From Streptomyces sp. NBC_00440 (lineage in GTDB: Bacteria > Actinomycetota > Actinomycetes > Streptomycetales > Streptomycetaceae), in contig NZ_CP107921.1 of NCBI RefSeq assembly GCF_036014215.1, forward strand, positions 6,321,501 to 6,385,500: a stretch of 64,000 nucleotides of DNA, written 5' to 3'. Positions 1 to 64,000 of this stretch are shown in pieces. The position numbers and the translations under genes are program-made. The notes beneath the pieces were generated by a model that saw nothing but the letters and a program-made list of their open reading frames with translations, searched no databases and had not been told where the DNA came from. Position 1 is the stretch's first letter; each line of letters opens with the position of its first letter.

Positions 1-157
1 ACACGACGCTCAGCCATGGTGTTGCCCTTCGAGTTCTGTGCTAGTTGTCTAGACCATTCTTGCACGGGTGGTGCGGGGGCGGATGTGGTGCGGGACCGCT
101 CTGCCGGATCCCAGACTGCACCGCTCCCCGTACCACCGCGACCCGTACGCTTTCAGC

Positions 158-3142
158 ATGCAGCCCCCGCTGGAGGAGAACCCGCACCAGGAGTACCCGG
201 CCCACTGGGAAGCGGATGTGGTGCTGCGCGACGGCGGTACCGCGCGGATCCGGCCGATCACCACCGAGGACGCCGACCGGCTCGTCAGCTTCTACGAGCA
301 GGTCTCGCCCGAGTCGAAGTACTACCGCTTCTTCGCTCCGTACCCCCGGCTCTCCGCCAAGGACGTGCACCGCTTCACCCATCACGACTACGTCGACCGG
401 GTGGGTCTTGCGGCGACCGTGGGCGGCGAGTTCATCGCGACCGTCCGCTACGACCGGATCGGCACGCACGAGGCCGAGGTCGCCTTCCTCGTCCAGGACG
501 CGCACCAGGGGCGCGGTGTGGCCTCCGCGCTGCTCGAACACATCGCGGCGGTCGCCAGGGAGCGCGAGGTCACCCGCTTCGTCGCCGAAGTGCTGCCCGC
601 CAACAACAAAATGATCAAGGTCTTCACGGACGCCGGGTACGAGCAGCAGCGCAGTTTCGAGGACGGCTCGGTCCACCTGACCTTCGATCTGGAACCCACC
701 GAGGCGTCCCTCGCCGTCCAGCGCGCCCGCGAACAGCGAGCAGAGGCACGGTCGGTACAGCGGCTGCTGGCCCCCAGCTCCGTCGCCGTCGTCGGAGTGG
801 GACGCACCCCAGGCGGGGTCGGGCGCGCGGTCCTGCGCAATCTGCACGGCTCCGGCTTCACCGGGCGCACCTACGCGGTGAACCGCGCCTTCCCCGACGG
901 GCTCACGGAGGTGGACGGCGCCCCTGCTTACCGCTCGGTGGAGTCCATCGCCGCCACCGGTGAGGCGGTCGACCTGGTGGTCGTCGCCGTACCGGCCGCA
1001 CAGGTGCCCGACGTGGTCGCCGACTGCGGGGCCGGCGGGGTGCAGGGGCTCGTCGTGATCTCCGCCGGTTACGCGGAGAGCGGGCCCGAAGGGCTCCTGC
1101 GCCAGCGCGAACTGCTGCGCCGGGCCCGCTCGTACGGCATGCGCATCATCGGGCCGAACGCCTTCGGCCTCATCAACACCGCGGAAGCCGTCCGGCTGAA
1201 CGCCTCGCTGGCCCCCGAGTCCCCGGCGCGCGGGCGGGTCGGACTCTTCACCCAGTCCGGCGCCATCGGGATCGCGCTGCTCTCCACGCTGCACCGGCGC
1301 GGCGCCGGACTCTCCTCCTTCATCTCGGCGGGCAACCGCGCCGATCTGTCGGGCAACGACTTCCTCCAGTACTGGCACGACGACCCGGACACCGATGTCG
1401 CCCTCCTCTACCTGGAGTCGATCGGCAATCCCCGGAAGTTCACCCGCCTCGCCCGGCGCACCGCGGCGGTGAAGCCGGTCGTGGTCGTCAAGGGCGCCCG
1501 GCACAGCGGCAGCGCCCCGCCCGGCCATGCGGTCCCGGTCACCCGGGTCCCCGACGCCACGGTCTCCGCGCTGCTGCGGCAGGCCGGTGTGATCCGGGTC
1601 GACACCGTCACCGAACTCGTCGACGCGGGTCTGCTGCTCGCGGACCAGCCGCTGCCCGCGGGGCCGCGTGTCGCGATCCTCGGCAACTCCGAGTCGCTCG
1701 GCCTGCTGACGTACGACGCCTGTCTCACGGAGCGCCTGCGTCCGCTCCCGCCTGTCGACCTGACGACGGACGCGACCCCGCAGGACTTCCGGGACGCGCT
1801 CGGCCGGGCCCTGGCGGACGACGGGTGCGACGCGGTGCTGATCACGGCGATCCCCTGGGTGGGCGAGAACGGCGTGACCGAGTCGGGTGACGGCGAAGTG
1901 CTGGCCGCGGCCCTGCGTGAAGCGGTCGCGGACGCCCCCGCCAAGCCGGTCGCCGTGGTGCATCTGGAGATCGGCGGTCTCGCCGAGGCCCTGGCGGCGG
2001 CCACCGGCACGGTGCGCGGCCGCCGCGGGACGGCCGCAGGGACGGCAGGCCCGGGTCCGGCGACCACCCCGGAAAGCGACGGGGGAGAGGTCCAGCGGGC
2101 CGGCGCGAACACAGCAGCAGACACCGGTACGGCGGGCACAGCACGCACAGGAGACACGGCAGCCGCAGGCGCCACAGGCGCCACAGGCGATTCAGCAGTC
2201 ACAGCAGTCACAGCTGACACCGCCGACACCGCAGCCCCCGCCGTCGCGCCCCCCGCCGCCCGCACCCGGAGCATCCCCGCCTACCCGGCCGCCGAGCGGG
2301 CCGTCCGCGCACTCGCCCAGGCGGTCCGGTACGCGCGGTGGCGCCGCGAGGCCGCCGAGCCCGGCCGGGTCCCCGAGTACGAAGACATCGACGAGAACGC
2401 CGCCGCCGGCCGGATCGAGGCGCTGCTCGGCACCGCCCGCGTCGACGTCACACGCGGCCTGGCCCTCTCGCCCGACGACGCCTGCGAACTCCTCGGCCTG
2501 TACGGCATCCGCGTCCTGCCGGTCCGTCCCGCCCCGGACGCGGACACCGCCGGCGCCGCGGCGGAGCACCTCGGCTACCCCGTCGCGCTCAAGGCCACGG
2601 CGCCCCATCTGCGCCACCGCCCCGATCTCGGCGGTGTGCGGCTCGATATCGCGACCGAGGCGGGACTGCGCCGCGCCTACGCCGAACTCTCCGCCGACCT
2701 GGGCGGCCCGGCCGAGGTCCGGCCCGTGGTGCAGGCCATGGTGGGGCGCGGTGTGGACACGGTCGTACGGTCCGCGATCGACCCGGCCGTCGGAGCCGTC
2801 CTCTCCTTCGGCCTGGCCGGGGCGCCGTCCGAACTGCTCGGTGACACCGCCCACCGCCTCGTCCCGGCCACCGACCGGGACGCCGCCGAACTGATCAGAA
2901 GCATCAGGACCGCACCCCTCCTGTTCGGCTGGCGCGGCTCGGCGCCCGTCGACACGGCGGCTCTCGAAGAGCTGCTGCTGCGGGTGTCGCGGCTGGTGGA
3001 CGACCACCCCGAAGTGGTGTCCGTCGCTCTCGAACCGGTAGTGGTCGGGCAGAACGGACTCTCCGTGCTCGGGGCCGCCGTACGGCTCGCGCCCGCGAAC
3101 ACACTCGGCGACCTCGGTCCGCGCCGCCTCCCCAGCTACTGA
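158..3142 (+). CDS. GNAT acetyltransferase fused to an ADP-forming acyl-CoA synthetase-like module (PatA-type)
   Basis: About 994 residues. The N-terminal ~170 residues are a GNAT domain (acetyl-CoA loop around QGRGVASALLEH). They are followed by a CoA-binding Rossmann domain (VAVVGVGRTPGGVGRAVLRN), a succinyl-CoA-ligase-like part (FTQSGAIG) and a C-terminal ATP-grasp domain (YPVALKATAPHLRH). This order, GNAT first, is that of Streptomyces PatA enzymes, which acetylate lysines of acyl-CoA synthetases; the synthetase part is usually regulatory rather than catalytic. The residue after PPG (GHAVPV) lies where ADP-forming synthetases keep the phosphohistidine. An Ala/Thr/Gly-rich linker (nt ~2000-2270) separates the ligase and ATP-grasp parts. 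The ATG at 158 was chosen because the conserved HWEADVVLRDG start follows it; an upstream in-frame GTG at 68 is possible. Which proteins it modifies cannot be read from here. Confidence 0.93.
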   Translation: MQPPLEENPHQEYPAHWEADVVLRDGGTARIRPITTEDADRLVSFYEQVSPESKYYRFFAPYPRLSAKDVHRFTHHDYVDRVGLAATVGGEFIATVRYDRIGTHEAEVAFLVQDAHQGRGVASALLEHIAAVAREREVTRFVAEVLPANNKMIKVFTDAGYEQQRSFEDGSVHLTFDLEPTEASLAVQRAREQRAEARSVQRLLAPSSVAVVGVGRTPGGVGRAVLRNLHGSGFTGRTYAVNRAFPDGLTEVDGAPAYRSVESIAATGEAVDLVVVAVPAAQVPDVVADCGAGGVQGLVVISAGYAESGPEGLLRQRELLRRARSYGMRIIGPNAFGLINTAEAVRLNASLAPESPARGRVGLFTQSGAIGIALLSTLHRRGAGLSSFISAGNRADLSGNDFLQYWHDDPDTDVALLYLESIGNPRKFTRLARRTAAVKPVVVVKGARHSGSAPPGHAVPVTRVPDATVSALLRQAGVIRVDTVTELVDAGLLLADQPLPAGPRVAILGNSESLGLLTYDACLTERLRPLPPVDLTTDATPQDFRDALGRALADDGCDAVLITAIPWVGENGVTESGDGEVLAAALREAVADAPAKPVAVVHLEIGGLAEALAAATGTVRGRRGTAAGTAGPGPATTPESDGGEVQRAGANTAADTGTAGTARTGDTAAAGATGATGDSAVTAVTADTADTAAPAVAPPAARTRSIPAYPAAERAVRALAQAVRYARWRREAAEPGRVPEYEDIDENAAAGRIEALLGTARVDVTRGLALSPDDACELLGLYGIRVLPVRPAPDADTAGAAAEHLGYPVALKATAPHLRHRPDLGGVRLDIATEAGLRRAYAELSADLGGPAEVRPVVQAMVGRGVDTVVRSAIDPAVGAVLSFGLAGAPSELLGDTAHRLVPATDRDAAELIRSIRTAPLLFGWRGSAPVDTAALEELLLRVSRLVDDHPEVVSVALEPVVVGQNGLSVLGAAVRLAPANTLGDLGPRRLPSY

Positions 3143-3172
3143 GGGCGAGCTGCTGACGGCAAGCTGCCGGCT

Positions 3173-3191
3173 GCCCGCCGCTGTGGCGGGC
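3173..3191 (+). terminator. Hairpin after the PatA-like gene
   Basis: A 7-bp perfect stem (GCCCGCC / GGCGGGC) with a 5-nt loop lies 30 bp after the stop codon. It is flanked by further GC-rich complementary sequence and has no T-run, which is common for Streptomyces terminators. Confidence 0.4.
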
Positions 3192-3293
3192 CGGCTGCCG
3201 AGGGCCGCCCCTGCTGCGGGCCGCCGCAGGGCCCCGTACAGGCCCTGCTCCGGGGGCCTCTTCCCCCACAGCCATCGGTCTAAGATGGAGCCC

Positions 3294-3881
3294 ATGGCGA
3301 AGACCGGTACAACGACCCAGGGGCTCCGCGCGGCGATCGAGCGCAGCGGCTACTACCCGGCCCTCGTGGCCGAGGCGGTGGAGGCCGCTGTCGGAGGCGA
3401 GCCGGTTTCTTCGTATCTGGTGCATCAGGAGACGACGTTCGATTCCAACGAGGTCCGCCGCCATGTCACGGTCCTCGTCCTGACGGGCAACCGCTTCATC
3501 GTCAGCCACACCGACGAGCAGGCCGCCGACGGCAGCTCCCCGACGCCGTTCGCCACCACGTCGACCGAGTCGGTGAAGCTGGGCCGGATCTCCTCCGTGG
3601 TGCTCAGCCGGGTCGTGGCGAACCCGGAGAAGTACGTCCCCGGCACCCTGCCCCGCGAGGTCGTCCTGACCATCGGCTGGGGCGCGGTCGCCCGGCTCGA
3701 CCTGGAGCCCGCCGCTTGCGGCGACCCCAACTGCGAGGCGGACCACGGGTATACGGGCAGCTCCACCGCCGACGACCTGAGCCTTCGCGTGAGCGAGGCG
3801 GGCGACGGCCCGGACACGGTCCGCCAGACCCTCGCCTTCTCCCAGGCGCTCTCCGAGGCGACCGCGGCGGCCGGCCGCTGA
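3294..3881 (+). CDS. DUF5998 family protein
   Basis: 195 residues, beginning MAKTGTTTQGLRAAIERSGY. It looks like the Streptomyces DUF5998 family: a cytoplasmic mixed alpha/beta protein with no signal peptide or membrane segment. The middle region (VLVLTGNRFIVSHTDEQ) resembles a PH-like or bacterial YokE-type beta sheet, but this is only an impression. A cluster with Cys and His (CGDPNCEADH) near residue 145 could bind metal. Two in-frame ATGs exist, at 3285 and 3294; the second was preferred because MAKTG is the usual family start. The stop overlaps the next gene by one base (TGATG), so the two are probably co-translated. No biochemical function is known to me. Confidence 0.88.
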   Translation: MAKTGTTTQGLRAAIERSGYYPALVAEAVEAAVGGEPVSSYLVHQETTFDSNEVRRHVTVLVLTGNRFIVSHTDEQAADGSSPTPFATTSTESVKLGRISSVVLSRVVANPEKYVPGTLPREVVLTIGWGAVARLDLEPAACGDPNCEADHGYTGSSTADDLSLRVSEAGDGPDTVRQTLAFSQALSEATAAAGR

Positions 3882-5077
3882 TGGCTCTGCCCGACTGGCC
3901 GTACGCGGACGACGCCGCTCCGCTCGCCCTCTCCACCGCCCCGGTACCGGAGTACGGCTCGGGTTCGCTCGCCGATCTGCTGCCGACGCTCGCCGCGGGG
4001 CTGGGAGTTCCCGGCTGCACCTCCGCGATCCCGGAGCTGGCACCCGCCGACCGGAACTGCGTCTTCCTCATCGACGGCCTCGGCTGGGAGCAGATCCGCG
4101 CGCACCCCGACGAGGCGCCGTACCTCCACTCGCTGCTGCCGACCTCGCGCGGCGGCTCCGGCCGTCCGCTCACCGCCGGCTTCCCCGCCACCACGGCGAC
4201 CTCGCTCGCCTCGGTCGGCACCGGACTGCCACCCGGCGCGCACGGCCTCACCGGGTACACCACCCGCAACCCGGCCACCGGCGAGCTGATGAACCAGCTG
4301 CGCTGGCGTCCGTGGACCGACCCGCATGTCTGGCAGCCGTACCCCACGGTCTTCCAGCTCGCCGACGCGGCGGGCGTGCACACCGCGCAGGTCTCGTCGC
4401 CGGACTTCCAGAACACCCCGCTCACCAAGATCGCGCTGAGCGGCGGCACCTTCAGGGGCCGGCTCACCGGCGAGGACCGGATGGACCTGGCCGCCGCCCA
4501 ACTGGGTGCGGCCGACCGTTCGTTGATCTACACGTACTACAGCGAGGTGGACTCCAAGGGTCACCGGTTCGGCATGGACTCGGACGCCTGGCGCGGCCAG
4601 CTGATGTACGTCGACCGGCTCGTCCAGCGCCTCGCCGAGCAGCTCCCGCCCCGTTCGGCGCTGTATGTCACCGCCGACCACGGCATGATCGACATCCCGT
4701 TCGACGAGGAGTCGCGCATCGACTTCGACGAGGACTGGGAACTGGGCGCGGGCGTCGCCCTGCTGGGCGGCGAGGGCCGGGCCCGGCACGTCTACGCGGT
4801 TCCGGGCGCCCGGAGCGATGTGCTGGCCGTCTGGCGTGAGGTGCTCGGCGAGCAGTTCTGGGTGGCGAGCCGCGACGAGGCCATCGCGGCGGGCTGGTTC
4901 GGCCCGGCGGTCGACGAGCGGGTGTACGGGCGGATCGGCGACGTCGTCGCCGCGGCCCACGCCGACGTGGTGATCACCGCGTCCCGCCGCGAGCCGCACG
5001 AGTCGGCCATGGTCGGTATGCACGGCTCGATGACCCCTGCGGAGCAGCTGGTACCGCTGCTCGAAGTACGCTCGTAA
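3881..5077 (+). CDS. Alkaline-phosphatase-fold phosphodiesterase / nucleotide pyrophosphatase-like protein
   Basis: 398 residues of the alkaline phosphatase superfamily, NPP type. Visible motifs are the first metal-binding strand (VFLIDGLGW), the nucleophile Thr region (FPATTATSLASVGTG), YYSEVDSKGHRFG and the late metal site VTADHGMID. Members hydrolyse phosphodiesters or pyrophosphates with two zinc ions. No signal peptide is seen, so it is probably cytoplasmic, unlike many eukaryotic NPPs. The start overlaps the stop of the DUF5998 gene (TGATG), which fixes it and indicates an operon. The substrate is unknown. Confidence 0.9.
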   Translation: MALPDWPYADDAAPLALSTAPVPEYGSGSLADLLPTLAAGLGVPGCTSAIPELAPADRNCVFLIDGLGWEQIRAHPDEAPYLHSLLPTSRGGSGRPLTAGFPATTATSLASVGTGLPPGAHGLTGYTTRNPATGELMNQLRWRPWTDPHVWQPYPTVFQLADAAGVHTAQVSSPDFQNTPLTKIALSGGTFRGRLTGEDRMDLAAAQLGAADRSLIYTYYSEVDSKGHRFGMDSDAWRGQLMYVDRLVQRLAEQLPPRSALYVTADHGMIDIPFDEESRIDFDEDWELGAGVALLGGEGRARHVYAVPGARSDVLAVWREVLGEQFWVASRDEAIAAGWFGPAVDERVYGRIGDVVAAAHADVVITASRREPHESAMVGMHGSMTPAEQLVPLLEVRS

Positions 5078-5139
5078 CCGCGCCCGGCGCCCCCCACCTG
5101 CTCTCCCCCCCCCCAGATCTGAAAGGCCCGCGACCCCCC

Positions 5140-5790
5140 ATGCCCGAGCTGGTGTTCTTCTCCGGAACGATGGACTGCGGAAAGAGCACGCTGGCGCTCC
5201 AGATCGGACACAACCGCTCCGCGCGCGGGCTGCAGGGCGTGATCTTCACCCGCGACGACCGCGCCGGCCAGGGCAAGCTCTCCTCCCGCCTCGGTCTGGT
5301 GACGGAGGCTGTCGAGGCGGCGCCCGGCATGGACCTCTATGCCCATCTGGTGGACCTGATGTCGAAGGGCGGCCGGGTCGACCATGTCATCGTGGACGAG
5401 GCGCAGTTCCTGGCGCCCGAACAGATCGATCAGCTGGCCCGCGTCGTGGACGACCTGAACCTGGACGTCTTCGCTTTCGGCATCACGACCGACTTCCGCA
5501 CCAAGCTCTTCCCGGGCTCGCAGCGGCTGATCGAACTCGCGGACCGGATAGAATCCTTGCAGGTCGAGGCGTTGTGCTGGTGCGGCGCCCGCGCCACCCA
5601 CAACGCCCGTACCGTGGACGGCGCGATGGTCGTGGAGGGCGAGCAGGTCGTCGTGGGTGACGTCGACCGCTCGGCCGAGGAGGTCGGTTACGAGGTTCTC
5701 TGCCGGCGGCATCACCGCCGGCGCATGACGAGTGGCGCGGTCCGGGCCGCGGCGCTCTCTCCCGACGTCCTTCCCTCCAACTCCGCCTGA
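5140..5790 (+). CDS. tdk: Thymidine kinase (type II)
   Basis: 216 residues. ATP-dependent phosphorylation of thymidine in nucleotide salvage. The P-loop FFSGTMDCGKSTLALQ lies at residues 6-21, the Walker B-like VIVDEAQFL near residue 86, and the lasso region FGITTDFRTKLFPGSQRL follows. Zinc ligands are CWCGARATH and the C-terminal CRRHH, as in tetrameric type II enzymes. Length is normal. A short C-rich stretch precedes the gene, with GAAAGG at 5120 as a likely ribosome site. It is convergent with gntR, with a strong hairpin between them. Confidence 0.96.
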   Translation: MPELVFFSGTMDCGKSTLALQIGHNRSARGLQGVIFTRDDRAGQGKLSSRLGLVTEAVEAAPGMDLYAHLVDLMSKGGRVDHVIVDEAQFLAPEQIDQLARVVDDLNLDVFAFGITTDFRTKLFPGSQRLIELADRIESLQVEALCWCGARATHNARTVDGAMVVEGEQVVVGDVDRSAEEVGYEVLCRRHHRRRMTSGAVRAAALSPDVLPSNSA

Positions 5791-5811
5791 GAGCACGCCT
5801 TCCGGTATTCA

Positions 5812-5836
5812 CCCTGCGGCCGGGCCGGCCGCAGGG
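5812..5836. terminator. Bidirectional hairpin between tdk and gntR
   Basis: Perfect 11-bp inverted repeat (CCCTGCGGCCG / CGGCCGCAGGG) with a 3-nt loop between two convergent genes. It can serve both strands. Confidence 0.7.
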
Positions 5837-5860
5837 AGGCCGGGGCCAGGGGGGGTTCCC

Positions 5861-5900
5861 AGTCCGACAGCGTTCAGTCCGACAGCGTTCAGTCCGACAG
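5861..5900. repeat. 15-bp tandem repeat over the gntR stop codon
   Basis: AGTCCGACAGCGTTC occurs at 5861-5875 and 5876-5890, and its first 10 bases again at 5891-5900. The gntR stop lies in the innermost copy. Read past that stop, the C-terminal LSD-stop would recur in the same frame. This is a recent tandem duplication. Confidence 0.9.
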
Positions 5901-6536
5901 CATGACGAAAGCTTTGGCATGGGAGAGATGGCGTTCGACCCGGACCACCGCCTCCTCGACCCTGGACTGCCGGATCAGGGACATCATCTCGCTGTGCTCG
6001 CGCAACATCTCCGGCAGATCGTCGCTGTCCATGTCCACCAGGGTGAGGGCGAGCCGTAGTTCGGCCATCAGCGATTCCTCGACGGCCGCCAGCCGTGAAC
6101 TGCCGAGCAGCCCCACGATCGACACGTGGTACCGCAGATGTGCCTCACTGATCGCTGAGGGGTCACCGGCCTCCACCGCGGCCTCGTAGGCGGACATCGC
6201 GTCGGCCAGCGCGGCCAGTTCGGCGTGGTCCGCGTCCACCACCGCGCGGACTCCGGCGACCTCCAGGATGCGTCGGGTACGGAAGATGTCGTCGATCTCG
6301 GTGTGCGTCAGCCGCCGGACGGAGACGCCTTTGTTCGGCACCTTCACCAGCAGCCCCTCGACCGTCAGCATCTGCAGTGCCTCACGCACGGTGCTGCGGG
6401 AGATCTTGAAGCTCTCCACCAGACTGCTCTCACGCAACGGCGTTCCCGGGCGCAGCCGCCCGCTGTACATCTCCTGGCGCAGAGCCTCGGCGACCCGGTC
6501 CACCACGCTGGACCGGGAGATCTGGATTGATTCCAT
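5889..6536 (-). CDS. GntR/FadR-type transcriptional regulator
   Basis: 215 residues. The N-terminal winged helix (RVAEALRQEMYSGRLRPGTP, then SRSTVREALQML) is typical of GntR, and the C-terminal ~130 residues are an all-helical FCD ligand-binding domain (sensing small carboxylates in the family). It is divergent from the lyase/ABC transporter operon, with two copies of a palindrome in the gap, so it probably represses that operon and itself and is released by the imported substrate or a breakdown product. The ATG at 6536 is the only start giving a full wHTH domain. The 3' end carries a 15-bp tandem duplication. Confidence 0.93.
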   Translation of the reverse strand: MESIQISRSSVVDRVAEALRQEMYSGRLRPGTPLRESSLVESFKISRSTVREALQMLTVEGLLVKVPNKGVSVRRLTHTEIDDIFRTRRILEVAGVRAVVDADHAELAALADAMSAYEAAVEAGDPSAISEAHLRYHVSIVGLLGSSRLAAVEESLMAELRLALTLVDMDSDDLPEMLREHSEMMSLIRQSRVEEAVVRVERHLSHAKAFVMLSD

Positions 6537-6562
6537 GAGCCCACTCTACTGCCGGGTTGTCT

Positions 6563-6577
6563 GATTGTCGGACGATC
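6563..6577. promoter_or_regulatory. GntR operator, copy 1
   Basis: GATTGTCGGACGATC, a 15-bp near-perfect palindrome (one mismatch) 26 bp upstream of the gntR start. It matches copy 2 in 14 of 15 positions and has the TTGTC-N-GAC form of FadR-subfamily operators. Confidence 0.7.
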
Positions 6578-6605
6578 TATTGACTTCCCGGGAACTGCGA
6601 TGGCA

Positions 6606-6620
6606 GATTGTCGGACAATC
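6606..6620. promoter_or_regulatory. GntR operator, copy 2
   Basis: GATTGTCGGACAATC, a perfect 15-bp palindrome, 43 bp (centre to centre, about four helical turns) from copy 1. It lies on the lyase-operon side of the intergenic region. Confidence 0.75.
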
Positions 6621-6751
6621 CGGAGCGGGAGATCTGCGCTGCGGAACATCCCGTTCCGGCTCGTCCCGGCCGGACCATGCCCGCTGCCATGCCCGCCGCT
6701 ATGCCCTCTCCGTTCTGCCCCCTCCCTCAGGCCCCTTAGGAGCGCACCCAC

Positions 6752-8176
6752 GTGACTGTGACCACCCGCCTGTGGGGCGGCCGATTCCGTGAACCGTCGG
6801 CGCCCGCTCTCACCCGGCTCTCCCGCTCCGAACCGAGCTACTTCGACATGGCCCCCTACGACCTCGCGGGCTCCCGTGCCCACGCCAGGGAACTGGTCAG
6901 GGCAGGCATCCTCGACGACGGCGAACTGGCCGTCGTACTCGACGCGATCGACGTACTGGACCAGGACTACCGCGACGGCGCCGTGACTCCGGAACCGGGC
7001 GACGAGGACGTGCACACCTTCCTGGAGCGGGTGTTGATGGAGCGGCTCGGGACGCTCGGCGGAAAGCTGAGAGCCGGTCGCTCCCGCAATGACCAGTGTG
7101 CCAACGACCTGCGGCTCTATCTGCGTGACCAGGCGCGCCGGATCAGCGATGCCTCCTGCGAGCTGATCGAGGCGCTGACCACGCAGGCGGCCGACCACAC
7201 GCACACCGCGGCTCCGGGGTTCACCCACCTCCAGCCCGCCCAGCCAATCGTGTTCGGCCACCAACTGCTCGCTCACGCCCACGCACTGGACCGGGACATG
7301 GACCGGCTGCGTGACTGGGACGTACGCACGGCGCGCTCGCCGCTCGGTGCCGCGGCCCTCGCGGGATCCTCCATCGCGGGCCATCCGGAGCTGTCCGCCG
7401 CCGAGCTCGGATACGACCGGCCCTGTGCCAACTCGCTGGACGCGGTGGGCAGCCGGGACCACGTGGCTGAATTCCTGTTCGTGGCCTCGATGCTCGCAGT
7501 GGACGTGTCGCGGCTGGCCGAAGAGGTGTGCCTGTGGTCCTCGCGGCAGTTCCGCTGGGTCGAACTCGACGACCGCTACGCCACCGGCTCCTCGATCATG
7601 CCGCAGAAGAAGAACCCGGACATCGCCGAACTCGCCCGCGGCAAGGCCAGTCGTCTGACGGGCAATCTGATGGGGTTGCTGGGCGCGCTCAAGGGGCTCC
7701 CCTTCGCCTACAACCGAGATCTCGCGGAGGACAAGCACGCCGCGTTCGACAGTGTGGAGACGCTGCTCATCGTGCTGCCCGCGATGGCCGGTCTCATCGG
7801 ATCCCTCCGCGTGAACACCGAGGAGCTGCGGGTCCAGGCCACCGCCGGGTTCACCCTGGCGACCGAGATCGCGGACTGGCTGGCGCTGCGCGGCGTGCCG
7901 TTCCACGAGGCCCACGAGATCACCGGGGCTGTCGTACGCACCTGCGAGGACTCGGGCGTCGACCTGACGGATCTCACCGATGCCGAACTCGCGGGGATAG
8001 ATCCGAGGCTCACCCCCGAGGTCCGTCATGTGCTCACCGTGGAGAGCGCGCTCGCGGCGAGGTCCGCGACGGGCGGCACCGCGCCGGCCCAAGTGGTCGC
8101 GCAGATCGGCGAACTGACCGAACACGTCGGGACACACCGCCGGTGGGCCGCCGACTACCGGGGCCCGCGCGTCTGA
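6752..8176 (+). CDS. Argininosuccinate-lyase-like C-N lyase
   Basis: 474 residues of the aspartase/fumarase superfamily, closest by eye to argininosuccinate lyase: LWGGRF at the N-terminus, GRSRNDQ near residue 110 and the flexible catalytic-Ser signature GSSIMPQKKNPD. The family eliminates fumarate from N-substituted aspartates. Its position next to GntR, an amino-acid importer and an MmgE/PrpD protein, not next to argG or other arginine genes, argues against biosynthetic ArgH. Iminodisuccinate and EDDS lyases belong to this superfamily and are plausible comparisons. GTG start at 6752 has AGGAG 10 bp upstream. It is the first gene of the induced operon. Confidence 0.85.
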   Translation: MTVTTRLWGGRFREPSAPALTRLSRSEPSYFDMAPYDLAGSRAHARELVRAGILDDGELAVVLDAIDVLDQDYRDGAVTPEPGDEDVHTFLERVLMERLGTLGGKLRAGRSRNDQCANDLRLYLRDQARRISDASCELIEALTTQAADHTHTAAPGFTHLQPAQPIVFGHQLLAHAHALDRDMDRLRDWDVRTARSPLGAAALAGSSIAGHPELSAAELGYDRPCANSLDAVGSRDHVAEFLFVASMLAVDVSRLAEEVCLWSSRQFRWVELDDRYATGSSIMPQKKNPDIAELARGKASRLTGNLMGLLGALKGLPFAYNRDLAEDKHAAFDSVETLLIVLPAMAGLIGSLRVNTEELRVQATAGFTLATEIADWLALRGVPFHEAHEITGAVVRTCEDSGVDLTDLTDAELAGIDPRLTPEVRHVLTVESALAARSATGGTAPAQVVAQIGELTEHVGTHRRWAADYRGPRV

Positions 8177-8336
8177 GACCGCCCCCCCATGTGCCGGTCG
8201 GTCCGAAGCACCGGATTTGTTCCCGCCGAAGCCCAGCGCACGTGAACTCCACACCCCCTTCGGTCCGACCCGCGTCCGCCCCCGATTCCGCGGGCCGCAG
8301 CCGGACCGGGCCGCCAACCATTCTTAGGGACACGAC

Positions 8337-9266
8337 ATGACTGAGCCAGCGCTCACGGCCGGCCGAGCACGCCCTTCGCCGGGCCGCGCCCCCGACCAGG
8401 ATCTGCTCACCCGCACGCGCCGCCACCCCGGCCGCTGGGTCGGCGCGGTAGTGGTCGCCCTGGTCGCGGTGTTCTTCGTCCGCGCCTTTGCCGGAGCCCA
8501 GATCGACTGGGGAGTCGTCCGCCACTATCTCGGGGCCACCGAGCTGATGACCGGCCTCGTGACGACCCTCGTTCTGACGCTTGTCTCCATGGTGCTCGGT
8601 ATCGCGCTGGGACTGCTCGTCGCCGTCATGCGGCTCTCGAAGAATCCGGTGACGAGCGGCGTCGCCTGGTTCTACGTCTGGGTGTTCCGCGGGACGCCGG
8701 TGTATCTGCAGCTTCTCCTGTGGTTCAACCTGGCGCTGATCTTCCCGCTGGTCTCGGTGCCCGGTGTCTACACGGCGCGGACCGTCGACCTGATGACGCC
8801 GTTCGTGGCCGCAGCCCTCGGCCTGGGCATCAACCAGGGCGCGTACACCTCGGAGGTCGTCCGCGCCGGGATTCTGTCGGTGGACGAAGGGCAGCTCGAA
8901 GCCGCCTACACGATCGGTATGAGCACGGCCAAGGCGATGCGCCGGGTGGTGCTTCCCCAGGCGATGAAGGTGATCATTCCGCCCATCGGCAACGAGACGA
9001 TCGGGATGCTCAAGACCACCTCGCTCGCCTCGGCGGTCGGGGTGACCGAGATCCTGCTGCAGGCCCAGCACCTGTACTTCGTCAACAACCGGATCATGGA
9101 ACTGCTGATCGTCTGCGCCGTCTGGTACCTGCTGGCGGTCTCCGTACTGAGCATCGCGCAGTTCTATCTGGAGCGGTACTTCGCCAGGGGCTCCGCCCGG
9201 CCCGTTCCCCCCAGCCCCCTGCGGCGCCTGCTCGCCGCCACGCGCGGAAAGCCGGTGCTCCGATGA
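8337..9266 (+). CDS. Polar amino-acid ABC transporter permease
   Basis: 309 residues. A basic N-terminal tail of about 35 residues precedes five or six membrane segments of the His/Glu/Gln/Arg/opine permease family, with the cytoplasmic EAA loop ([12 protein letters not shown]) that docks the ATPase. The family often uses one or two such proteins as homo- or heterodimers; only one is encoded here. The 160 bp before it contain no gene. The stop overlaps the ATPase start (ATGA), so the two are translationally coupled. With the ATPase and the lipoprotein it forms a complete importer, likely for the substrate of the lyase operon. Confidence 0.93.
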
Positions 9267-10066
9267 ACCCCGACCACCTCTCCGGGCCGGGTGCGGCCCC
9301 CGGCGAAGCCCCGCTGCTCCGTGCCGAAGCCGTCCAGAAGCGGTTCGGTGAGAACCATGTGCTCAAGGGCATCGATCTGGAAGTCCCGGCCGGTGAAGTG
9401 CTCTGTCTGCTGGGCCCCTCGGGGTCCGGAAAGAGCACATTCCTGCGCTGCATCAATCACTTGGAGACCATTGACGCGGGGCAGATATGGCTGGGCGACG
9501 AGACGATCGGCTACCGCCGCCGGAAGGGGCACCTGGTCGAGAGGTCCCAGCGGGAGATCGTGCGCCAACGGCTGTCCATGGGCATGGTCTTCCAGCGCTT
9601 CAATCTGTTCCCGCACCGCACCGCGCTCCAGAACGTCATCGAGGGGCCCGTACGGGTCAAGGGCGAGAAGCCCAAAGCCGCGCGCGAGCAAGGGATCCGG
9701 CTGCTGGAGCGGGTGGGCCTCGGGGACAAGAGCGATGCCTATCCACGTCAGCTCTCCGGCGGACAGCAGCAGCGGGTCGCCATAGCGCGGGCGCTGGCCA
9801 TGGAGCCCCGGCTGATGCTGTTCGACGAGCCCACGTCCGCCCTCGACCCCGAACTCGTCGGTGAAGTCCTCACCGTCATGAAGGACCTGGCGGACACCGG
9901 GCTCACCATGATCGTGGTCACCCACGAGATCGGCTTCGCCCGGGAGGTGGCCGACCGGGTGGCTTTCCTCGACGGCGGCAGAATCCTCGAAATCGGCACG
10001 CCGTCCGAGGTGCTGGGCTCTCCCCGCAACGAGCGCACCAAGGCTTTTCTGTCCCATGTCCTGTGA
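9263..10066 (+). CDS. Polar amino-acid ABC transporter ATP-binding protein
   Basis: 267 residues. Walker A is GPSGSGKST near residue 52, the ABC signature LSGGQQQR, and Walker [15 protein letters not shown]; the switch His is in VVTHEIGF. An insertion of about 20 charged residues ([20 protein letters not shown]) sits between Walker A and the Q-loop, as in the GlnQ/HisP branch. ATG at 9263 overlaps the permease stop. The normal partner genes flank it. Confidence 0.94.
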
Positions 10067-10075
10067 CCGGCCGTG

Positions 10076-10133
10076 CCCCGTCCACGTCCCGTCCCACGTC
10101 CCGTCCCGTGTCCCGTCCTGTCCCGTGTCTCGT
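10076..10133. repeat. GTCCC-rich tandem repeat in the ABC operon
   Basis: Degenerate repeats built from CCCGTCC / ACGTCCCGTCCC units fill most of the 118-bp gap between the ATPase and the binding-protein genes. The strand is strongly pyrimidine-rich with few A residues. Confidence 0.8.
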
Positions 10134-10184
10134 GAACCGGGCGACCGCCCATCCCTGTCGGCGGACACTCATTGGGAGATCCGT

Positions 10185-11060
10185 ATGCTCCGTAACTCCG
10201 GCCGGCCGCGCCTCGCCGTACTCACGACCGCCGCGGTCCTGCTCATCTCGGGCTGCACGCACTACCACCCGGTGCCGGCGGCGAAGGCCAAGGCCGCCGG
10301 TCTCCCGTATGCCGTCGCCAAGACGGGCACTCTCCGGGTGGGCATGTCGCCGGACTTCCCGCCCATGGAGTACCTGGACGACAAGACGCACCAGGTGGCC
10401 GGGGTGGACATCGATCTGATCAGGGCCGTCGGCAAGCAGATGGGCGTGCGCGTCGACATCGTCCAGCAGTCCTTCGACCAGCTGACCAGCTCCGTACAGA
10501 CCACCAGAACCGACATCGCGATGTCCGGCCTCTCCGACACGGTGGAACGGCAGAAGACCGTCGACTTCGTCGACTACTTCGCGGCACGCGGGCGCATCTA
10601 CACGCTCAAGGGCAAGGCCGGCGCTTACCGGAAGTTCACCGACGCCTGCGGCAAACACCTCGCGGTCGGCAAGAAGGTGGACTACTACCAGCAGATCCAG
10701 GACGTGAGCCGGAAATACTGTGTGGACGCCGGGCGTCCGCCGATCCGGATCCTGCCCGCCGACTCCGGCGCCGCCGCCCGGCTCCAGCTTCAGCAGGGCC
10801 GGGTCGAACTCGCCGCGCAGGGCGAGGAGAACCTCACCTACTTCGGGAAGAGCGACCCGTCCGCGTACTCCGTCGTGATGCCCCCGCTGCCGAGCACCCC
10901 CTTCGCCGTCGTGATCAAGAAGGGCGACACCACGATGGCCAACGCGGTACTGAAGGCGCTGAAGGCCGTCGAGAAGTCGGGCGAGTACCAACGCGTCCTC
11001 AAGGCCGCGGGCCTCGGCTACGGCATCACGGAGCCGGTGATCAACGGCACCGGGTCATGA
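10185..11060 (+). CDS. Solute-binding lipoprotein, family 3 (amino-acid type)
   Basis: 291 residues. A lipoprotein signal (basic MLRNSGRPR, hydrophobic core, lipobox LISGC at about residue 24) anchors it to the outer face of the membrane. The mature part is the bilobed family 3 receptor: LRVGMSPDFPPMEY, DIDLIRAVGKQMG, and a ligand-loop region with DIAMSGLSDTVERQKTVDFVDY. It belongs to the importer encoded by the two preceding genes. ATG at 10185 follows GGGAG. The ligand is unknown; an acidic amino-acid derivative would suit the neighbouring lyase. Confidence 0.93.
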   Translation: MLRNSGRPRLAVLTTAAVLLISGCTHYHPVPAAKAKAAGLPYAVAKTGTLRVGMSPDFPPMEYLDDKTHQVAGVDIDLIRAVGKQMGVRVDIVQQSFDQLTSSVQTTRTDIAMSGLSDTVERQKTVDFVDYFAARGRIYTLKGKAGAYRKFTDACGKHLAVGKKVDYYQQIQDVSRKYCVDAGRPPIRILPADSGAAARLQLQQGRVELAAQGEENLTYFGKSDPSAYSVVMPPLPSTPFAVVIKKGDTTMANAVLKALKAVEKSGEYQRVLKAAGLGYGITEPVINGTGS

Positions 11061-11121
11061 CCCGGCCCGGTTGACGTCAGCCCGCCTGCCCGCACGCCAA
11101 TTTCCAGCGAATCGAGCGCTC

Positions 11122-12036
11122 TTGAGCACGCCCGCACACCCGACCGCCCTGTCCACCGCAGCCGCACCCGGAGCGCGCTGGCCCGGCGGGGCCCGGAGCG
11201 CCGTCGCGCTCGCCTTCGATCTGGACGGCCCCACCGGCGACGCGATGCTGAGCGGCGAGATCTGGCGCAAGCCCGCCTATTTCTCGCTGGGCGCCTACGG
11301 TCCGTACCGCGCGCTGCCGCGCATTCTCGGCCTCCTCCGGTCGGCCGGAGTGACCGCCACCTTCTTCGTGCCCGCGTGGGTGATCGAGACCTGGCCCGAC
11401 GCGTGCCTCGCCATCGTGGAGCAGGGGCACGAAGTGGCCCACCACGGTTACCGGCACGAGCGGTACTGGGATCTGACACCGGCAGAGCAGGCCGAGGTGA
11501 TCTCCCGTAGCCAAGAGGTCTTCACCCGGGTGCTCGGCGCTCCGGCCCAGGGATTCCGTACGCCTTCGGGCGACTGGCATCCGCAGACACCACGGCTCCT
11601 GCTCGAAGCGGGATTCACCTACTCCAGTTCCATGCGGGGCGACGACCGGCCCTACTTCCACGAGATCGACGGGGCGCCGACCTCCCTGGTGGAGATTCCC
11701 GGCCGGTGGGACCTCGACGACTACGCCTCTCTCGCCTACACCCGTGAGCCCGACTTCCCCAAGGGCCAGGACCGTATCGCCAGTTACGAACTGACCCTGG
11801 ACAACTGGATCAGGGAGTTCGACGGCCACCACGCCGAAGGGCTGTGCATGACCACCCTGTTCCATCCCAAGGTGTCCGGCAAGCCGGGCCGACTGCTGCT
11901 GCTCGAACGGTTCCTGGCGCATATGAGCGCACAGCCCGGGGTCTGGTTCGCAGCCTGCCGGGAGATCGCCGCATGGTGGGCGCAGCGCCCGGCCCCGCAG
12001 GCCGGTGGCGGGCCGGAGGCGACCGCGCATGCCTGA
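11122..12036 (+). CDS. Cytosolic polysaccharide-deacetylase-fold amidohydrolase (1)
   Basis: About 304 residues with a NodB-type fold: the Asp pair in ALAFDLDGPTGD, the His pair of the metal site in HEVAHHGYRH, and RTPSGDWHPQ. It resembles the PuuE allantoinase / HpPgdA branch, whose members can hydrolyse small amides as well as glycans. There is no signal peptide, so a cell-wall substrate is unlikely. The start is uncertain: TTG at 11122 (used) or TTG at 11071; neither has a strong ribosome site. The 3' end overlaps the next gene, which has the same fold. Confidence 0.82.
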   Translation: MSTPAHPTALSTAAAPGARWPGGARSAVALAFDLDGPTGDAMLSGEIWRKPAYFSLGAYGPYRALPRILGLLRSAGVTATFFVPAWVIETWPDACLAIVEQGHEVAHHGYRHERYWDLTPAEQAEVISRSQEVFTRVLGAPAQGFRTPSGDWHPQTPRLLLEAGFTYSSSMRGDDRPYFHEIDGAPTSLVEIPGRWDLDDYASLAYTREPDFPKGQDRIASYELTLDNWIREFDGHHAEGLCMTTLFHPKVSGKPGRLLLLERFLAHMSAQPGVWFAACREIAAWWAQRPAPQAGGGPEATAHA

Positions 12037-13003
12037 CACGACCGCCGCCCCCGCCCCCGGTCCGGCCGAGGCCGCCGTGGAGTCCCCGCGCTGGCCCCGG
12101 GGGATCCGCTGCGCCGTCGTCGTGAGCGTCGACTTCGACGCCGAACTTCCACTGCTGGCCGCCGACCCGACCACCGCACAGCGGGTCAAGACCCTCTCCG
12201 TCGGCCGCTACGGCGCGACTCGCGGGGTGGACCGGCTGCTCGCCGAGTTCCAGTCGCAGGGGGTGACGACCACCTGGTGTGTTCCCGGCCGCAACGCGGA
12301 ACGGTATCCGCACCTCATCCGCGCCATCGCCGGGCACGGACACGAGATCGCCCACCACGGCCACGCGCACGAGGACTTCAGCCGCCTCGGTCTGGCCGGG
12401 CAGCTGGAAGTGGCCGACCGGGGTTCCGAGGCCATCGCGGACGTGACGGGCGAGCGGCCCCGCGGCTTCCGTATCCCGGCGGGGGAGTGGGCCGCGGGCT
12501 TCCCCGACGCCCTGGCGGACCGGGGATTCATCTGGTCCTCGTCGCTGCACGGCGACGATCTGCCCCACTTCCATCCGGCCAGGACGGCCGGTCCCCGCGT
12601 CGGTACGGGGACCGGTAGGGGCACCGCGCGCCGGCTGATCGAAATCCCGGTCCACCACGAACTGCACGACCATCCGTACTTCTTCTTCAACCTGGACCCG
12701 GCGTTCCCCGTCGGCCAGTCGAGGATCGCGTCGTACCGCGAGGTGCTGGGCAACTGGACCACGGAGTTCGACGCCTACCGCCGGTTCGGGCTCTGCTACA
12801 CCCTGCGGCTCCAGCCCGAGGTCACCGGAACCCCCGGCCGGATCGGCATCGTGCGGGAACTCCTCCGCCACATCCGCAGCCATGACGACGTCTGGATCGC
12901 GACAGCCGGTGAGGTCGCCGACTGGTGGAGGTCCAGGAACACCGGCAACGCGCCCGGCCATCCGGCCGAGGTATTCGACCGCTGCGCCAGGGAGTTGGCA
13001 TGA
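12029..13003 (+). CDS. Cytosolic polysaccharide-deacetylase-fold amidohydrolase (2)
   Basis: 324 residues, a second NodB-fold protein clearly related to the preceding one: VVVSVDFDAE for the Asp pair, HEIAHHGHAH for the His pair, RIPAGEW, and a shared SSSLHGDD loop (SSSMRGDD in its neighbour). No signal peptide. ATG at 12029 has GGAGG 10 bp upstream and lies 8 bp inside the previous gene; the stop overlaps the MmgE/PrpD start. Two homologous subunits in tandem suggest a heteromer or successive hydrolytic steps. The substrate is unknown. Confidence 0.85.
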   Translation: MPDTTAAPAPGPAEAAVESPRWPRGIRCAVVVSVDFDAELPLLAADPTTAQRVKTLSVGRYGATRGVDRLLAEFQSQGVTTTWCVPGRNAERYPHLIRAIAGHGHEIAHHGHAHEDFSRLGLAGQLEVADRGSEAIADVTGERPRGFRIPAGEWAAGFPDALADRGFIWSSSLHGDDLPHFHPARTAGPRVGTGTGRGTARRLIEIPVHHELHDHPYFFFNLDPAFPVGQSRIASYREVLGNWTTEFDAYRRFGLCYTLRLQPEVTGTPGRIGIVRELLRHIRSHDDVWIATAGEVADWWRSRNTGNAPGHPAEVFDRCARELA

Positions 13004-14445
13004 CAGCCGCAACGTCCCCAACGGCGCCGGGCTCCGGGCGGGCCGGCGACGCGCTCGGCGCACTGGCCCGGTTCACCGCGAACACCCGGCTCGCCATGAT
13101 TCCCCGGCCGGTGGTCACCAAGGCCCAGCACCACGTCCTGGACACCCTCGGGGCCGCGCTGGCCGGTTCCGCGAGTACGGAAACCACCGCCCTGCTCCAG
13201 CTGCTCGCCGCCTCCGAACCGGGCGGAGCGGGCACGGTCTGGGGAACCGGCCCCCGGGTGGCGCCGCGTGCGGCGGCTCTCGTCAACGGGGTGTCGGCGC
13301 ACGCCCTCGAACTCGATGACGCCGGTGGCTGCGACCACTCGGGCGCCGTCGTCGTCCCCGCCGCACTCGCCGCCGCCGAGGTGGCGGAACACCCGGTGTC
13401 CGGAGCCCGGTTGCTCGCCGCCGTCATCGTCGGTTACGACGTGGCACGCCGTGTTCTGGAGGCGTGCGGCGGCTATGCGCCGCACAACGAGGCGGGTTGG
13501 CACTCCACCGGCACCTGCGGCCCGTTCGGGGCGGCCGCTGCGGCGGCAGCCGTCCTGGGACTCGGCCCGGACAGCACCGCCCACGCCCTCGCGCTCTCCG
13601 CCAGCTTCAGCGGCGGCATCTGGGCGTTCGTCCACGACGGGGCCATGAGCAAGCGACTGCACGCGGGGCGGGCAGCGGAGGCGGGGCTCACCGCCGCGCT
13701 CGCGGCGCGGCACGGGATCACCGGGCCGCGCGGGGTGTTCGACGACACCTGGGGCGGTTTCCTGCGCACCATCGCGCCCGGCTCCGCCACACCGGCCGCG
13801 CTCACCGCCCGTCTCGGTGACCGGTGGTGCGTCTCCCGGTGCTCGATCAAGCCGTACGCCTCGTGCCGCTCCACCCACTCATCGGTCGACGCGGTGGCCG
13901 GGCTCCTGGCGGACCACGAGCTCGGGCCCGACGACGTCGCTTCGGTCCATGTACGGCTCTCGGCCTTCATCCACGGGATGTGCGGGGCCGCCGAGTGCGG
14001 CACTCTCGCCGCGGCCCAGCTCAGCCTTCCGTACGCGGTGGCCGTGCGGGTGGCGCTCGGAACGGCCGACCTCACGGCGTACTCCGCGGAGAGCCGTGCG
14101 TCGCCCGCTGTCCGGTCGGTGCTGGACCGGATCACCCTGGAGGTGGACGAGTCGATGACCGGCGACACCGAGCCCGTGATCACGCTCACCACCCGCACCG
14201 GTGCCTGTCACACCGGCCAGGTGACCGACCCGCTCGGCTCGCCCACGAACCCCCTGGACAGCGCCGCGGTCACCGCCAAGTTCCACGGCCTCGCCACCCG
14301 GGTACTGGACCCCGCCGTCGCACACACCGTCGCGGACACGGTGCGGGCACTCCCGGACCTGCCCGATGTACGGGTGCTGCTCTCGGCACTCGCCACCACG
14401 GCACCCGGACCCGGTGCGCCCACCGGTGCCCAGGGGCGCGGATGA
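13000..14445 (+). CDS. MmgE/PrpD family protein
   Basis: 481 residues. It has the family's helical N-terminal domain and the hallmark segment HALELDDAGGCDHSGAVVVP near residue 105. Known members are 2-methylcitrate dehydratase, cis-aconitate decarboxylase and iminodisuccinate epimerase. No methylcitrate-cycle genes are nearby, so PrpD activity is unlikely; with an adjacent ArgH-like lyase the epimerase comparison is the most suggestive. ATG at 13000 overlaps the preceding stop (ATGA). It is the last clear gene of the operon. Confidence 0.88.
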   Translation: MTAATSPTAPGSGRAGDALGALARFTANTRLAMIPRPVVTKAQHHVLDTLGAALAGSASTETTALLQLLAASEPGGAGTVWGTGPRVAPRAAALVNGVSAHALELDDAGGCDHSGAVVVPAALAAAEVAEHPVSGARLLAAVIVGYDVARRVLEACGGYAPHNEAGWHSTGTCGPFGAAAAAAAVLGLGPDSTAHALALSASFSGGIWAFVHDGAMSKRLHAGRAAEAGLTAALAARHGITGPRGVFDDTWGGFLRTIAPGSATPAALTARLGDRWCVSRCSIKPYASCRSTHSSVDAVAGLLADHELGPDDVASVHVRLSAFIHGMCGAAECGTLAAAQLSLPYAVAVRVALGTADLTAYSAESRASPAVRSVLDRITLEVDESMTGDTEPVITLTTRTGACHTGQVTDPLGSPTNPLDSAAVTAKFHGLATRVLDPAVAHTVADTVRALPDLPDVRVLLSALATTAPGPGAPTGAQGRG

Positions 14446-14526
14446 CCCGCGATCCGGCAGTCGCCCGGATCACCGTGACACCGCCAACGGCGCGCGCCCT
14501 CCTGGCGCTTGGCGTCCGGCAGGACG

Positions 14527-15300
14527 TCAGCGCTCCGTCCGTACGACGGTGAAGACCGCGCCCTCCGGATCGGCGACCGTGGCCAGCCGCCCCGTCTCGC
14601 CCTGGCGCGGCGGCTGGAGCACCTGCCCGCCCAGCTCGGTCACCCGGCGCGCGGCCGCGTCGACGTCCGCCACCTCGAAGTACGTCATCCAGTGCGCCCC
14701 CCTGTCACGGGGGAGCGCCTGGCCGACGCCGTGCAGCGAGGCGACCGCCCGGCCCTCCAGATACAGCGTCAGATAGTCGAAGTCGGCCGAGACGACGGCC
14801 TCCGTCTCGTAACCGAACACCGCCTGGTAGAACTTGGCGACCGAGCCGGTCTCCCGGGTCACCAGCTCGTTCCACACCGGCGTTCCGGGCACGCCCCACT
14901 CCGCGGTGCCCAGATGGGCCGCCGCCTGCCAGACGCCGAAGACCGCACCGTCGGGGTCCGACCCTATGGCCAGCCGCCCCGCCTCTCCCGCATCGAGCGG
15001 GCCCACTCCTACCGTCCCGCCGCAGTGCCTGACGGTCTCCGCGGTGGCGTCGACGTCGTCGGATGCCAGATACGTCGTCCAGGCGATCGGCAGATGGCGG
15101 TCCGGCGGCATCTGTCCGATCCCCGCGACCTCACGGCCGTCCAGCAGCGCACGTACGTAGGGGCCCAGTTGCTCGGGGCCCGGCTGGAACTCCCAGCCGA
15201 ACAGGTCGCCGTAGAACTCCCGGGTCTCTGCCAGGCCGTGCACCATCAGACTCACCCAGCAGGGGGTTCCGGGCCTGCGCCGCGAGGCTGCCTCGGTCAT
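14527..15300 (-). CDS. VOC family protein with two glyoxalase-like domains
   Basis: 257 residues made of two vicinal-oxygen-chelate modules. Each begins with a short strand and a FYGDLFGWEF or FYQAVFGYET helix and ends with the DPDGAVFGVW or DPEGAVFTVV strand. Streptomyces homologues are often named hydroxylases, without evidence known to me. It is convergent with the MmgE/PrpD gene and only 81 bp from it; ATG at 15300 has GAGAG upstream. It was probably part of the core chromosome before the upstream cluster arrived. Confidence 0.9.
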   Translation of the reverse strand: MTEAASRRRPGTPCWVSLMVHGLAETREFYGDLFGWEFQPGPEQLGPYVRALLDGREVAGIGQMPPDRHLPIAWTTYLASDDVDATAETVRHCGGTVGVGPLDAGEAGRLAIGSDPDGAVFGVWQAAAHLGTAEWGVPGTPVWNELVTRETGSVAKFYQAVFGYETEAVVSADFDYLTLYLEGRAVASLHGVGQALPRDRGAHWMTYFEVADVDAAARRVTELGGQVLQPPRQGETGRLATVADPEGAVFTVVRTER

Positions 15301-15505
15301 TTTCGCTCTCTCCTCGGACCATCGGTGGTGGCCGTGCGGGGGCCGGTGGGCCGCCCCCCGCCCAGATGCTTCCACCACCTGCCGCGCGCCGCGCCCCGGC
15401 CGCGCCGCATTTTGCATGTTCCAGCAGGAGGATGCCTGTTTTGGTACTCCTCGTCCTTTTCTACGGCGTTACGTTCGCGCCGGACTCTGGGCGAGGATGG
15501 CAGTC

Positions 15506-16333
15506 ATGACACCCATCATCACGGCAACCGATCTCGCGAGCGAGTTGGCCGGACCCCGTCCGCCGGTGCTCCTCGACGTCCGCTGGCAGCTCGGCGGCCC
15601 GAACCTGCGCTCCGAGTACGAGGCCGGCCACCTCCCCGGCGCGGTCTTCGTCGACCTGGACACGGAGCTGGCAGGTCCGCCCGGCGCGGGCGGCCGCCAC
15701 CCGCTGCCCGACCCCGCCGAACTGGGCGCCGTGCTGCGCCGGGCGGGTGTCTCGGGGGGCACCCCGGTCGTCGTGTACGACGGCGGCCAGGGGTGGGCCG
15801 CGGCGCGCGCCTGGTGGCTGCTGCGCTGGACCGGCCACCAGGCCGTCCGGGTATTGGACGGAGGTCTCGCATCCTGGTCCGGGCCGCTCTCCACGCAGAC
15901 ACCGGTGCCCGCGCCGGGCGATTTCGTACCCGTGCCCGGGGGGTTGCCGCTCCTCGACGCGGACGGCGCGGCCGAGCTGGCCCGCAAGGGCGTACTGCTC
16001 GACGCCCGCGCCGCCGAGCGCTACCGGGGTGATGTGGAGCCCATCGACCGGGTCGGCGGACACATCCCCGGCGCGGTGTCGGCCCCGACGTCGGAGAACA
16101 CCGCGGCCGGCGGGCACTTCCTGGCCGCCGGCGAACTGGCCGCGCGGTTCGCCGCGTTGGGGGCGGCGGACCAGGGCACGGAGGTCGGGGTCTACTGCGG
16201 ATCGGGCGTGTCGGGCGCGCATGAGGTGCTGGCGCTGGAGATCGCCGGGATCCGGGCCGCGCTCTACGCCGGTTCCTGGTCGCAGTGGTCGTCGGACGAG
16301 TCCCGCCCGGTCGCCACGGGGCCGACGCCCTGA
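15506..16333 (+). CDS. Rhodanese-type sulfurtransferase (two-domain)
   Basis: 275 residues with two rhodanese domains. The first is inactive-looking (VVVYDGGQGW) and the second carries the active-site loop VYCGSGVSG with the persulfide-forming Cys near residue 230. It transfers sulfur from thiosulfate or 3-mercaptopyruvate to thiophilic acceptors. ATG at 15506 was chosen over ATG at 15497 because GAGG is 8 bp upstream. A long perfect hairpin follows the stop. Confidence 0.92.
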   Translation: MTPIITATDLASELAGPRPPVLLDVRWQLGGPNLRSEYEAGHLPGAVFVDLDTELAGPPGAGGRHPLPDPAELGAVLRRAGVSGGTPVVVYDGGQGWAAARAWWLLRWTGHQAVRVLDGGLASWSGPLSTQTPVPAPGDFVPVPGGLPLLDADGAAELARKGVLLDARAAERYRGDVEPIDRVGGHIPGAVSAPTSENTAAGGHFLAAGELAARFAALGAADQGTEVGVYCGSGVSGAHEVLALEIAGIRAALYAGSWSQWSSDESRPVATGPTP

Positions 16334-16342
16334 TCACCTGAC

Positions 16343-16373
16343 TGGGGCCCGTACGCACTGCGTACGGGCCCCA
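16343..16373. terminator. Bidirectional terminator between the rhodanese gene and sepH
   Basis: Perfect inverted repeat of 15 bp per arm (TGGGGCCCGTACGCA / TGCGTACGGGCCCCA) around a single C. The two flanking genes converge. Confidence 0.85.
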
Positions 16374-16401
16374 GCTCGGTCAACTGCTCCTGCTGTTCCC
16401 G

Positions 16402-17460
16402 CTACTCCTGCTTCTTGCGCCGGGTGCCGAAGACGATCTCGTCCCAGCTCGGCACGGCGGCGCGCCGGCCCGGGCGGACACCGTCCGCCTCGGCCTGCCG
16501 GTCCGTCGTCCCGGTCAGCCGGTCGCGGTGACCGGCCACCGCGCGCGGCATCAGCACATCCGCGTACGCCGAACCGGCCCCCGCGGACGCCGCGGGCGGC
16601 TCCTCGGACTCCGGCTCCTGCGCGGGCTCGGACGGCGGGAGTTCGGGCGGCGCGGGGCGTTCGGGCACGATCATGTCGCCCCGGAAGCTCGGTACGGCCT
16701 CCAGCAGGCTGGTCAGCGAGTCCCGCTCGCCGCTGCCGCTCTCCTCGGGCTCGGGCGGTGCAGGCACCGGTGCGGTGGGCCGCTCCATCTGCCGGTCCAG
16801 AGCACGGTCGAGCGGCCGGTCGCGGGGCAGCCGGGCGATCCTCGGTACGAACGGGAAGCTCGGCTCCGGCGCCGCCAGCGAGTCGTCCGACTCGCCGATC
16901 AGCGACCGCGCCTCGTCGTCCATGGCCTGCACCAGACGGCGGGGTGGATCGTAGCTCCAGCTCGCCGAGTGCGTCTCGGTGGCGACCCGGTAGACCAGCA
17001 GGACCTCCCAGGTCCCGTCGTCGCGGCGCCAGGAGTCCCAGAGCACGGTGTCCCGCTCGGCGCCGCGCAGCAGCAGCCGCTCGTTCACCGCCTCGCCGAG
17101 CTGCGGACCGGTGCCGGTGTTCTCACCGGCACGCCGTACGGGTGTCTTGCGGGCGCGCTCGGCCATGAACGCGCGCTCCGCGAGCACGGGACCCTCGAAG
17201 CGGCGGACCCGGTCGACCGGGATCCCGGCCATCTGGGCGACCTCCTCGGCGGAGGCACCGGCCCTTATACGCGCCTGGATGTCACGGGGCCGGAGGTGGC
17301 TCTCCACCTCGATCTCGATCTGGCCGAGGCGGGCGCGGTCATTACGGACCGCAGCACGCAGCCGCTCATCGATCGGAAGCGTGTACTCCGTACTGTCCGC
17401 AGCTTTGAGCACCAGTCGTGTGCCGTCATTCGAGACGGCCACGACACGCAGTTCGGGCAT
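16402..17460 (-). CDS. sepH: Septation protein SepH
   Basis: 352 residues starting MPELRVVAVSNDGTRLVLKA. The N-terminal DUF3071 region (to about residue 170) includes the helix-turn-helix segment (ASAEEVAQMAGIPVDRVRRF); the C-terminal half is disordered and Pro/Glu-rich. SepH is known in Streptomyces to bind FtsZ and promote Z-ring assembly during vegetative and sporulation septation. ATG at 17460 is preceded by GGGAGG. Length is as expected for the family. Confidence 0.95.
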   Translation of the reverse strand: MPELRVVAVSNDGTRLVLKAADSTEYTLPIDERLRAAVRNDRARLGQIEIEVESHLRPRDIQARIRAGASAEEVAQMAGIPVDRVRRFEGPVLAERAFMAERARKTPVRRAGENTGTGPQLGEAVNERLLLRGAERDTVLWDSWRRDDGTWEVLLVYRVATETHSASWSYDPPRRLVQAMDDEARSLIGESDDSLAAPEPSFPFVPRIARLPRDRPLDRALDRQMERPTAPVPAPPEPEESGSGERDSLTSLLEAVPSFRGDMIVPERPAPPELPPSEPAQEPESEEPPAASAGAGSAYADVLMPRAVAGHRDRLTGTTDRQAEADGVRPGRRAAVPSWDEIVFGTRRKKQE

Positions 17461-17956
17461 GGGAACCTCCCGGGTGGTGCCTGCCGACGTCACGTGCGTC
17501 GCTGCTTCCGCTAGTCGAGTGTGGCCTGCCCGGGTACAGCACGCCACAACCTTGCCGAGTTATCCGGCGTGTCGGGCCTCAGCCCTGGAACGCCGTTATG
17601 GCACGGTTACCTGTTTGCGACGCAGAGCGACCGTCGGTCACTCTGTGCAGCAAGGCCCCCGTGCAGTGCCATGGTGCCGCCGGTTCGAGTGCCGCCTTAG
17701 GCCCCCTCCCGTTGGTCCGGACACCCCTGAGGGAGGCCGGGCCCAGGGCTCGCCACAGTACTCCATTCGGGCCAAGCGGGTGGACGGCTCGCCGCTGAAC
17801 TTCCCGGGGTCCGGCGGAGGGGGAGCCTCGTAAGTGCCGCCAGCGTATGCCTGCGGGTGTTGTGCTTCACAGAATCTCCCGAAGCGGAACTATCCACTTC
17901 GCTCAAATGTCCCTTTCTGGTGCAGGGTGTACCCAGATGGACAACAGGGGCTGGTG
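17461..17956. other. Intergenic region between divergent sepH and a membrane protein gene
   Basis: About 500 bp without a convincing coding frame. It must hold the sepH promoter and that of the gene at 17957. A short T-loop-like GGTTCGAGT near 17690 is not part of a tRNA. No clear operator was seen. Confidence 0.6.
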
Positions 17957-18919
17957 ATGGAGCAGAAGCCGGACGGCGGCGCAGAGGCCGGAAGCGGGAA
18001 GAGGAGACAGCTCGATCTGAGCGTCCCTCAGGTCGCGGGCAGCGCGTTCGCCGCTGTGGTGGCAGCGGTGCTGGCCTCGCAGCTCGGCGTGTACGGGACG
18101 ATCATCGGCGCGGGTCTGGTGAGCGTGGTCGCCACCTGTGGCGGCACGATCTTCCAACATCTCTTCCGGCGTACCGGGGAGCAGATCCGCGAAGTGACGG
18201 TGCAGGTCAAACCCAAGGTCCTGAAGGTCCCGGTGCGGCAGGTGCCGGGGGCCTCGGAGCCGGGGGAGGCGCCGCCGACGATCGTGGTGCCGTGGCCCGG
18301 GCCGTCCGATGCGGACCGGACGGAGTGGACGGGGCACGCCCACGGCGACGGCGAGCCGGACGCGACGCGGCTGCTGACGCCCGTCACCGACGAGGAGTTC
18401 ACCGAGGCCACGACCCACGGGACGCGGGTGCGGGGCTGGAAGCGCTCCTCCATCGCGGCCCTGGTCGTGTTCCTGGTGGCGATGAGCGGGATCACCGGCT
18501 ACGAGCTGCTCTCGGGTCACGGTCTCAGCGGCGGCTCGGGGACGACCGTGGGCTCAGTGGTCCAGGGCGGCAACGGCACCCGGCACCACTCGCCGGCGCC
18601 GGCGGTCTCGACCGACCCGCAGCAGAGCCAGGACCCCCAGCAGCACGACCGGCAGCCGAGCACCGGCCCGGACCCGTCGCCGAGCACCGGCTCCGGCACG
18701 GGCTCGGGCGACACCGGCCAGTCGAAGCCCGACCCTGGAAAGAGCGGCATGTCGACCGATCCGACGCCCAGCCCCTCGCAGTCCGCGACGGGCGGCGGCC
18801 AGACTCCGGATCCGACGCCCTCCGGCTCGTCCGGTGACGGCTCCGGCTCCGGCTCGGGCCACGACAGCACCGGCGGGCAGGACAACGCGCCGGACGCCGC
18901 CGAGAACCCGGCGGGATAG
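17957..18919 (+). CDS. Putative membrane protein with Ser/Thr/Pro/Gly-rich extracellular tail
   Basis: 320 residues, function not recognised. A hydrophobic pair of helices lies at residues ~27-70 (AGSAFAAVVAAVLASQLGVY, then TIIGAGLVSVVATCGG). A cytoplasmic stretch with basic and acidic residues follows, then one membrane segment near 175-195 (SSIAALVVFLVAMSGITGY) and a C-terminal ~125-residue low-complexity tail rich in Ser, Thr, Gly, Pro, Asp and Gln, likely outside the cell. ATG at 17957 was chosen (GGGG upstream); GTG at 17954 is adjacent. A perfect hairpin follows the stop. Confidence 0.85.
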   Translation: MEQKPDGGAEAGSGKRRQLDLSVPQVAGSAFAAVVAAVLASQLGVYGTIIGAGLVSVVATCGGTIFQHLFRRTGEQIREVTVQVKPKVLKVPVRQVPGASEPGEAPPTIVVPWPGPSDADRTEWTGHAHGDGEPDATRLLTPVTDEEFTEATTHGTRVRGWKRSSIAALVVFLVAMSGITGYELLSGHGLSGGSGTTVGSVVQGGNGTRHHSPAPAVSTDPQQSQDPQQHDRQPSTGPDPSPSTGSGTGSGDTGQSKPDPGKSGMSTDPTPSPSQSATGGGQTPDPTPSGSSGDGSGSGSGHDSTGGQDNAPDAAENPAG

Positions 18920-18920
18920 C

Positions 18921-18966
18921 ACCTCCGCCGGGTGACGGGCCCGCAGGCCCGTCACCCGGCGGAGGT
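18921..18966. terminator. Bidirectional terminator, 21-bp perfect stem
   Basis: The arms 18921-18941 and 18946-18966 are perfectly complementary (starting ACCTCCGCCGGGTGACGGG) around a CGCA loop, between convergent genes. The right arm touches the stop codon of the oxidase gene. Confidence 0.88.
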
Positions 18967-20318
18967 CACTCGCCCAGGACCCGGCGCAGGTAGTCGTTGC
19001 CGAACAGCCGCTGCGGGTCGAGCCGGTCGCGTACGGCCGTGAACTCGCCGAAGCGCGGGTAGACCTCCGCCAGATACGCCGCGTCGCGGGTGTGCAGCTT
19101 GCCCCAGTGCGGCCGGCCGCCGTGCGCGGTCATGATCCGCTCCACCGCGGTGAAGTACGCCCGGTGCGGGGTGCCCCGGTACACATGCGCAGCGATGTAC
19201 GCGCTGTCCCGGCCCGAGGCCGTGGAGAGCGCGATGTCGTCCGCGGGCGCCGTGCGGACCTCCACGGGGAAGCTCACCCGCAGCGGCGAGCGCTCCACCA
19301 TCGCCTTGACCTCCCGCAGCGCGTCGACCGCGGCCTCCCGGGGCAGGGCGTACTCCATCTCCACGAAGCGCACCCGGCGCGGACTTGTGAAGACCTTGTA
19401 CGGGATGTCCGTGTAGGTGCGGGCCGACAGCGCCCGGCTGGAGATCTTCGCGATCGCGGGAATCGTCGCGGGGACGGCCTTCCCCAGCGAACACGCCGCC
19501 TGGAAGACACCGTTGGAGAGCAGCTCGTCCTCGATCCAGCCGGACACCCGGCCGGGCGGGGCGGCCGGACCCGCACTGCGGTTGTTGCGCTTCGTATTGC
19601 AGTTGCCGGTGTGCGGGAACCAGTAGAACTCGAAGTGCTCGTTCTCGGCGACCAGCTGGTCGAAGTCGGCGGTCACCCGGTCGAAGCCCATCGGCTCCTC
19701 GCGGGCCGTCAGCAGGAAGACCGGCTCCACCGCGAAGGTGATCGCCGTGACGACGCCCAGCGCACCGAGCCCGATCCGGGCGGCCGCGAAGACGTCGGGG
19801 TGCTCCGTCGCCGAGCACGTCAGCACCGAGCCGTCGGCCGTCACCAGTTCGAGCGCCCGGATCTGCGCGGAGATCGAGGCGGACTCGCGGCCGGTGCCAT
19901 GGGTGCCGGTGCTGGTGGCGCCGGCCACCGTCTGATCCATGATGTCGCCCATGTTCGTGAGGGTGAGCCCCTCACGCGCCAGCGCCTGGTTGAGCCGCTT
20001 CAGCGGTGTTCCGGCCTCGACGGTCACCGTGCCCGCCGCGCGGTCGATCTCCCGGATGCCGGTGAGGAGACCGGGGCGTATCAGCAGCCCGTCGGTCGCC
20101 GCCGCAGCCGTGAAGGAGTGGCCGGTGCCGACGGCCTTCACCTTCAGGCCCTCGTCCGCCGCCCGCCTCACGGCCTCGGCCAGCTCGGCGGCGGACGCCG
20201 GGGTCACCTCCCGCGCCGGGCGGGCGGTGACATTCCCCGCCCAGTTACGCCAGGTCCCCGCCGGCCGTACCGCCGTCGCCGTCCGTGCCGCAGCCGGTGT
20301 TCTCGCTGTACCGGTCAT
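18966..20318 (-). CDS. FAD-linked D-arabinono-1,4-lactone oxidase family protein
   Basis: 450 residues of the vanillyl-alcohol-oxidase flavoprotein group. The FAD-binding N-terminal domain has VKAVGTGHSF, whose His is the usual covalent flavin attachment site, and ATSTGTHGTG. The C-terminal ALO domain includes HWGKLHT and ends FGNDYLRRVLG. Members oxidise aldonolactones or alditols with oxygen. ATG at 20318 follows GGGAG. It overlaps the 3' end of the upstream MFS gene by 74 bp, and no later start codon keeps the domain intact, so the overlap looks real. The substrate is unknown. Confidence 0.9.
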   Translation of the reverse strand: MTGTARTPAAARTATAVRPAGTWRNWAGNVTARPAREVTPASAAELAEAVRRAADEGLKVKAVGTGHSFTAAAATDGLLIRPGLLTGIREIDRAAGTVTVEAGTPLKRLNQALAREGLTLTNMGDIMDQTVAGATSTGTHGTGRESASISAQIRALELVTADGSVLTCSATEHPDVFAAARIGLGALGVVTAITFAVEPVFLLTAREEPMGFDRVTADFDQLVAENEHFEFYWFPHTGNCNTKRNNRSAGPAAPPGRVSGWIEDELLSNGVFQAACSLGKAVPATIPAIAKISSRALSARTYTDIPYKVFTSPRRVRFVEMEYALPREAAVDALREVKAMVERSPLRVSFPVEVRTAPADDIALSTASGRDSAYIAAHVYRGTPHRAYFTAVERIMTAHGGRPHWGKLHTRDAAYLAEVYPRFGEFTAVRDRLDPQRLFGNDYLRRVLGE

Positions 20319-21522
20319 CCGCCCCGCTCCCGTCTAGTGGCACCGGCAGATTGAGCCGGCGGTACCCGGGCAACGCCACCACGGCCGCGAGCGCTCCCGC
20401 CACGAGCGGCACCAGATAACCCTGGCGTGCCCCGCCCGCGTCGACCGCCCAGCCGGCGGCCGAAGAGCCGAGTGCCACCCCGACGGCGAGCCCGGTACTG
20501 GTCCAGGTCATGCCCTCGGTCAGCCTGCTGCGCGGTACGTGCTGCTCGACGAGGGCCATCGTGGTCACCATCGTCGGTGCGACGAAGAGCCCCGCGACAA
20601 AGAGCGCCCCGGCCAGAAACGGCAGGTTCCCGGCCAGTTGGAGGGGGATCATACTCAGCGCCATCGCGCACACCCCCACCAGCCACCTGCTGGAAGCGGC
20701 CCCCCGGAGATGCAGCAGCCCGAAGACCGCCCCGGCCAGACACGATCCGAGCGCGTACACCGCGAGGACCAGACTGGCCAGCGCCTTGTGGCCGCGCTCG
20801 TCGGCGAACGCGACCGTCACCACGTCGATCGATCCGAAGATCGCGCCCGTCGCCACGAACGTCAGCACCAGCAGCCGCAGCCCGGGGGAGCCCAGCGCGG
20901 AGCCACCGGGGCCGTGGCCGTGCGGGTGCGGAGCCGGTTCGGTGGCGCGCTGCGCGGTCAGCCAGCACACCCCCACGACGAGGAAGCCGCCCGCCATCAG
21001 CGGGCCTGCCTCGGGGAACCAGGCGGTGGAGAGCCCGATGGAGAGGATCGGACCGAAGATGAAGCACACCTCGTCGACGATCGACTCCCAGGAGTACGCC
21101 GCGTGCAGCATGCGCGGATCGCCCCGGTGCATCGCCGCCCAGCGGGCCCTGACCATCGAGCCGACGCTCGGGACACAGCCCCCGCCGGCCGCGCAGACGA
21201 AGAGCGTCCAGTCCGGCAGCCGCTGCTGCGCACAGACCAGCAGTCCGGCCACGGCGACGGCGGAGACGACGGTCGCCCGGCGCAGCACCCGCCGCTGTCC
21301 GTGCCGGTCGACGAGCCGGGAGATCTGCGGGCCGATGGCTGCCGCGGACAGCGCGAGCGTCGCCGAGAGCGCGCCGGCGAGTCCGTACCGCCCGGTGAGC
21401 TGCGAGATCATGGTCACCACGCCGATGCCCAGCATGGACAGCGGCATCCGGCCGAGGAGTCCGGCCGCCGAGAACCCCTTGGTGCCGGGGGCGGCGAAGA
21501 TCGCACGGTAAGGACTGGTCAA
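20245..21522 (-). CDS. MFS transporter
   Basis: 425 residues with about 12 predicted membrane segments. The loop 2-3 signature region is DRHGQRRVLRR near residue 72. The C-terminal ~30 residues are hydrophilic (GSGADDRYSENTGCG) and are encoded in the part overlapping the oxidase gene. Start is TTG at 21522 with GGAG upstream. It is co-transcribed with the lactone oxidase, so it may move its substrate or product; efflux of an unrelated compound is equally possible. Confidence 0.88.
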   Translation of the reverse strand: MTSPYRAIFAAPGTKGFSAAGLLGRMPLSMLGIGVVTMISQLTGRYGLAGALSATLALSAAAIGPQISRLVDRHGQRRVLRRATVVSAVAVAGLLVCAQQRLPDWTLFVCAAGGGCVPSVGSMVRARWAAMHRGDPRMLHAAYSWESIVDEVCFIFGPILSIGLSTAWFPEAGPLMAGGFLVVGVCWLTAQRATEPAPHPHGHGPGGSALGSPGLRLLVLTFVATGAIFGSIDVVTVAFADERGHKALASLVLAVYALGSCLAGAVFGLLHLRGAASSRWLVGVCAMALSMIPLQLAGNLPFLAGALFVAGLFVAPTMVTTMALVEQHVPRSRLTEGMTWTSTGLAVGVALGSSAAGWAVDAGGARQGYLVPLVAGALAAVVALPGYRRLNLPVPLDGSGADDRYSENTGCGTDGDGGTAGGDLA

Positions 21523-21661
21523 GAAGGGCTCCGGTAAGGCGTACTGATGGTTTGCGCAGCTTACGGGCGGTGATCGGCGCCGAGCACCGGGGGGCAGCTA
21601 CGACCAGGCGTTCCGTGGGGGGTCCCGGAGCCTGTCGGACCCGGGTGGCAGGATCTGGGGC

Positions 21662-22774
21662 ATGTCCGATCAGCGCGATCCAGCTCCCTACGACGCCCTC
21701 CTGCTGCTCTCCTTCGGCGGTCCCGAGGGCCCGGACGACGTGGTCCCGTTCCTGGAGAACGTGACCCGCGGCCGCGGCATCCCGAAGGAACGGCTCAAGG
21801 AGGTGGGGCAGCACTACTTCCTGTTCGACGGGATCAGCCCCATCAACGGCCAGAACCGGGCCCTCCTCGACGCGCTCCGCAAGGACTTCGCCGGACACGG
21901 TCTCGACCTGCCGGTGTACTGGGGCAACCGCAACTGGGCGCCGTATCTGACCGACACCCTGCGCGAGATGACCGCCGACGGGCACCGCCGTATCGCCGTC
22001 CTGGCCACCAGCGCGTACGCCTCGTACTCCGGCTGCCGCCAGTACCGCGAGGACCTCGCGGGGGCGCTGGCCACGCTGGAGGCGGAAGGGCTCGATCTGC
22101 CGCGCGTCGACAAGCTGCGGCACTACTTCAACCACCCGGGGTTCGTCGGGCCCATGGCCGACGGCGTCCTGAAGTCCCTGGCGGAGCTGGACGACGCGGT
22201 CCGGGCCGGCGCGCACCTGGCGTTCACCACGCACTCCATCCCCACCGCCGCGGCCGACAGCTCGGGGCCCGAAGGCGGGGCGTACGTCGCCGAGCACCTG
22301 GACGTGGCACGGGTGATCGTCGAGAGGGTCCGCGCCGAGACCGGCGCCGACCACTCCTGGCAGCTCGTCTACCAGTCGCGCAGCGGCTCCCCGCAGACCC
22401 CGTGGCTGGAACCGGACATCTGTGACCACCTCACGGAGCTGCACGGGGCGGGGGTGCCCGCCGTCGTCATGGTGCCCATCGGCTTCGTGTCGGACCACAT
22501 GGAGGTCCTGTACGACCTGGACACCGAGGCGGTCGCGAAGGCGGCCGAACTGGGCCTGCCCGCCGTGCGGTCGGCGACCGTCGGCGCCGACCCGCGCTTC
22601 GCCGCTGCGGTACGCGACCTCCTGCTGGAGCGGGCGGCCGCCGAGCAGGGCCGCCCGGTGGAGCGCTGCGCTCTCGGCGCGCTGGGCGCCTCGCACGACG
22701 TCTGCCCGGTCGGCTGCTGCCCGGCCCGCACGGCCAGGCCGGCGGCCGCGGGCGCCGACAGCCCGTACGCGTAG
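21662..22774 (+). CDS. hemH: Ferrochelatase (coproporphyrin type in actinobacteria)
   Basis: 370 residues. Inserts iron into the porphyrin in haem synthesis; actinobacterial enzymes use coproporphyrin III (CpfC). Motifs: [19 protein letters not shown] at the start, [11 protein letters not shown], the metal-site His in FTTHSIP, and [15 protein letters not shown]. Several C-terminal Cys residues (HDVCPVGCC) fit the [2Fe-2S] cluster found in actinobacterial ferrochelatases. ATG at 21662. Confidence 0.95.
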
Positions 22775-22829
22775 AGCCGACAGCCGTACACGTGCATCAG
22801 TGTCCGTACGCGCGATCCGAGGGAGAACC

Positions 22830-23630
22830 GTGACCGACCAGCTCCACACCGAACTGCTCGAACTGGCACTGGAGGCCGCCCGGCGCGCAGGGGCGCTGCT
22901 GCGGGACGGGCGCCCCGCCGACCTGGAGGTGGCGGCGACCAAGTCCAGCCCCATCGATGTCGTCACCGAGATGGACATCGCGGCCGAGAAGCTGATCACC
23001 GGCTATCTCACCGGTCTGCGTCCCGACGACGGGTTCCTGGGCGAGGAGGGCGCGAGCGCCGAGGGCAGCAGCGGTGTCCGCTGGGTCATCGACCCGCTGG
23101 ACGGCACCGTCAACTACCTCTACGGATTGCCCACTTGGTCCGTCTCGATCGCGGCCGAACAGGACGGCGAGACGGTCGCGGGAGTGGTGGCGGTCCCGAT
23201 GCGCGGTGAGACGTTCCACGCGGTGCTCGGCGGCGGCGCCCACCTCGGCGGCGCGCGGCTGCGGTGCAGGCCCGCGCCCCCGCTCGACCAGGCGCTGGTA
23301 TCGACCGGCTTCAACTACGTCACGACCGTGCGCACCCACCAGGCGGCCGTGGCCCAGCGGCTGATCCCGCAGCTGCGGGACATCCGGCGCGGCGGCTCGG
23401 CCGCGATCGACCTCTGTGACGTGGCCGCCGGCCGGCTCGACGGCTACTACGAGCGCGGGCTGCATCCCTGGGACCGGGCGGCCGGTGACCTGATCGCCCG
23501 TGAGGCGGGCGCACTGACCGGGGGACGGCCCGGGGAGCGCCCGACGGACGATCTGACGGTCGCCGCGCCGCCCGGTGTCTTCGAACCGCTCCAGGCGCTG
23601 CTGGAGCAGTACGGCGCCTGGCACGACTGA
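22830..23630 (+). CDS. Inositol monophosphatase family protein (SuhB/IMPase)
   Basis: 266 residues. Mg-dependent phosphatase fold with the metal-site motifs LGEEG and WVIDPLDGTVNY, and HPWDRAAGDLI near the C-terminus. Substrates in the family include inositol-1-phosphate and related sugar phosphates. GTG at 22830 with AGGGAGA upstream. In Mycobacterium a suhB gene sits at the edge of the same dut/DUF4193 block, which supports the assignment. A strong terminator follows. Confidence 0.93.
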   Translation: MTDQLHTELLELALEAARRAGALLRDGRPADLEVAATKSSPIDVVTEMDIAAEKLITGYLTGLRPDDGFLGEEGASAEGSSGVRWVIDPLDGTVNYLYGLPTWSVSIAAEQDGETVAGVVAVPMRGETFHAVLGGGAHLGGARLRCRPAPPLDQALVSTGFNYVTTVRTHQAAVAQRLIPQLRDIRRGGSAAIDLCDVAAGRLDGYYERGLHPWDRAAGDLIAREAGALTGGRPGERPTDDLTVAAPPGVFEPLQALLEQYGAWHD

Positions 23631-23637
23631 GCGCGGA

Positions 23638-23675
23638 CGAGGCCCCCGGCACCGTCCCAGGTGCCGGGGGCCTCG
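23638..23675 (+). terminator. Terminator after the IMPase gene
   Basis: 16-bp perfect stem (CGAGGCCCCCGGCACC and its complement) with a 6-nt loop, 8 bp after the stop. Confidence 0.85.
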
Positions 23676-23676
23676 T

Positions 23677-23730
23677 GGATGCGCTGTGCTGGTCCGGATG
23701 TCGGGCTGGTCCGGATGCGCTGTGCTGGTC
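23677..23730. repeat. 18-bp direct repeat
   Basis: GGATGCGCTGTGCTGGTC is present at 23677-23694 and 23713-23730, and the spacer repeats GCTGGTCCGGATG in part. The second copy runs into the stop codon of the small gene at 23729. Confidence 0.85.
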
Positions 23731-23938
23731 AGGCGGCCGCGGTGTGGATGTCCACGCCGGACTCGGCGGTCAGGGCGGGCTCGACCGCCACACCGTGTTC
23801 GGCCGCGAGGCGGTGAAGATCGTCCAGCTCGCCCTGCTCGACCTCCGCCAGAAAGTCGTCGCCGGACTCGCGGGCACGCGTCAGGTCGGTCTGGGTGGCC
23901 TTTATACGCTGCAGCAGACCTGCGGTGAATGCGTCCAT
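23729..23938 (-). CDS. Small conserved helical protein
   Basis: 69 residues, largely helical and charged (LLQRIKATQTDLTRARESGD...FLAEVEQGELDDLHRLAAEH). I recognise the sequence style from Streptomyces but know no function. It lies between the IMPase gene and cutRS and is divergent from cutR. No membrane segment or metal site. Confidence 0.8.
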   Translation of the reverse strand: MDAFTAGLLQRIKATQTDLTRARESGDDFLAEVEQGELDDLHRLAAEHGVAVEPALTAESGVDIHTAAA

Positions 23939-24111
23939 GGGTGCGCCCCCTCGTCGTGGGTCGGTGGCACGGGGGTGTGCCGAGGGTTGTCAACTGATCA
24001 CGCGTCCCCGGTGGTGGCGGAGCGGGGTGTGGCGTGCCCCGTACAGGGCGTGATCGGCGGGTGTGCAGTCGTCCTCCCCTTGCTCTGCCTCAGAGAAACC
24101 TCAACCGCACC

Positions 24112-24129
24112 GGGAATCCCTGAATTCCC
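24112..24129. promoter_or_regulatory. Inverted repeat upstream of cutR
   Basis: GGGAAT-N6-ATTCCC, extendable with one bulge to CCGGGAAT / ATTCCCCGG, about 110 bp before the cutR start. It could be an operator; nothing else is seen in the ~300 bp between 23939 and 24237. Confidence 0.4.
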
Positions 24130-24237
24130 CGGCGTCCGCTGCCTTACAGCCGGTTTATGGCCGTACGGGGCAGGATGGAAGTACACACCCCATGCAAGAC
24201 CTGCCCGGACACGGGCTGTAACGGAAGGACAAGCGCC

Positions 24238-24891
24238 GTGCGCGTACTCGTCGTCGAGGACGAGCAGCTGCTCGCCGATGCGGTGGCCACCGGACTTCGC
24301 CGGGAGGCCATGGCCGTCGACGTCGTGTACGACGGCGCCGCGGCCCTGGAGCGGATCGGGGTCAACGACTACGACGTCGTGGTCCTCGACCGGGACCTGC
24401 CGGTGGTCCACGGCGACGACGTCTGCCGCAAGATCGTCGAACTCGGCATGCCCACCCGGGTGCTGATGCTCACGGCTTCGGGCGACGTCAGCGACCGCGT
24501 GGAGGGCCTGGAGATCGGCGCGGACGACTATCTGCCCAAGCCCTTCGCGTTCACCGAGCTGACCGCGCGGGTCCGGGCCCTCGGGCGCCGTACGACGGTC
24601 GCCCTGCCGCCCGTCCTGGAGCGGGCCGGCATCAAGCTGGACCCCAACCGCCGCGAGGTCTTCCGGGAGGGCCGCGAGATCCAGCTGGCCCCCAAGGAGT
24701 TCGCCGTGCTCGAAGTACTGATGCGCAGCGAGGGCGCGGTCGTCTCGGCCGAGCAGCTCCTGGAGAAGGCCTGGGACGAGAACACCGATCCCTTCACCAA
24801 CGTCGTACGGGTGACCGTCATGACGCTGCGCCGCAAGCTCGGTGAGCCCCCGGTCATCGTGACCGTCCCGGGCTCGGGCTACCGGATCTGA
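24238..24891 (+). CDS. cutR: Two-component response regulator CutR
   Basis: 217 residues of the OmpR/PhoB class. The receiver domain has the acidic pair ED at 8-9, phosphoacceptor Asp51 in VVVLDRDLP, and Lys in LPKPF. The C-terminal winged helix ends VPGSGYRI. GTG at 24238 is fixed by GGAAGGA upstream. CutRS is a conserved Streptomyces system that influences antibiotic production and responds to extracytoplasmic protein folding or redox state. The partner kinase is the next gene, 7 bp away. Confidence 0.95.
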   Translation: MRVLVVEDEQLLADAVATGLRREAMAVDVVYDGAAALERIGVNDYDVVVLDRDLPVVHGDDVCRKIVELGMPTRVLMLTASGDVSDRVEGLEIGADDYLPKPFAFTELTARVRALGRRTTVALPPVLERAGIKLDPNRREVFREGREIQLAPKEFAVLEVLMRSEGAVVSAEQLLEKAWDENTDPFTNVVRVTVMTLRRKLGEPPVIVTVPGSGYRI

Positions 24892-24898
24892 GCGCCCC

Positions 24899-26134
24899 GT
24901 GGCCAACACCCCGGCGGCGCCCGCGGCGCCGCCCAAACCGACCTGGGACCCGAAGAGCTCGGAGTCCCTCTCCCCGCTGCTGCGGCCGACCATCCGGATA
25001 CGCCTGACGCTGCTGTACGGCGGGATGTTCCTGATCGCCGGGATCCTGCTGTTGACGATCATCTACATGCTGGCGGCGCAGGCGCTCAACGTCGGCGGCG
25101 AGCTGCCTTTCAAGATCGTCTCGGGTCAGGTCACCAGCGGAGTGTGCAACCTGCCCACCAACGGTGGTTCCGCGGACCAGTTCAACCAGGCGATGAACTC
25201 CTGCGTCAACCACCAGCGCCAGCAGGCGCTGGACCACCTGCTGGCCAGGTCGCTGTACGCCCTCGTCGGCCTCAGCATCATCGCCTTCGCCTTCGGCTAC
25301 GCGGTGGCGGGCCGGGTGCTGTCCCCGCTCGGCAGGATGACCCGTACGGCCCGCCGCGTGGCCGGTACGGACCTGACCCGCCGGATCGAGCTGGACGGCC
25401 CGGACGACGAGCTCAAGGAGCTCGCCGACACCTTCGACGAGATGCTCGACCGGCTGGAGCGGGCCTTCACCGCGCAGCAGCGGTTCGTCGCCAACGCGTC
25501 GCACGAACTCCGCACACCGCTGGCCATCAACCGCACGCTCCTGGAGGTGCACCTCTCCGACCCGGGTGCGCCCGTCGAGCTCACCCAGCTAGGCAAGACG
25601 CTGCTGGCCACCAATGAGCGCAGCGAGCAGTTGGTCGAGGGGCTGCTGCTGCTGGCCCGCAGCGACAACCAGATCGTCGAGCGGAAGCCGGTCGACCTGG
25701 CCGAGGTGGCCACCCGCGCCATCGACCAGACCCTCGCGGAGGCCGCGACGAAGGGGGTGGAGATCCGCGGGGAGCAGTCGGCCGCGGTCGTCCAGGGCAA
25801 CGGCATCCTGCTGGAGCGCATCGCCCTCAACCTCGTCCAGAACGCCGTGCGCTACAACGTCGCGGAGGACGGCTGGGTGGAGGTCACCACCGAACTGCAG
25901 CCGGGCCAGGCGCTGCTGGTGGTTTCGAACACGGGTCCCGTGGTTCCCGCTTACGAGATCGACAACCTCTTCGAGCCGTTCAGGCGCCTGCGCACCGAGC
26001 GGACCGGCAGCGACAAGGGCGTCGGGCTGGGTCTGTCCATCGCGCGCTCGGTCGCCCGCGCCCACGGAGGCCGTATCATCGCGGAGCCCCGCGAGGGCGG
26101 TGGCCTCGTGATGCGTGTCACGTTGCCTGTCTGA
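24899..26134 (+). CDS. cutS: Two-component sensor kinase CutS
   Basis: 411 residues. Membrane helices at ~38-60 and ~117-140 enclose a short outer sensor domain with two cysteines (Cys83 and Cys102) that could form a disulfide. HAMP follows, then the dimerisation domain with phospho-His202 in ANASHELRTPL, N-box NLVQNAVRYN and G-box GVGLGLSIARS. It phosphorylates CutR. GTG at 24899. The gene is followed by a 395-bp gap full of inverted repeats. Confidence 0.95.
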   Translation: MANTPAAPAAPPKPTWDPKSSESLSPLLRPTIRIRLTLLYGGMFLIAGILLLTIIYMLAAQALNVGGELPFKIVSGQVTSGVCNLPTNGGSADQFNQAMNSCVNHQRQQALDHLLARSLYALVGLSIIAFAFGYAVAGRVLSPLGRMTRTARRVAGTDLTRRIELDGPDDELKELADTFDEMLDRLERAFTAQQRFVANASHELRTPLAINRTLLEVHLSDPGAPVELTQLGKTLLATNERSEQLVEGLLLLARSDNQIVERKPVDLAEVATRAIDQTLAEAATKGVEIRGEQSAAVVQGNGILLERIALNLVQNAVRYNVAEDGWVEVTTELQPGQALLVVSNTGPVVPAYEIDNLFEPFRRLRTERTGSDKGVGLGLSIARSVARAHGGRIIAEPREGGGLVMRVTLPV

Positions 26135-26529
26135 GCCGGTCGGCGGGGGTAGGCCGGATGTTCGCTTTGCGCGGAATTTTCGGGACGCGTTCCCGTAAGA
26201 CAGATGTGCGATCGGTCACAGGGCCGATTTTCCGTCTACCTACTCTCCGTGATCCCCAAATCCCCGAAAACCCGGGAAAACCCTGGGTTTCCAGGGGGTG
26301 CGATCACGGGAAGTACACGGGGTGGTGCCCGCAAAGCACTACCCCGGGACCGTGTACGGTCCCGATCGCCATCCAAATCGATCTCTCCCCGGGGATCCGG
26401 TTGGGTGTCGATTGAGTAACAGACCTTGATGTGAGGCAAAATCTCCGCCTCGGGTCGGGCACAAGTCCGGCCTCTCACGCGTTACGTGCGCTGGAGACAC
26501 CGCAAATACCCAGAGGGGGAGAGCGCGAC
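26135..26529 (+). other. Structured intergenic region between cutS and the DUF4193 gene
   Basis: No gene. Stem A: CCGTGATC (26247-26254) pairs with GATCACGG (26302-26309) and encloses AAACCC/GGGTTT and CCC/GGG pairs. Stem B: GTACACGG (26313-26320) pairs with CCGTGTAC (26350-26357) around GGTGGTGC / GCACTACC with a CCGCAAA loop. An alternative 9-bp palindrome, CGGGACCGT (26345-26353) / ACGGTCCCG (26356-26364), competes with B. The mutually exclusive pairings look like a terminator/antiterminator or a structured 5' leader of the DUF4193 gene. It does not match a riboswitch I can name. Confidence 0.5.
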
Positions 26530-26826
26530 ATGGCTACGGATTACGACACTCCACGCAAGACCGACGACGACAGCGACCAGGACAGTCTGGAAGAGCTCAA
26601 GGCACGTCGGAACGACAAGTCGACAGCTGCTGTCGACGTAGACGAGTTCGAGCAGGCCGAGGGTCTTGAGCTGCCCGGCGCCGACCTGTCCAACGAAGAG
26701 CTGTCGGTCCGGGTGCTGCCCCGGCAGGCCGACGAGTTCACCTGCATGAGCTGCTTCCTCGTGCACCACCGCAGTCAGCTGGCGCGCGAGAAGAACGGCC
26801 AGCCCATCTGCCGCGACTGCGACTGA
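26530..26826 (+). CDS. DUF4193 zinc-ribbon-like protein
   Basis: 98 residues. The N-terminal ~60 residues are acidic and disordered (TDDDSDQDSLEELKARRND); the C-terminal end has two Cys pairs, TCMSC and CRDC, a compact zinc-binding pattern. DUF4193 is nearly universal in Actinobacteria and sits in the same block in Mycobacterium; its function is not known to me. ATG at 26530 has GAGGGGGAG upstream. Confidence 0.92.
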   Translation: MATDYDTPRKTDDDSDQDSLEELKARRNDKSTAAVDVDEFEQAEGLELPGADLSNEELSVRVLPRQADEFTCMSCFLVHHRSQLAREKNGQPICRDCD

Positions 26827-26837
26827 GGTAGTCGGCC

Positions 26838-27821
26838 GTGGCAGGCGCGACACCGTCCCGGAAGCGGCGCTTCCGGCGGAAGGGTTCCCCCGAGGACCAG
26901 CAGGGCGGCACGGGCCCGGCAGAAGGTGCGGAAGCACCCGCCGAGCCCCTCGCCCTCCGGCCCCCGGAGGAGGACGACCACGGGGCGAGCGCGCTCGTCA
27001 GCAGCGCACGTGACGACGAGCGGGGCCTCCCGGCCTCGCTCGACGAAGCGGCGCCCTTCGCTGCGGTGGCGCGGGGCGTGCAGGACGGACCCATGACCGG
27101 GGCCCGTCGGCTGGGTGCTCTCAGACACGGCATACAGCACGGGATACAGCAGGGCATCCAGAAGGGCGGCGAAGGCGCGAAGGCGGGGTTCGCGTACATC
27201 ACCGACCGCATCATCGACATCGCACCACGGATCCCGGTCCGCGATCTCACGACGCTGCGCAAGCACTTTCCCGGTCTCGGACCGGAGGAGATCGCCGACC
27301 GGCTCGTCGCGGGCGCGGCCAACGCGACGTCCACTGTCGGCGCGGGCATCGGAGCGGCCGCGATGCTCCCCGTACCGCTCGCCATGCCGGCCGAGATCGC
27401 CGCGGAGATCACCGGGGTCGCGGCGATCGAGCTGAAGCTCATCGCCGAACTGCACGAGGTCTACGGGATGCGCCCGCCGGGCGGCCTCAAGGACCGCTCC
27501 ACCGCCTATCTGCACGCGTGGTCGGGCGAGCGCGGCTTCGACATCACCAAGCCGGCCACGTTCACGGCGCTCGGCGGTCAGATGAAGCGCGAAATGCGCC
27601 AGCAGATCATGAAACGCACGGTCCGCGACCTGCCGAACCTGATGCCGTTCATGGTGGGCGCCACCGTCGGCGCCGTGATGAACCGCCGGGACACCAGGAA
27701 ACTCGCCGACAAGGTGCGCAAGGACATGCGCAAGCGCCAGGTCCCCTGGGACGCCCTTCCCGAGCTGCCACCGCTGAGCCGGCCGAAGGAGCTCCCCGGC
27801 GGACAGGCCGAGGGGCTCTGA
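26838..27821 (+). CDS. Conserved actinobacterial protein with hydrophobic central helix, function unknown
   Basis: 327 residues. A disordered N-terminal ~95 residues (basic then acidic) is followed by a region with GIQHGIQQGIQKGGEGAKAG. A hydrophobic Ala/Gly/Pro-rich segment at about 160-185 (GAGIGAAAMLPVPLAMPAEI) and a second near 275 (MPFMVGATVGAVMNRR) could enter a membrane. The C-terminus is basic. GTG at 26838, 11 bp after the DUF4193 gene, so probably an operon. Confidence 0.85.
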   Translation: MAGATPSRKRRFRRKGSPEDQQGGTGPAEGAEAPAEPLALRPPEEDDHGASALVSSARDDERGLPASLDEAAPFAAVARGVQDGPMTGARRLGALRHGIQHGIQQGIQKGGEGAKAGFAYITDRIIDIAPRIPVRDLTTLRKHFPGLGPEEIADRLVAGAANATSTVGAGIGAAAMLPVPLAMPAEIAAEITGVAAIELKLIAELHEVYGMRPPGGLKDRSTAYLHAWSGERGFDITKPATFTALGGQMKREMRQQIMKRTVRDLPNLMPFMVGATVGAVMNRRDTRKLADKVRKDMRKRQVPWDALPELPPLSRPKELPGGQAEGL

Positions 27822-27837
27822 GCGTCCCCCGCGGCCG

Positions 27838-28290
27838 TCAGCCCCGGTCGGCGGCCACCGCGGTCAGCGCCGTCTTGAGCGCCTCGGGGTCGCGGGTCGA
27901 GAGATAGGCGTACGGCGTCGGGTCGGACGGGTCCGTGATCTCCACCCGCACTGCCGTCCGCACATAGCTGCGCATCAGCATGAAGGCGCGCGGATCGGCC
28001 TTGTACGAGCGCCAGGCGACCGTCTCCTCGGCGTCCAGCACCGTGGCCTCGCCCAGCGCCGACAGCGGGATCTTCGCGTCGCCCGCGACGAGCGAACCCG
28101 CGACGACCCGGATGCGGACCGAGCCGTACGAACTCACGATGATGCCCGCCACCGCCGCCCCGCCGACCAGGCCGCCGAGCATCGGCAGCGTGCCGAGCGG
28201 CAGGGTGATCAGCGCGCCCGCGATCCCGACGAGCAGGGCGATCAGCCACCAGGAACGGGGCGCGGTGAGACGTTCTTCGTAAGGCTGCAT
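27838..28290 (-). CDS. DUF3093 membrane protein
   Basis: 150 residues starting MQPYEERLTAPRSWWLIALL. Two membrane helices near residues 12-60 (LLVGIAGALITLPLGTLPML, LVGGAAVAGIIVSSYG) are followed by a soluble PH-like domain. DUF3093 is found beside dut and DUF4193 in many Actinobacteria. ATG at 28290 was chosen over upstream in-frame starts because the family begins there. It is divergent from the thioesterase gene. Confidence 0.9.
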   Translation of the reverse strand: MQPYEERLTAPRSWWLIALLVGIAGALITLPLGTLPMLGGLVGGAAVAGIIVSSYGSVRIRVVAGSLVAGDAKIPLSALGEATVLDAEETVAWRSYKADPRAFMLMRSYVRTAVRVEITDPSDPTPYAYLSTRDPEALKTALTAVAADRG

Positions 28291-28334
28291 AAAGCCAAGC
28301 TTGGCATGGTGCCGTCCCCGCGTTGCCGCGCGGG

Positions 28335-28340
28335 TAATGT
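28335..28340 (+). promoter_or_regulatory. Likely -10 element (TAATGT) for a leaderless thioesterase/dut transcript
   Basis: TAATGT ends 8 bp before the GTG at 28349, the arrangement of leaderless Streptomyces genes. It also decides the start, since the upstream ATG at 28337 overlaps the element. Confidence 0.5.
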
Positions 28341-28348
28341 CTGCGGCT

Positions 28349-28933
28349 GTGACACGAACATCTTCAGCGCTGACGCCCCCGGCCGACGCCATAGCGCCCG
28401 TGCGCCACCACGATGCCCCGGCCCCCGGAGAGCTCCTCGGAGCGCACTACGCGCACTGTTTCGGCTGCGGCGAGGGACAGCCGCACGGGCTGCACCTCCA
28501 GGCGCGGGCCGGTGAAGGCGTGACCGTCACCGCCGAATTCACCGTGCAGTCCGCTCACCAGGGCGCGCCGGGCCTCGCGCACGGCGGTGTCCTGACCTCC
28601 GCGCTCGACGAGACGCTCGGATCGCTGAACTGGCTGCTGCGGGTCATCGCGGTGACCGGCCGGCTGGAGACCGACTTCGTACGGCCCGTCCCGGTGGGCA
28701 CCGTGCTCCACCTCGACGCCCGGGTCACCGCGGTGAGCGGCCGGAAGATCTACTCCACGGCGACCGGCCGGATCGGCGGCCCGGACGGGCCTGTCGCGGT
28801 CCGCGCCGAAGGCCTGTTCATCGAGGTCAAGGTCGAGCACTTCACCGAGAACGGCCGGCCGGAGGAGATCCGGGCCGCGATGGACGACCCCGACCAGATC
28901 AAGCGCGTCCGCGCCTTCGAGGTGAACCCATGA
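28349..28933 (+). CDS. PaaI-type hotdog thioesterase
   Basis: 194 residues. Hotdog fold with a CFGCG motif (HYAHCFGCGEGQPHGL), the active-site GLAHGGVLTSALDETLG helix and a typical LETDFVRPVPVGT strand. Members hydrolyse acyl-CoA thioesters. GTG at 28349 was chosen on the -10-like element upstream; ATG at 28337 is the alternative. The stop overlaps the dut start (ATGA). Confidence 0.87.
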   Translation: MTRTSSALTPPADAIAPVRHHDAPAPGELLGAHYAHCFGCGEGQPHGLHLQARAGEGVTVTAEFTVQSAHQGAPGLAHGGVLTSALDETLGSLNWLLRVIAVTGRLETDFVRPVPVGTVLHLDARVTAVSGRKIYSTATGRIGGPDGPVAVRAEGLFIEVKVEHFTENGRPEEIRAAMDDPDQIKRVRAFEVNP

Positions 28934-29445
28934 GCCGTACCCCCGTAGACGTACTGATCCGCCGTGTCGACCCCGAGGTGCCGCTCCCCGCTTACGGGCA
29001 CCCGGGCGACGCGGGCGCCGATCTGGTGACCACCGAGGCCGCCGAGCTGGCGCCGGGGGAGCGGACCGTGCTGCCCACCGGGATCTCGGTGGCGCTGCCC
29101 GACGGGTACGCCGCCTTCGTGCACCCGCGCTCCGGGCTCGCGGCCCGCTGCGGGGTTGCCCTGGTGAATGCCCCGGGGACGGTCGATGCCGGGTACCGTG
29201 GAGAGATCAAGGTGATCGTGGTCAATCTCGATCCGCGCGAGACGGTGCGGTTCGAGCGCTTCGACCGGATCGCCCAGCTGGTAGTGCAGCAGGTCGAGAA
29301 GGTGCGCTTCCACGAGGTGGCGGAGCTTCCCGGCTCGGCACGGGCCGGAGGGGGCTTCGGGTCCACCGGCGGACATGCCGCTGTGGGCGGGCCACAGGGT
29401 GGGAATCGATACGCATCGGTCGTATCCGACCGGGAAGGACAGTGA
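28930..29445 (+). CDS. dut: dUTP diphosphatase
   Basis: 171 residues. Hydrolyses dUTP to dUMP and pyrophosphate. All five trimeric dUTPase motifs are visible: GDAGADL, HPRSGLAARCGV, GTVDAGYRGEIKV, RFDRIAQLVVQ and the P-loop-like GFGSTG near the C-terminus. ATG overlaps the preceding stop. Confidence 0.97.
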   Translation: MSRTPVDVLIRRVDPEVPLPAYGHPGDAGADLVTTEAAELAPGERTVLPTGISVALPDGYAAFVHPRSGLAARCGVALVNAPGTVDAGYRGEIKVIVVNLDPRETVRFERFDRIAQLVVQQVEKVRFHEVAELPGSARAGGGFGSTGGHAAVGGPQGGNRYASVVSDREGQ

Positions 29446-29446
29446 C

Positions 29447-30220
29447 GTGTTCGGACGTCGCAAGAACAGCGGTTCCGACGAGGACCCGACGGGCGAGGCC
29501 GGGCAGTTCGACGACGGCGCCGGCGCCGGGAGCGATGAGTCGGCAGAGGTGAGCGGGGCACACAGGTCCGGCCTGCCCCCCGCCCCGCGGCCCGACGGCC
29601 CCTGGGACATCTCCGAGGTCCGTGAGGCGGCCGAGGGGCGGGTGGACCTCGGCGGTCTGTTCGTCCCCGGAGTCGAGGGCATGGAGCTGCGGGTCGAGGT
29701 CGCGGGTGACGCGATCGTCGCGGCGACGGTCGTCCTGCGCGACAGCGCGGTCCAGCTCCAGGGCTTCGCGGCACCGAAGAAGGAAGGCATCTGGGGTGAG
29801 GTGCGCGAGGAGATCGCCTCGGGCATCACCCAGCAGGGCGGCATCATCGACGAGGTCGAGGGGCCCCTCGGCTGGGAGCTGCGGGCCCAGGTGCCCGTCC
29901 AGCTCCCGGACGGTACGAACGGCGTGCAGCTGGTGCGCTTCGTCGGCGTCGACGGGCCGCGCTGGTTCCTGCGCGGTGTCATCTCGGGGCAGGGCGCTGT
30001 CCAGCCCGAGGCGGCCGGGGTGCTGGAGCAGATCTTCCGGGACACCGTGGTCGTCCGGGGCGAGGGGCCGATGGCCCCCCGGGACCCGATCGTCCTCAAG
30101 CTGCCGGACGACGCGCAGATGATGCCCGACGGTGTCCAGCAGGAGGACCAGGAGGGCTCGCGCTTCTCCGGTGGCATGGGCCAGCTCCAGCGCGGCCCGG
30201 AGATCACCGAGGTGCGCTGA
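29447..30220 (+). CDS. DUF3710 protein
   Basis: 257 residues starting MFGRRKNSGSDED. An acidic disordered N-terminal ~45 residues precedes a beta-rich domain (DLGGLFVPGVEGMELRVEV). DUF3710 follows dut in Streptomyces and Mycobacterium; the function is unknown to me. GTG at 29447 has GGAAGGA upstream, one base after the dut stop. Confidence 0.93.
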   Translation: MFGRRKNSGSDEDPTGEAGQFDDGAGAGSDESAEVSGAHRSGLPPAPRPDGPWDISEVREAAEGRVDLGGLFVPGVEGMELRVEVAGDAIVAATVVLRDSAVQLQGFAAPKKEGIWGEVREEIASGITQQGGIIDEVEGPLGWELRAQVPVQLPDGTNGVQLVRFVGVDGPRWFLRGVISGQGAVQPEAAGVLEQIFRDTVVVRGEGPMAPRDPIVLKLPDDAQMMPDGVQQEDQEGSRFSGGMGQLQRGPEITEVR

Positions 30221-30261
30221 CCGCCGTACAGCCTGAACCACAGCACAGCACAGCACAGCAG

Positions 30262-30309
30262 GGCCGGTGGCCCGCACTCCCCGACGGGGGTGCGGGCCAC
30301 CGGCCTTTC
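30262..30309 (+). terminator. Terminator after DUF3710
   Basis: 20-bp stem (left arm starts GGCCGGTGGCCCGCAC) with a 4-nt loop and one G-T pair, followed by TTTCT. Four CACAG repeats precede it. Confidence 0.9.
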
Positions 30310-30354
30310 TGCTGGTCACAGCCGCGTGGGACCGGATCACAGGCCGCCGCGTAG

Positions 30355-30398
30355 GGATCGCGTCAAGGGCGGGGCGATCGCCGTATGGGTGGCGTCAA
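30355..30398 (+). promoter_or_regulatory. Candidate KdpE site upstream of kdpFABC
   Basis: GGATCGCGTCAAG at 30355-30367 also occurs exactly at 41151-41163, upstream of kdpD. Within it GCGTCAA (30360-30366) is repeated at 30392-30398, 32 bp on, about three helical turns, as expected for a dimer-of-dimers OmpR-type regulator. Confidence 0.5.
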
Positions 30399-30478
30399 CG
30401 AACGGCTGACGTGCCGTTCGAGGGGGTTTGCTCAGGGAGTCCGTTCTTCCGAATTCTCGAACTCTTCAGGAGCTCACG

Positions 30479-30562
30479 ATGGCCGATGTGGCCTTCGTCG
30501 TCACCATGGTCGCGGTCTTCGCGCTGGTGGCGCTCATCGCCAAGGGGGTGTCGAAGCTGTGA
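30479..30562 (+). CDS. 27-residue membrane peptide upstream of kdpF
   Basis: The peptide MADVAFVVTMVAVFALVALI-AKGVSKL is one hydrophobic helix with a short basic C-terminus. It has AGGAG 8 bp before the ATG, and its TGA overlaps the kdpF GTG (GTGA). The size and shape resemble KdpF itself, and it may be a second small subunit or a relic of kdpF duplication. It is too short for standard gene finding, but the ribosome site and coupling make it credible. Confidence 0.75.
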   Translation: MADVAFVVTMVAVFALVALIAKGVSKL

Positions 30563-30657
30563 CCGGTTCTGCCGTTGAAGCGGTGATCGGCCTCGTGGTG
30601 GCCGTCTCCCTGCTGGGCTATCTCGTCCTCGCCCTCGTCCACCCGGAGAGGTTCTGA
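30559..30657 (+). CDS. kdpF: KdpF small subunit
   Basis: 32 residues with a single membrane helix (GLVVAVSLLGYLVLALVHPE) and the typical PERF ending. KdpF stabilises the Kdp K+-ATPase by packing against KdpA. GTG start overlaps the preceding stop; kdpA begins 6 bp later. Confidence 0.92.
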   Translation: MTGSAVEAVIGLVVAVSLLGYLVLALVHPERF

Positions 30658-30663
30658 GTCCTG

Positions 30664-32340
30664 ATGAGCCCCGTCCTCGCCGGTGTGCTCCAGATGCTCG
30701 CGCTCATCGTGGCGCTTGGTCTGGTCTACCGACCGCTCGGCGATTTCATGGCCCGCGTCTACTCCTCCGACCGGCATCTGCGGGTCGAGAAGTGGATCTA
30801 CAAGGCCATCGGCGCCAACCCCGACTCCGCGATGCGCTGGCCGGCGTACCTCCGCGGGGTCCTCGCCTTCTCCCTGGTGAGCATCCTCTTCCTCTATCTG
30901 CTCCAGCGGGTGCAGGGTGGTCTGCCCGGCTCGCTGGGCTTCCGGTCGATCGACCCGGACCAGGCGTTCAACACCGCAGCCTCCTTCGTCGCCAACACCA
31001 ACTGGCAGTCCTACTCGGGCGAGCAGGCCATGGGCCACGTCGTGCAGACCGGCGGCCTCGCGGTCCAGAACTTCGTCTCGGCCGCCGTCGGCATGGCCGT
31101 CGCGATCGCCCTCGTACGGGGCTTCGCCCGCTCCCGTACCACCACGTCCGGCGGTGAACTGGGCAACTTCTGGGCCGACCTGGTCCGCGGCACCGTCCGC
31201 ATCCTGATCCCCGTCGCCGTCGTCGGCGCGCTGGTCCTGGTGGCGTGCGGCGCCATCCAGAACTTCGCGGGGATCCACGAGGTCGGGCAGTTCGGCGGCG
31301 GGTCGCAGCAGTGGAACGGCGGCGCCGTCGCCTCCCAGGAGGCCATCAAGGAGCTGGGCACCAACGGCGGCGGTTACTTCAACGCCAACTCCGCCCACCC
31401 CTTCGAGAATCCCAACGGCCTCTCCAACCTCCTTGAGGTCTTCCTGATCCTCGTCATCCCCTTCGCGATGACACGCACCTTCGGCCGCATGGTGGGCTCC
31501 CTCAAGCAGGGTTACGCGATCCTGGCGACGATGGTGACCATCTGGCTCGCCTTCACCGCCCTGATGATGTGGACCGAGTTCCACCACGGCGGCCCCGCCT
31601 TCGACATCGCGGGCGGCGCCATGGAGGGCAAGGAGACCCGCTTCGGTATCGGCGGCTCGTCGATCTTCTCGGTGGCGACCACGCTCACCTCGACCGGCGC
31701 GGTCAACTCCTTCCACTCGTCCTTCACCGGCTTCGGCGGCGGCATCACGATGCTCGGTATGCAGCTCGGCGAGATCGCGCCGGGCGGCGTCGGCTCCGGC
31801 CTCTACGGCATGCTGATCATGGCGGTCATCGCGGTGTTCATCGCAGGCCTGATGGTCGGCCGCACGCCCGAGTACCTGGGCAAGAAGATCGGCGTCCGCG
31901 AGATCAAGCTCGCGGCCTGCTACATCCTCGTCACCCCGGCGCTCGTCCTCTGCTTCACCGCGGCCGCGATGGCTCTCCCGACCCCCGGCCACTCGATGAC
32001 CAACTCCGGGGCGCACGGCTTCTCGGAGATCCTCTACGCCTACACGTCCGGCGCCAACAACAACGGCTCGGCCTTCGCCGGGCTGGGCGCCGACACCCAG
32101 TGGTTCAACACCACCATCGGACTCGCCATGCTGCTCGGCCGCTTCGTACCCATGGTGTTCGTCCTGGCGCTCGCGGGCTCGCTCGCCGAGCAGCGCCAGA
32201 TACCCGAGACCTCCGGGACCCTCCGTACCGACAAGCCGCTCTTCGCCGGGCTCCTCGTCGGCACGATCCTGATCATCGCTGGTCTGACCTACTTCCCGGC
32301 GCTCGCGCTGGGCCCGCTCGCTGAAGGGCTGGCGTCATGA
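30664..32340 (+). CDS. kdpA: K+-transporting ATPase subunit A
   Basis: 558 residues, a four-fold pseudosymmetric channel-like subunit related to Trk/Ktr. Selectivity loops include [41 protein letters not shown] and [10 protein letters not shown]. It selects K+ and passes it to KdpB. Length is normal. The stop overlaps kdpB (ATGA). Confidence 0.97.
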
Positions 32341-34433
32341 GTACCCTCACCCCGGCCCGCGTCCCCCACCAGGACCCGTCGCAGGGCCCCAAGCCCGAAG
32401 GGCGCGTCGGCGGCGGTCTTTTCGACCCCCGGCAGCTGCTCAGGTCCTTCCCCGACGCGCTGCGCAAGCTCGACCCGCGGATCATGGTCAAGTCGCCCGT
32501 GATGTTCGTGGTCGAGGTCGGCTCCGTCGTCACCACGGGGTTCGCCCTGAAGGACCCCGGCGACTGGTTCGGCTGGGCCATCACCGGCTGGCTCTGGCTG
32601 ACCACGGTCTTCGCCAATCTGGCGGAGGCGGTCGCCGAGGGCCGTGGCAAGGCCCAGGCCGACACGCTCCGCAAGGCCAAGAGCGACACCGTCGCCCGGC
32701 GGCTGGACGGCGCCGTCGAGGAGCAGGTGCCCGGCACCGAGCTGCGCATCGGCGACCTGGTGGTCTGCGAGGCCGGTGACATCATCCCCGGGGACGGCGA
32801 TGTCGTCGAAGGGGTGGCCTCGGTCGACGAGTCCGCGATCACCGGTGAATCGGCCCCCGTCATCAGGGAGTCGGGCGGTGACCGCTCGGCCGTCACCGGC
32901 GGTACGAAGGTGCTGTCCGACCGGATCGTCGTCAAGATCATGACGAAGCCCGGCGAGACCTTCATCGACCGGATGATCAAGCTGGTGGAGGGCGCCGCCC
33001 GGCAGAAGACGCCCAACGAGATCGCGCTGAACATCCTGCTCGCCTCACTCACCATCGTCTTCCTGCTGGCGGTCGTGACCCTCCAGCCGTTCGCGACGTA
33101 CGCCGGTGCGAAGCAGTCGATGATCGTGCTCACCGCACTGCTGGTCTGTCTGATCCCCACCACCATCGGAGCGCTGCTCTCCGCGATCGGTATCGCGGGC
33201 ATGGACCGGCTCGTCCAGCGCAATGTGCTGGCCATGTCCGGACGCGCGGTCGAGGCCGCGGGCGACGTGTCGACCCTGCTGCTCGACAAGACCGGCACCA
33301 TCACCCTCGGCAACCGGCAGGCCGCCGCGTTCGTCCCCGTCAGGGGCGTCACCGAGGCTGTGCTCGCCGACGCGGCGCAGCTCTCGTCGCTGGCCGACGA
33401 GACGCCGGAGGGCCGCTCGGTCGTCGTACTCGCCAAGGAGAAGTACGGGCTGCGCGAGCGCAGCCGCGGTGAGCTGACCGGGGCCGACTGGATCTCCTTC
33501 ACCGCCCAGACCCGGATGTCGGGCGTGGACGCGGGCGGCCGCCGCATCCGCAAGGGCGCGAGCGGTTCCGTGGTGGCCTGGGTCAGGGAGAACGGCGGCC
33601 AGGTCTCCGAGGACGCGCAGACGCTCACCGATGCGATCTCGGAGGCGGGCGGCACCCCGCTGCTCGTCGCCGTCGAGGACGGGGAGGGCGCCCGGGTGCT
33701 GGGTGTCATCCACCTCAAGGACGTCGTCAAGGAAGGGATGCGGGAGCGGTTCGACGAGCTGCGCCGGATGGGCATCAAGACCGTCATGATCACGGGCGAC
33801 AACCCGCTGACGGCCAGGGCCATCGCCCAGGAGGCGGGTGTCGACGACTTCCTCGCCGAGGCCACCCCCGAGGACAAGATGGCACTGATCAAGCGCGAGC
33901 AGTCCGGCGGCAAGCTGGTCGCGATGACCGGTGACGGGACCAACGACGCCCCGGCGCTGGCCCAGGCGGACGTCGGGGTGGCCATGAACACCGGGACCTC
34001 GGCCGCCAAGGAGGCCGGGAACATGGTGGACCTGGACTCCAACCCGACCAAGCTGATCGAGATCGTCGAGATCGGCAAGCAACTGCTCATCACCCGGGGC
34101 GCGCTGACGACGTTCTCAATCGCCAACGACGTCGCCAAGTACTTCGCGATCATCCCCGCGATGTTCGCGGTGGCGTACCCGAGCCTCGACAAGCTGAACA
34201 TCATGCGTCTCTCGTCGCCCGAGACCGCCATCCTGTCGGCCGTCGTCTTCAACGCGCTGGTCATCGTCGCGCTGGTGCCGCTGGCGCTGAAGGGCGTGCG
34301 GTACAGGCCGACCGGCGCCGACCGGATGCTCCGCCGCAACCTCGGGCTCTACGGGCTCGGCGGCCTGATCGCACCGTTCATCGGCATCAAGATCATCGAT
34401 CTGCTCATCTCCCTCATACCTGGTATCGGGTGA
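32337..34433 (+). CDS. kdpB: K+-transporting P-type ATPase subunit B
   Basis: 698 residues. P-type ATPase with actuator motif ITGESAPV, phosphorylation site [12 protein letters not shown], and hinge [16 protein letters not shown]. It drives K+ uptake at very low external potassium. The first ~35 residues are hydrophilic. The stop overlaps kdpC (GTGA). Confidence 0.97.
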
Positions 34434-35104
34434 CCATCATGAACAACTCCGTGAGCGGAACGGGCCGCCTGCTCTGGGCCGGTCTGCGCGCCCTTCTCGT
34501 CCTCACCGTCGTCTGCGGTGTGATCTACCCGCTCGCCGTCACCGGCGTCGCCCAGGCGGTCATGGGTCATCAGGCCAACGGCTCGGAGATCAAGTCCGGG
34601 GGCAAGGTGGTCGGTTCCTCCCTCATCGGGCAGCGCTACACCCTGCCGCTGAAGAAGGGACAGCAGACCCCCGCGCCCGACCTCAGGTGGTTCCAGCCGC
34701 GTCCGTCCAACGGCCTGGGCACCAACAGCGTCAACACCCAGTACAAGCTGCTGGTGTCCGGCGCGACCAACCGGTCCGGGGACAACGCCGAACTGATCAA
34801 GTGGGTCAAGGACGCCAAGTCCGCCGTCATCAAGGACAATTCGACCGCCGGGTACCGGGTGCGGCCGTCCGACGTGCCGGCCGACGCCGTCACCTCGTCC
34901 GGCTCCGGTCTCGACCCGGACATCTCCCCGCAGTACGCGAAGCTCCAGGTGCACCGGATCGCCGCGCGCAACCACCTCACGGTGGCGCGGGTCGACCGGC
35001 TGGTCGCCGACCACACCACCGGCCGCACGCTCGGCTTCGTGGGGGAGCCCCGGGTCAACGTCCTGGAACTCAACGTGGCGCTGAAGCAGCTGACCGGAGG
35101 CTGA
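34430..35104 (+). CDS. kdpC: K+-transporting ATPase subunit C
   Basis: 224 residues. One N-terminal membrane helix ([19 protein letters not shown]) and an outer domain with GSSLIGQ, WFQPRPS and [11 protein letters not shown], which are standard KdpC motifs. GTG at 34430 overlaps the kdpB stop; ATG at 34439 is the alternative start. Confidence 0.95.
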
Positions 35105-35211
35105 ACCCGACGTGGCACCCGAGCAGCCGGTCCGAGGCTGATCCCCCTGTGCCGCTGAAGAGGGCCCGCCTGCGGCTGATCAGGGGGCCAACCGCCCCTG
35201 CGGTACGGACT

Positions 35212-35243
35212 GCCCGGGAACCGGTCGCTCACGGTTCCCGGGC
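35212..35243. terminator. Terminator between kdpC and the convergent tetR
   Basis: Perfect 12-bp stem (GCCCGGGAACCG / CGGTTCCCGGGC) with an 8-nt loop; TT follows. Confidence 0.8.
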
Positions 35244-35289
35244 TTCCGTACGTCCTGACCGTGGCGCCCGCCGGGACGGCGGCCGGCGG

Positions 35290-35868
35290 TCACCGCCCCG
35301 GTGCGCCCGCCCGCAGTCCGTCCATCACGAGGTCCATCAGCCGGGTGGCGCGCGGCTGCCAGTCCGAGTGCGGGTCGATCTGCCAGAGGCCGGCGATGGC
35401 GAGCAGGAAGTCGTCGGCGGTCACCCCTGGGCGGATGGTGCCGGCCTCTTCGCCGGCGCTCAGCAGGAGCCCGGCCGCGGAGGTCAGCGGGGTGTGCCCC
35501 GGTTTCGGCGGCGCCCCGGGCCCGCCGGTGGCCAGCCGGATGGCGTCCGCCAGGCCGGCCTTGGTCATGGCGAACCTGGTCAGGTGGTCCATCCACTCGC
35601 GCAGCGCCTGGTCCGGTTCCCGCGTTCCGAGCAACTGGGCTGCCGTGTCGGCGACCTGCTGCATCTCGTAGCGGTAGATCTCCAGGACGAGTGCCCCGCG
35701 GTTGGGGAAGTTGCGGTAGAACGTGCCCTGCCCGACGCCCGCCTTCTTGGCGATCGCGCTCAGCGAGGCGTTCGGGCACCGTGTCAGCTCGACCACGGCC
35801 ACTTCGAGGATGCGCTCGCGGTTGCGCTGGGCGTCCGACCGCAGAGCCGCCTCCCTCTTCTGTTCCAC
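35290..35868 (-). CDS. TetR-family regulator of the molybdenum hydroxylase operon
   Basis: 192 residues. N-terminal TetR helix-turn-helix (RERILEVAVVELTRC, AIAKKAGVGQGTFYRNFPNR), then a helical ligand domain. GTG at 35868 has GGAGGA upstream. It is divergent from the 2Fe-2S subunit gene, with two 12-bp palindromes in between, so it very likely represses that operon. The inducer is unknown. Confidence 0.92.
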   Translation of the reverse strand: MEQKREAALRSDAQRNRERILEVAVVELTRCPNASLSAIAKKAGVGQGTFYRNFPNRGALVLEIYRYEMQQVADTAAQLLGTREPDQALREWMDHLTRFAMTKAGLADAIRLATGGPGAPPKPGHTPLTSAAGLLLSAGEEAGTIRPGVTADDFLLAIAGLWQIDPHSDWQPRATRLMDLVMDGLRAGAPGR

Positions 35869-35910
35869 TCGTCCTCCCGGCGGCGTGGCCGATCTTGGCC
35901 CTTGCTAACC

Positions 35911-35952
35911 GGACAGGTGTCCATTACGCTCCCTGCAAATGGACAGCTGTCC
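35911..35952. promoter_or_regulatory. Paired TetR operators
   Basis: GGACAGGTGTCC (35911-35922, one central mismatch) and GGACAGCTGTCC (35941-35952, perfect) are 30 bp apart, near three helical turns, in the divergent intergenic region. A TACGCT (35926-35931) between them could be a -10 element. Confidence 0.75.
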
Positions 35953-36165
35953 GCTTACCTTCACCATAGCGGCGATTCGGCCGGCGGCGATACGACCGGC
36001 CGGCGGCCGCCGGTGCCCGCCTTGTACCTCCCCTGCCTGCGGTTCTCCCGAGCCCGCCTCGCCGCGCACGGTCGCAGGCCGGGGGTTCCCCTTACGTCTC
36101 CTCGTTCGACCGCCTGCCGGCCCGCCCTCCCGACGGACTCCGGCGTACGCGAAAGAAGACTGATC

Positions 36166-36783
36166 ATGGACCCTGTCCCAGCCACCCCGTCGGCGTCCAG
36201 CGCCATCACCTTGAAGGTCAACGGCGAGAAACACACGCTGCCCGTCGACCACCGCACCACCCTGCTCGACGCACTGCGCGAGCGGCTCGATCTGACCGGC
36301 ACCAAGAAGGGCTGCGACCAGGGGCAGTGCGGTGCCTGCACCGTCCTGCTCGACGGGCGCCGTGCCGTGGCCTGTCTGCAACTCGCCGTGGCGGCCGAGG
36401 GGCGCGAGATCACCACCATCGAGGGCGTCGCCGAAGAAGGCGGTCAACTGCACCCGGTCCAGCAGGCGTTCCTCGACCTGGACGGATATCAGTGCGGCTA
36501 CTGCACGCCGGGACAGATCTGTTCGGCGGTGGCGGTGATCGAGGAACACGCGGCGGGCTGGCCGAGCGCCGTCACCGGTGATGTGCGGCCCGAGGCGGGG
36601 TCGCCCCCGCTGACCGCCGAGGAGATACGGGAGCGGATGAGCGGCAACCTGTGCCGCTGCGGCGCCTATGTGTCGATCGTGCAGGCGGTCGCCCGCGCGG
36701 CGGCGGCCCATGGATCGACCACAGAGACCACAGAGACCACAGGGGCCGCAGCGGCCTCGGCGGCAGGGGGAGCGGCGGCATGA
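36166..36783 (+). CDS. Molybdenum hydroxylase 2Fe-2S subunit (PaoA-like)
   Basis: 205 residues. The plant-type ferredoxin domain has GCDQGQCGACTVLLDG and Cys in AVACLQLA; the helical domain carries the second cluster, CGYCTPGQI and NLCRCGAY. Electrons pass from the Mo site to FAD through these clusters. The Tat signal of E. coli PaoA is missing, so the enzyme is probably cytoplasmic. The C-terminal ~20 residues are Thr/Ala/Gly-rich (TTETTETTGAAAASAAGGA). ATG at 36166; the stop overlaps the next gene (ATGA). Confidence 0.94.
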   Translation: MDPVPATPSASSAITLKVNGEKHTLPVDHRTTLLDALRERLDLTGTKKGCDQGQCGACTVLLDGRRAVACLQLAVAAEGREITTIEGVAEEGGQLHPVQQAFLDLDGYQCGYCTPGQICSAVAVIEEHAAGWPSAVTGDVRPEAGSPPLTAEEIRERMSGNLCRCGAYVSIVQAVARAAAAHGSTTETTETTGAAAASAAGGAAA

Positions 36784-37772
36784 AGGAGTTCGGATATGAG
36801 CGCGCGTTCGACGTCTCCGGCGCCCTCGCGCTGCTCGACGCCGATTCCGGCGCCCGGTATCTCGGCGGTGGCACCAACCTCGTCGACCTGATGAAGGCCG
36901 GCGTCGAGCGCCCCACCCGCCTCGTCGACGTACGCGAACTGCCCCTGGACCGTATCGAGGCGGCCGACGGCGGCGGTCTGCGGATCGGCGCGACCGTCAC
37001 CAACAGCGACCTCGCCGCACACCCCGAAGTCCGCAGGAACTACCCGGCGTTGACACAGGCCGTGCTGGCCGGTGCCTCCGGGCAACTGCGCAACATGGCC
37101 ACCGTCGGCGGGAACCTGCTCCAGCGCACCCGCTGCGGCTACTTCACGGACGTGACCAAACCGTGCAACAAGCGTGTCCCCGGCAGCGGTTGCCCCGCCA
37201 TCGAGGGCGAGCACCACAATCACGCCATCCTGGGCGCGTCCGGCCACTGTGCGGCGGTCCATCCCTCGGACATGGGCGTGGCACTGACCGCCTTCGACGC
37301 CGTCGTGTCGTACGAAACGGCTGACGGACCCGGCGAGTTGCCCCTCACGGACTTCTACGTGCCCGTGGGTGACACCCCACACCTGGAGACCGCTCTGCCG
37401 CCGGGGGCGCTGATCACCGGCATCACCCTGCCGCCCGCCCCGGTCGCGGCCTTCTCCCGCTACCGGAAGGTGCGCGAGCGCGCCTCGTACGCCTTCGCGA
37501 TCGGCTCGATCGCCGTCGCGCTCGACGTCCGGGACGGAGTGGTCCACGACGTACGCCTGGCCTTCGGGGCGGTCGCGTCCCGCCCGTGGCGGGCCCGGGC
37601 GGCCGAAGCGGTGCTGACCGGGGCGCCCGCCGACGGCGAGACGTTCGCCGCCGCCGCGGACGCCGAACTGGCGGACGCCGAACCGCTGCCGCACAACGGG
37701 TACAAGGTGGCGCTGATGCGCAATCTCGTCGTGGCGGTGCTGACCGAACTCGCCGAGGAGGCCGCCCGATGA
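36780..37772 (+). CDS. Molybdenum hydroxylase FAD subunit (PaoB-like)
   Basis: 330 residues. FAD-binding loop YLGGGTNLVDLMKAGV and the CO-dehydrogenase-flavoprotein C-terminal domain. The insert LLQRTRCGYFTDVTKPCNKR, then VPGSGCPAI, has the Cys pattern that binds an extra [4Fe-4S] cluster in PaoB, unlike standard xanthine dehydrogenase. This places the enzyme in the periplasmic-aldehyde-oxidoreductase branch. It overlaps both neighbours by ATGA. Confidence 0.93.
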   Translation: MKEFGYERAFDVSGALALLDADSGARYLGGGTNLVDLMKAGVERPTRLVDVRELPLDRIEAADGGGLRIGATVTNSDLAAHPEVRRNYPALTQAVLAGASGQLRNMATVGGNLLQRTRCGYFTDVTKPCNKRVPGSGCPAIEGEHHNHAILGASGHCAAVHPSDMGVALTAFDAVVSYETADGPGELPLTDFYVPVGDTPHLETALPPGALITGITLPPAPVAAFSRYRKVRERASYAFAIGSIAVALDVRDGVVHDVRLAFGAVASRPWRARAAEAVLTGAPADGETFAAAADAELADAEPLPHNGYKVALMRNLVVAVLTELAEEAAR

Positions 37773-39910
37773 CCACCACCACGACCACCAGGCTGAAGAG
37801 CGCGGTCGGGACCGCGCACATCCGGGTGGAGGGCCGCGACAAGGTCACCGGGGCCGCCCGCTACGCGGGCGAGATCCCCTTCGCCGAACTGGCCCACGGC
37901 TGGCTGGTGCTGTCCACCGTCGCCCGTGGCCGGATCCGCTCGATGGAGACCGCCGATGTCCTCGCGATGCCCGGGGTTCTCGCCGTCCTCCACCATGGCA
38001 ACGCGCCGCGCGTCGACTCCGACTACGTCGGCCTCCTGGGGGGCCCGCCCGACCCGACCTGTGCGCTCTTCCAGCAGGACCGGGTGCCGTTCATGGGGTG
38101 GCCGGTGGCGCTGGTCGTCGCCGAGACGTCCGAGCAGGCCAGGGAGGCCGCCGAGGCGCTGGTCGTGGAGTACGACGTGGAACCGCACGACGTCGGGTTC
38201 ACCGCCGACCGTCCGGACGCGTATCCCGTGGACGGCCATATGCCGGCCGTGACCGCGAAGGGGGACCTGGAGGCCGAGCTCGCCGCGTCCGCCGTCGTCG
38301 TGGACGAGGAGTACACCACCCCCGAAGAGCACCACAGCATGATGGAGCCACATGCGGCCACGGCCCTCTGGGAGGGCGGCCGGCTCGAAGTCGTCGACTC
38401 CAACCAGGGCACCACCTGGGTCGCGGGTGAGCTCGCGAATCTGTTCTCGCTCGACCCCGCCTCGGTCCGCGTGCGGTCCGAACACGTCGGCGGCGGCTTC
38501 GGGAGCAAGGGCGCGCGCGCTCACCAGGTCGCCGCAGTGATGGCGGCGACCGTCCTCCAGCGCCCGGTGCGCGTCGTACTGACCCGCCGCCAGATGTTCT
38601 CGCTGGCCGGCTACCGCAGCCCCACCGCGCAGCGGCTCAGGCTCGGCGCCGGCCCCGACGGGCGGTTGCGCGCGCTGGAACACCGCTCCCTGAGCCTCAC
38701 CTCATCCGTGCACGAGTTCATCGAGCCGAGCGCCGGGGTGCCACGCGTCATGTACGACGCCGACGCCCACCACACGGCCAACCGGGTGGTGCGCCTCGAC
38801 GTACCGACGCCGACCTTCATGCGCGCACCGGGCGAGGCACCGGGGTCGTTCGCGCTGGAGTCGGCGCTCGACGAACTCGCCGAGAAGTGCGGAATCGACC
38901 CGATCGAGCTGCGCGCCCGCAACGAACCCGAGCGGGGCCCCGTCTCCGGCCTGCCCTTCAGCGGCCGGAACCTGAACGGCTGCTTCCGGGAAGGCGCGCG
39001 CAGGTTCGGCTGGGCGGACCGGGACCCCCGTCCCGGCCTGCGTACCGAAGGGCGCTGGCTGCTCGGCACCGGCACGGCGGCGGCTTCGTTCCCGGCGGGG
39101 GCCGCACCGTCCACGGCCGCTGTGACGGCGGAGGCGGACGGGACCTTCACGGTACGGATCTCCGCCGCGGACATCGGAACGGGTGCGCGGACCGCGCTCA
39201 CCCTGGTGGCGGCCGACGCGCTGGAGGCAGCCCCGGACCGGGTCCGGGTACGGATCGGCGACAGCGACTTCGGACCGGCGATGATCGCCGGCGGATCGAT
39301 GGGCACCAGGTCCTGGGCATGGGCGATCACGGCCGCGGCCGGCGAACTGCGCGAGCGGCTCGTCCCGGGCGCCGACATCCCGCCGGAGGGCATCACGGTG
39401 CGGTCGGACACCACCGAGGCCATCGGCGCACTCGAAAAGAAGGAACGGCACTCCTTCGGGGCGCAGTTCGCCGAGGTCGCCGTGGACGTCGCCACCGGCG
39501 AGGTACGCGTACGGCGCATGCTCGGCATCTTCGCGGCGGGCCGGATCGTCAACCCGCTCACCGCCCGCAACCAGTTCCTCGGCGGAATGACCTGGGGCAT
39601 CTCCATGGCCCTGCACGAGGAGGCCGTCCGGGACCGCGCCTCCGGCGGTCACTACGGCGCCGACCTCGCGGGGTACCACGTCGCCACGCACGCCGATGTG
39701 CCCGGTATCGAGGCGGACTGGATCGAGGACCCGGCCACCGACGACCCGGACGACCCGGTCGGCATCAAGGGCATCGGCGAGATCGGCATCGTGGGCGCCG
39801 CGGCGGCCATCGCCAACGCGGTCTGGCACGCGACGGGCGTACGCCACCGGGCCCTGCCCATCAGGCCCGACCGCGTCATCCTGGCCGGTACGGGGGACCC
39901 GCGTGCTTGA
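37769..39910 (+). CDS. Molybdenum hydroxylase large (Moco) subunit (PaoC-like)
   Basis: 713 residues. Binds the molybdopterin cofactor: GGGFGSKGARAHQVA, FMRAPGEAPGSFALESALDE and the catalytic Glu in KGIGEIGIVGAA near the C-terminus. Family enzymes hydroxylate aldehydes or N-heterocycles. The substrate is not evident; the PaoB-type partner suggests aromatic aldehydes. The stop overlaps the XdhC-type gene. Confidence 0.94.
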   Translation: MTTTTTTRLKSAVGTAHIRVEGRDKVTGAARYAGEIPFAELAHGWLVLSTVARGRIRSMETADVLAMPGVLAVLHHGNAPRVDSDYVGLLGGPPDPTCALFQQDRVPFMGWPVALVVAETSEQAREAAEALVVEYDVEPHDVGFTADRPDAYPVDGHMPAVTAKGDLEAELAASAVVVDEEYTTPEEHHSMMEPHAATALWEGGRLEVVDSNQGTTWVAGELANLFSLDPASVRVRSEHVGGGFGSKGARAHQVAAVMAATVLQRPVRVVLTRRQMFSLAGYRSPTAQRLRLGAGPDGRLRALEHRSLSLTSSVHEFIEPSAGVPRVMYDADAHHTANRVVRLDVPTPTFMRAPGEAPGSFALESALDELAEKCGIDPIELRARNEPERGPVSGLPFSGRNLNGCFREGARRFGWADRDPRPGLRTEGRWLLGTGTAAASFPAGAAPSTAAVTAEADGTFTVRISAADIGTGARTALTLVAADALEAAPDRVRVRIGDSDFGPAMIAGGSMGTRSWAWAITAAAGELRERLVPGADIPPEGITVRSDTTEAIGALEKKERHSFGAQFAEVAVDVATGEVRVRRMLGIFAAGRIVNPLTARNQFLGGMTWGISMALHEEAVRDRASGGHYGADLAGYHVATHADVPGIEADWIEDPATDDPDDPVGIKGIGEIGIVGAAAAIANAVWHATGVRHRALPIRPDRVILAGTGDPRA

Positions 39911-41045
39911 CATCGCCGACGAGCTGCACCGCTGGGCCGAGGAGGGCCGGGACTTCGCCGTCGCCACCGTCGTCGCCGTCGGTGGCAGCGCCCCGCGCGG
40001 CCCCGGCGCCGCCCTGGCCGTCGACGTCGGGGGGAAGGTCATCGGCTCGGTCTCCGGAGGCTGTGTGGAGGCCGAGGTGTACGAGCTGTGCCGACAGGCG
40101 CTGGCGGACGGGGAGACGGTCGTCCAACGGTTCGGCTACAGCGACGAGGACGCCTTCGCGGCGGGGCTCACCTGCGGCGGGACCCTGGACATCATGGTCA
40201 CGCCGGTCGCCGCAGACGCGCCCTGGCGGTCGGTGTTCCGGGCGGTGCTGGCCGGCGCCGCCCAAGGGGAGCCGGTGGCGGTCGCCCGGGTCGTCCGGGG
40301 CCCGGCCGGACTCCTCGGCAGGGCCCTGGCCGTACGCCCCGACGGTCCGCACGAAGGGAGCATCGGCGGCGGCGCGGAACTGGACCGGACGGCGGCCGCC
40401 GAGGCCCGGGCCATGCTGGACGCCGGGCGCACCGGCACGGTCGGCCTCTCGGAGGACGGATCGCACTGCCCCGGCGGTCTCACGCTGCTCGTCGAAGCGA
40501 ACGTGCCGCCGCCCCGCATGATCGTCTTCGGCGCGGTCGACTTCGCCGCGGCGCTCGTGCGCGCCGGCAAGTTCCTCGGCTACCACGTGACGTTGTGCGA
40601 CGCCCGGCCCGTCTTCGCCACGAGGGACCGCTTCCCCGAGGCCGACGACATCGTGGTCGACTGGCCGCACCGCTATCTGCGGCGTGCCCGGACCGACGGG
40701 CGCACGGTCCTGTGCGTGCTCACCCACGACGCCAAGTTCGACATCCCCCTGCTGAAGGAGGCGCTCCGGATGCCGGTCGCGTTCGTCGGCGCCATGGGGT
40801 CGCGCCGGACCCATCTGGACCGCGACCGGCGGCTGCGTGACGTCGGTCTGACCGAGGGGGAGCTGGCCCGGCTGAGGTCGCCGATCGGCCTCGACCTCGG
40901 CGCCCGCACCCCCGAGGAGACCGCCCTGTCGATAGCGGCTGAGATCGTGGCGGCCCGGCGGGGAGGGACGGGCATCCCGCTGACGGGCTCGGAGAGCCCG
41001 ATTCACGCCGAGGGGGGAGAGCGCGGGGGCGTGGCGGCTGCCTGA
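39903..41045 (+). CDS. XdhC/PaoD-type molybdenum cofactor maturation factor
   Basis: 380 residues. N-terminal XdhC/CoxI domain (VGGSAPRGPGAALAVDVGGK, VSGGCVEAEVYE), a second CoxI-like region (GGGAELDRTAAAEARAM) and a C-terminal Rossmann domain (MIVFGAVDFAAALVRAGKFL, FVGAMGSRRT). It binds, sulfurates and inserts Moco into the large subunit. GTG at 39903 lies 8 bp inside the preceding gene. Confidence 0.92.
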   Translation: MLDIADELHRWAEEGRDFAVATVVAVGGSAPRGPGAALAVDVGGKVIGSVSGGCVEAEVYELCRQALADGETVVQRFGYSDEDAFAAGLTCGGTLDIMVTPVAADAPWRSVFRAVLAGAAQGEPVAVARVVRGPAGLLGRALAVRPDGPHEGSIGGGAELDRTAAAEARAMLDAGRTGTVGLSEDGSHCPGGLTLLVEANVPPPRMIVFGAVDFAAALVRAGKFLGYHVTLCDARPVFATRDRFPEADDIVVDWPHRYLRRARTDGRTVLCVLTHDAKFDIPLLKEALRMPVAFVGAMGSRRTHLDRDRRLRDVGLTEGELARLRSPIGLDLGARTPEETALSIAAEIVAARRGGTGIPLTGSESPIHAEGGERGGVAAA

Positions 41046-41111
41046 CGGATACCGGTGGCGGCTGCTCGGCCGATGCCGTCCACCGGGGGTGGCAGTCCAG
41101 GACATCCGACC

Positions 41112-41141
41112 CGGCGGGCCCTGCCCGACCAGGGCCCGCCG
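41112..41141 (+). terminator. Terminator after the molybdenum hydroxylase operon
   Basis: 12-bp stem (CGGCGGGCCCTG and complement) with a 6-nt loop, 67 bp after the stop. Confidence 0.75.
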
Positions 41142-41150
41142 CAGTCATCA

Positions 41151-41163
41151 GGATCGCGTCAAG
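41151..41163 (+). promoter_or_regulatory. Candidate KdpE site upstream of kdpD
   Basis: GGATCGCGTCAAG, identical to 30355-30367 in front of kdpFABC, 97 bp before the kdpD ATG. It suggests shared control of structural and regulatory kdp genes. Confidence 0.5.
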
Positions 41164-41259
41164 ACACCCGCAGAAGCGGCCCCCCGTCCGTTATGCCGGA
41201 ATCCCTGGCCGTAAGGTCGACGGAGAGTACTCACCCGTTCTCTGAAAGACAATGGGGCC

Positions 41260-43818
41260 ATGGCACGAGGCAAGCTTCGAATATTCCTCGGCGCGGCACC
41301 GGGCGTCGGGAAGACGTACGCGATGCTGTCCGAGGCCCACCGCAGGGTGGAGCGGGGAACCGACTGCGTCGTCGCCTTCGTCGAGCACCACGACCGGCCG
41401 CGCACGGAGGTGATGATGCACGGCCTGGAGCAGATCCAGCGCCGTGAGATCGGCTACCGCGGCGGCGTCTTCACCGAAATGGACGTGGACGCGGTCCTGG
41501 AACGCGCGCCCGCCGTCGCCCTGGTCGACGAGCTGGCCCACACCAATGTCCCGGGCTCGCGCAACGCCAAGCGCTGGCAGGACGTGGAGGAGCTGCTCAA
41601 GGCGGGCATCGACGTCGTCTCGGCCGTCAACATCCAGCATCTGGAGTCGCTCGGCGACGTCGTCGAGTCGATCACGGGCGTCGCCCAGCGCGAGACCGTC
41701 CCCGACGAAGTGGTCCGCCGGGCCGACCAGCTCGAACTGGTCGACATGTCGCCCCATTCGCTGCGCCGCCGGATGGCCCACGGCAACATCTACAAGCCCG
41801 ACAAGGTCGACGCTGCCCTCTCCAACTACTTCCGCCCCGGCAACCTCACCGCCCTGCGCGAGCTCGCGCTGCTCTGGGTGGCCGACCGGGTGGACGAGTA
41901 CCTCCAGCAGTACCGCGGCGAGCACAACATCCGCTCCACCTGGCAGGCCCGCGAGCGCATCGTGGTGGGACTCACCGGCGGCCCCGAGGGCCGTACGCTC
42001 ATCCGCCGCGCGGCCAGGATGGCCGCGAAGGGCTCGGGCAGCGAGATCCTCGCCGTCTACATCGCCCGGAGCGACGGCCTGACCTCAGCCTCGCCCAAGG
42101 AGCTGGCGTTCCAGCGGACGCTGGTGGAGGACCTGGGCGGCACTTTCCACCACGTCATAGGGGAGGACATCCCCTCCGCGCTGCTGGAATTCGCCCGCGG
42201 GGTCAACGCCACCCAGATCGTGCTCGGTTCCAGCCGCCGCAAGACCTGGCAGTACATCTTCGGCCCCGGCGTCGGGCAGACCGTGGCCCGGGATTCCGGG
42301 CCCGATCTGGACGTCCACATCGTCACCCACGAGGAGGTCGCCAAGGGGCGCGGGCTGCCGGTCGCACGCGGGGCGCGCCTGGGGCACGTACGGATCATCT
42401 GGGGCTGGCTGGCCGGGGTCGTCGGACCGGCCCTCCTCACCGTGCTGCTGACCAACATCGACGCCGAACTCGGCCTCGCCAACGACATGCTGCTCTTCCT
42501 GTCGCTGACGGTGGCCGCCGCGCTGCTCGGCGGGCTGCTGCCGGCGCTCGCATCGGCGGCCTTCGGCTCGCTGCTGCTGAACTACTACTTCGCGCCACCG
42601 CTGCATCTGCTGACGATCTCGAACTCCAAGAACATCGTCGCCATCGTGATCTTCGTGTCGGTGGCCGTGGCGGTGGCGTCCGTGGTGGACCAGGCGGCCC
42701 GCCGTACCCACCAGGCGGCCCGGCTGCGCGCCGAGTCCGAGATCCTCTCCTTCCTGGCGGGCAGCGTCCTGCGCGGCGAGACCTCACTGGACGCGCTTCT
42801 CGAACGGGTGAAGGAGACGTTCGCCATGGACTCCGTGGCACTCCTCGAACGGAAGAGCGACGTCGACCCATGGGTCTGTGTGGGCAGCGTCGGGCCCCGG
42901 CCACTGGCACGCCCCGAGGACGCCGACGTGGACATGCCGATCGGCGACCATATGGCGATGGCGCTCACCGGCCGTGTGCTGCCCGCCGAGGACCGCAGGG
43001 TGCTCGGCGCCTTCGCCGCCCAGGCCGCCGTCGTACTGGACCGCCGGCGCCTCGTCGGCGAGGCCGAGGAGGCCCGCAGGCTGGCCGAGGGCAACCGCAT
43101 CCGTACGGCGCTCCTCGCGGCCGTCAGCCACGATCTGCGGACTCCGCTCGCCGCCATCAAGGCGGCTGTCAGCTCGCTGCGCTCCGACGACGTCTCCTGG
43201 TCGGACGAGGACGAGACGGAACTGCTCGCGGGCATCGAGGACGGCGCGGACCGCCTCGACCACCTCGTGGGCAACCTCCTGGACGTATCGCGGCTCCAGA
43301 CCGGCACCGTCACCCCGCTGATCCGCGAGATCGACCTCGACGAGGTCGTCCCGATGGCGCTGGGCGGGGTCCCCGAGGGCAGCGCCGAGCTGGACATCCC
43401 GGAGACGCTGCCCATGGTGGCCGTCGACCCGGGCCTGCTGGAGCGGGCCGTCGCGAACATCGTCGAGAACGCCGTCAAGTACAACCCCGGAGACGTGCCC
43501 GTCACCGTGGCCGCCAGCGCGCTGGGCGACCGCGTGGAACTGCGCGTCGCCGACCGGGGGCCCGGCGTCCCCGACGAGGCCAAGGAACGCATCTTCGAAC
43601 CCTTCCAGCGCCTCGGCGACGCCCCGCGCGGCGTGGGCGTCGGCCTCGGACTCGCGGTCGCCCGCGGCTTCGCCGAGGCCATGGGCGGCACGCTCGGCGC
43701 CGAGGACACCCCAGGCGGCGGCATGACCATGGTCCTCACCCTGAGAGCGGCCACGGGACCGGCAGCCGCGGGCTCCACCACGGCCACCCCATCGGCAGAA
43801 AGGCAGATCCAGCTATGA
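41260..43818 (+). CDS. kdpD: Sensor histidine kinase KdpD
   Basis: 852 residues. The N-terminal KdpD domain has Walker A GAAPGVGKTYAM and VALVDELAHTNVPGSRN. A USP-like domain follows (~220-345), then four membrane helices (~375-480), a GAF-like domain and a kinase core with phospho-His in AAVSHDLRTPLAAIKA. It senses K+ limitation and turgor and phosphorylates KdpE. ATG at 41260. It is separated from kdpFABC by 6.1 kb of unrelated genes. Confidence 0.96.
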   Translation: MARGKLRIFLGAAPGVGKTYAMLSEAHRRVERGTDCVVAFVEHHDRPRTEVMMHGLEQIQRREIGYRGGVFTEMDVDAVLERAPAVALVDELAHTNVPGSRNAKRWQDVEELLKAGIDVVSAVNIQHLESLGDVVESITGVAQRETVPDEVVRRADQLELVDMSPHSLRRRMAHGNIYKPDKVDAALSNYFRPGNLTALRELALLWVADRVDEYLQQYRGEHNIRSTWQARERIVVGLTGGPEGRTLIRRAARMAAKGSGSEILAVYIARSDGLTSASPKELAFQRTLVEDLGGTFHHVIGEDIPSALLEFARGVNATQIVLGSSRRKTWQYIFGPGVGQTVARDSGPDLDVHIVTHEEVAKGRGLPVARGARLGHVRIIWGWLAGVVGPALLTVLLTNIDAELGLANDMLLFLSLTVAAALLGGLLPALASAAFGSLLLNYYFAPPLHLLTISNSKNIVAIVIFVSVAVAVASVVDQAARRTHQAARLRAESEILSFLAGSVLRGETSLDALLERVKETFAMDSVALLERKSDVDPWVCVGSVGPRPLARPEDADVDMPIGDHMAMALTGRVLPAEDRRVLGAFAAQAAVVLDRRRLVGEAEEARRLAEGNRIRTALLAAVSHDLRTPLAAIKAAVSSLRSDDVSWSDEDETELLAGIEDGADRLDHLVGNLLDVSRLQTGTVTPLIREIDLDEVVPMALGGVPEGSAELDIPETLPMVAVDPGLLERAVANIVENAVKYNPGDVPVTVAASALGDRVELRVADRGPGVPDEAKERIFEPFQRLGDAPRGVGVGLGLAVARGFAEAMGGTLGAEDTPGGGMTMVLTLRAATGPAAAGSTTATPSAERQIQL

Positions 43819-44513
43819 CCCGGGTGCTCGTGGTCGAGGACGATCCGCAGATTGTGCGCGCCCTTGTGATCAACCTGAAGGCGCGCAAGTACGAGGTGGA
43901 CGCCGCCCAGGACGGGGCCACCGCACTCCGGCTGGCAGCCGCCCGCCACCCCGACGTGGTCCTCCTGGACCTCGGGCTGCCCGACATGGACGGTGTGGAG
44001 GTCATCAAGGGCCTGCGCGGCTGGACCCGGGTTCCCGTCCTGGTGCTCTCCGCCCGCCACACATCGGACGAGAAGGTCGAGGCGCTGGACGCGGGCGCCG
44101 ACGACTACGTCACCAAGCCCTTCGGCATGGACGAGCTGCTGGCCCGGCTGCGGGCCGCGGTCCGCAGGGCCGAGCCCGTCGGGCCGGACTCCGGGGCGGG
44201 GGGCGAGGACGTCTCGCTGGTGGAGACCGCGGAGTTCACTGTCGACCTGGCGGCCAAGAAGGTGCAGCGCGGGGGCCGCGACGTCCGCCTGACGCCGACC
44301 GAGTGGCACCTCCTGGAGGTGCTCGTACGGAACACCGGCCGGCTGGTCAGCCAGAAACAGCTGCTCCAGGAGGTCTGGGGCCCCTCGTACGGCACGGAGA
44401 CCAACTATCTGCGTGTCTACATGGCCCAGCTGCGCCGCAAACTGGAGGCCGACCCCTCACACCCCAGGCACTTCGTCACCGAGCCCGGCATGGGGTACCG
44501 CTTCGAGCACTGA
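43815..44513 (+). CDS. kdpE: Response regulator KdpE
   Basis: 232 residues, OmpR class. Receiver Asp52 in VVLLDLGLPD, Lys in VTKPF, C-terminal winged helix ending EPGMGYRFE. ATG overlaps the kdpD stop (ATGA). It activates kdpFABC in other bacteria; candidate sites here are at 30355 and 41151. Confidence 0.96.
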   Translation: MTRVLVVEDDPQIVRALVINLKARKYEVDAAQDGATALRLAAARHPDVVLLDLGLPDMDGVEVIKGLRGWTRVPVLVLSARHTSDEKVEALDAGADDYVTKPFGMDELLARLRAAVRRAEPVGPDSGAGGEDVSLVETAEFTVDLAAKKVQRGGRDVRLTPTEWHLLEVLVRNTGRLVSQKQLLQEVWGPSYGTETNYLRVYMAQLRRKLEADPSHPRHFVTEPGMGYRFEH

Positions 44514-44596
44514 GAGGGTTTCGAGCACCGAGAGAGCGAGGGCAGCAGGCGGAGGCGCCGGCGAGGGCCGGCAGGGATGGGACAGCGGGGGGCAAC

Positions 44597-44619
44597 GGGT
44601 ACCGGGCCCCCGGTACCCT
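44597..44619 (+). promoter_or_regulatory. Palindrome overlapping the -10 element of the OB-fold gene
   Basis: GGGTACCGGG (44597-44606) and CCCGGTACCC (44609-44618) are perfect inverted repeats. TACCCT (44614-44619) could be a -10 element 6 bp before the ATG, which would make the transcript leaderless and place the promoter under a possible operator. Confidence 0.5.
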
Positions 44620-44625
44620 TCACCT

Positions 44626-45009
44626 ATGAGCGCTAAGCCGACCGGCCGCTTCCGCCGGATGATCGACCGGCTGTCGACCTCGCAGGAGGATCTGCACTCC
44701 GCGGAGCTGCAGGAGGACTCGCAGGCCACCGGGTGCACCAGGATCTCCGAGTGCACCGACCGCGAGATCGTCAAGGTGACTGGTACCTTGCGCACGGTCA
44801 CCCTGCGTCCCCGGGCCGGAGTGCCCGCCCTGGAGGCCGAGCTGTTCGACGGCACGGCCCCGCTGGACGTGGTGTGGCTGGGGCGGCGCTCGATCGTCGG
44901 CATAGAGCCCGGCCGCAAGCTGATCGCCTCCGGCCGGATCTCCATGAGCCACGGCCGGCGGGTGCTGTTCAACCCCAAATACGAACTGCGACCGCTCGGA
45001 CAGGAGTAG
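44626..45009 (+). CDS. OB-fold nucleic-acid-binding domain protein
   Basis: 127 residues. A basic N-terminal ~15 residues and an OB-fold beta barrel (REIVKVTGTLRTVTLRP, DGTAPLDVVWLG) of the kind found in tRNA-anticodon and RecG-like OB domains. The Mycobacterium counterpart sits in the same block beside DUF3159. ATG at 44626; the function is unknown. Confidence 0.88.
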   Translation: MSAKPTGRFRRMIDRLSTSQEDLHSAELQEDSQATGCTRISECTDREIVKVTGTLRTVTLRPRAGVPALEAELFDGTAPLDVVWLGRRSIVGIEPGRKLIASGRISMSHGRRVLFNPKYELRPLGQE

Positions 45010-45012
45010 CCG

Positions 45013-45750
45013 GTGACGTCTCTCGACAAGCCGACCACAACCGACCAGGACACCGCTGCCAGAGCCGTCACGGAGGCAGCTCTCTTCGAAGCCTTCGGCG
45101 GAGTGCGGGGCATGGTGGAGACCGTGCTCCCGGGCCTGCTGTTCGTGACCATCTTCACGATCAACAAGGACCTGAAGACCTCCGCGATCGCCGCCGTCGC
45201 GGTCTCCCTGGTGCTCGTCGTGGTGCGGCTGGTCCGCAGGGACACCGTCAAGCACGCCTTCAGCGGCGTCTTCGGCGTCGCGTTCGGTGTGGTCTTCGCG
45301 ATGATGACCGGCAACGCCAAGGACTTCTATCTCCCGGGCATGCTCTACACGCTGGGCCTGGCTCTCGCCTACCTCGTCACGGCGGCGGTCGGCTTCCCGC
45401 TGATCGGGGTGATCCTCGGGCCGGTCTTCAAGGAGAACCTCTCCTGGCGCAACCGCAACCCCGGCCGCAAGTCGGCGTACGCGAAGTCGAGTTGGGCCTG
45501 GGGACTGATCCTCCTCGCGAAGTGCGCGATCCTCTTCCCGCTGTACTGGTGGGCCGACACCACGCAGTTCGGCTGGGTGCTGATCGCGCTGAAGATCCCG
45601 CCGTTCCTGCTCGCGGTCTACCTCACCTGGGTCTTCCTGGCGAAGGCGCCGCCGCCCATCGACGTGTTCGCGGAGATGGAAGCCGAGGAAGAGGCCGAGA
45701 AGGCCCGGAAGGCGGCCGCGGCCGCCGAGACACAGCGCGGCGAGGCCTGA
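45013..45750 (+). CDS. DUF3159 membrane protein
   Basis: 245 residues with five or six membrane helices (VLPGLLFVTIFTINKDL, AAVAVSLVLVVVRLV, FGVAFGVVFAMMTG and others) and an acidic, Ala-rich C-terminal tail. GTG at 45013, 3 bp after the OB-fold gene, with GGAG upstream. It is conserved in Actinobacteria next to TrkA genes, but the function is unknown to me. Confidence 0.92.
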   Translation: MTSLDKPTTTDQDTAARAVTEAALFEAFGGVRGMVETVLPGLLFVTIFTINKDLKTSAIAAVAVSLVLVVVRLVRRDTVKHAFSGVFGVAFGVVFAMMTGNAKDFYLPGMLYTLGLALAYLVTAAVGFPLIGVILGPVFKENLSWRNRNPGRKSAYAKSSWAWGLILLAKCAILFPLYWWADTTQFGWVLIALKIPPFLLAVYLTWVFLAKAPPPIDVFAEMEAEEEAEKARKAAAAAETQRGEA

Positions 45751-45821
45751 CCGGCGGCGCCGGCGCAGAGCCGCACGGCCACCCGTACACGGCCACCGCA
45801 CACAGCAACCCCGCACACGCA

Positions 45822-45856
45822 GAACGCCGTACCGGATCGATCCCGGTACGGCGTTC
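45822..45856. terminator. Bidirectional terminator between DUF3159 and trkA
   Basis: Perfect 14-bp stem (GAACGCCGTACCGG / CCGGTACGGCGTTC) with a 7-nt ATCGATC loop between convergent genes. Confidence 0.88.
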
Positions 45857-45900
45857 CGCTGTGCGGGCAGCCCGTACGGTACGGCTCCCGGCCGGAGCGG

Positions 45901-46578
45901 TTACCCGGCCGCGCCCTCCCGGCGTACCGACAGCAGGTCCTCCAACTGCTCCTCGCGCGCCTGCGCGGCCACGAACAGCAGCTCGTCGCCCGCCTCCAGG
46001 GTCTCCTCCGGACTCGGCGTCAGGACGCGCGTGCCGCGGATGATGGTGACCAGCGAGGTGTCCTCGGGCCACGCCACATCACTGACCTGGGTACCGGCCA
46101 GCGCCGACTCGGGCGGCAGCGTCAGCTCGACGAGGTTGGCGTCACCGTGGCTGAAGCGCAGCAGCCGCACGAGATCGCCGACGCTCACGGCCTCCTCGAC
46201 CAGCGCCGACATCAGCCGCGGCGTGGAGACCGCGACATCGACGCCCCAGGACTCGTTGAACAGCCACTCGTTCTTCGGGTTGTTCACCCGGGCCACGACC
46301 CGCGGTACCCCGTACTCCGTCTTCGCGAGCAGCGAGACCACCAGGTTGACCTTGTCGTCACCGGTCGCGGCGATCACCACGTTGCACCGCTGCAGCGCCG
46401 CCTCGTCCAGCGAGGTGATCTCGCAGGCGTCCGCGAGCAGCCACTCGGCCAGCGGCACCCGCTCCACCGAGATGGCGGTGGGCGCCTTGTCGACCAGCAG
46501 GACCTCGTGCCCGTTCTCCAGCAGCTCACCCGCGATGGAACGCCCCACCGCGCCGGCCCCGGCAATAGCCACACGCAT
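45901..46578 (-). CDS. TrkA-type potassium channel regulatory subunit (2)
   Basis: 225 residues. RCK_N Rossmann fold (AIAGAGAVGRSIAGELLENG) and C-terminal RCK_C domain. It binds nucleotide and controls a K+ transport protein. ATG at 46578 overlaps the stop of the upstream TrkA gene by one base (TGATG). Corresponds in context to the CeoC/CeoB pair of Mycobacterium, a similarity recalled from memory. Confidence 0.93.
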   Translation of the reverse strand: MRVAIAGAGAVGRSIAGELLENGHEVLLVDKAPTAISVERVPLAEWLLADACEITSLDEAALQRCNVVIAATGDDKVNLVVSLLAKTEYGVPRVVARVNNPKNEWLFNESWGVDVAVSTPRLMSALVEEAVSVGDLVRLLRFSHGDANLVELTLPPESALAGTQVSDVAWPEDTSLVTIIRGTRVLTPSPEETLEAGDELLFVAAQAREEQLEDLLSVRREGAAG

Positions 46579-47246
46579 CAGTGACCGCCCTCCTCGGGAC
46601 CTCGGGCGAAGGCCGCTTCGACCTTTTCGACCTCGGCCGTGTGCATCATGACGTGCACCAGATCACCCTCCTGGAGCACAGTCCGGGACGTGGGCAGCGT
46701 CGCCTCCCCCAGACGTGTGAGAAACGCGACGCGCACGCCCGTCTCCTCCTGGAGCTGGCTGATCTTGCGGCCGATCCAGGCAGCCGACGTATGCACCTCC
46801 GCGAGCTGCACACCCCCGCTCGGATCGCGCCACAGCGGTTCGGCGCCGGACGGCAGCAGCCGCCGCAGCATCTGGTCGGCGGTCCAGCGGACCGTCGCGA
46901 CGGTCGGGATGCCCAGGCGCTGGTAGACCTCGGCACGGCGGGGGTCGTAGATGCGGGCGGCGACGTTCTCGATCCCGAACATCTCGCGGGCGACCCGCGC
47001 CGCGATGATGTTCGAGTTGTCCCCGCTGCTCACCGCGGCGAACGCACCGGCCTCCTCGACACCCGCTTCACGGAGGGTGTCCTGGTCGAATCCGACTCCG
47101 GTGACCCGGCGACCGCCGAACCCGGCGCCCAGACGGCGGAAGGCCGTGGGGTCCTGGTCGATGACTGCGACCGTGTGCCCCTGCTGTTCCAGGGTCTGCG
47201 CGAGAGCGGCTCCCACTCGCCCGCAGCCCATGATGACGATGTGCAC
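46578..47246 (-). CDS. TrkA-type potassium channel regulatory subunit (1)
   Basis: 222 residues. RCK_N (HIVIMGCGRVGAALAQTLEQ, DQDPTAF) and RCK_C (TVLQEGDLVHVMMHTAEVEK). GTG at 47246 was chosen because GGAAGGA lies 7 bp upstream; an in-frame ATG at 47282 is less well placed. It is divergent from the APC permease gene. No KtrB/TrkH membrane subunit is adjacent, so the partner may be the neighbouring permease. Confidence 0.92.
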   Translation of the reverse strand: MHIVIMGCGRVGAALAQTLEQQGHTVAVIDQDPTAFRRLGAGFGGRRVTGVGFDQDTLREAGVEEAGAFAAVSSGDNSNIIAARVAREMFGIENVAARIYDPRRAEVYQRLGIPTVATVRWTADQMLRRLLPSGAEPLWRDPSGGVQLAEVHTSAAWIGRKISQLQEETGVRVAFLTRLGEATLPTSRTVLQEGDLVHVMMHTAEVEKVEAAFARGPEEGGH

Positions 47247-47468
47247 GACCGTCCTTCCACACGTCCGTAAATTTTCGGTCATAACTGTTCCACCGGAAAA
47301 TGGCCCCGGCCGAGGAATAAAGACTCTCAGACAAGCGGCCAAGCTACACACGCGCGGTGCGGGTGGGGAGCCCTGTGCGGGGAGCCTCTGACAAGGAGGG
47401 GGAAGTTCCGCCGTGACGAGCCCGTGGCGATGAGGGGGTGGGGGTGCGCGTCCCCTATATCGAACGCT

Positions 47469-47474
47469 TACGAT
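47469..47474 (+). promoter_or_regulatory. Likely -10 element for a leaderless permease gene
   Basis: TACGAT ends 7 bp before the GTG at 47482. The arrangement suggests a leaderless transcript and supports the start choice. Confidence 0.45.
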
Positions 47475-47481
47475 CCTCACC

Positions 47482-49611
47482 GTGTCCAAACTGACCGACG
47501 TGCCCAAACGCATCCTGATCGGCCGGGCGCTGCGCAGCGACAAGCTGGGCGAGACCCTTCTCCCCAAACGCATCGCGCTTCCCGTCTTCGCCTCCGACCC
47601 CCTGTCCTCGGTGGCGTACGCCCCGGGAGAAGTGCTGCTCGTCCTCTCCGTAGCGGGTGTGTCGGCCTACCACTTCAGCCCGTGGATCGCGGCTGCCGTG
47701 GTGGTGCTGATGTTCACCGTGGTGGCGTCCTACCGGCAGAACGTGCACGCCTACCCGAGCGGCGGCGGTGACTACGAGGTCGCCACCACCAACCTCGGGC
47801 CGAAGGCCGGGCTCACCGTGGCCAGCGCCCTGCTCGTCGACTACGTCCTCACCGTCGCGGTGTCGATCGCCTCCGGCGTCGAGAACCTCGGCTCGGCGAT
47901 CCCCTTCGTCGTCGAGCACAAGGTGTTCTGCGCCGTCGCGATCATCGTGTTGCTGACCCTGATGAACCTGCGCGGTGTGAAGGAATCGGGGAAGCTTTTC
48001 GCTATTCCTACGTACGTCTTCGTCGCCGGCGTCTTCATCATGATCGCGTGGGGCGCCTTCAGGGGGTTCGTGCTCGGCGACACCATGAAGGCCCCGACCG
48101 CGGACTTCACGATCCACGCCGAGCGGGGCGGCCTCAGCGGCTTCGCCATGGTCTTCCTGCTGCTGCGGGCCTTCTCCTCCGGCTGTGCGGCGCTCACCGG
48201 CGTCGAGGCGATCAGCAACGGCGTGCCGGCCTTCCGCAAGCCGAAGAGCAAGAACGCCGCGTCCACGCTGGCGCTGATGGGCATCCTGGCCGTCACGATG
48301 TTCTGCGGAATCATCGGCCTCGCCATGGCCACCAACGTGCGGATGGCGTCCAACCCCGCCACCGATCTGCTCAACCACGGTGTCCCGGTGGGGTCCGGCT
48401 ACAACCAGGACCCGGTGATCTCGCAGGTGGCCGCCGCCGTGTTCGGCAACGGCACCTTCCTGTTCGTGGTCCTCGCCGCGGCGACGGCGCTGGTCCTCTT
48501 CCTGGCCGCCAACACCGCGTACAACGGCTTCCCGCTGCTCGGTTCGATCCTCGCCCAGGACCGCTACCTGCCGCGCCAGCTGCACACCCGGGGCGACCGG
48601 CTGGCCTTCTCCAACGGCATCGTGCTGCTGGCGGGCGCCGCCGTGCTGCTCGTGGTGATCTACGGCGCCGACTCGACACGGCTGATCCAGCTGTACATCG
48701 TCGGCGTGTTCGTCTCCTTCACCCTCAGCCAGACCGGCATGGTCCGGCACTGGAACCGCCACCTGGCGACGGAGAAGGACCCCAACAAGCGCCGCCACAT
48801 GATCCGTTCGCGTGCGATCAACGCCTTCGGCGCCTTCTTCACCGGTCTGGTGCTGGTCGTCGTCCTGGCCACCAAGTTCACCCACGGCGCCTGGGTCGCC
48901 CTGCTCGGCATGGTGATCTTCTTCGGGACCATGACCGCGATCCGCAAGCACTACGACCGGGTGGCCGAGGAGATCGCGGCGCCGGACGAGCCGTCCGACG
49001 ACAGCCTGCGCCCGTCGCGCGTCCACTCGATCGTGCTGGTCTCCAAGCTCCACAAGCCGACGCTGCGCGCGCTCGGTTACGCGAAGCTGATGCGCTCCGA
49101 CCGCCTGGAGGCGCTCTCCATCGGCGTGGACCCGGCCGAGACGAAGGCGCTCAAGGAGGACTGGGAGCGGCGCGGCATCAATGTGCCGCTGAAGATCCTG
49201 GATTCCCCGTACCGGGAGATCACCCGGCCGATCATCGAGTACGTACGGGGCCTGCGGCGCGAGAGCCCGCGGGACGTGGTCTCCATCTACATCCCCGAGT
49301 ACGTGGTGGGGCACTGGTACGAGCACGTCCTGCACAACCAGAGCGCCCTGCGCCTGAAGGGGCGGCTGCTCTTCACCCCCGGTGTCATGGTGACCTCGGT
49401 CCCGTACCAGCTGGAGTCCTCGGAACTCGCGAAGAAGCGCGCGAAGAAGCGGGCCGACTGGAACGCGCCGGGCGCGGTGCGCCGGGGCCCGGTGGCCAGG
49501 CGGCCCGAGGAGCCCGTGGGCGCTGCCGCAGGGAAGGGCGCGAAGGGCGCCAAGGGTACGAAGAACACGAAGGACACGAAGAACACGAAGGGGCCGAAGG
49601 GCGAGAGCTGA
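47482..49611 (+). CDS. APC-superfamily permease, KimA-like potassium transporter candidate
   Basis: 709 residues. About 12 membrane helices begin after LPVFASDPLSSVAYAPGE, the start that marks KimA/YdaO-type proteins (potassium importers in Bacillus). A soluble domain (~470-640) follows. The last ~28 residues are a Lys-rich repeat. Its position beside two TrkA genes agrees with K+ transport; generic annotation would be amino-acid permease. GTG at 47482. Confidence 0.88.
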   Translation: MSKLTDVPKRILIGRALRSDKLGETLLPKRIALPVFASDPLSSVAYAPGEVLLVLSVAGVSAYHFSPWIAAAVVVLMFTVVASYRQNVHAYPSGGGDYEVATTNLGPKAGLTVASALLVDYVLTVAVSIASGVENLGSAIPFVVEHKVFCAVAIIVLLTLMNLRGVKESGKLFAIPTYVFVAGVFIMIAWGAFRGFVLGDTMKAPTADFTIHAERGGLSGFAMVFLLLRAFSSGCAALTGVEAISNGVPAFRKPKSKNAASTLALMGILAVTMFCGIIGLAMATNVRMASNPATDLLNHGVPVGSGYNQDPVISQVAAAVFGNGTFLFVVLAAATALVLFLAANTAYNGFPLLGSILAQDRYLPRQLHTRGDRLAFSNGIVLLAGAAVLLVVIYGADSTRLIQLYIVGVFVSFTLSQTGMVRHWNRHLATEKDPNKRRHMIRSRAINAFGAFFTGLVLVVVLATKFTHGAWVALLGMVIFFGTMTAIRKHYDRVAEEIAAPDEPSDDSLRPSRVHSIVLVSKLHKPTLRALGYAKLMRSDRLEALSIGVDPAETKALKEDWERRGINVPLKILDSPYREITRPIIEYVRGLRRESPRDVVSIYIPEYVVGHWYEHVLHNQSALRLKGRLLFTPGVMVTSVPYQLESSELAKKRAKKRADWNAPGAVRRGPVARRPEEPVGAAAGKGAKGAKGTKNTKDTKNTKGPKGES
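49540..49605 (+). repeat. Lys-rich triplet repeat at the permease C-terminus
   Basis: Nine-base units of the form AAGxxxACG (AAGAACACG, AAGGACACG) encode KGTKNTKDTKNTKGPK. The repeat is short and imperfect and likely varies between strains. Confidence 0.8.
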
Positions 49612-49761
49612 GCGGACGGGCCGGGCCGGCACCGGCCCGGTCTGTTCTGCCGGCGTTCCGCCTGCATCCGACGGCGACTGGTGAACAGCCGGGCAACACC
49701 CACGTAGACTGGTGGGTCGTTGTCCGGCTGTTCCCTTTTGATCTTCTGGAGTCCCCCCGCC

Positions 49762-51090
49762 ATGCAGACAGAACCCACGTCATCGCTGGTCGGGGAGGAG
49801 TACGAGGTCGAGGTCGGCCCCGTCGCGCACGGCGGCCACTGCATCGCCCGCAACGAGGAGGGCCGCGTCCTCTTCGTACGGCACACCCTGCCCGGCGAGA
49901 AGGTCGTCGCCCGGGTGACCGATGGCGAGGCGAGCTCACGCTTCCTGCGGGCCGACGCCGTCCGGATCATCGAGGCGTCCAAGGACCGGGTCGAGGCCCC
50001 GTGCCCCTTCGCCGGCCCCGGCCGGTGCGGCGGCTGCGACTGGCAGCACGCCAAGCCGGGCGCACAGCGCAGGCTCAAGGGCGAAGTGATCGCCGAGCAG
50101 CTCCAGCGGCTGGCGGGCCTGACCCCGGAGGAAGCGGGCTGGGACGGCACCGTGATGCCCGCCGAGGGCGACAAGCTTCCCGCGGGCGAGGTGCCCGCGT
50201 GGCGCACCCGGGTCCAGTACACGGTGGACGACCAGGGCAGGGCGGGGCTGCGCAAGCACCGCTCGCACGAGGTCGAGCCGATCGACCACTGCATGATCGC
50301 GGCGCCGGGCGTCACGGAACTGGGCATCGAGAAGCGCGAGTGGCCGCAGCTGGCATCGGTCGAGGCCATCGCGGCCACCGGCTCCAGCGACCGCCAGGTC
50401 GTCCTCACCCCGAAGCCGGGCGGCCGGCTGCCGCTGGTCGAGCTCGACCAGCCGGTCTCCGTGCTGCGCGTCGAGGAACACGACGGGGGAGTGCACCGCG
50501 TCCACGGCCGCCCCTTCGTCCGCGAACGGGCCGACGGCCGCACGTACCGCGTCGGCATGGGCGGCTTCTGGCAGGTCCACCCGCAGGCGGCCGACACTCT
50601 GCTGAAGGCTGTGATGCAGGGCCTGATGCCCCGCAAGGGCGACACGGCGCTCGACCTGTACTGCGGAGTCGGCCTGTTCGCGGGCGCCATCGCCGAACGG
50701 GTCGGCGAGCAGGGCGCGGTGCTCGGCATCGAGTCCTCCAAGCGCGCATGCGAGGACGCCAGGCACAACCTGAAGGAACTGCCGAGGGTCCGCATCGAAC
50801 ACGGCAAGGTCGAGGCGGCCCTGCCCCGCACGGGCATCACCGAGACCGACCTGATCGTCCTGGACCCGCCCCGAGCGGGCGCGGGCAAGCAGACGGTCAA
50901 GCACTTGTCGGCCCTGGGCGCCCGCCGTATCGCGTACGTCGCGTGCGACCCGGCAGCGCTGGCCCGGGACCTGGCGTACTTCCGGGAGGGCGGGTACAAG
51001 GTGCGGGTGCTGCGGGCGTTCGATCTGTTCCCGATGACGCACCATGTGGAGTGCGTGGCGATTCTGGAGCCCCTCGCGAAGGCCGCCTGA
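49762..51090 (+). CDS. TrmA/RlmD-type SAM-dependent RNA (uracil-5-)methyltransferase
   Basis: 442 residues. N-terminal TRAM domain (EVEVGPVAHGGHCIARNEEG), the iron-sulfur Cys cluster CPFAGPGRCGGCDW plus Cys in IDHCMIAAP, the SAM motif LDLYCGVGLFAGA, the DPPRAGAG motif, and catalytic Cys in YVACDPAAL. It methylates U in tRNA or 23S rRNA. ATG at 49762. It follows the permease gene as in the Mycobacterium counterpart block. Confidence 0.94.
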   Translation: MQTEPTSSLVGEEYEVEVGPVAHGGHCIARNEEGRVLFVRHTLPGEKVVARVTDGEASSRFLRADAVRIIEASKDRVEAPCPFAGPGRCGGCDWQHAKPGAQRRLKGEVIAEQLQRLAGLTPEEAGWDGTVMPAEGDKLPAGEVPAWRTRVQYTVDDQGRAGLRKHRSHEVEPIDHCMIAAPGVTELGIEKREWPQLASVEAIAATGSSDRQVVLTPKPGGRLPLVELDQPVSVLRVEEHDGGVHRVHGRPFVRERADGRTYRVGMGGFWQVHPQAADTLLKAVMQGLMPRKGDTALDLYCGVGLFAGAIAERVGEQGAVLGIESSKRACEDARHNLKELPRVRIEHGKVEAALPRTGITETDLIVLDPPRAGAGKQTVKHLSALGARRIAYVACDPAALARDLAYFREGGYKVRVLRAFDLFPMTHHVECVAILEPLAKAA

Positions 51091-51128
51091 CCTGCGGGTT
51101 CGGGTGGTGGTGTCCGGATCGGTGCGTT

Positions 51129-51155
51129 GACCGGGGCCAGGTGTTGGACCCGGTC
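51129..51155 (+). terminator. Terminator after the RNA methyltransferase gene
   Basis: GACCGGG / CCCGGTC outer stem with an inner CCA/TGG stem, followed by TTT. Confidence 0.65.
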
Positions 51156-51218
51156 TTTCGGCCCATGGATCCAAGTCTCGGCAGGAGTCCGGCCAAGGAA
51201 TCCCCGGCCTTGCGGAAC

Positions 51219-52175
51219 TCAGGTTGGGCGCGGCATGTCGCGGGCGTAGCGGAATCCGGCGTGGCCGCTGGAGCTGTCGGGGGTGTTGGCGGTGCGTGCC
51301 GCGACACGATAGCGGTTGCAGTAGGAGGCGTGACACATGTGGGAGCCGCCCCGGATGACCTTGGCGTCCCCGTTTGCGGGCCCTGTCGGGTCGGTGAGCC
51401 CGTGCCTGTGGTGGTCGGTGGTCCACCAGTCCGCGCACCACTCCCATACGTTGCCGACCATGTTGAACAGTCCGTAGCCGTTGGGACGGAACGCGTCGAC
51501 GGGTGCGGTGCCGTGGAAGCCGTCGTCGCCGGTGCTGTGATGGGGGAAGCGGCCGCGCCAGATGTTGCACCGGTACTCACCCTCCGGGTTCAGCTCGTCG
51601 CCCCAGGGATAGCGGCGCTGGGCGAGGCCGCCGCGTGCCGCGCACTCCCACTCCGCCTCCGTGGGCAGGCGTTTGCCCGCCCAGTGCGCATATGCCGTGG
51701 CATCGTTCCAGGACACATGGACCACCGGGTGGTCGCCCCTGCCATCGAGGCTGCTGCCGGGCCCTTCGGGCCGTGCCCAGGTGGCGGCGGGCACCGCGCA
51801 CCACCACGGGCTGTGGCCGGGACTCGGCGCACCTCGGCGAAGGCGGTCGGGCAGGAAGCCGGCGAAGACGTATGACCAGCCGATCCGTTCGGCATCGGTG
51901 GCATAGCCGCTGTCCTCGGCGAAAGCGCGGAAGGCGTCGTTGGTGACGGCGTGCACGTCGATGAGGAACGGGGCCACGTGTACCTCCCGGACCGGGCCTT
52001 CGCCGTCGGCGTGCAGAGTGTGGCTGCCCTGGCCGCCCATCAGGAACGGGCCGCCGGGAATTCGGGCCATGCCCTCGCCGCTGCCACGTCGAGCCGGTGG
52101 CGCCAGGGGGGTCGCCCTGGTAGCGCCGCCGCCTCGCGGCATGCAACAGCTGGGAACGGGACGGCGGTCGGGCAC
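51219..52175 (-). CDS. Formylglycine-generating enzyme (SUMF1/EgtB fold)
   Basis: 318 residues. Converts the Cys of a sulfatase CxPxR motif to formylglycine. Signature segments: [38 protein letters not shown] and the copper-binding active site [15 protein letters not shown] with two Cys, as in other Streptomyces FGEs. No signal peptide. GTG at 52175 was chosen for GAGG upstream (GTG at 52184 is also in frame). It is the last gene of the sulfatase series, 42 bp after the MFS gene. Confidence 0.95.
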
Positions 52176-52217
52176 AGTTCTCACCTCGGTCGGTCGGTGG
52201 GTCGGTCGGTGGGCCGG

Positions 52218-53561
52218 TCAGGACAGGGCGGTCGATCGTCGCTGGTCCAGTTCCTGCTGGGCGTGGAGCACGTCGTCGGCGTACGGGCGGTACAGCAGGG
52301 TCAGGAAGGCGCCGTTGGCGAGCATCAGAACGACCAGGACCCACAGGAACACAGCCCGTAGTCCGATGGTGTCGCCGAGATACCCGGCGCCCAGGCTGAA
52401 GACGGCCCAGGCAATGGCCTCGGCGATCGAGCCGTAGACGGTGAAGGCGGCTCCGCGCAGTTCGGGCGGTGTGACCGCCATGACCATCGGGCGGTTGACG
52501 CCGGGGTTGACGCCCTGCGCCGTCCCCATGAGGGCGAAGAACACGGCGAACAGGGCGAGGGAACCGTAGTCGAACTGGGTGCCGAAGTAGGCCAGGACGG
52601 CGAAGGCGATCTGTGCGGTCTGCAGCACGGCGGGCAGCCCGTAGCGAGGGCTGCGGCGGGAGGCCCAGTCGGCCACGAGACCGCCGAGCACGGTACCGGC
52701 GAAGTAGCCGATGCCGAGGGGGAGCAGGATGACGGAGGCAGCCTGGGTGGTGAAGCCGTGGACGTCGACGAGGAAGACGACGGCGAATGCGGCCCCCACC
52801 AGATGGCCGGACATGAGGCGGGAGATCAGCAGGAGCTGGAAGGTGCGGATCTTCAGCAGCGCCGCGATCTGGGCCCGGGTGACGCTCGCGGTCGCTCTGC
52901 GGGCCTTGGGGGCGAGGTCGGCGAGCTGGGGTTCGGCCGCGCCGTGGCCGGGGTCGCGCAGCCACAGCCACAGCACCAGACTGAAGAGGATGTTGAAGAT
53001 ACCGATCCCCCACAGACCCCAGCGCCAGCCGTCATCGAAGCCGGCCAACTGCCCCTTGAGCGCTGCCACGATGGCGCTGGTCAGCGCGACCCCTCCGTAG
53101 AGAAGGCCGACGGCTCGGCCGCGCGAGGGGGTGTCGAACAGGTCGCCGATGATTTCGGTGACGATGGGCTGGGCGGCGGCATAACCGGCGGCGAGCACGG
53201 TGGTGAGGATGAGGAGCTGGGTGAAGTTCTGTGCGAATCCTGCTGCCACGCCCCACACGCCCCACAGGCCGGTGGAGACGATGAGGACGCCTTTGCGGGA
53301 CCAGCGGTGTGCCAGCCATACCCACAGCGGGGCGGTGATGACGCCGATGAGTTTACCGGCGGCGCCCAGCACGCCCAGGGCGCCGAGCGACAGGCCCAGA
53401 GCATGCCGGATGACGGGGAACAGACCGCTGATCAGACCGCTTTCGGCGCTGTCGATGAGCATCGTGCCACCGAGGAGGGGCAGTTGTCGCCAGCGGTCCG
53501 GGACCACAGCGCCCTTGGCATCCTCGTGGGGTTTGGCGGGATCGCGGGCGAGGTCGGTCAC
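52218..53561 (-). CDS. MFS transporter in the sulfatase locus
   Basis: 447 residues with 12 membrane helices and the loop signature HRWSRKGVLIVSTG. The charged N-terminus (MTDLARDPAKPHEDAK) is followed by LPLLGGTMLIDSAESGLISG. GTG at 53561 has AGAGG 7 bp upstream; GTG at 53564 is adjacent. Its position between the sulfatase and FGE suggests uptake of a sulfated sugar, but the substrate is not known. Confidence 0.9.
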   Translation of the reverse strand: MTDLARDPAKPHEDAKGAVVPDRWRQLPLLGGTMLIDSAESGLISGLFPVIRHALGLSLGALGVLGAAGKLIGVITAPLWVWLAHRWSRKGVLIVSTGLWGVWGVAAGFAQNFTQLLILTTVLAAGYAAAQPIVTEIIGDLFDTPSRGRAVGLLYGGVALTSAIVAALKGQLAGFDDGWRWGLWGIGIFNILFSLVLWLWLRDPGHGAAEPQLADLAPKARRATASVTRAQIAALLKIRTFQLLLISRLMSGHLVGAAFAVVFLVDVHGFTTQAASVILLPLGIGYFAGTVLGGLVADWASRRSPRYGLPAVLQTAQIAFAVLAYFGTQFDYGSLALFAVFFALMGTAQGVNPGVNRPMVMAVTPPELRGAAFTVYGSIAEAIAWAVFSLGAGYLGDTIGLRAVFLWVLVVLMLANGAFLTLLYRPYADDVLHAQQELDQRRSTALS

Positions 53562-53580
53562 CACGAACCTCTTTCTGCGC

Positions 53581-53630
53581 GGGAGCGGGAGCGGGAGCGG
53601 GAGCGGGTGAGGGTGAGGTGAGGTGAGGTG
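53581..53630. repeat. GGGAGC and GGTGA tandem repeats
   Basis: Four GGGAGC units at 53581-53604 are followed by GGTGA/GGGTGA units to 53630. They sit just upstream (minus strand) of the MFS start, and slippage there could change spacing to the upstream gene. Confidence 0.85.
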
Positions 53631-53739
53631 GGAGGGTGCGTGCACCGGCGACAGAGGACGGCATCCTTGCCACCGGCTCTCTCACGTGCGTGACCGTGGG
53701 TCTCCAGAACTCGACCGCATCGGTGCACGGCTCGTCGTG

Positions 53740-55503
53740 TCAGAGCGCGGCGAGTTCTTCGGCGACCTCACGCAGGCTCGCGGGGGACAGGAACCCGCCC
53801 GAGAGCGCGACAAGGTCGATGAGCGGTGTGGCCCCGACGATCTGGAGGAGCTCGGAGTCGACGAGTCCGGGCATATGACGGCGCAGGATCTCCACCGCCA
53901 TGGGATCGGAGATCAGCGCCTTGACCGGCGTGCGCAGCGAGAGGCGGCCGGCCGGGTAGTCGTCGGCGCGCGGCATCGGCTCGGCCGCCTTGCCGGCCTG
54001 TTCGGCCTGACGACGGGCCAGTAGATGTTCCTCGCCCACCGGCCCATCGGCGGGCAGACCGAGCCGTTCGTACTGACTGGGTGGTGCGTCCGTGGCACGC
54101 ATCAACTCCACCATGAGGGTGGCCATACGCTGCTCGGCGTCGTCGTCAATGATCGGCGTCCGCTGCTCGGGGTCGCTCGCCAGGTCGAACAGGAGCGTGC
54201 CGTGCTGGTAGGGATTGAAGAACGTCCGGCCTTGGGTGCGCAGGGTCCGTACACCCTTGGTGAAGGTGAAGGGTTCCGCCAACTCGGCGCCGGCCAGCTC
54301 CGCGGGTGAGAAGCGCCCGCGCATGTGGGTCGGCATCAGCGTGTGTTCCTCCAGGGGAGCGTTCTGCGGGGTGGCGGGGGCGCGCATGTAGACGTGCCGG
54401 CCGTCGGTGAGGTTGACGTGGCCGCCGTGGATACCGAAGAGGCCGGCCTCGCGGACGGCGGTGTCGTCGGCGACAGGCAGCGGCGCGCCCTGCATGTCGG
54501 CGGGCACATCGACATCGAAGTAGTCCAGGAGCGTCGGCGCGATGTCGATCGTCTGGACCAGGGCCTGCCGGTGCTCGCCCGCCGCCTGCACCCGGGGGTC
54601 CCACGCGAACAGCGGCAGCCGGACCAACTCGTTGTACCAGGGCTGGACGCTCTTGCCCCACCAGCCCTTCTCGCCGAGCAGCAGACCGTGATCGGTGTTG
54701 ACGATCAGGAGGGTGTCGTCCCACAGACCCAACTCGTCCATGGTGTCCAGGACGCGTCCCAGCGAGCGGTCGCACATGGACAGCAGGGCCGCGTACTCGT
54801 AGCGGGCGTGCTCGACCTGGGCGTCGGTCTGTGTCACCCGCGCGTAGTCGGGCCAGTCGAAGTTGGGGCCGTCGTAGTCGTGCGGATAGAGGTCCTTGTA
54901 CTGCTGGTGACTGAAGAAGGGCTCGTGCGGGTCGAACGTTTCGATCTGTACGAACCAGCGGTCCTCCTCCCGGTTGGTATGGATGAACTCCAGTCCGGCG
55001 TCGAACGTCAGAGTCTGCGAGTGACGGTCCTCGGTCGGCATGTAGGCGCGGTTCACCCAGTCCTGCCTGAAGCCCTCGGAGCGCAGCTTCTTCAGGGTTT
55101 CCGGGATCGGCGGGTCCGCCACGTGGCCCTTCCACGGGTCGCCCTCCTGGCCGCGGAAGAACTCCCAGGTGTTGTAGCGGCCGTGGTAGGTGGCCCCGCC
55201 GTCCTCCCAGTAGTGCGGGTGGTCGCTGACCAGGTGCGTGTACACGCCGTTCTGCTTGAGCAGCTCGGGCATGGAGTCGTCGAACGGCTCCAGCGGTCCC
55301 CAGCTGCGGTGCAGGAAGTTGTAGCGGCCGGTGTGGAGCTCACGGCGGGCCGGCATGCACGGCATCGAGCCCGCGTAGGCGTTGTCGAAGGCCACCGTGC
55401 GCTCCGCGAGCCGGGCGAAGTTGGGGGCATGCGTCCAGTCACCTCCGTACGGGGGCAGCAGGTGCCGGTTCAGACTGTCGAACATCACCATGATCGCCTT
55501 CAT
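53740..55503 (-). CDS. Type I (formylglycine) sulfatase
   Basis: 587 residues. Cys49 in SMPCMPARRELHTG is the CxPxR motif converted to formylglycine by FGE. Metal ligands: MFDSLNR near residue 9 and VNTDHGLLLGEKG. No signal peptide, so it is cytoplasmic and is probably matured by the adjacent FGE. ATG at 55503 was chosen as it begins the sulfatase core; upstream in-frame starts lack homology. The sulfated substrate is unknown; the GH and GH59 neighbours point to a glycoside sulfate. Confidence 0.95.
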   Translation of the reverse strand: MKAIMVMFDSLNRHLLPPYGGDWTHAPNFARLAERTVAFDNAYAGSMPCMPARRELHTGRYNFLHRSWGPLEPFDDSMPELLKQNGVYTHLVSDHPHYWEDGGATYHGRYNTWEFFRGQEGDPWKGHVADPPIPETLKKLRSEGFRQDWVNRAYMPTEDRHSQTLTFDAGLEFIHTNREEDRWFVQIETFDPHEPFFSHQQYKDLYPHDYDGPNFDWPDYARVTQTDAQVEHARYEYAALLSMCDRSLGRVLDTMDELGLWDDTLLIVNTDHGLLLGEKGWWGKSVQPWYNELVRLPLFAWDPRVQAAGEHRQALVQTIDIAPTLLDYFDVDVPADMQGAPLPVADDTAVREAGLFGIHGGHVNLTDGRHVYMRAPATPQNAPLEEHTLMPTHMRGRFSPAELAGAELAEPFTFTKGVRTLRTQGRTFFNPYQHGTLLFDLASDPEQRTPIIDDDAEQRMATLMVELMRATDAPPSQYERLGLPADGPVGEEHLLARRQAEQAGKAAEPMPRADDYPAGRLSLRTPVKALISDPMAVEILRRHMPGLVDSELLQIVGATPLIDLVALSGGFLSPASLREVAEELAAL

Positions 55504-55598
55504 GACGAGGACGACTCCTTTCGTGCGGGGGTGGGTGGGACGGTTACTCGGGCGGGGACTTTCCGGCCGTTCACGAGGCGGGTTTCGTGGACGGCTGA

Positions 55599-55632
55599 CG
55601 GGAGGCGGCGGTGTCAGGGCCGCCGCCTCCCG
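55599..55632 (-). terminator. Hairpin between GH1 and the sulfatase gene
   Basis: Perfect 13-bp stem (CGGGAGGCGGCGG and complement) with an 8-nt loop, 29 bp after the GH1 stop codon. It may limit read-through from GH1 into the sulfatase gene. Confidence 0.75.
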
Positions 55633-55660
55633 GGACAAGGACGGACTCAGCAGCCGGTGT

Positions 55661-56875
55661 TCACCCAGCCGGGCTCTCACCGACGGCGGGCAGGATGCGG
55701 CTGCGTCCGACGGCACCGAGCCAGCCGGCGGAGGGCTTGGGGGTGCGGGCGAAGGTCTCGCGGTCGACGGCGATCAGGCCGAACGTCGGCTCGTAGCGGC
55801 CCCATTCGTAGTTGTCCAGGGCGCTCCAGTGGAAGTAGCCGCGGACGTCGATGCCGTCGTGCATGGCGCGGGCGAGAGAGTCCAGGGCGCCGGCGGTGTA
55901 GTGGACGCGGCGGGCGTCGTCGGCGGTGGCGATGCCGTTCTCGGTGACGATCAGCGGTGTGCCGGGTACGAGCGCGGCGCAGTGGCGTACGGCTTCTCCG
56001 AGAGCCTGCGGGTAGTACTCCCAGCCGGTGAGGGTGCGTTCGACGTCGTCGGGAACGGGCAGCGGCCCGTCGGGGCCGATGAGTCCGCGGGTGTAGGACT
56101 GCACGCCGAGCCAGTCGTCGCCGCGGGCGGCCTCCAGGAAGACATCCTCACGCGGGTAACGGAACGCCGTCGCGACGTCCTCGGCGCCGGGCAGCGCCTG
56201 ATAGACCTGGTTGGCGACGGACCAGCCTGTACGTACGTGCGGCGCGCGGGACTTGACCGTCTCGACGGCGCAGGCGTGGGCCCGGATCAGGGCCTCGGTG
56301 GTGGCCTCGTCCGGCAGCAGCAGCCCAACTGACTTCTGGAAGCCGTCAGTTGTGAGCGCGCGCTGAATGGCCGCCATGACCGCGACCATGTTGGGCTCGT
56401 TGATGGTGCAGACATGGTCGACACCGGAGGCGAAGACGAGTGATGCCGCTTCGACATAGCGGGCGAACAGCTCGTCGGATCCGGCGGCGGCCCAGCCGCC
56501 ACGCTCCATGAACCAGCGCGGGGTGGTGAAGTGGTGCAGCGTCACCATGGGGCGCAGGCCGCGGTCGAGAGCACCTTCGACCATGCGCCGGTAATGGGCG
56601 ACGGCAGCGCGGGAGAACTCACCCGGTGCCGGTTCGATACGTGACCACTCGATGCTGAACCGGTAATCGGTGAAGCCGAGTTCGGCGAGGAGGTCCATGT
56701 CCTCCGGCCAGCGGTGGTAGCTGTCGCAGGCGTCACCGCTGGGTTCCTTGATGACGTCGATGCCGCTGTGCTCGAAGGCCCACCAGTCGCTGTTGGTGTT
56801 GCCGCCCTCGGTCTGGTGCGCGGAGGTGGAGGCGCCCCACAGGAAGCTGCCGGGCAGGTGGCGATCGGAACTCAT
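55661..56875 (-). CDS. GH1 beta-glycosidase
   Basis: 404 residues, somewhat shorter than the usual ~450. Acid/base Glu160 in TINEPN and nucleophile Glu312 in LIVTENGIAT; sugar-binding signature FLWGASTSAHQTEG near the start. No signal peptide. Likely beta-glucosidase or beta-galactosidase; the specificity cannot be read. ATG at 56875. Confidence 0.94.
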   Translation of the reverse strand: MSSDRHLPGSFLWGASTSAHQTEGGNTNSDWWAFEHSGIDVIKEPSGDACDSYHRWPEDMDLLAELGFTDYRFSIEWSRIEPAPGEFSRAAVAHYRRMVEGALDRGLRPMVTLHHFTTPRWFMERGGWAAAGSDELFARYVEAASLVFASGVDHVCTINEPNMVAVMAAIQRALTTDGFQKSVGLLLPDEATTEALIRAHACAVETVKSRAPHVRTGWSVANQVYQALPGAEDVATAFRYPREDVFLEAARGDDWLGVQSYTRGLIGPDGPLPVPDDVERTLTGWEYYPQALGEAVRHCAALVPGTPLIVTENGIATADDARRVHYTAGALDSLARAMHDGIDVRGYFHWSALDNYEWGRYEPTFGLIAVDRETFARTPKPSAGWLGAVGRSRILPAVGESPAG

Positions 56876-56954
56876 GGTCAGGTTCTTTCGTGTGTACGGG
56901 AATGGGCGCGGGCGACGGGGCCACGGGGCGGCGGTGGCGGGGCGGGGCGGGACA

Positions 56955-56987
56955 CCGCACGGCTGAGTGACGCTTCCGGCCGTGCGG
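56955..56987 (-). terminator. Hairpin between GH3 and GH1
   Basis: 9-bp stem (CCGCACGGC / GCCGTGCGG) with a 15-nt loop, 7 bp after the GH3 stop. It may attenuate or process the transcript. Confidence 0.55.
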
Positions 56988-56994
56988 CGGTGGA

Positions 56995-59271
56995 TCAGGC
57001 TTCGGTGGTGGCCCGGGCCTCGCCGGCGGCGGCGACCAGCGCGGCGATGTGGTCGTGTGTGACGCCGGCGAGGAATGCCGGTATGCGTGTGAGCGGCAAT
57101 GCGGCTGCCATGGCGGAGATCTCGGAGGCGTCCAAGGTCACGGACACGGGGGAGTCGGCCAGGTCGGTCGCCATGGCTGCCGCGAGCAGCGGGCCTCCGA
57201 CCGGATCGGCCAGCCACTCGCCGATCGTCGAGTCGGCGGCGAGCCGGCCCGGGCGTGCAGTGCCGTCGCAGTGCACGGTGGCCCGAAGACGCACGTCGCG
57301 GGAGGAGGCCCCGATGCGTAGCTCGAACGCACCTGGGTCGACCCTCCATCCGCTGTCGCGCGGCGACCAGTATGCGAAGGACCGTTCGTCCAGATCGAGG
57401 GTCACGCGGGTGTGCTCGCCCGGGTCCAGGAACACCTTCTCGAACGCCTTGAGTTCCTGGACGGGGCGCCGCAGCCGCGACACCGGCTGGTGGACGTACA
57501 ACTGCGTGACCTCCGCTCCGGCCCGCGAGCCGCTGTTGGTCACGGTGAAGGAGGCGGCGAAGCGGTTCGGGCCTGTTTCGGTCACGTCGAGATCGCTGTA
57601 GGCGAAGGTGGTGTAGCTCAGGCCGTGGCCGAAGGGGTGGGCGACCGCCTTGCCGAGGGTGTCGTAGGAGCGGTATCCGACGAACAGGCCCTCGCCGTGG
57701 TGGACATGGCCGTCGCCACCGGGGAAGTGCAGATAGGACGGGGTGTCCTCCAGGCGCAGCGGGACCGTTTCGGTGAGTCGTCCGGAGGGGTTGGCGATGC
57801 CGAACAGCAGGTCGGCGAGGGCCGATCCGCCGGCCTGACCGAGCAGCCAACCCTCCAGCACCGCAGCGGTCCTGTCCTGCCACGGGGTCATCTGCACGGT
57901 GGCGCCGTTGGACAGGACGACGACGATGCTCGCGTCGGTCTCTGCGACGGCGTTCAGCAGGGCGAGCTGGTCGGCGGGGAGCAGGATGTCGGTGCGGTCG
58001 AATCCCTCGGACTCGGCCGCATCGGGCAGCCCCAGGAAGAGCAGCACCTGCGCGGCACCGCGCGCGGCCTCCACGGCCTGCTCGACGAGCTGTCCGTCCG
58101 GGATTCCGTCGAGCGTGAACCCGGTGGCAAAGCGGATCCGCGCGGGGTCGGTGACGGTCGCCCGGATGGCTTCCAGCGCATTGTCGACGCGGGTAGGCAC
58201 CACGTGCGAGCTGCCGCCGCCCTGGAATCGGGGTGTTTCGGCGAAAGCCCCGATGACGGCGAGGGGGGTGCCGGCGTGCGGATCCAGCGGCAGCACGCTG
58301 CCCTCGTTCCTCAGCAGCACCGCCGATTCGGTGGCGGCCACCCGGGCCAGGGCGTGGTGCTCCTCCGCGCCTGCGGCGGTATCGATCTCGGTGTCCCGGG
58401 CTCGGGCGGTGCGTTCGATCAGCTCAAGGACCCGCCGCGCGGAGGCGTCCAGGTACTGCTCGTCGAGGTCGCCCGCGCGCACGGCCTCGACCAGGGTGTG
58501 GTCCGCGCCGGACGGCGGCATCTCCAGGTCGAGGCCGGCTTCGAGCGCGGCGGCACGGTCGGACACCGCGCCCCAGTCGCTGACCACCAGGCCGTCGAAA
58601 CCCCACTCGCCGCGGAGTACGTCGGTCAGCAGCCAGCTGTTCTGGCTGCACGGGACGCCGTTGACACCGTTGTACGCACACATGACGGTGGTCGGCCGAG
58701 CCGTGGTGACGATGTGCTCGAACGCGGGCAGGTAGATCTCGCGCAGGGTCCGCTCGTCCACCTCGGCACTGACCCGAAGACGGTCCGTCTCCTGGCTGTT
58801 GACCGCGAAGTGCTTGAGCGACGTGCCCACGCCGAGGGACTGCACACCGTTGACCCAGGCCGCGCCGACGCACCCTGTGAGGAGCGGATCCTCACTGACG
58901 TACTCGAAGTTCCGGCCGCCCAGGGGCGAGCGCTTGATGTTGACGCCCGGCCCCAGTACGACGCCGACCTGATGCGCGATCGCCTCGCGGGCGATCGCCC
59001 TGCCCACCCGTTCCACCAGGGAGGGATTCCAGGACGAGCCGAGGCCCACCAACGGCGGGAAACATGTGGCGGGCACGCTCGTCCCGATGCCCAGGGCATC
59101 GCCTCCCTCGGGCTGTTTGCGCAGGCCGTGCGGGCCGTCGGCGAGCATGACCGGTGCGATTCCGGCCTTCGGCAGCGTCTGGGTGTGCCAGAAGTCGCCG
59201 CCCGAGGTCAGCGCCGCCTTCTGACCCAGCGTCAGGTGTTCCGGTCGCTTCGTGTGCTTGCTGTCATGCAT
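56995..59271 (-). CDS. GH3 beta-glycosidase
   Basis: 758 residues. N-terminal TIM barrel with nucleophile Asp232 in LVVSDWG, KHFAVNSQETDR and DGPHGLRK; middle alpha/beta domain and C-terminal fibronectin-III-like domain (VTNSGSRAGAEVTQLYV). No signal peptide, so it is intracellular. ATG at 59271 was chosen; the upstream extension has no homology to the family. First gene of the minus-strand series and next to the TetR operator. Confidence 0.94.
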   Translation of the reverse strand: MHDSKHTKRPEHLTLGQKAALTSGGDFWHTQTLPKAGIAPVMLADGPHGLRKQPEGGDALGIGTSVPATCFPPLVGLGSSWNPSLVERVGRAIAREAIAHQVGVVLGPGVNIKRSPLGGRNFEYVSEDPLLTGCVGAAWVNGVQSLGVGTSLKHFAVNSQETDRLRVSAEVDERTLREIYLPAFEHIVTTARPTTVMCAYNGVNGVPCSQNSWLLTDVLRGEWGFDGLVVSDWGAVSDRAAALEAGLDLEMPPSGADHTLVEAVRAGDLDEQYLDASARRVLELIERTARARDTEIDTAAGAEEHHALARVAATESAVLLRNEGSVLPLDPHAGTPLAVIGAFAETPRFQGGGSSHVVPTRVDNALEAIRATVTDPARIRFATGFTLDGIPDGQLVEQAVEAARGAAQVLLFLGLPDAAESEGFDRTDILLPADQLALLNAVAETDASIVVVLSNGATVQMTPWQDRTAAVLEGWLLGQAGGSALADLLFGIANPSGRLTETVPLRLEDTPSYLHFPGGDGHVHHGEGLFVGYRSYDTLGKAVAHPFGHGLSYTTFAYSDLDVTETGPNRFAASFTVTNSGSRAGAEVTQLYVHQPVSRLRRPVQELKAFEKVFLDPGEHTRVTLDLDERSFAYWSPRDSGWRVDPGAFELRIGASSRDVRLRATVHCDGTARPGRLAADSTIGEWLADPVGGPLLAAAMATDLADSPVSVTLDASEISAMAAALPLTRIPAFLAGVTHDHIAALVAAAGEARATTEA

Positions 59272-59389
59272 GGGGGTCCGTTTCGGTGAAGCCGCAGGAG
59301 GAGGGCTGAGGAGGCCCCGGCGACGGAGCGGCGAGCAGCACATCGCTGCGCAGGGGAGCTGAGGATTTGACCCGGTCAGCATGGGATTA

Positions 59390-59412
59390 AAAACATTGAG
59401 TGTCAATGTTTT
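59390..59412. promoter_or_regulatory. TetR operator
   Basis: AAAACATTGA - GTG - TCAATGTTTT, a perfect 10-bp inverted repeat, between GH3 and the divergent tetR. The A/T-rich element is unusual in GC-rich DNA. Confidence 0.85.
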
Positions 59413-59446
59413 CGACAGGGAGGCTCGCCCGGCGGCCTAGACTCGC

Positions 59447-60106
59447 GTGGTGAGCAGCCGCAGCCCCAGGGGCCCCTACCGCAAGACCGTCGCCAGGCGG
59501 GAGCAGATCATCGACGCCGCCCTGGCCGCCTATACGGAGGCCGGGAGCCGTGGCGTTTCCGTGCGGGACATCGCCCAGCGTGTAGGCATGACCGATGCCG
59601 GGGTCATGCACCACTTCGGCAGCCGCGAGGAACTGTTCACCGCCGTCCTGCAGGCGCGGGAGAAGGCCGATCGGACCGCGTTCGGGGATGCCGGCAGTGA
59701 TCCGAAGGCGGCATTCGAACTCCTCGCCCACAACGCCACGACGCCCGGCCTGGTCAAGCTCTTCCTGGACGTTGCCGCCGCGGCGGCCGAACCTGACCAT
59801 CCGGCCCATGCCTACTTCACCGAGCGCTACCCCCGCCTTCGCGAGAGCCTGGGCAGTCTGCTGACCGACGGCGTCGAACACCGGCAGGACCTCGGGGCCG
59901 AGCGCAGTACACCTGACGCGGACTGGGCGGCGCGGATCCTGCTGGCGGCGGTCGACGGCCTCCAATTGCAATGGCTCCTTGACCCGGACATCGACATGGC
60001 CGCTGACATGGCCACGCTCAGCGAGGTACTTCTGGGAGTGGTGGCCGCCGATGGCGGTCAGGTGCAGCGGACAGTCTCGGACGATGCGCCGACCACGGGA
60101 ACGTGA
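59447..60106 (+). CDS. TetR-family regulator of the glycan locus
   Basis: 219 residues. N-terminal helix-turn-helix (REQIIDAALAAYTEAG, VSVRDIAQRVGMTDAGVMHHFG) and a helical ligand domain. TAGACT at 59438-59443 could be a -10 element just before GTG 59447/59450, so the message may be leaderless. The palindrome at 59390 lies just upstream. It probably represses the GH3-to-FGE series. Confidence 0.92.
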   Translation: MVSSRSPRGPYRKTVARREQIIDAALAAYTEAGSRGVSVRDIAQRVGMTDAGVMHHFGSREELFTAVLQAREKADRTAFGDAGSDPKAAFELLAHNATTPGLVKLFLDVAAAAAEPDHPAHAYFTERYPRLRESLGSLLTDGVEHRQDLGAERSTPDADWAARILLAAVDGLQLQWLLDPDIDMAADMATLSEVLLGVVAADGGQVQRTVSDDAPTTGT

Positions 60107-60469
60107 CCCGCATGGTGGACGGGGCTGTGGTGCGCACGGAGCCGGCCAGCCGGCTGACGTTTTCTCCTGTTCCGTAAACGGCCGAGGTCCGTGACGATGC
60201 GGTGGATCGCGTGGTTGCGTCGCCTCATCGTGATCGACTTCCCAGCACCTGGGAGCTGTCCGGCCGATCGCGAGGTGAGGGCCCTCAGCGCCTGATCGAT
60301 CAGGGCGTTTCTTTGCTTGAGGCCTCCCTCAAGAGACCAAGGCGAGGCCCGGCTGAGTACGACAGTCAACGGGCCCGTCGCGCGAGCCGGGTGAGCAGCT
60401 CATGGGCGCCGCCCGCGGGGTCGGTACGTCGACCGCTTCGCACGCGACCTGCACACCTGATTCGCCGTT
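60107..60469. other. Non-coding or degenerate region
   Basis: No intact gene, transposase motif or clear terminal inverted repeat was seen. It holds CTGATCGATCAG (near 60290) and CTTGAGG/CCTCAAG inverted repeats. The sequence may be decayed coding DNA that goes with the ROK remnant beside it. Confidence 0.5.
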
Positions 60470-60706
60470 ATGTCGATGACCGTCGACCCGTCGCTGGTCA
60501 TCGGCGGCGGAGGCGTCTCCCGAGCCGGCGACAACATCATCAAGCCGGTCCGCCGGTCCGCCGGTCCGCCGGTCCGCCGGCACCTGGCCGATCTGTGCCT
60601 GTTCCCGACGGAACTGAGGGCCGCCTCAAGTCCCGGCGGCGAATCCGTGGCGCTCGGGGGTCGCGGGTGGTCCGCCGATGCTCCGAACACGCCCACGGCT
60701 GAGTGA
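60470..60706 (+). pseudogene. ROK-family C-terminal remnant
   Basis: One frame reads VDPSLVIGGGGVSRAGD, then KPVR, RHLADLCLFPTELRA and GGESVALGG, the order of the C-terminal part of ROK sugar kinases/repressors. The N-terminal kinase and DNA-binding parts are absent, and the expected VALGA continuation is broken. An in-frame expansion of 8-bp units sits inside it. It is probably the relic of a ROK regulator or glucokinase of this sugar locus. Confidence 0.65.
60545..60580 (+). repeat. Four 8-bp tandem repeats in the ROK remnant
   Basis: CCGGTCCG repeats four times, followed by CCGG. Removing three units (24 nt) restores IKPVRRHLADL, so the expansion added eight residues in frame. Confidence 0.85.
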
Positions 60707-60765
60707 AGTTGATCGATGCGGCCTCGTTCCAATCAATCCTGCGCGGACGTTACTTGTGCGAAACC

Positions 60766-60794
60766 TTGACGCCGTGCGAGCGGCTGCTTACCCT
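60766..60794 (+). promoter_or_regulatory. Vegetative-type promoter of the GH59 gene
   Basis: TTGACG (60766-60771), 17-bp spacer, TACCCT (60789-60794). A good match to the main sigma consensus, giving a leader of about 120 nt before the ATG. Confidence 0.7.
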
Positions 60795-60920
60795 CAGGCG
60801 TCTGAGCGAATCTGATTGGTTTAGTTGTTTCAAGTGTGTTTAGCGATCGGTTTCACACATCATTCCGCCGGACCAGCAGTCATCCATCGATGAGGACGTC
60901 GTCGCTCCAGGAGACAAGCC

Positions 60921-63719
60921 ATGTACACGCACAGAGACAAACGGCAGGCGGGTGGCGGGGACCGCTTCGTGGCCGTCGCCGCCGTCCTGGCCCTGATCAT
61001 GGCCGCTGCGGCGGTCCTGCTGGCCCCGGCCCGAGCCGGCGCAACCGCGTTGCCGGGCACGTCGATAGCGGTCAACGGCCAGGACTCCGGCCGTACCTTC
61101 GACGGGCTCGGCGCGATCAGCGGCGGCGGTGGCAACACCCGGCTGCTCACCGACTACCCGGCCGCACAGCGCAACGCGATCCTGGACTACCTCTTCAAGC
61201 CCGGATACGGCGCCAACCTCCAGATCCTCAAGGTCGAGACCAGCGGGGACGGAAACACCACTTCCGGCGCCGAGCAGACGATCGAAGAGACCCGGGGGGC
61301 GATCAACTGCCAGGCGGGGTACGAGTTCTGGCTCGCCCAGCAGGCGCTGAAGCGCAACCCCCACATCAAGCTCTACGGGCTGACCTGGGCGGCACCGGGC
61401 TGGGTCGGCTCCAGCATGTACACGCAGAACGGCATCCAGTACATCACCGACTGGCTGGGCTGCGCCAAGCAGCGCGGCCTCACCTTCGCCTACATGGGCG
61501 GCTGGAACGAGAAGGGCGGCTGGACCGCGGCCTGGTGGAAGGACCTTCGGGCCGCGCTGGACCAGCACGGCTTCTCCGGGGTCAAGTTGGTGGCCGCGGA
61601 TCAGGTCAGCTCGTTCTCGGATGTCAGCGGGGCCATGGCGCAGGACGCGGACTTCGCCAAGGCGGTATCGGCCATCGGTGAGCACTACCCCTGCGGGTGG
61701 AACGGCCCCACGCCGATCTCGGACTACCCCAACGTGGAGACGTCCTGCCCCTCCTCGCAGGCCGCTCAGGCACTGAACACGCCGCTGTGGGCCAGTGAAC
61801 AGGGCTCGATGAGCTACAACGCCGGCGGTCTGCCGATGGCCCGTGCCGACAACATCGACTACGTCGACGGCCGGATGACCGCGAGCATCAACTGGCCGGT
61901 CGTCGCCTCGGCCTACCCGGACGTCGGCTTCGCCGACCAAGGACTGGTCATGGCCAACGAGCCGTGGACGGGTTCGTACGACGTCGGCCTGTCGACGTGG
62001 GTGACCGCGCACACGACGCAGTTCGCGCAGCCGGGCTGGCAGTACCTGGACGGCGCCAGCGGCTATCTGGGCGGCCAGACCTCCGACCAGGTCGGCAGCT
62101 ACGTGACGTTGAAGTCGCCAGGCGGCAAGGACTGGAGTTCCGTCGTCGAGACGACCCGGGCCACCGGCCCGCAGACGGTCAAGCTCACCGTCAGTGGCGG
62201 CCTGTCCACCCGGCCCGTGCACGTCTGGAGCACCAACCTGGTCTCCGGCGACCGTTCGCAGTGGTTCGCGCAGGGCCGGACGCTCGTGCCCGACGCGCAC
62301 GGCACGGTGACGATGACCCTTCAGCCGAACTACCTCTACTCGTTCACCACCACCACCGGGCAGCACAAGGGAAGCACCGCGGTGCCGGCGAGCAAGCCGC
62401 TCCCACTGCCCTACTCCGACTCGTTCACCACGGGGACCCAGGGCCAGCAGGCCCGCTACCTGGCCACCATGGAGGGCGCGTTCACCGTCGAGCCGTGTGC
62501 GGGCCGTGCCGGTAAGTGCGTTCAGATGGACACTCCGGCCAAGCCGCTTGAGTGGCAGTCGAACATCCAGACCCCCTACCCCTACACGGTGGGCGGCAGC
62601 GCAGCGTGGAGCAACTACCAGGTGTCCGCCGACGTGCGTAACGCCAAGCCGGGCTCGGTCGGGATCCTGGGCCGCCAGAGCAATCTCGGCGGCACGGAGG
62701 AAGACCCGTCCCGGGTGCACTACTACTCGCTCACCCTCAGCGACACCGGCGCCTGGTCGATCAACCGCGCCGATGGCTCCGGGAAGCCCGCGGCGTCGCT
62801 GACCGGCGGAACCGTGTCCTCGGCGGCCGGGCTGAAGACCTGGCACAACCTGGCACTCACGTTCGCCGGATCGCTGATCTACGCCTCGGTCGACGGCACC
62901 ACGGTCGGCTCGGTCACGGACACCTCCTTCTCCGCCGGAAAGGTCGGTCTCGTCGCCGGCGGCTACCTGGCCGGCGAGCAGTACGACAACCTGAAGGTGA
63001 GCACGCTGACCGATCCGGCCGTCCCGGTGACGCTGCCGCCCGGCACACACACCCCGGAATCGGTGACGAACGTCAGCTACGCCACCATCGGCGGCGCGGT
63101 GAACCAGTGGCAGTACAGCGGCTCATGGCAGTCCGGCGGCGGAAACACGTGGGACGACACCCCCGGCGACAAGGCGACGCTCACCTTCCGGGGGGACGGC
63201 GTCACTCTCCAGTCCATGGCCAACGACAGCAACGGCATCGTCAATGTGTCGGTGGACGGCGACTCGCCCACCGCTGCCGACCTCTACAGCAACAGCGGCG
63301 GCCTGACACCGGTGTTCACCCGCACCGGTCTCGACCCCGCCAAGCAGCACACGATGACGGTGACCGCCACCGGTACGAAGAACCCCGCATCCGGCGGCAC
63401 CTTCGCCTCCGTGGCCGGTGCCCTGGTGACCGTGCCGGGCAAGGCGGTCTCCGCGCCGGTGCTCGCGAAGCCGGCGGACAATTCCTCGATCCACGCGGGC
63501 CAGGTACGGATCGAGGGCACCGCCACCCCGGGCGAACTGATCACCGTCTCGGTGTCCGGCAAGCCCGCCTGCGTGAACCAACCCGCCGACCGGCACGGGA
63601 ACTGGCGCTGCGGCGCGCACGTCCCGCGCGGGCGGGCGGTACTCACCGCAGCCGGCGTCGATCCGGTGACGGGCCTGATGTCGGCGCCCACCACCCCGGT
63701 CCACGTGCTCGCCTCGTAG
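60921..63719 (+). CDS. Secreted GH59 galactocerebrosidase-like glycoside hydrolase
   Basis: 932 residues. Signal peptide in the first ~43 residues (hydrophobic AVAAVLALIMAAAAVLLAP). The TIM barrel opens FDGLGAISGGGGNTRLL and matches human GALC order: acid/base Glu197 in GGWNEKGG and nucleophile Glu293 in LWASEQGS. A beta-sandwich and LamG-like lectin domain follow (to ~700), then an extra C-terminal ~230 residues of Ig/CBM-like domains that GALC lacks. It would act on outer beta-galactosides. ATG at 60921 has AGGAGA upstream. Confidence 0.93.
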   Translation: MYTHRDKRQAGGGDRFVAVAAVLALIMAAAAVLLAPARAGATALPGTSIAVNGQDSGRTFDGLGAISGGGGNTRLLTDYPAAQRNAILDYLFKPGYGANLQILKVETSGDGNTTSGAEQTIEETRGAINCQAGYEFWLAQQALKRNPHIKLYGLTWAAPGWVGSSMYTQNGIQYITDWLGCAKQRGLTFAYMGGWNEKGGWTAAWWKDLRAALDQHGFSGVKLVAADQVSSFSDVSGAMAQDADFAKAVSAIGEHYPCGWNGPTPISDYPNVETSCPSSQAAQALNTPLWASEQGSMSYNAGGLPMARADNIDYVDGRMTASINWPVVASAYPDVGFADQGLVMANEPWTGSYDVGLSTWVTAHTTQFAQPGWQYLDGASGYLGGQTSDQVGSYVTLKSPGGKDWSSVVETTRATGPQTVKLTVSGGLSTRPVHVWSTNLVSGDRSQWFAQGRTLVPDAHGTVTMTLQPNYLYSFTTTTGQHKGSTAVPASKPLPLPYSDSFTTGTQGQQARYLATMEGAFTVEPCAGRAGKCVQMDTPAKPLEWQSNIQTPYPYTVGGSAAWSNYQVSADVRNAKPGSVGILGRQSNLGGTEEDPSRVHYYSLTLSDTGAWSINRADGSGKPAASLTGGTVSSAAGLKTWHNLALTFAGSLIYASVDGTTVGSVTDTSFSAGKVGLVAGGYLAGEQYDNLKVSTLTDPAVPVTLPPGTHTPESVTNVSYATIGGAVNQWQYSGSWQSGGGNTWDDTPGDKATLTFRGDGVTLQSMANDSNGIVNVSVDGDSPTAADLYSNSGGLTPVFTRTGLDPAKQHTMTVTATGTKNPASGGTFASVAGALVTVPGKAVSAPVLAKPADNSSIHAGQVRIEGTATPGELITVSVSGKPACVNQPADRHGNWRCGAHVPRGRAVLTAAGVDPVTGLMSAPTTPVHVLAS

Positions 63720-63734
63720 ACCGGCTGAACATCC

Positions 63735-63782
63735 GGCAGCCGGGGCCGTGGGAACACGGACCCGCGGCTGCCCCGGTCGGGG
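63735..63782 (+). terminator. Terminator after the GH59 gene
   Basis: Outer stem GGCAGCC / GGCTGCC and inner CCGTG / CACGG closed by a GGAA tetraloop, 16 bp after the stop. Confidence 0.7.
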
Positions 63783-63866
63783 ACCGGCGTGGCGACACCG
63801 CCGCGCTCGGTCCCCGCTCGTGCGAGACTCGATCGCTTCGACAACGCTGCCACTCGGAGGTGTGTC

Positions 63867-64000
63867 ATGTACCTGGAGAGACCTGGTGGTTCGGGCATCC
63901 ACAGGCTCGGCCGATTCTCCGGGCCGGCGCCCCTGACGTGGACGATCATGATCGTGACCGCGCTCGTGGCCCTGTGCCTCCCGCCGTTCGCCGCCACCAG
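63867..64000 (+). CDS. Start of a secreted or membrane protein, cut by the window end
   Basis: 44 codons are visible. A basic N-terminal region (MYLERPGGSGIHRLGRFSG) is followed by a hydrophobic segment (MIVTALVALCLPPFAAT), a probable signal peptide. CGGAGG lies 7 bp before the ATG. No stop appears before the edge. It may be another secreted enzyme of the glycan locus, but nothing proves that. Confidence 0.65.
   Translation, partial: MYLERPGGSGIHRLGRFSGPAPLTWTIMIVTALVALCLPPFAAT

Follow-up and report, generated by a model that had tools for sequence, protein, structure and literature searches.

Hydantoin utilization systems, which comprise a hydantoinase, a racemase, and a carbamoylase and in which racemization is a usual step, and the pairing of iminodisuccinate (IDS) epimerase with a C-N lyase in Agrobacterium tumefaciens BY6 are among the described systems that most closely resemble the gene cluster discussed herein. 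IDS epimerase (PDB 2HP0/2HP3) belongs to the MmgE/PrpD family, and one report names His99 and Tyr145 as its two proposed bases (PMC7347537). Other components of the cluster resemble argininosuccinate lyase (ArgH) and a group of NodB-fold proteins that includes the allantoinase PuuE, cyclic imide hydrolases, and HpPgdA. A similar 'argH' cluster resides on pSymA of Sinorhizobium meliloti Ak57, for which no function was found in the literature and annotation searched. Likewise, among the matches found in our literature searches, the cluster is described nowhere and its substrate is assigned nowhere. In its relatives, annotation treats the genes one by one, labeling them argininosuccinate lyase, polysaccharide deacetylase, or MmgE/PrpD.

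The window analyzed here is a stretch of 64,000 nucleotides from the soil actinomycete Streptomyces sp. NBC_00440 (NZ_CP107921.1, positions 6,321,501-6,385,500), which carries one tight unit at 5889-14445 (Table 1). A first-pass annotation of this DNA had described a divergent cluster with overlapping gene starts that encodes a GntR regulator, an ArgH-like lyase, a complete ABC importer, two NodB-fold proteins, and an MmgE/PrpD protein. All of these genes are present, and each was matched by curated models at the coordinates given beforehand. The overlaps are also found, and they amount to 4 bases between the permease and ATPase genes, 8 or 32 bases between the two NodB genes, and 4 bases between the second NodB gene and the MmgE/PrpD gene.

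Table 1. Features of the unit (positions are those of the window)
Feature	Position	Strand	Evidence
GntR/FCD-family regulator, divergent, probable repressor	5889..6536	-	PF00392 and PF07729 above cut-off
Imperfect operator-like palindrome ATTGTCGGACGAT	6564..6576	+	One mismatch relative to the perfect copy
Perfect operator-like palindrome ATTGTC-G-GACAAT	6607..6619	+	Shuffle test
ArgH-derived C-N lyase, putatively releasing fumarate	6752..8176	+	TIGR00838, 515 bits (cut-off 279.5)
Amino-acid type ABC permease	8337..9266	+	PF00528; TIGR01726 (HEQRo_perm_3TM) above cut-off
ABC ATPase of importer	9263..10066	+	PF00005
Family-3 solute-binding lipoprotein	10185..11060 (ORF opens at 10056)	+	PF00497
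NodB-fold hydrolase 1 (NodB1), metal site intact; proposed cyclic amide/imide hydrolase	11071..12036	+	PF01522
NodB-fold protein 2 (NodB2), partly degenerate partner	12005 (GTG) or 12029 (ATG)..13003	+	PF01522
MmgE/PrpD-family protein, proposed aspartyl-carbon epimerase	13000..14445	+	PF03972 and PF19305

Among the best 80 MmgE/PrpD loci, which we used to survey relatives, 61 carry all seven importer and enzyme genes in identical order and in two phyla, and thus the unit is more than a chance assembly. Relatives are found in S. meliloti and in Pseudomonas fluorescens FW300-N2E3, and many hosts are members of genera familiar from plants and soil. The S. meliloti Ak57 cluster on pSymA encodes GNAT, LysR, lyase, permease, ATPase, solute-binding, MmgE/PrpD, and NodB proteins. 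Its lyase is 59% identical to that of the window and shares the Tyr30 and Asn118 residues discussed below, but LysR replaces GntR, and the one NodB protein belongs to another subfamily (58% identity to a Microvirga protein, 37% to NodB1). The lyase is absent from the Paracoccus and Bosea plasmid records. In some relatives, the neighbors of more distant MmgE/PrpD proteins are lyases of other kinds, M20/M24 peptidases, or, in one case, a protein resembling beta-aspartyl-peptidase.

The lyase of the unit descends from ArgH. Against solved structures it scores 488 bits to 6iem and 209 bits to 6g3d; both are labeled 'Argininosuccinate lyase' in the structure table, and we take the former to be Mycobacterium tuberculosis ArgH and the latter to be EDDS lyase. 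The 74 cluster lyases form a single clade (SH-aLRT 100) inside a 78-row clade that also holds four actinobacterial ArgH rows (support 100). This tree was built without any EDDS or IDS lyase row, and so it covers the ArgH half of the phylogenetic comparison outlined in the first-pass annotation; identity as an EDDS or IDS lyase was rejected on the bit scores. The SRND, THLQ, and SSIMPQKKNP segments are kept as in ArgH, and catalytic-type residues are conserved. In contrast, ArgH-conserved Asp33 (delta-2 crystallin numbering) is replaced by Tyr or Phe in all 74 cluster lyases, and Gln328 (same numbering) by Ser, Ala, Gly, or Ile in at least 73 of the 74. Each of these two residues is found in 24 of 25 ArgH comparison sequences, a set that includes the one from locus L096. 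The window lyase itself carries Tyr30 and Ala325, and it has Asn118 where ArgH has Thr. In ArgH, Asp33 and Gln328 bind the arginine moiety of the substrate, and their replacement suggests that argininosuccinate itself may not be what the cluster lyases cleave.

This lyase also differs from ArgH in residing within a transport operon. It is not the housekeeping enzyme, because the same genome encodes a separate ArgH adjoining argG. Furthermore, the cluster lyase was found in 20 of 22 genomes searched, and a second, ArgH-like gene is present in all 20. On these grounds we rejected its being the sole or biosynthetic ArgH. Had it been the only argH of the genome, the first-pass proposal would have been refuted, but this is not the case. 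The enzyme would be expected to release fumarate.

The first-pass annotation had likened the MmgE/PrpD protein to IDS epimerase, and this likeness holds in part. IDS epimerase is indeed its best match among solved structures (130 versus 106 bits), and H113 faces the conserved His99. However, N163 faces Tyr145, and Asn occupies this position in 24 of 24 aligned sequences. Because one of the two proposed bases is thus changed, the IDS/EDDS interpretation is weakened. The partner lyase, whose score against ArgH exceeds that against EDDS lyase, is a further difference from the IDS system. The MmgE/PrpD protein may act as an epimerase of the aspartyl carbon.

The expectation of two active NodB-fold hydrolases fares differently for each protein. 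The Asp, both metal-type His residues, and the late His (D50, H125, H129, and H265) of NodB1 are intact in 71 of 71 sequences. NodB2 retains the first metal-type His (H118) in only 5 of 71 sequences, and its position 270 is His in 67, Gln in 3, and Arg in 1. The NodB2 protein of the window keeps H118 and H122 but has Gln at position 270. Given this degeneration, we rejected the view that the two are equally active hydrolases. Among solved structures, NodB1 matches 3rxz best (153 bits, named only as a polysaccharide deacetylase), with lower scores against HpPgdA 3qbu (104 bits) and PuuE 3cl6 (85 bits). NodB1 seems to resemble a group containing enzymes that open small cyclic amides, and it might catalyze a comparable ring opening. 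Unlike this group, the window has tandem copies of which the second is partly degenerate, and the scores of the two proteins against the PuuE model (103 and 80 bits) are far below its cut-off of 424.6.

The importer has a single permease gene, and the best models for its ATPase are EhuA, TcyN, and GlnQ, each scoring under its own cut-off. The ATG at 10185 is the likely lipoprotein start of the solute-binding protein, in which a lipobox-like LISGC was spotted by eye. The divergent promoter region holds two palindrome matches, one perfect and one with a single mismatch, and none of 100 shuffles gave two. A gene with 54% identity to that of the GntR regulator occupies the equivalent position in Streptomyces sp. 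CB01635, where the palindrome core TTGTCCGACAA occurs upstream of the lyase gene as a single match, a count that 21 of 100 shuffles also reach. It seems reasonable to speculate that GntR regulates the unit through these palindromes.

Some relatives adjoin genes for guanidino or arginine metabolism. Of the 80 loci, 11 have an arginase-family gene within the flanking sequence retrieved, and 10 of these 11 also carry the cluster lyase, versus approximately 0.54 expected from gene density in 16 genomes. The genes were detected with a profile whose starting set comprised seven of the proteins that it went on to recover, among which are the protein of L176 and its homolog at 6984-8045 of L175. The L176 assignment is doubtful because the L175 protein has no NCBIfam model match at E 1e-15. 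Further arginase-family genes lie near the cluster lyase in genomes G498, G576, G1092, and G1150. None was found in the fetched flanks of the other 69 loci, including all Pseudomonas loci, and the profile search found none within the 64-kb window. The 10 lyase-bearing loci represent three groups of hosts, and between these groups the ureohydrolases share only 38-45% similarity, suggesting that these genes were probably recruited separately.

Neighboring genes were spotted by eye, and those bearing on the argument were then checked with models, except at L167, L166, and Paracoccus. All seven ureohydrolases modeled (L041, L048, L049, L052, L057, L165, and L170), which come from arginase-positive loci and related ones, pass the agmatinase TIGR01230 cut-off; that of L166 was identified by 82% identity to the L165 protein. 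The best model for a Nonomuraea ureohydrolase is guanidinobutyrase (278 bits), and an adjacent ThDP enzyme has 5-guanidino-2-oxopentanoate decarboxylase as its second-best model (311 bits, cut-off 500). In G1150, arginase and ornithine cyclodeaminase genes, both above cut-off, adjoin the unit. The same two enzymes, identified by annotation and by 60-68% identity to the G1150 pair, are encoded beside the importer, NodB pair, and MmgE/PrpD genes on a Paracoccus plasmid. At L091 and L167, whose genomes have no cluster lyase, an MmgE/PrpD protein lies beside a TRZ/ATZ aminohydrolase, a ureohydrolase, a carbamoylase, and a hydantoinase (identified at L167 by 68-89% identity to the L091 proteins). 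Both MmgE/PrpD proteins fall in one 47-row clade with that of the window (support 100/96).

Our tentative explanation, to which we assign somewhat less than an even chance, is that the operon is a substrate-induced system for scavenging conjugates in which a succinyl group is joined to arginine or to some similar guanidino compound, of the argininosuccinate type and including ring-closed amides. When substrate is present, the GntR repressor would release the two palindromes, and the compound would be taken up via the ABC importer. NodB1, with its degenerate NodB2 partner, might then hydrolyze a cyclic amide or acyl-guanidine ring in the manner of PuuE and cyclic imidases, after which the MmgE/PrpD protein would epimerize the N-CH(COO-)-CH2-COO- carbon. 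Finally, the lyase would eliminate fumarate to yield arginine or a guanidino relative for ordinary arginine or guanidino breakdown. Gene content, conservation, the ancestry of the lyase, the altered residues, and the guanidino or arginine neighbors of some relatives are observed, and from them we infer the substrate, this order of steps, the regulation, the epimerase role, and the ring opening. In favor of this explanation are the conserved unit, the ArgH ancestry of the lyase, those neighbors, the hydantoin-type genes at L091 and L167, and the resemblance of NodB1 to enzymes acting on small cyclic amides. Against it are the two altered ArgH positions, the 69 loci with no arginase-family gene in the flanks, the Erwiniaceae ureohydrolase that may belong to an independent block, the plasmid records that lack the lyase, the other neighbors of more distant MmgE/PrpD proteins, and the changed second base of IDS epimerase. 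Argininosuccinate cyclizes spontaneously, and perhaps the operon more specifically salvages such cyclized conjugates, with NodB opening the 'anhydride' ring, MmgE/PrpD correcting the ring-racemized carbon, and a neofunctionalized ArgH freeing fumarate. This narrower version is rather unlikely, but if true it would mean that unrelated enzymes reproduce the ring opening and racemization of hydantoinase systems, with NodB proteins and a fumarate-releasing lyase in place of the usual components, and that the set has spread horizontally between phyla. Identifying the function of the unit would reveal which nutrient it serves, assign roles to enzyme subfamilies that so far have a family name only, and document the conversion of ArgH to a catabolic enzyme.

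Other explanations share parts of this scheme. The first-pass annotation had proposed catabolism of an N-substituted aspartate, and a catabolic unit for some such compound, centered on a C-N lyase and an MmgE/PrpD protein, is plausible from the gene content. Its more specific suggestion was iminodisuccinate, EDDS, or a related natural product, with the two hydrolases first opening an amide or removing an acyl group. In an aminopolycarboxylate route of this kind, iminodisuccinate, EDDS, or fungal toxin A/aspergillomarasmine-type compounds and their lactams would be processed by an epimerase and a C-N lyase as in strain BY6, with NodB opening the lactam. The similarity to IDS epimerase, its pairing with a lyase, and the many hosts from plant and soil genera speak for this route. 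According to two reports, EDDS lyase couples amines with fumarate (PMC12363623) and was used to make toxin A (PMC10792612), which we also count in its favor. Nevertheless, the much closer match and nesting of the lyase with ArgH, the invariant Asn facing Tyr145, and the guanidino and arginine genes of some relatives make this route improbable. The same neighboring genes and the ArgH ancestry argue against a pathway for cyclic imides, hydantoins, or N-acyl/N-carbamoyl aspartates that involves no guanidino group, in which NodB would be an imidase, MmgE/PrpD a racemase, and the lyase active on an N-acyl or ureido succinate. We consider such a pathway unlikely, even though the relatives of NodB1 include PuuE along with a structure linked to cyclic imidases, hydantoinase and carbamoylase genes adjoin same-clade MmgE/PrpD genes, and the beta-aspartyl-peptidase-like protein (below model cut-off) is encoded at L174.

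It is quite unlikely, although compatible with any of these pathways, that the MmgE/PrpD protein is a dehydratase, decarboxylase, or isomerase of a downstream acid rather than an epimerase. Both 2-methylcitrate dehydratase and cis-aconitate decarboxylase are members of its family, and Asn stands in place of the second base proposed for the epimerase, but its closest solved relative is IDS epimerase and same-clade members sit with hydantoin-type enzymes. Least probable by far is that the lyase is an ordinary spare enzyme of arginine biosynthesis among unrelated neighbors. Its strong match to TIGR00838 would fit this notion, whereas the argG-linked ArgH of the same genome, the gene order conserved in two phyla, and the altered ArgH positions in all 74 cluster lyases do not.

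Certain neighboring genes may lie outside the system proposed above. The Erwiniaceae ureohydrolase gene is grouped with its own LysR gene and a glycerol-dehydrogenase-like gene, and this set may be an independent block. In addition, the Pseudomonas viridiflava locus L060 adjoins 3-hydroxyisobutyrate and methylmalonate-semialdehyde dehydrogenase genes, which are valine-catabolism genes that we take to be unrelated to the unit.

The first-pass annotation had read the cluster as a catabolic system, and in this it was right: the cluster is a genuine and conserved operon of catabolic type, and we found no description of it in the literature searched. The window covers 6321501-6385500 of an 8.4-Mb contig, and the cluster genes are present as described. 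Because starts and stops overlap, the permease gene through the MmgE/PrpD gene are suggested to share a single transcript. The divergent region contains a perfect 13-base palindrome, with a second copy carrying one mismatch at a distance of 43 bases. A similar palindrome core lies upstream of the lyase gene in a second Streptomyces (GntR gene 54% identical), where the lone core match does not reach significance alone (equalled in 21 of 100 shuffles).

A scan of genome contigs yielded 327 MmgE/PrpD relatives. Among the best 80 of these, all seven genes are found in the order of the window in 61 loci; the lyase occurs in 73, each importer gene in 74 and each NodB gene in 70. The other 19 comprise six loci with all seven genes scored as differently ordered (L111 probably only because open frames rather than genes were compared), six lacking the NodB pair at the thresholds applied, three shorter loci with the right-hand part only that are probably truncated at contig ends, and four with solely the MmgE/PrpD gene. 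Hosts include Streptomyces, Nonomuraea, Saccharopolyspora, Pseudomonas, Erwinia, Pantoea, Rahnella, Paraburkholderia, Caballeronia, Halomonadaceae, Microvirga and Chelatococcus.

The distribution of the MmgE/PrpD protein is patchy. At E 1e-95 or better, and with the seed genome counted in every group, 1 of 396 genomes from the window's phylum contains a match, compared with 4 of 385 from the Bradyrhizobium class, 10 of 397 from the Microvirga order and 4 of 300 from the Paraburkholderia order. Weaker matches (≤39% identical) are present in 32 further genomes among 200 of the window's family. Among the 72,556 records of a plasmid collection, 93 contain a match, all below 60% identity, and 61 of these are from Sinorhizobium. 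Gene content was examined in five of the 93: the S. meliloti pSymA, Chelatococcus and Burkholderia pyrrocinia records carry lyase, importer and NodB genes, a Paracoccus plasmid has the importer and NodB pair without the lyase, and a Bosea plasmid has the importer without the lyase or an annotated NodB gene.

The window lyase is not the housekeeping ArgH, a role that can be ruled out by a separate copy: among six PF00206 matches in this genome, one protein, 54% identical to the window lyase, directly adjoins argG. The cluster lyase occurs in 20 of 22 genomes that encode a relative of the MmgE/PrpD protein (59-76% identity; the exceptions are those of loci L091 and L096), and all 20 carry a second, ArgH-like gene (38-59%). 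In a tree of 103 proteins, made by a quick method, with long branches flagged by the tool and with rows that include neither EDDS nor IDS (iminodisuccinate) lyase, the 74 cluster lyases group together in a single clade (SH-aLRT 100). This clade sits within a 78-row clade (support 100) that includes four ArgH rows of actinobacterial genomes, and proteobacterial ArgH rows fall outside. Given this nesting, the cluster lyase most likely derives from actinobacterial ArgH and then moved into Proteobacteria.

Residues R112, N113, T158, H159, S280, S281 and K286 are kept in all 74 cluster lyases. By alignment to delta-2 crystallin numbering, position Asp33 is Tyr in 67 and Phe in 7, at least 73 have Ser, Ala, Gly or Ile in place of Gln328, and residue 118 is Asn in all 74; 24 of 25 ArgH rows have Asp, Gln and Thr, respectively. 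Asp33 and Gln328 presumably hold the arginine tail in ArgH, and the changed residues would argue against argininosuccinate itself as the substrate.

The annotation's more specific assignment, to catabolism of IDS or EDDS, is not supported. IDS epimerase is the best solved match of the window MmgE/PrpD protein (130 bits; cis-aconitate decarboxylase follows with 106), and a paper on B. subtilis IRG1 (PMC7347537) gives His99 and Tyr145 as the bases proposed for this epimerase. The His99 counterpart is kept (H113), but Tyr145 faces N163, and both H113 and N163 are invariant in 24 of 24 aligned sequences, the window's included. On this alignment the protein may still work like an epimerase, though it lacks one of the features that mark IDS epimerase. 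For both NodB proteins the best match is 3rxz, followed by HpPgdA (3qbu), which PMC9304392 links to cyclic imidases, with PuuE further down. Asp50, His125, His129 and His265 of NodB1 are kept in 71 of 71 sequences. In NodB2, the first metal-type His is found in 5 of 71, which are the five actinobacterial sequences listed, and the second in 59; a late position is His in 67, Gln in 3, including the window's, and Arg in 1.

We regard the chemistry class of the operon as likely, and we favor a guanidino or arginine compound with a ring needing opening, because relatives taken together have ureohydrolase, arginine-degradation and hydantoinase-type neighbors. Of the 80 loci, 11 (L091 and 10 that carry the cluster lyase) have arginase-family genes in the flanks fetched, where a density of 0.55 per Mb in 16 genomes predicts about 0.5 for all 80. 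Such genes also lie near 8 of the 16 loci L164-L179, with L176 doubtful. If each host family is represented by a single locus, 0.09 families are expected versus three seen with the lyase (Poisson ~1e-4, or 0.004 counting only two), a rough estimate with 14 families and an 8 kb core per locus set by hand. The linkage probably arose more than once, since the ureohydrolases of three host groups are 38-45% alike. Model searches put all seven ureohydrolases tested above the agmatinase cut-off. That of Nonomuraea is nearest guanidinobutyrase, then proclavaminate amidinohydrolase and guanidinopropionase, and adjoins a ThDP enzyme that scores highest with an uncharacterised family (313 bits) and next with 5-guanidino-2-oxopentanoate decarboxylase (311 bits, below the cut-off of 500). 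Genes for arginase and ornithine cyclodeaminase border the unit in a further genome (G1150) and on the Paracoccus plasmid. The MmgE/PrpD proteins of L091 and L167 belong to the same 47-row clade as the window's (100/96) and neighbor a TRZ/ATZ aminohydrolase, ureohydrolase, carbamoylase and hydantoinase; L167 also has an importer of the same type and a NodB protein, divergent beside this gene set. The cluster lyase was not found in either genome.

Against the guanidino or arginine reading, no arginase-family gene lies within the 64-kb window or in the fetched flanks of 69 of the 80 loci, including those of Pseudomonas. The Erwiniaceae ureohydrolase is accompanied by its own LysR and glycerol-dehydrogenase-like genes and may be a separate block, and in L174-L176 more distant lyases and MmgE/PrpD proteins occur together with peptidases.

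Coordinates of features in the window and in loci with MmgE/PrpD relatives
Locus	Coordinates	Feature
Window	10185	Likely ATG start of the solute-binding protein
L038 (Vreelandella)	11377-13115	Class II aldolase and GhrA-like 2-hydroxyacid dehydrogenase, between MmgE/PrpD and NodB genes
L060 (P. viridiflava/syringae-type)	80-1803	Aldolase and GhrA-like dehydrogenase near the cluster
L052 (Microvirga)	6334-7326	PIG3-type oxidoreductase within the operon (417 bits, over cut-off)
L091	2887-17229	TRZ/ATZ aminohydrolase, ureohydrolase, carbamoylases, MmgE/PrpD, hydantoinase, M20-type and Rid-domain proteins; by eye, DUF1028-like and hydantoin-racemase-like proteins
L167	3706-14733	As L091; by eye, DUF1028-like proteins only
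L174	5813-12651	Beta-aspartyl-peptidase-like protein (below cut-off), ArgH-like lyase (over cut-off), MmgE/PrpD and solute-binding protein, all consecutive
L175	5713-16593	ArgH-like lyase, MmgE/PrpD, peptidase-like proteins (one resembling ectoine hydrolase, below cut-off), two agmatinase-like proteins (below cut-off)

Several relatives carry additional genes. The aldolase and GhrA-like dehydrogenase perhaps provide a further step for an acid product, and the L091 and L167 clusters look like guanidine/hydantoin catabolism. In L065 and L086, a gene of the PIG3 blast cluster comes after a second solute-binding protein gene that lies downstream of MmgE/PrpD, and L174 has a divergent formimidoylglutamase-like ureohydrolase (below cut-off). 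The 1.8 Mb genome of Candidatus Aphodousia gallistercoris (L096) has 15 window-lyase matches (E up to 0.001, some weak), and an ArgH-like lyase lies there upstream of the MmgE/PrpD relative, which is also accompanied by F140 membrane proteins resembling tricarboxylate permeases by eye.
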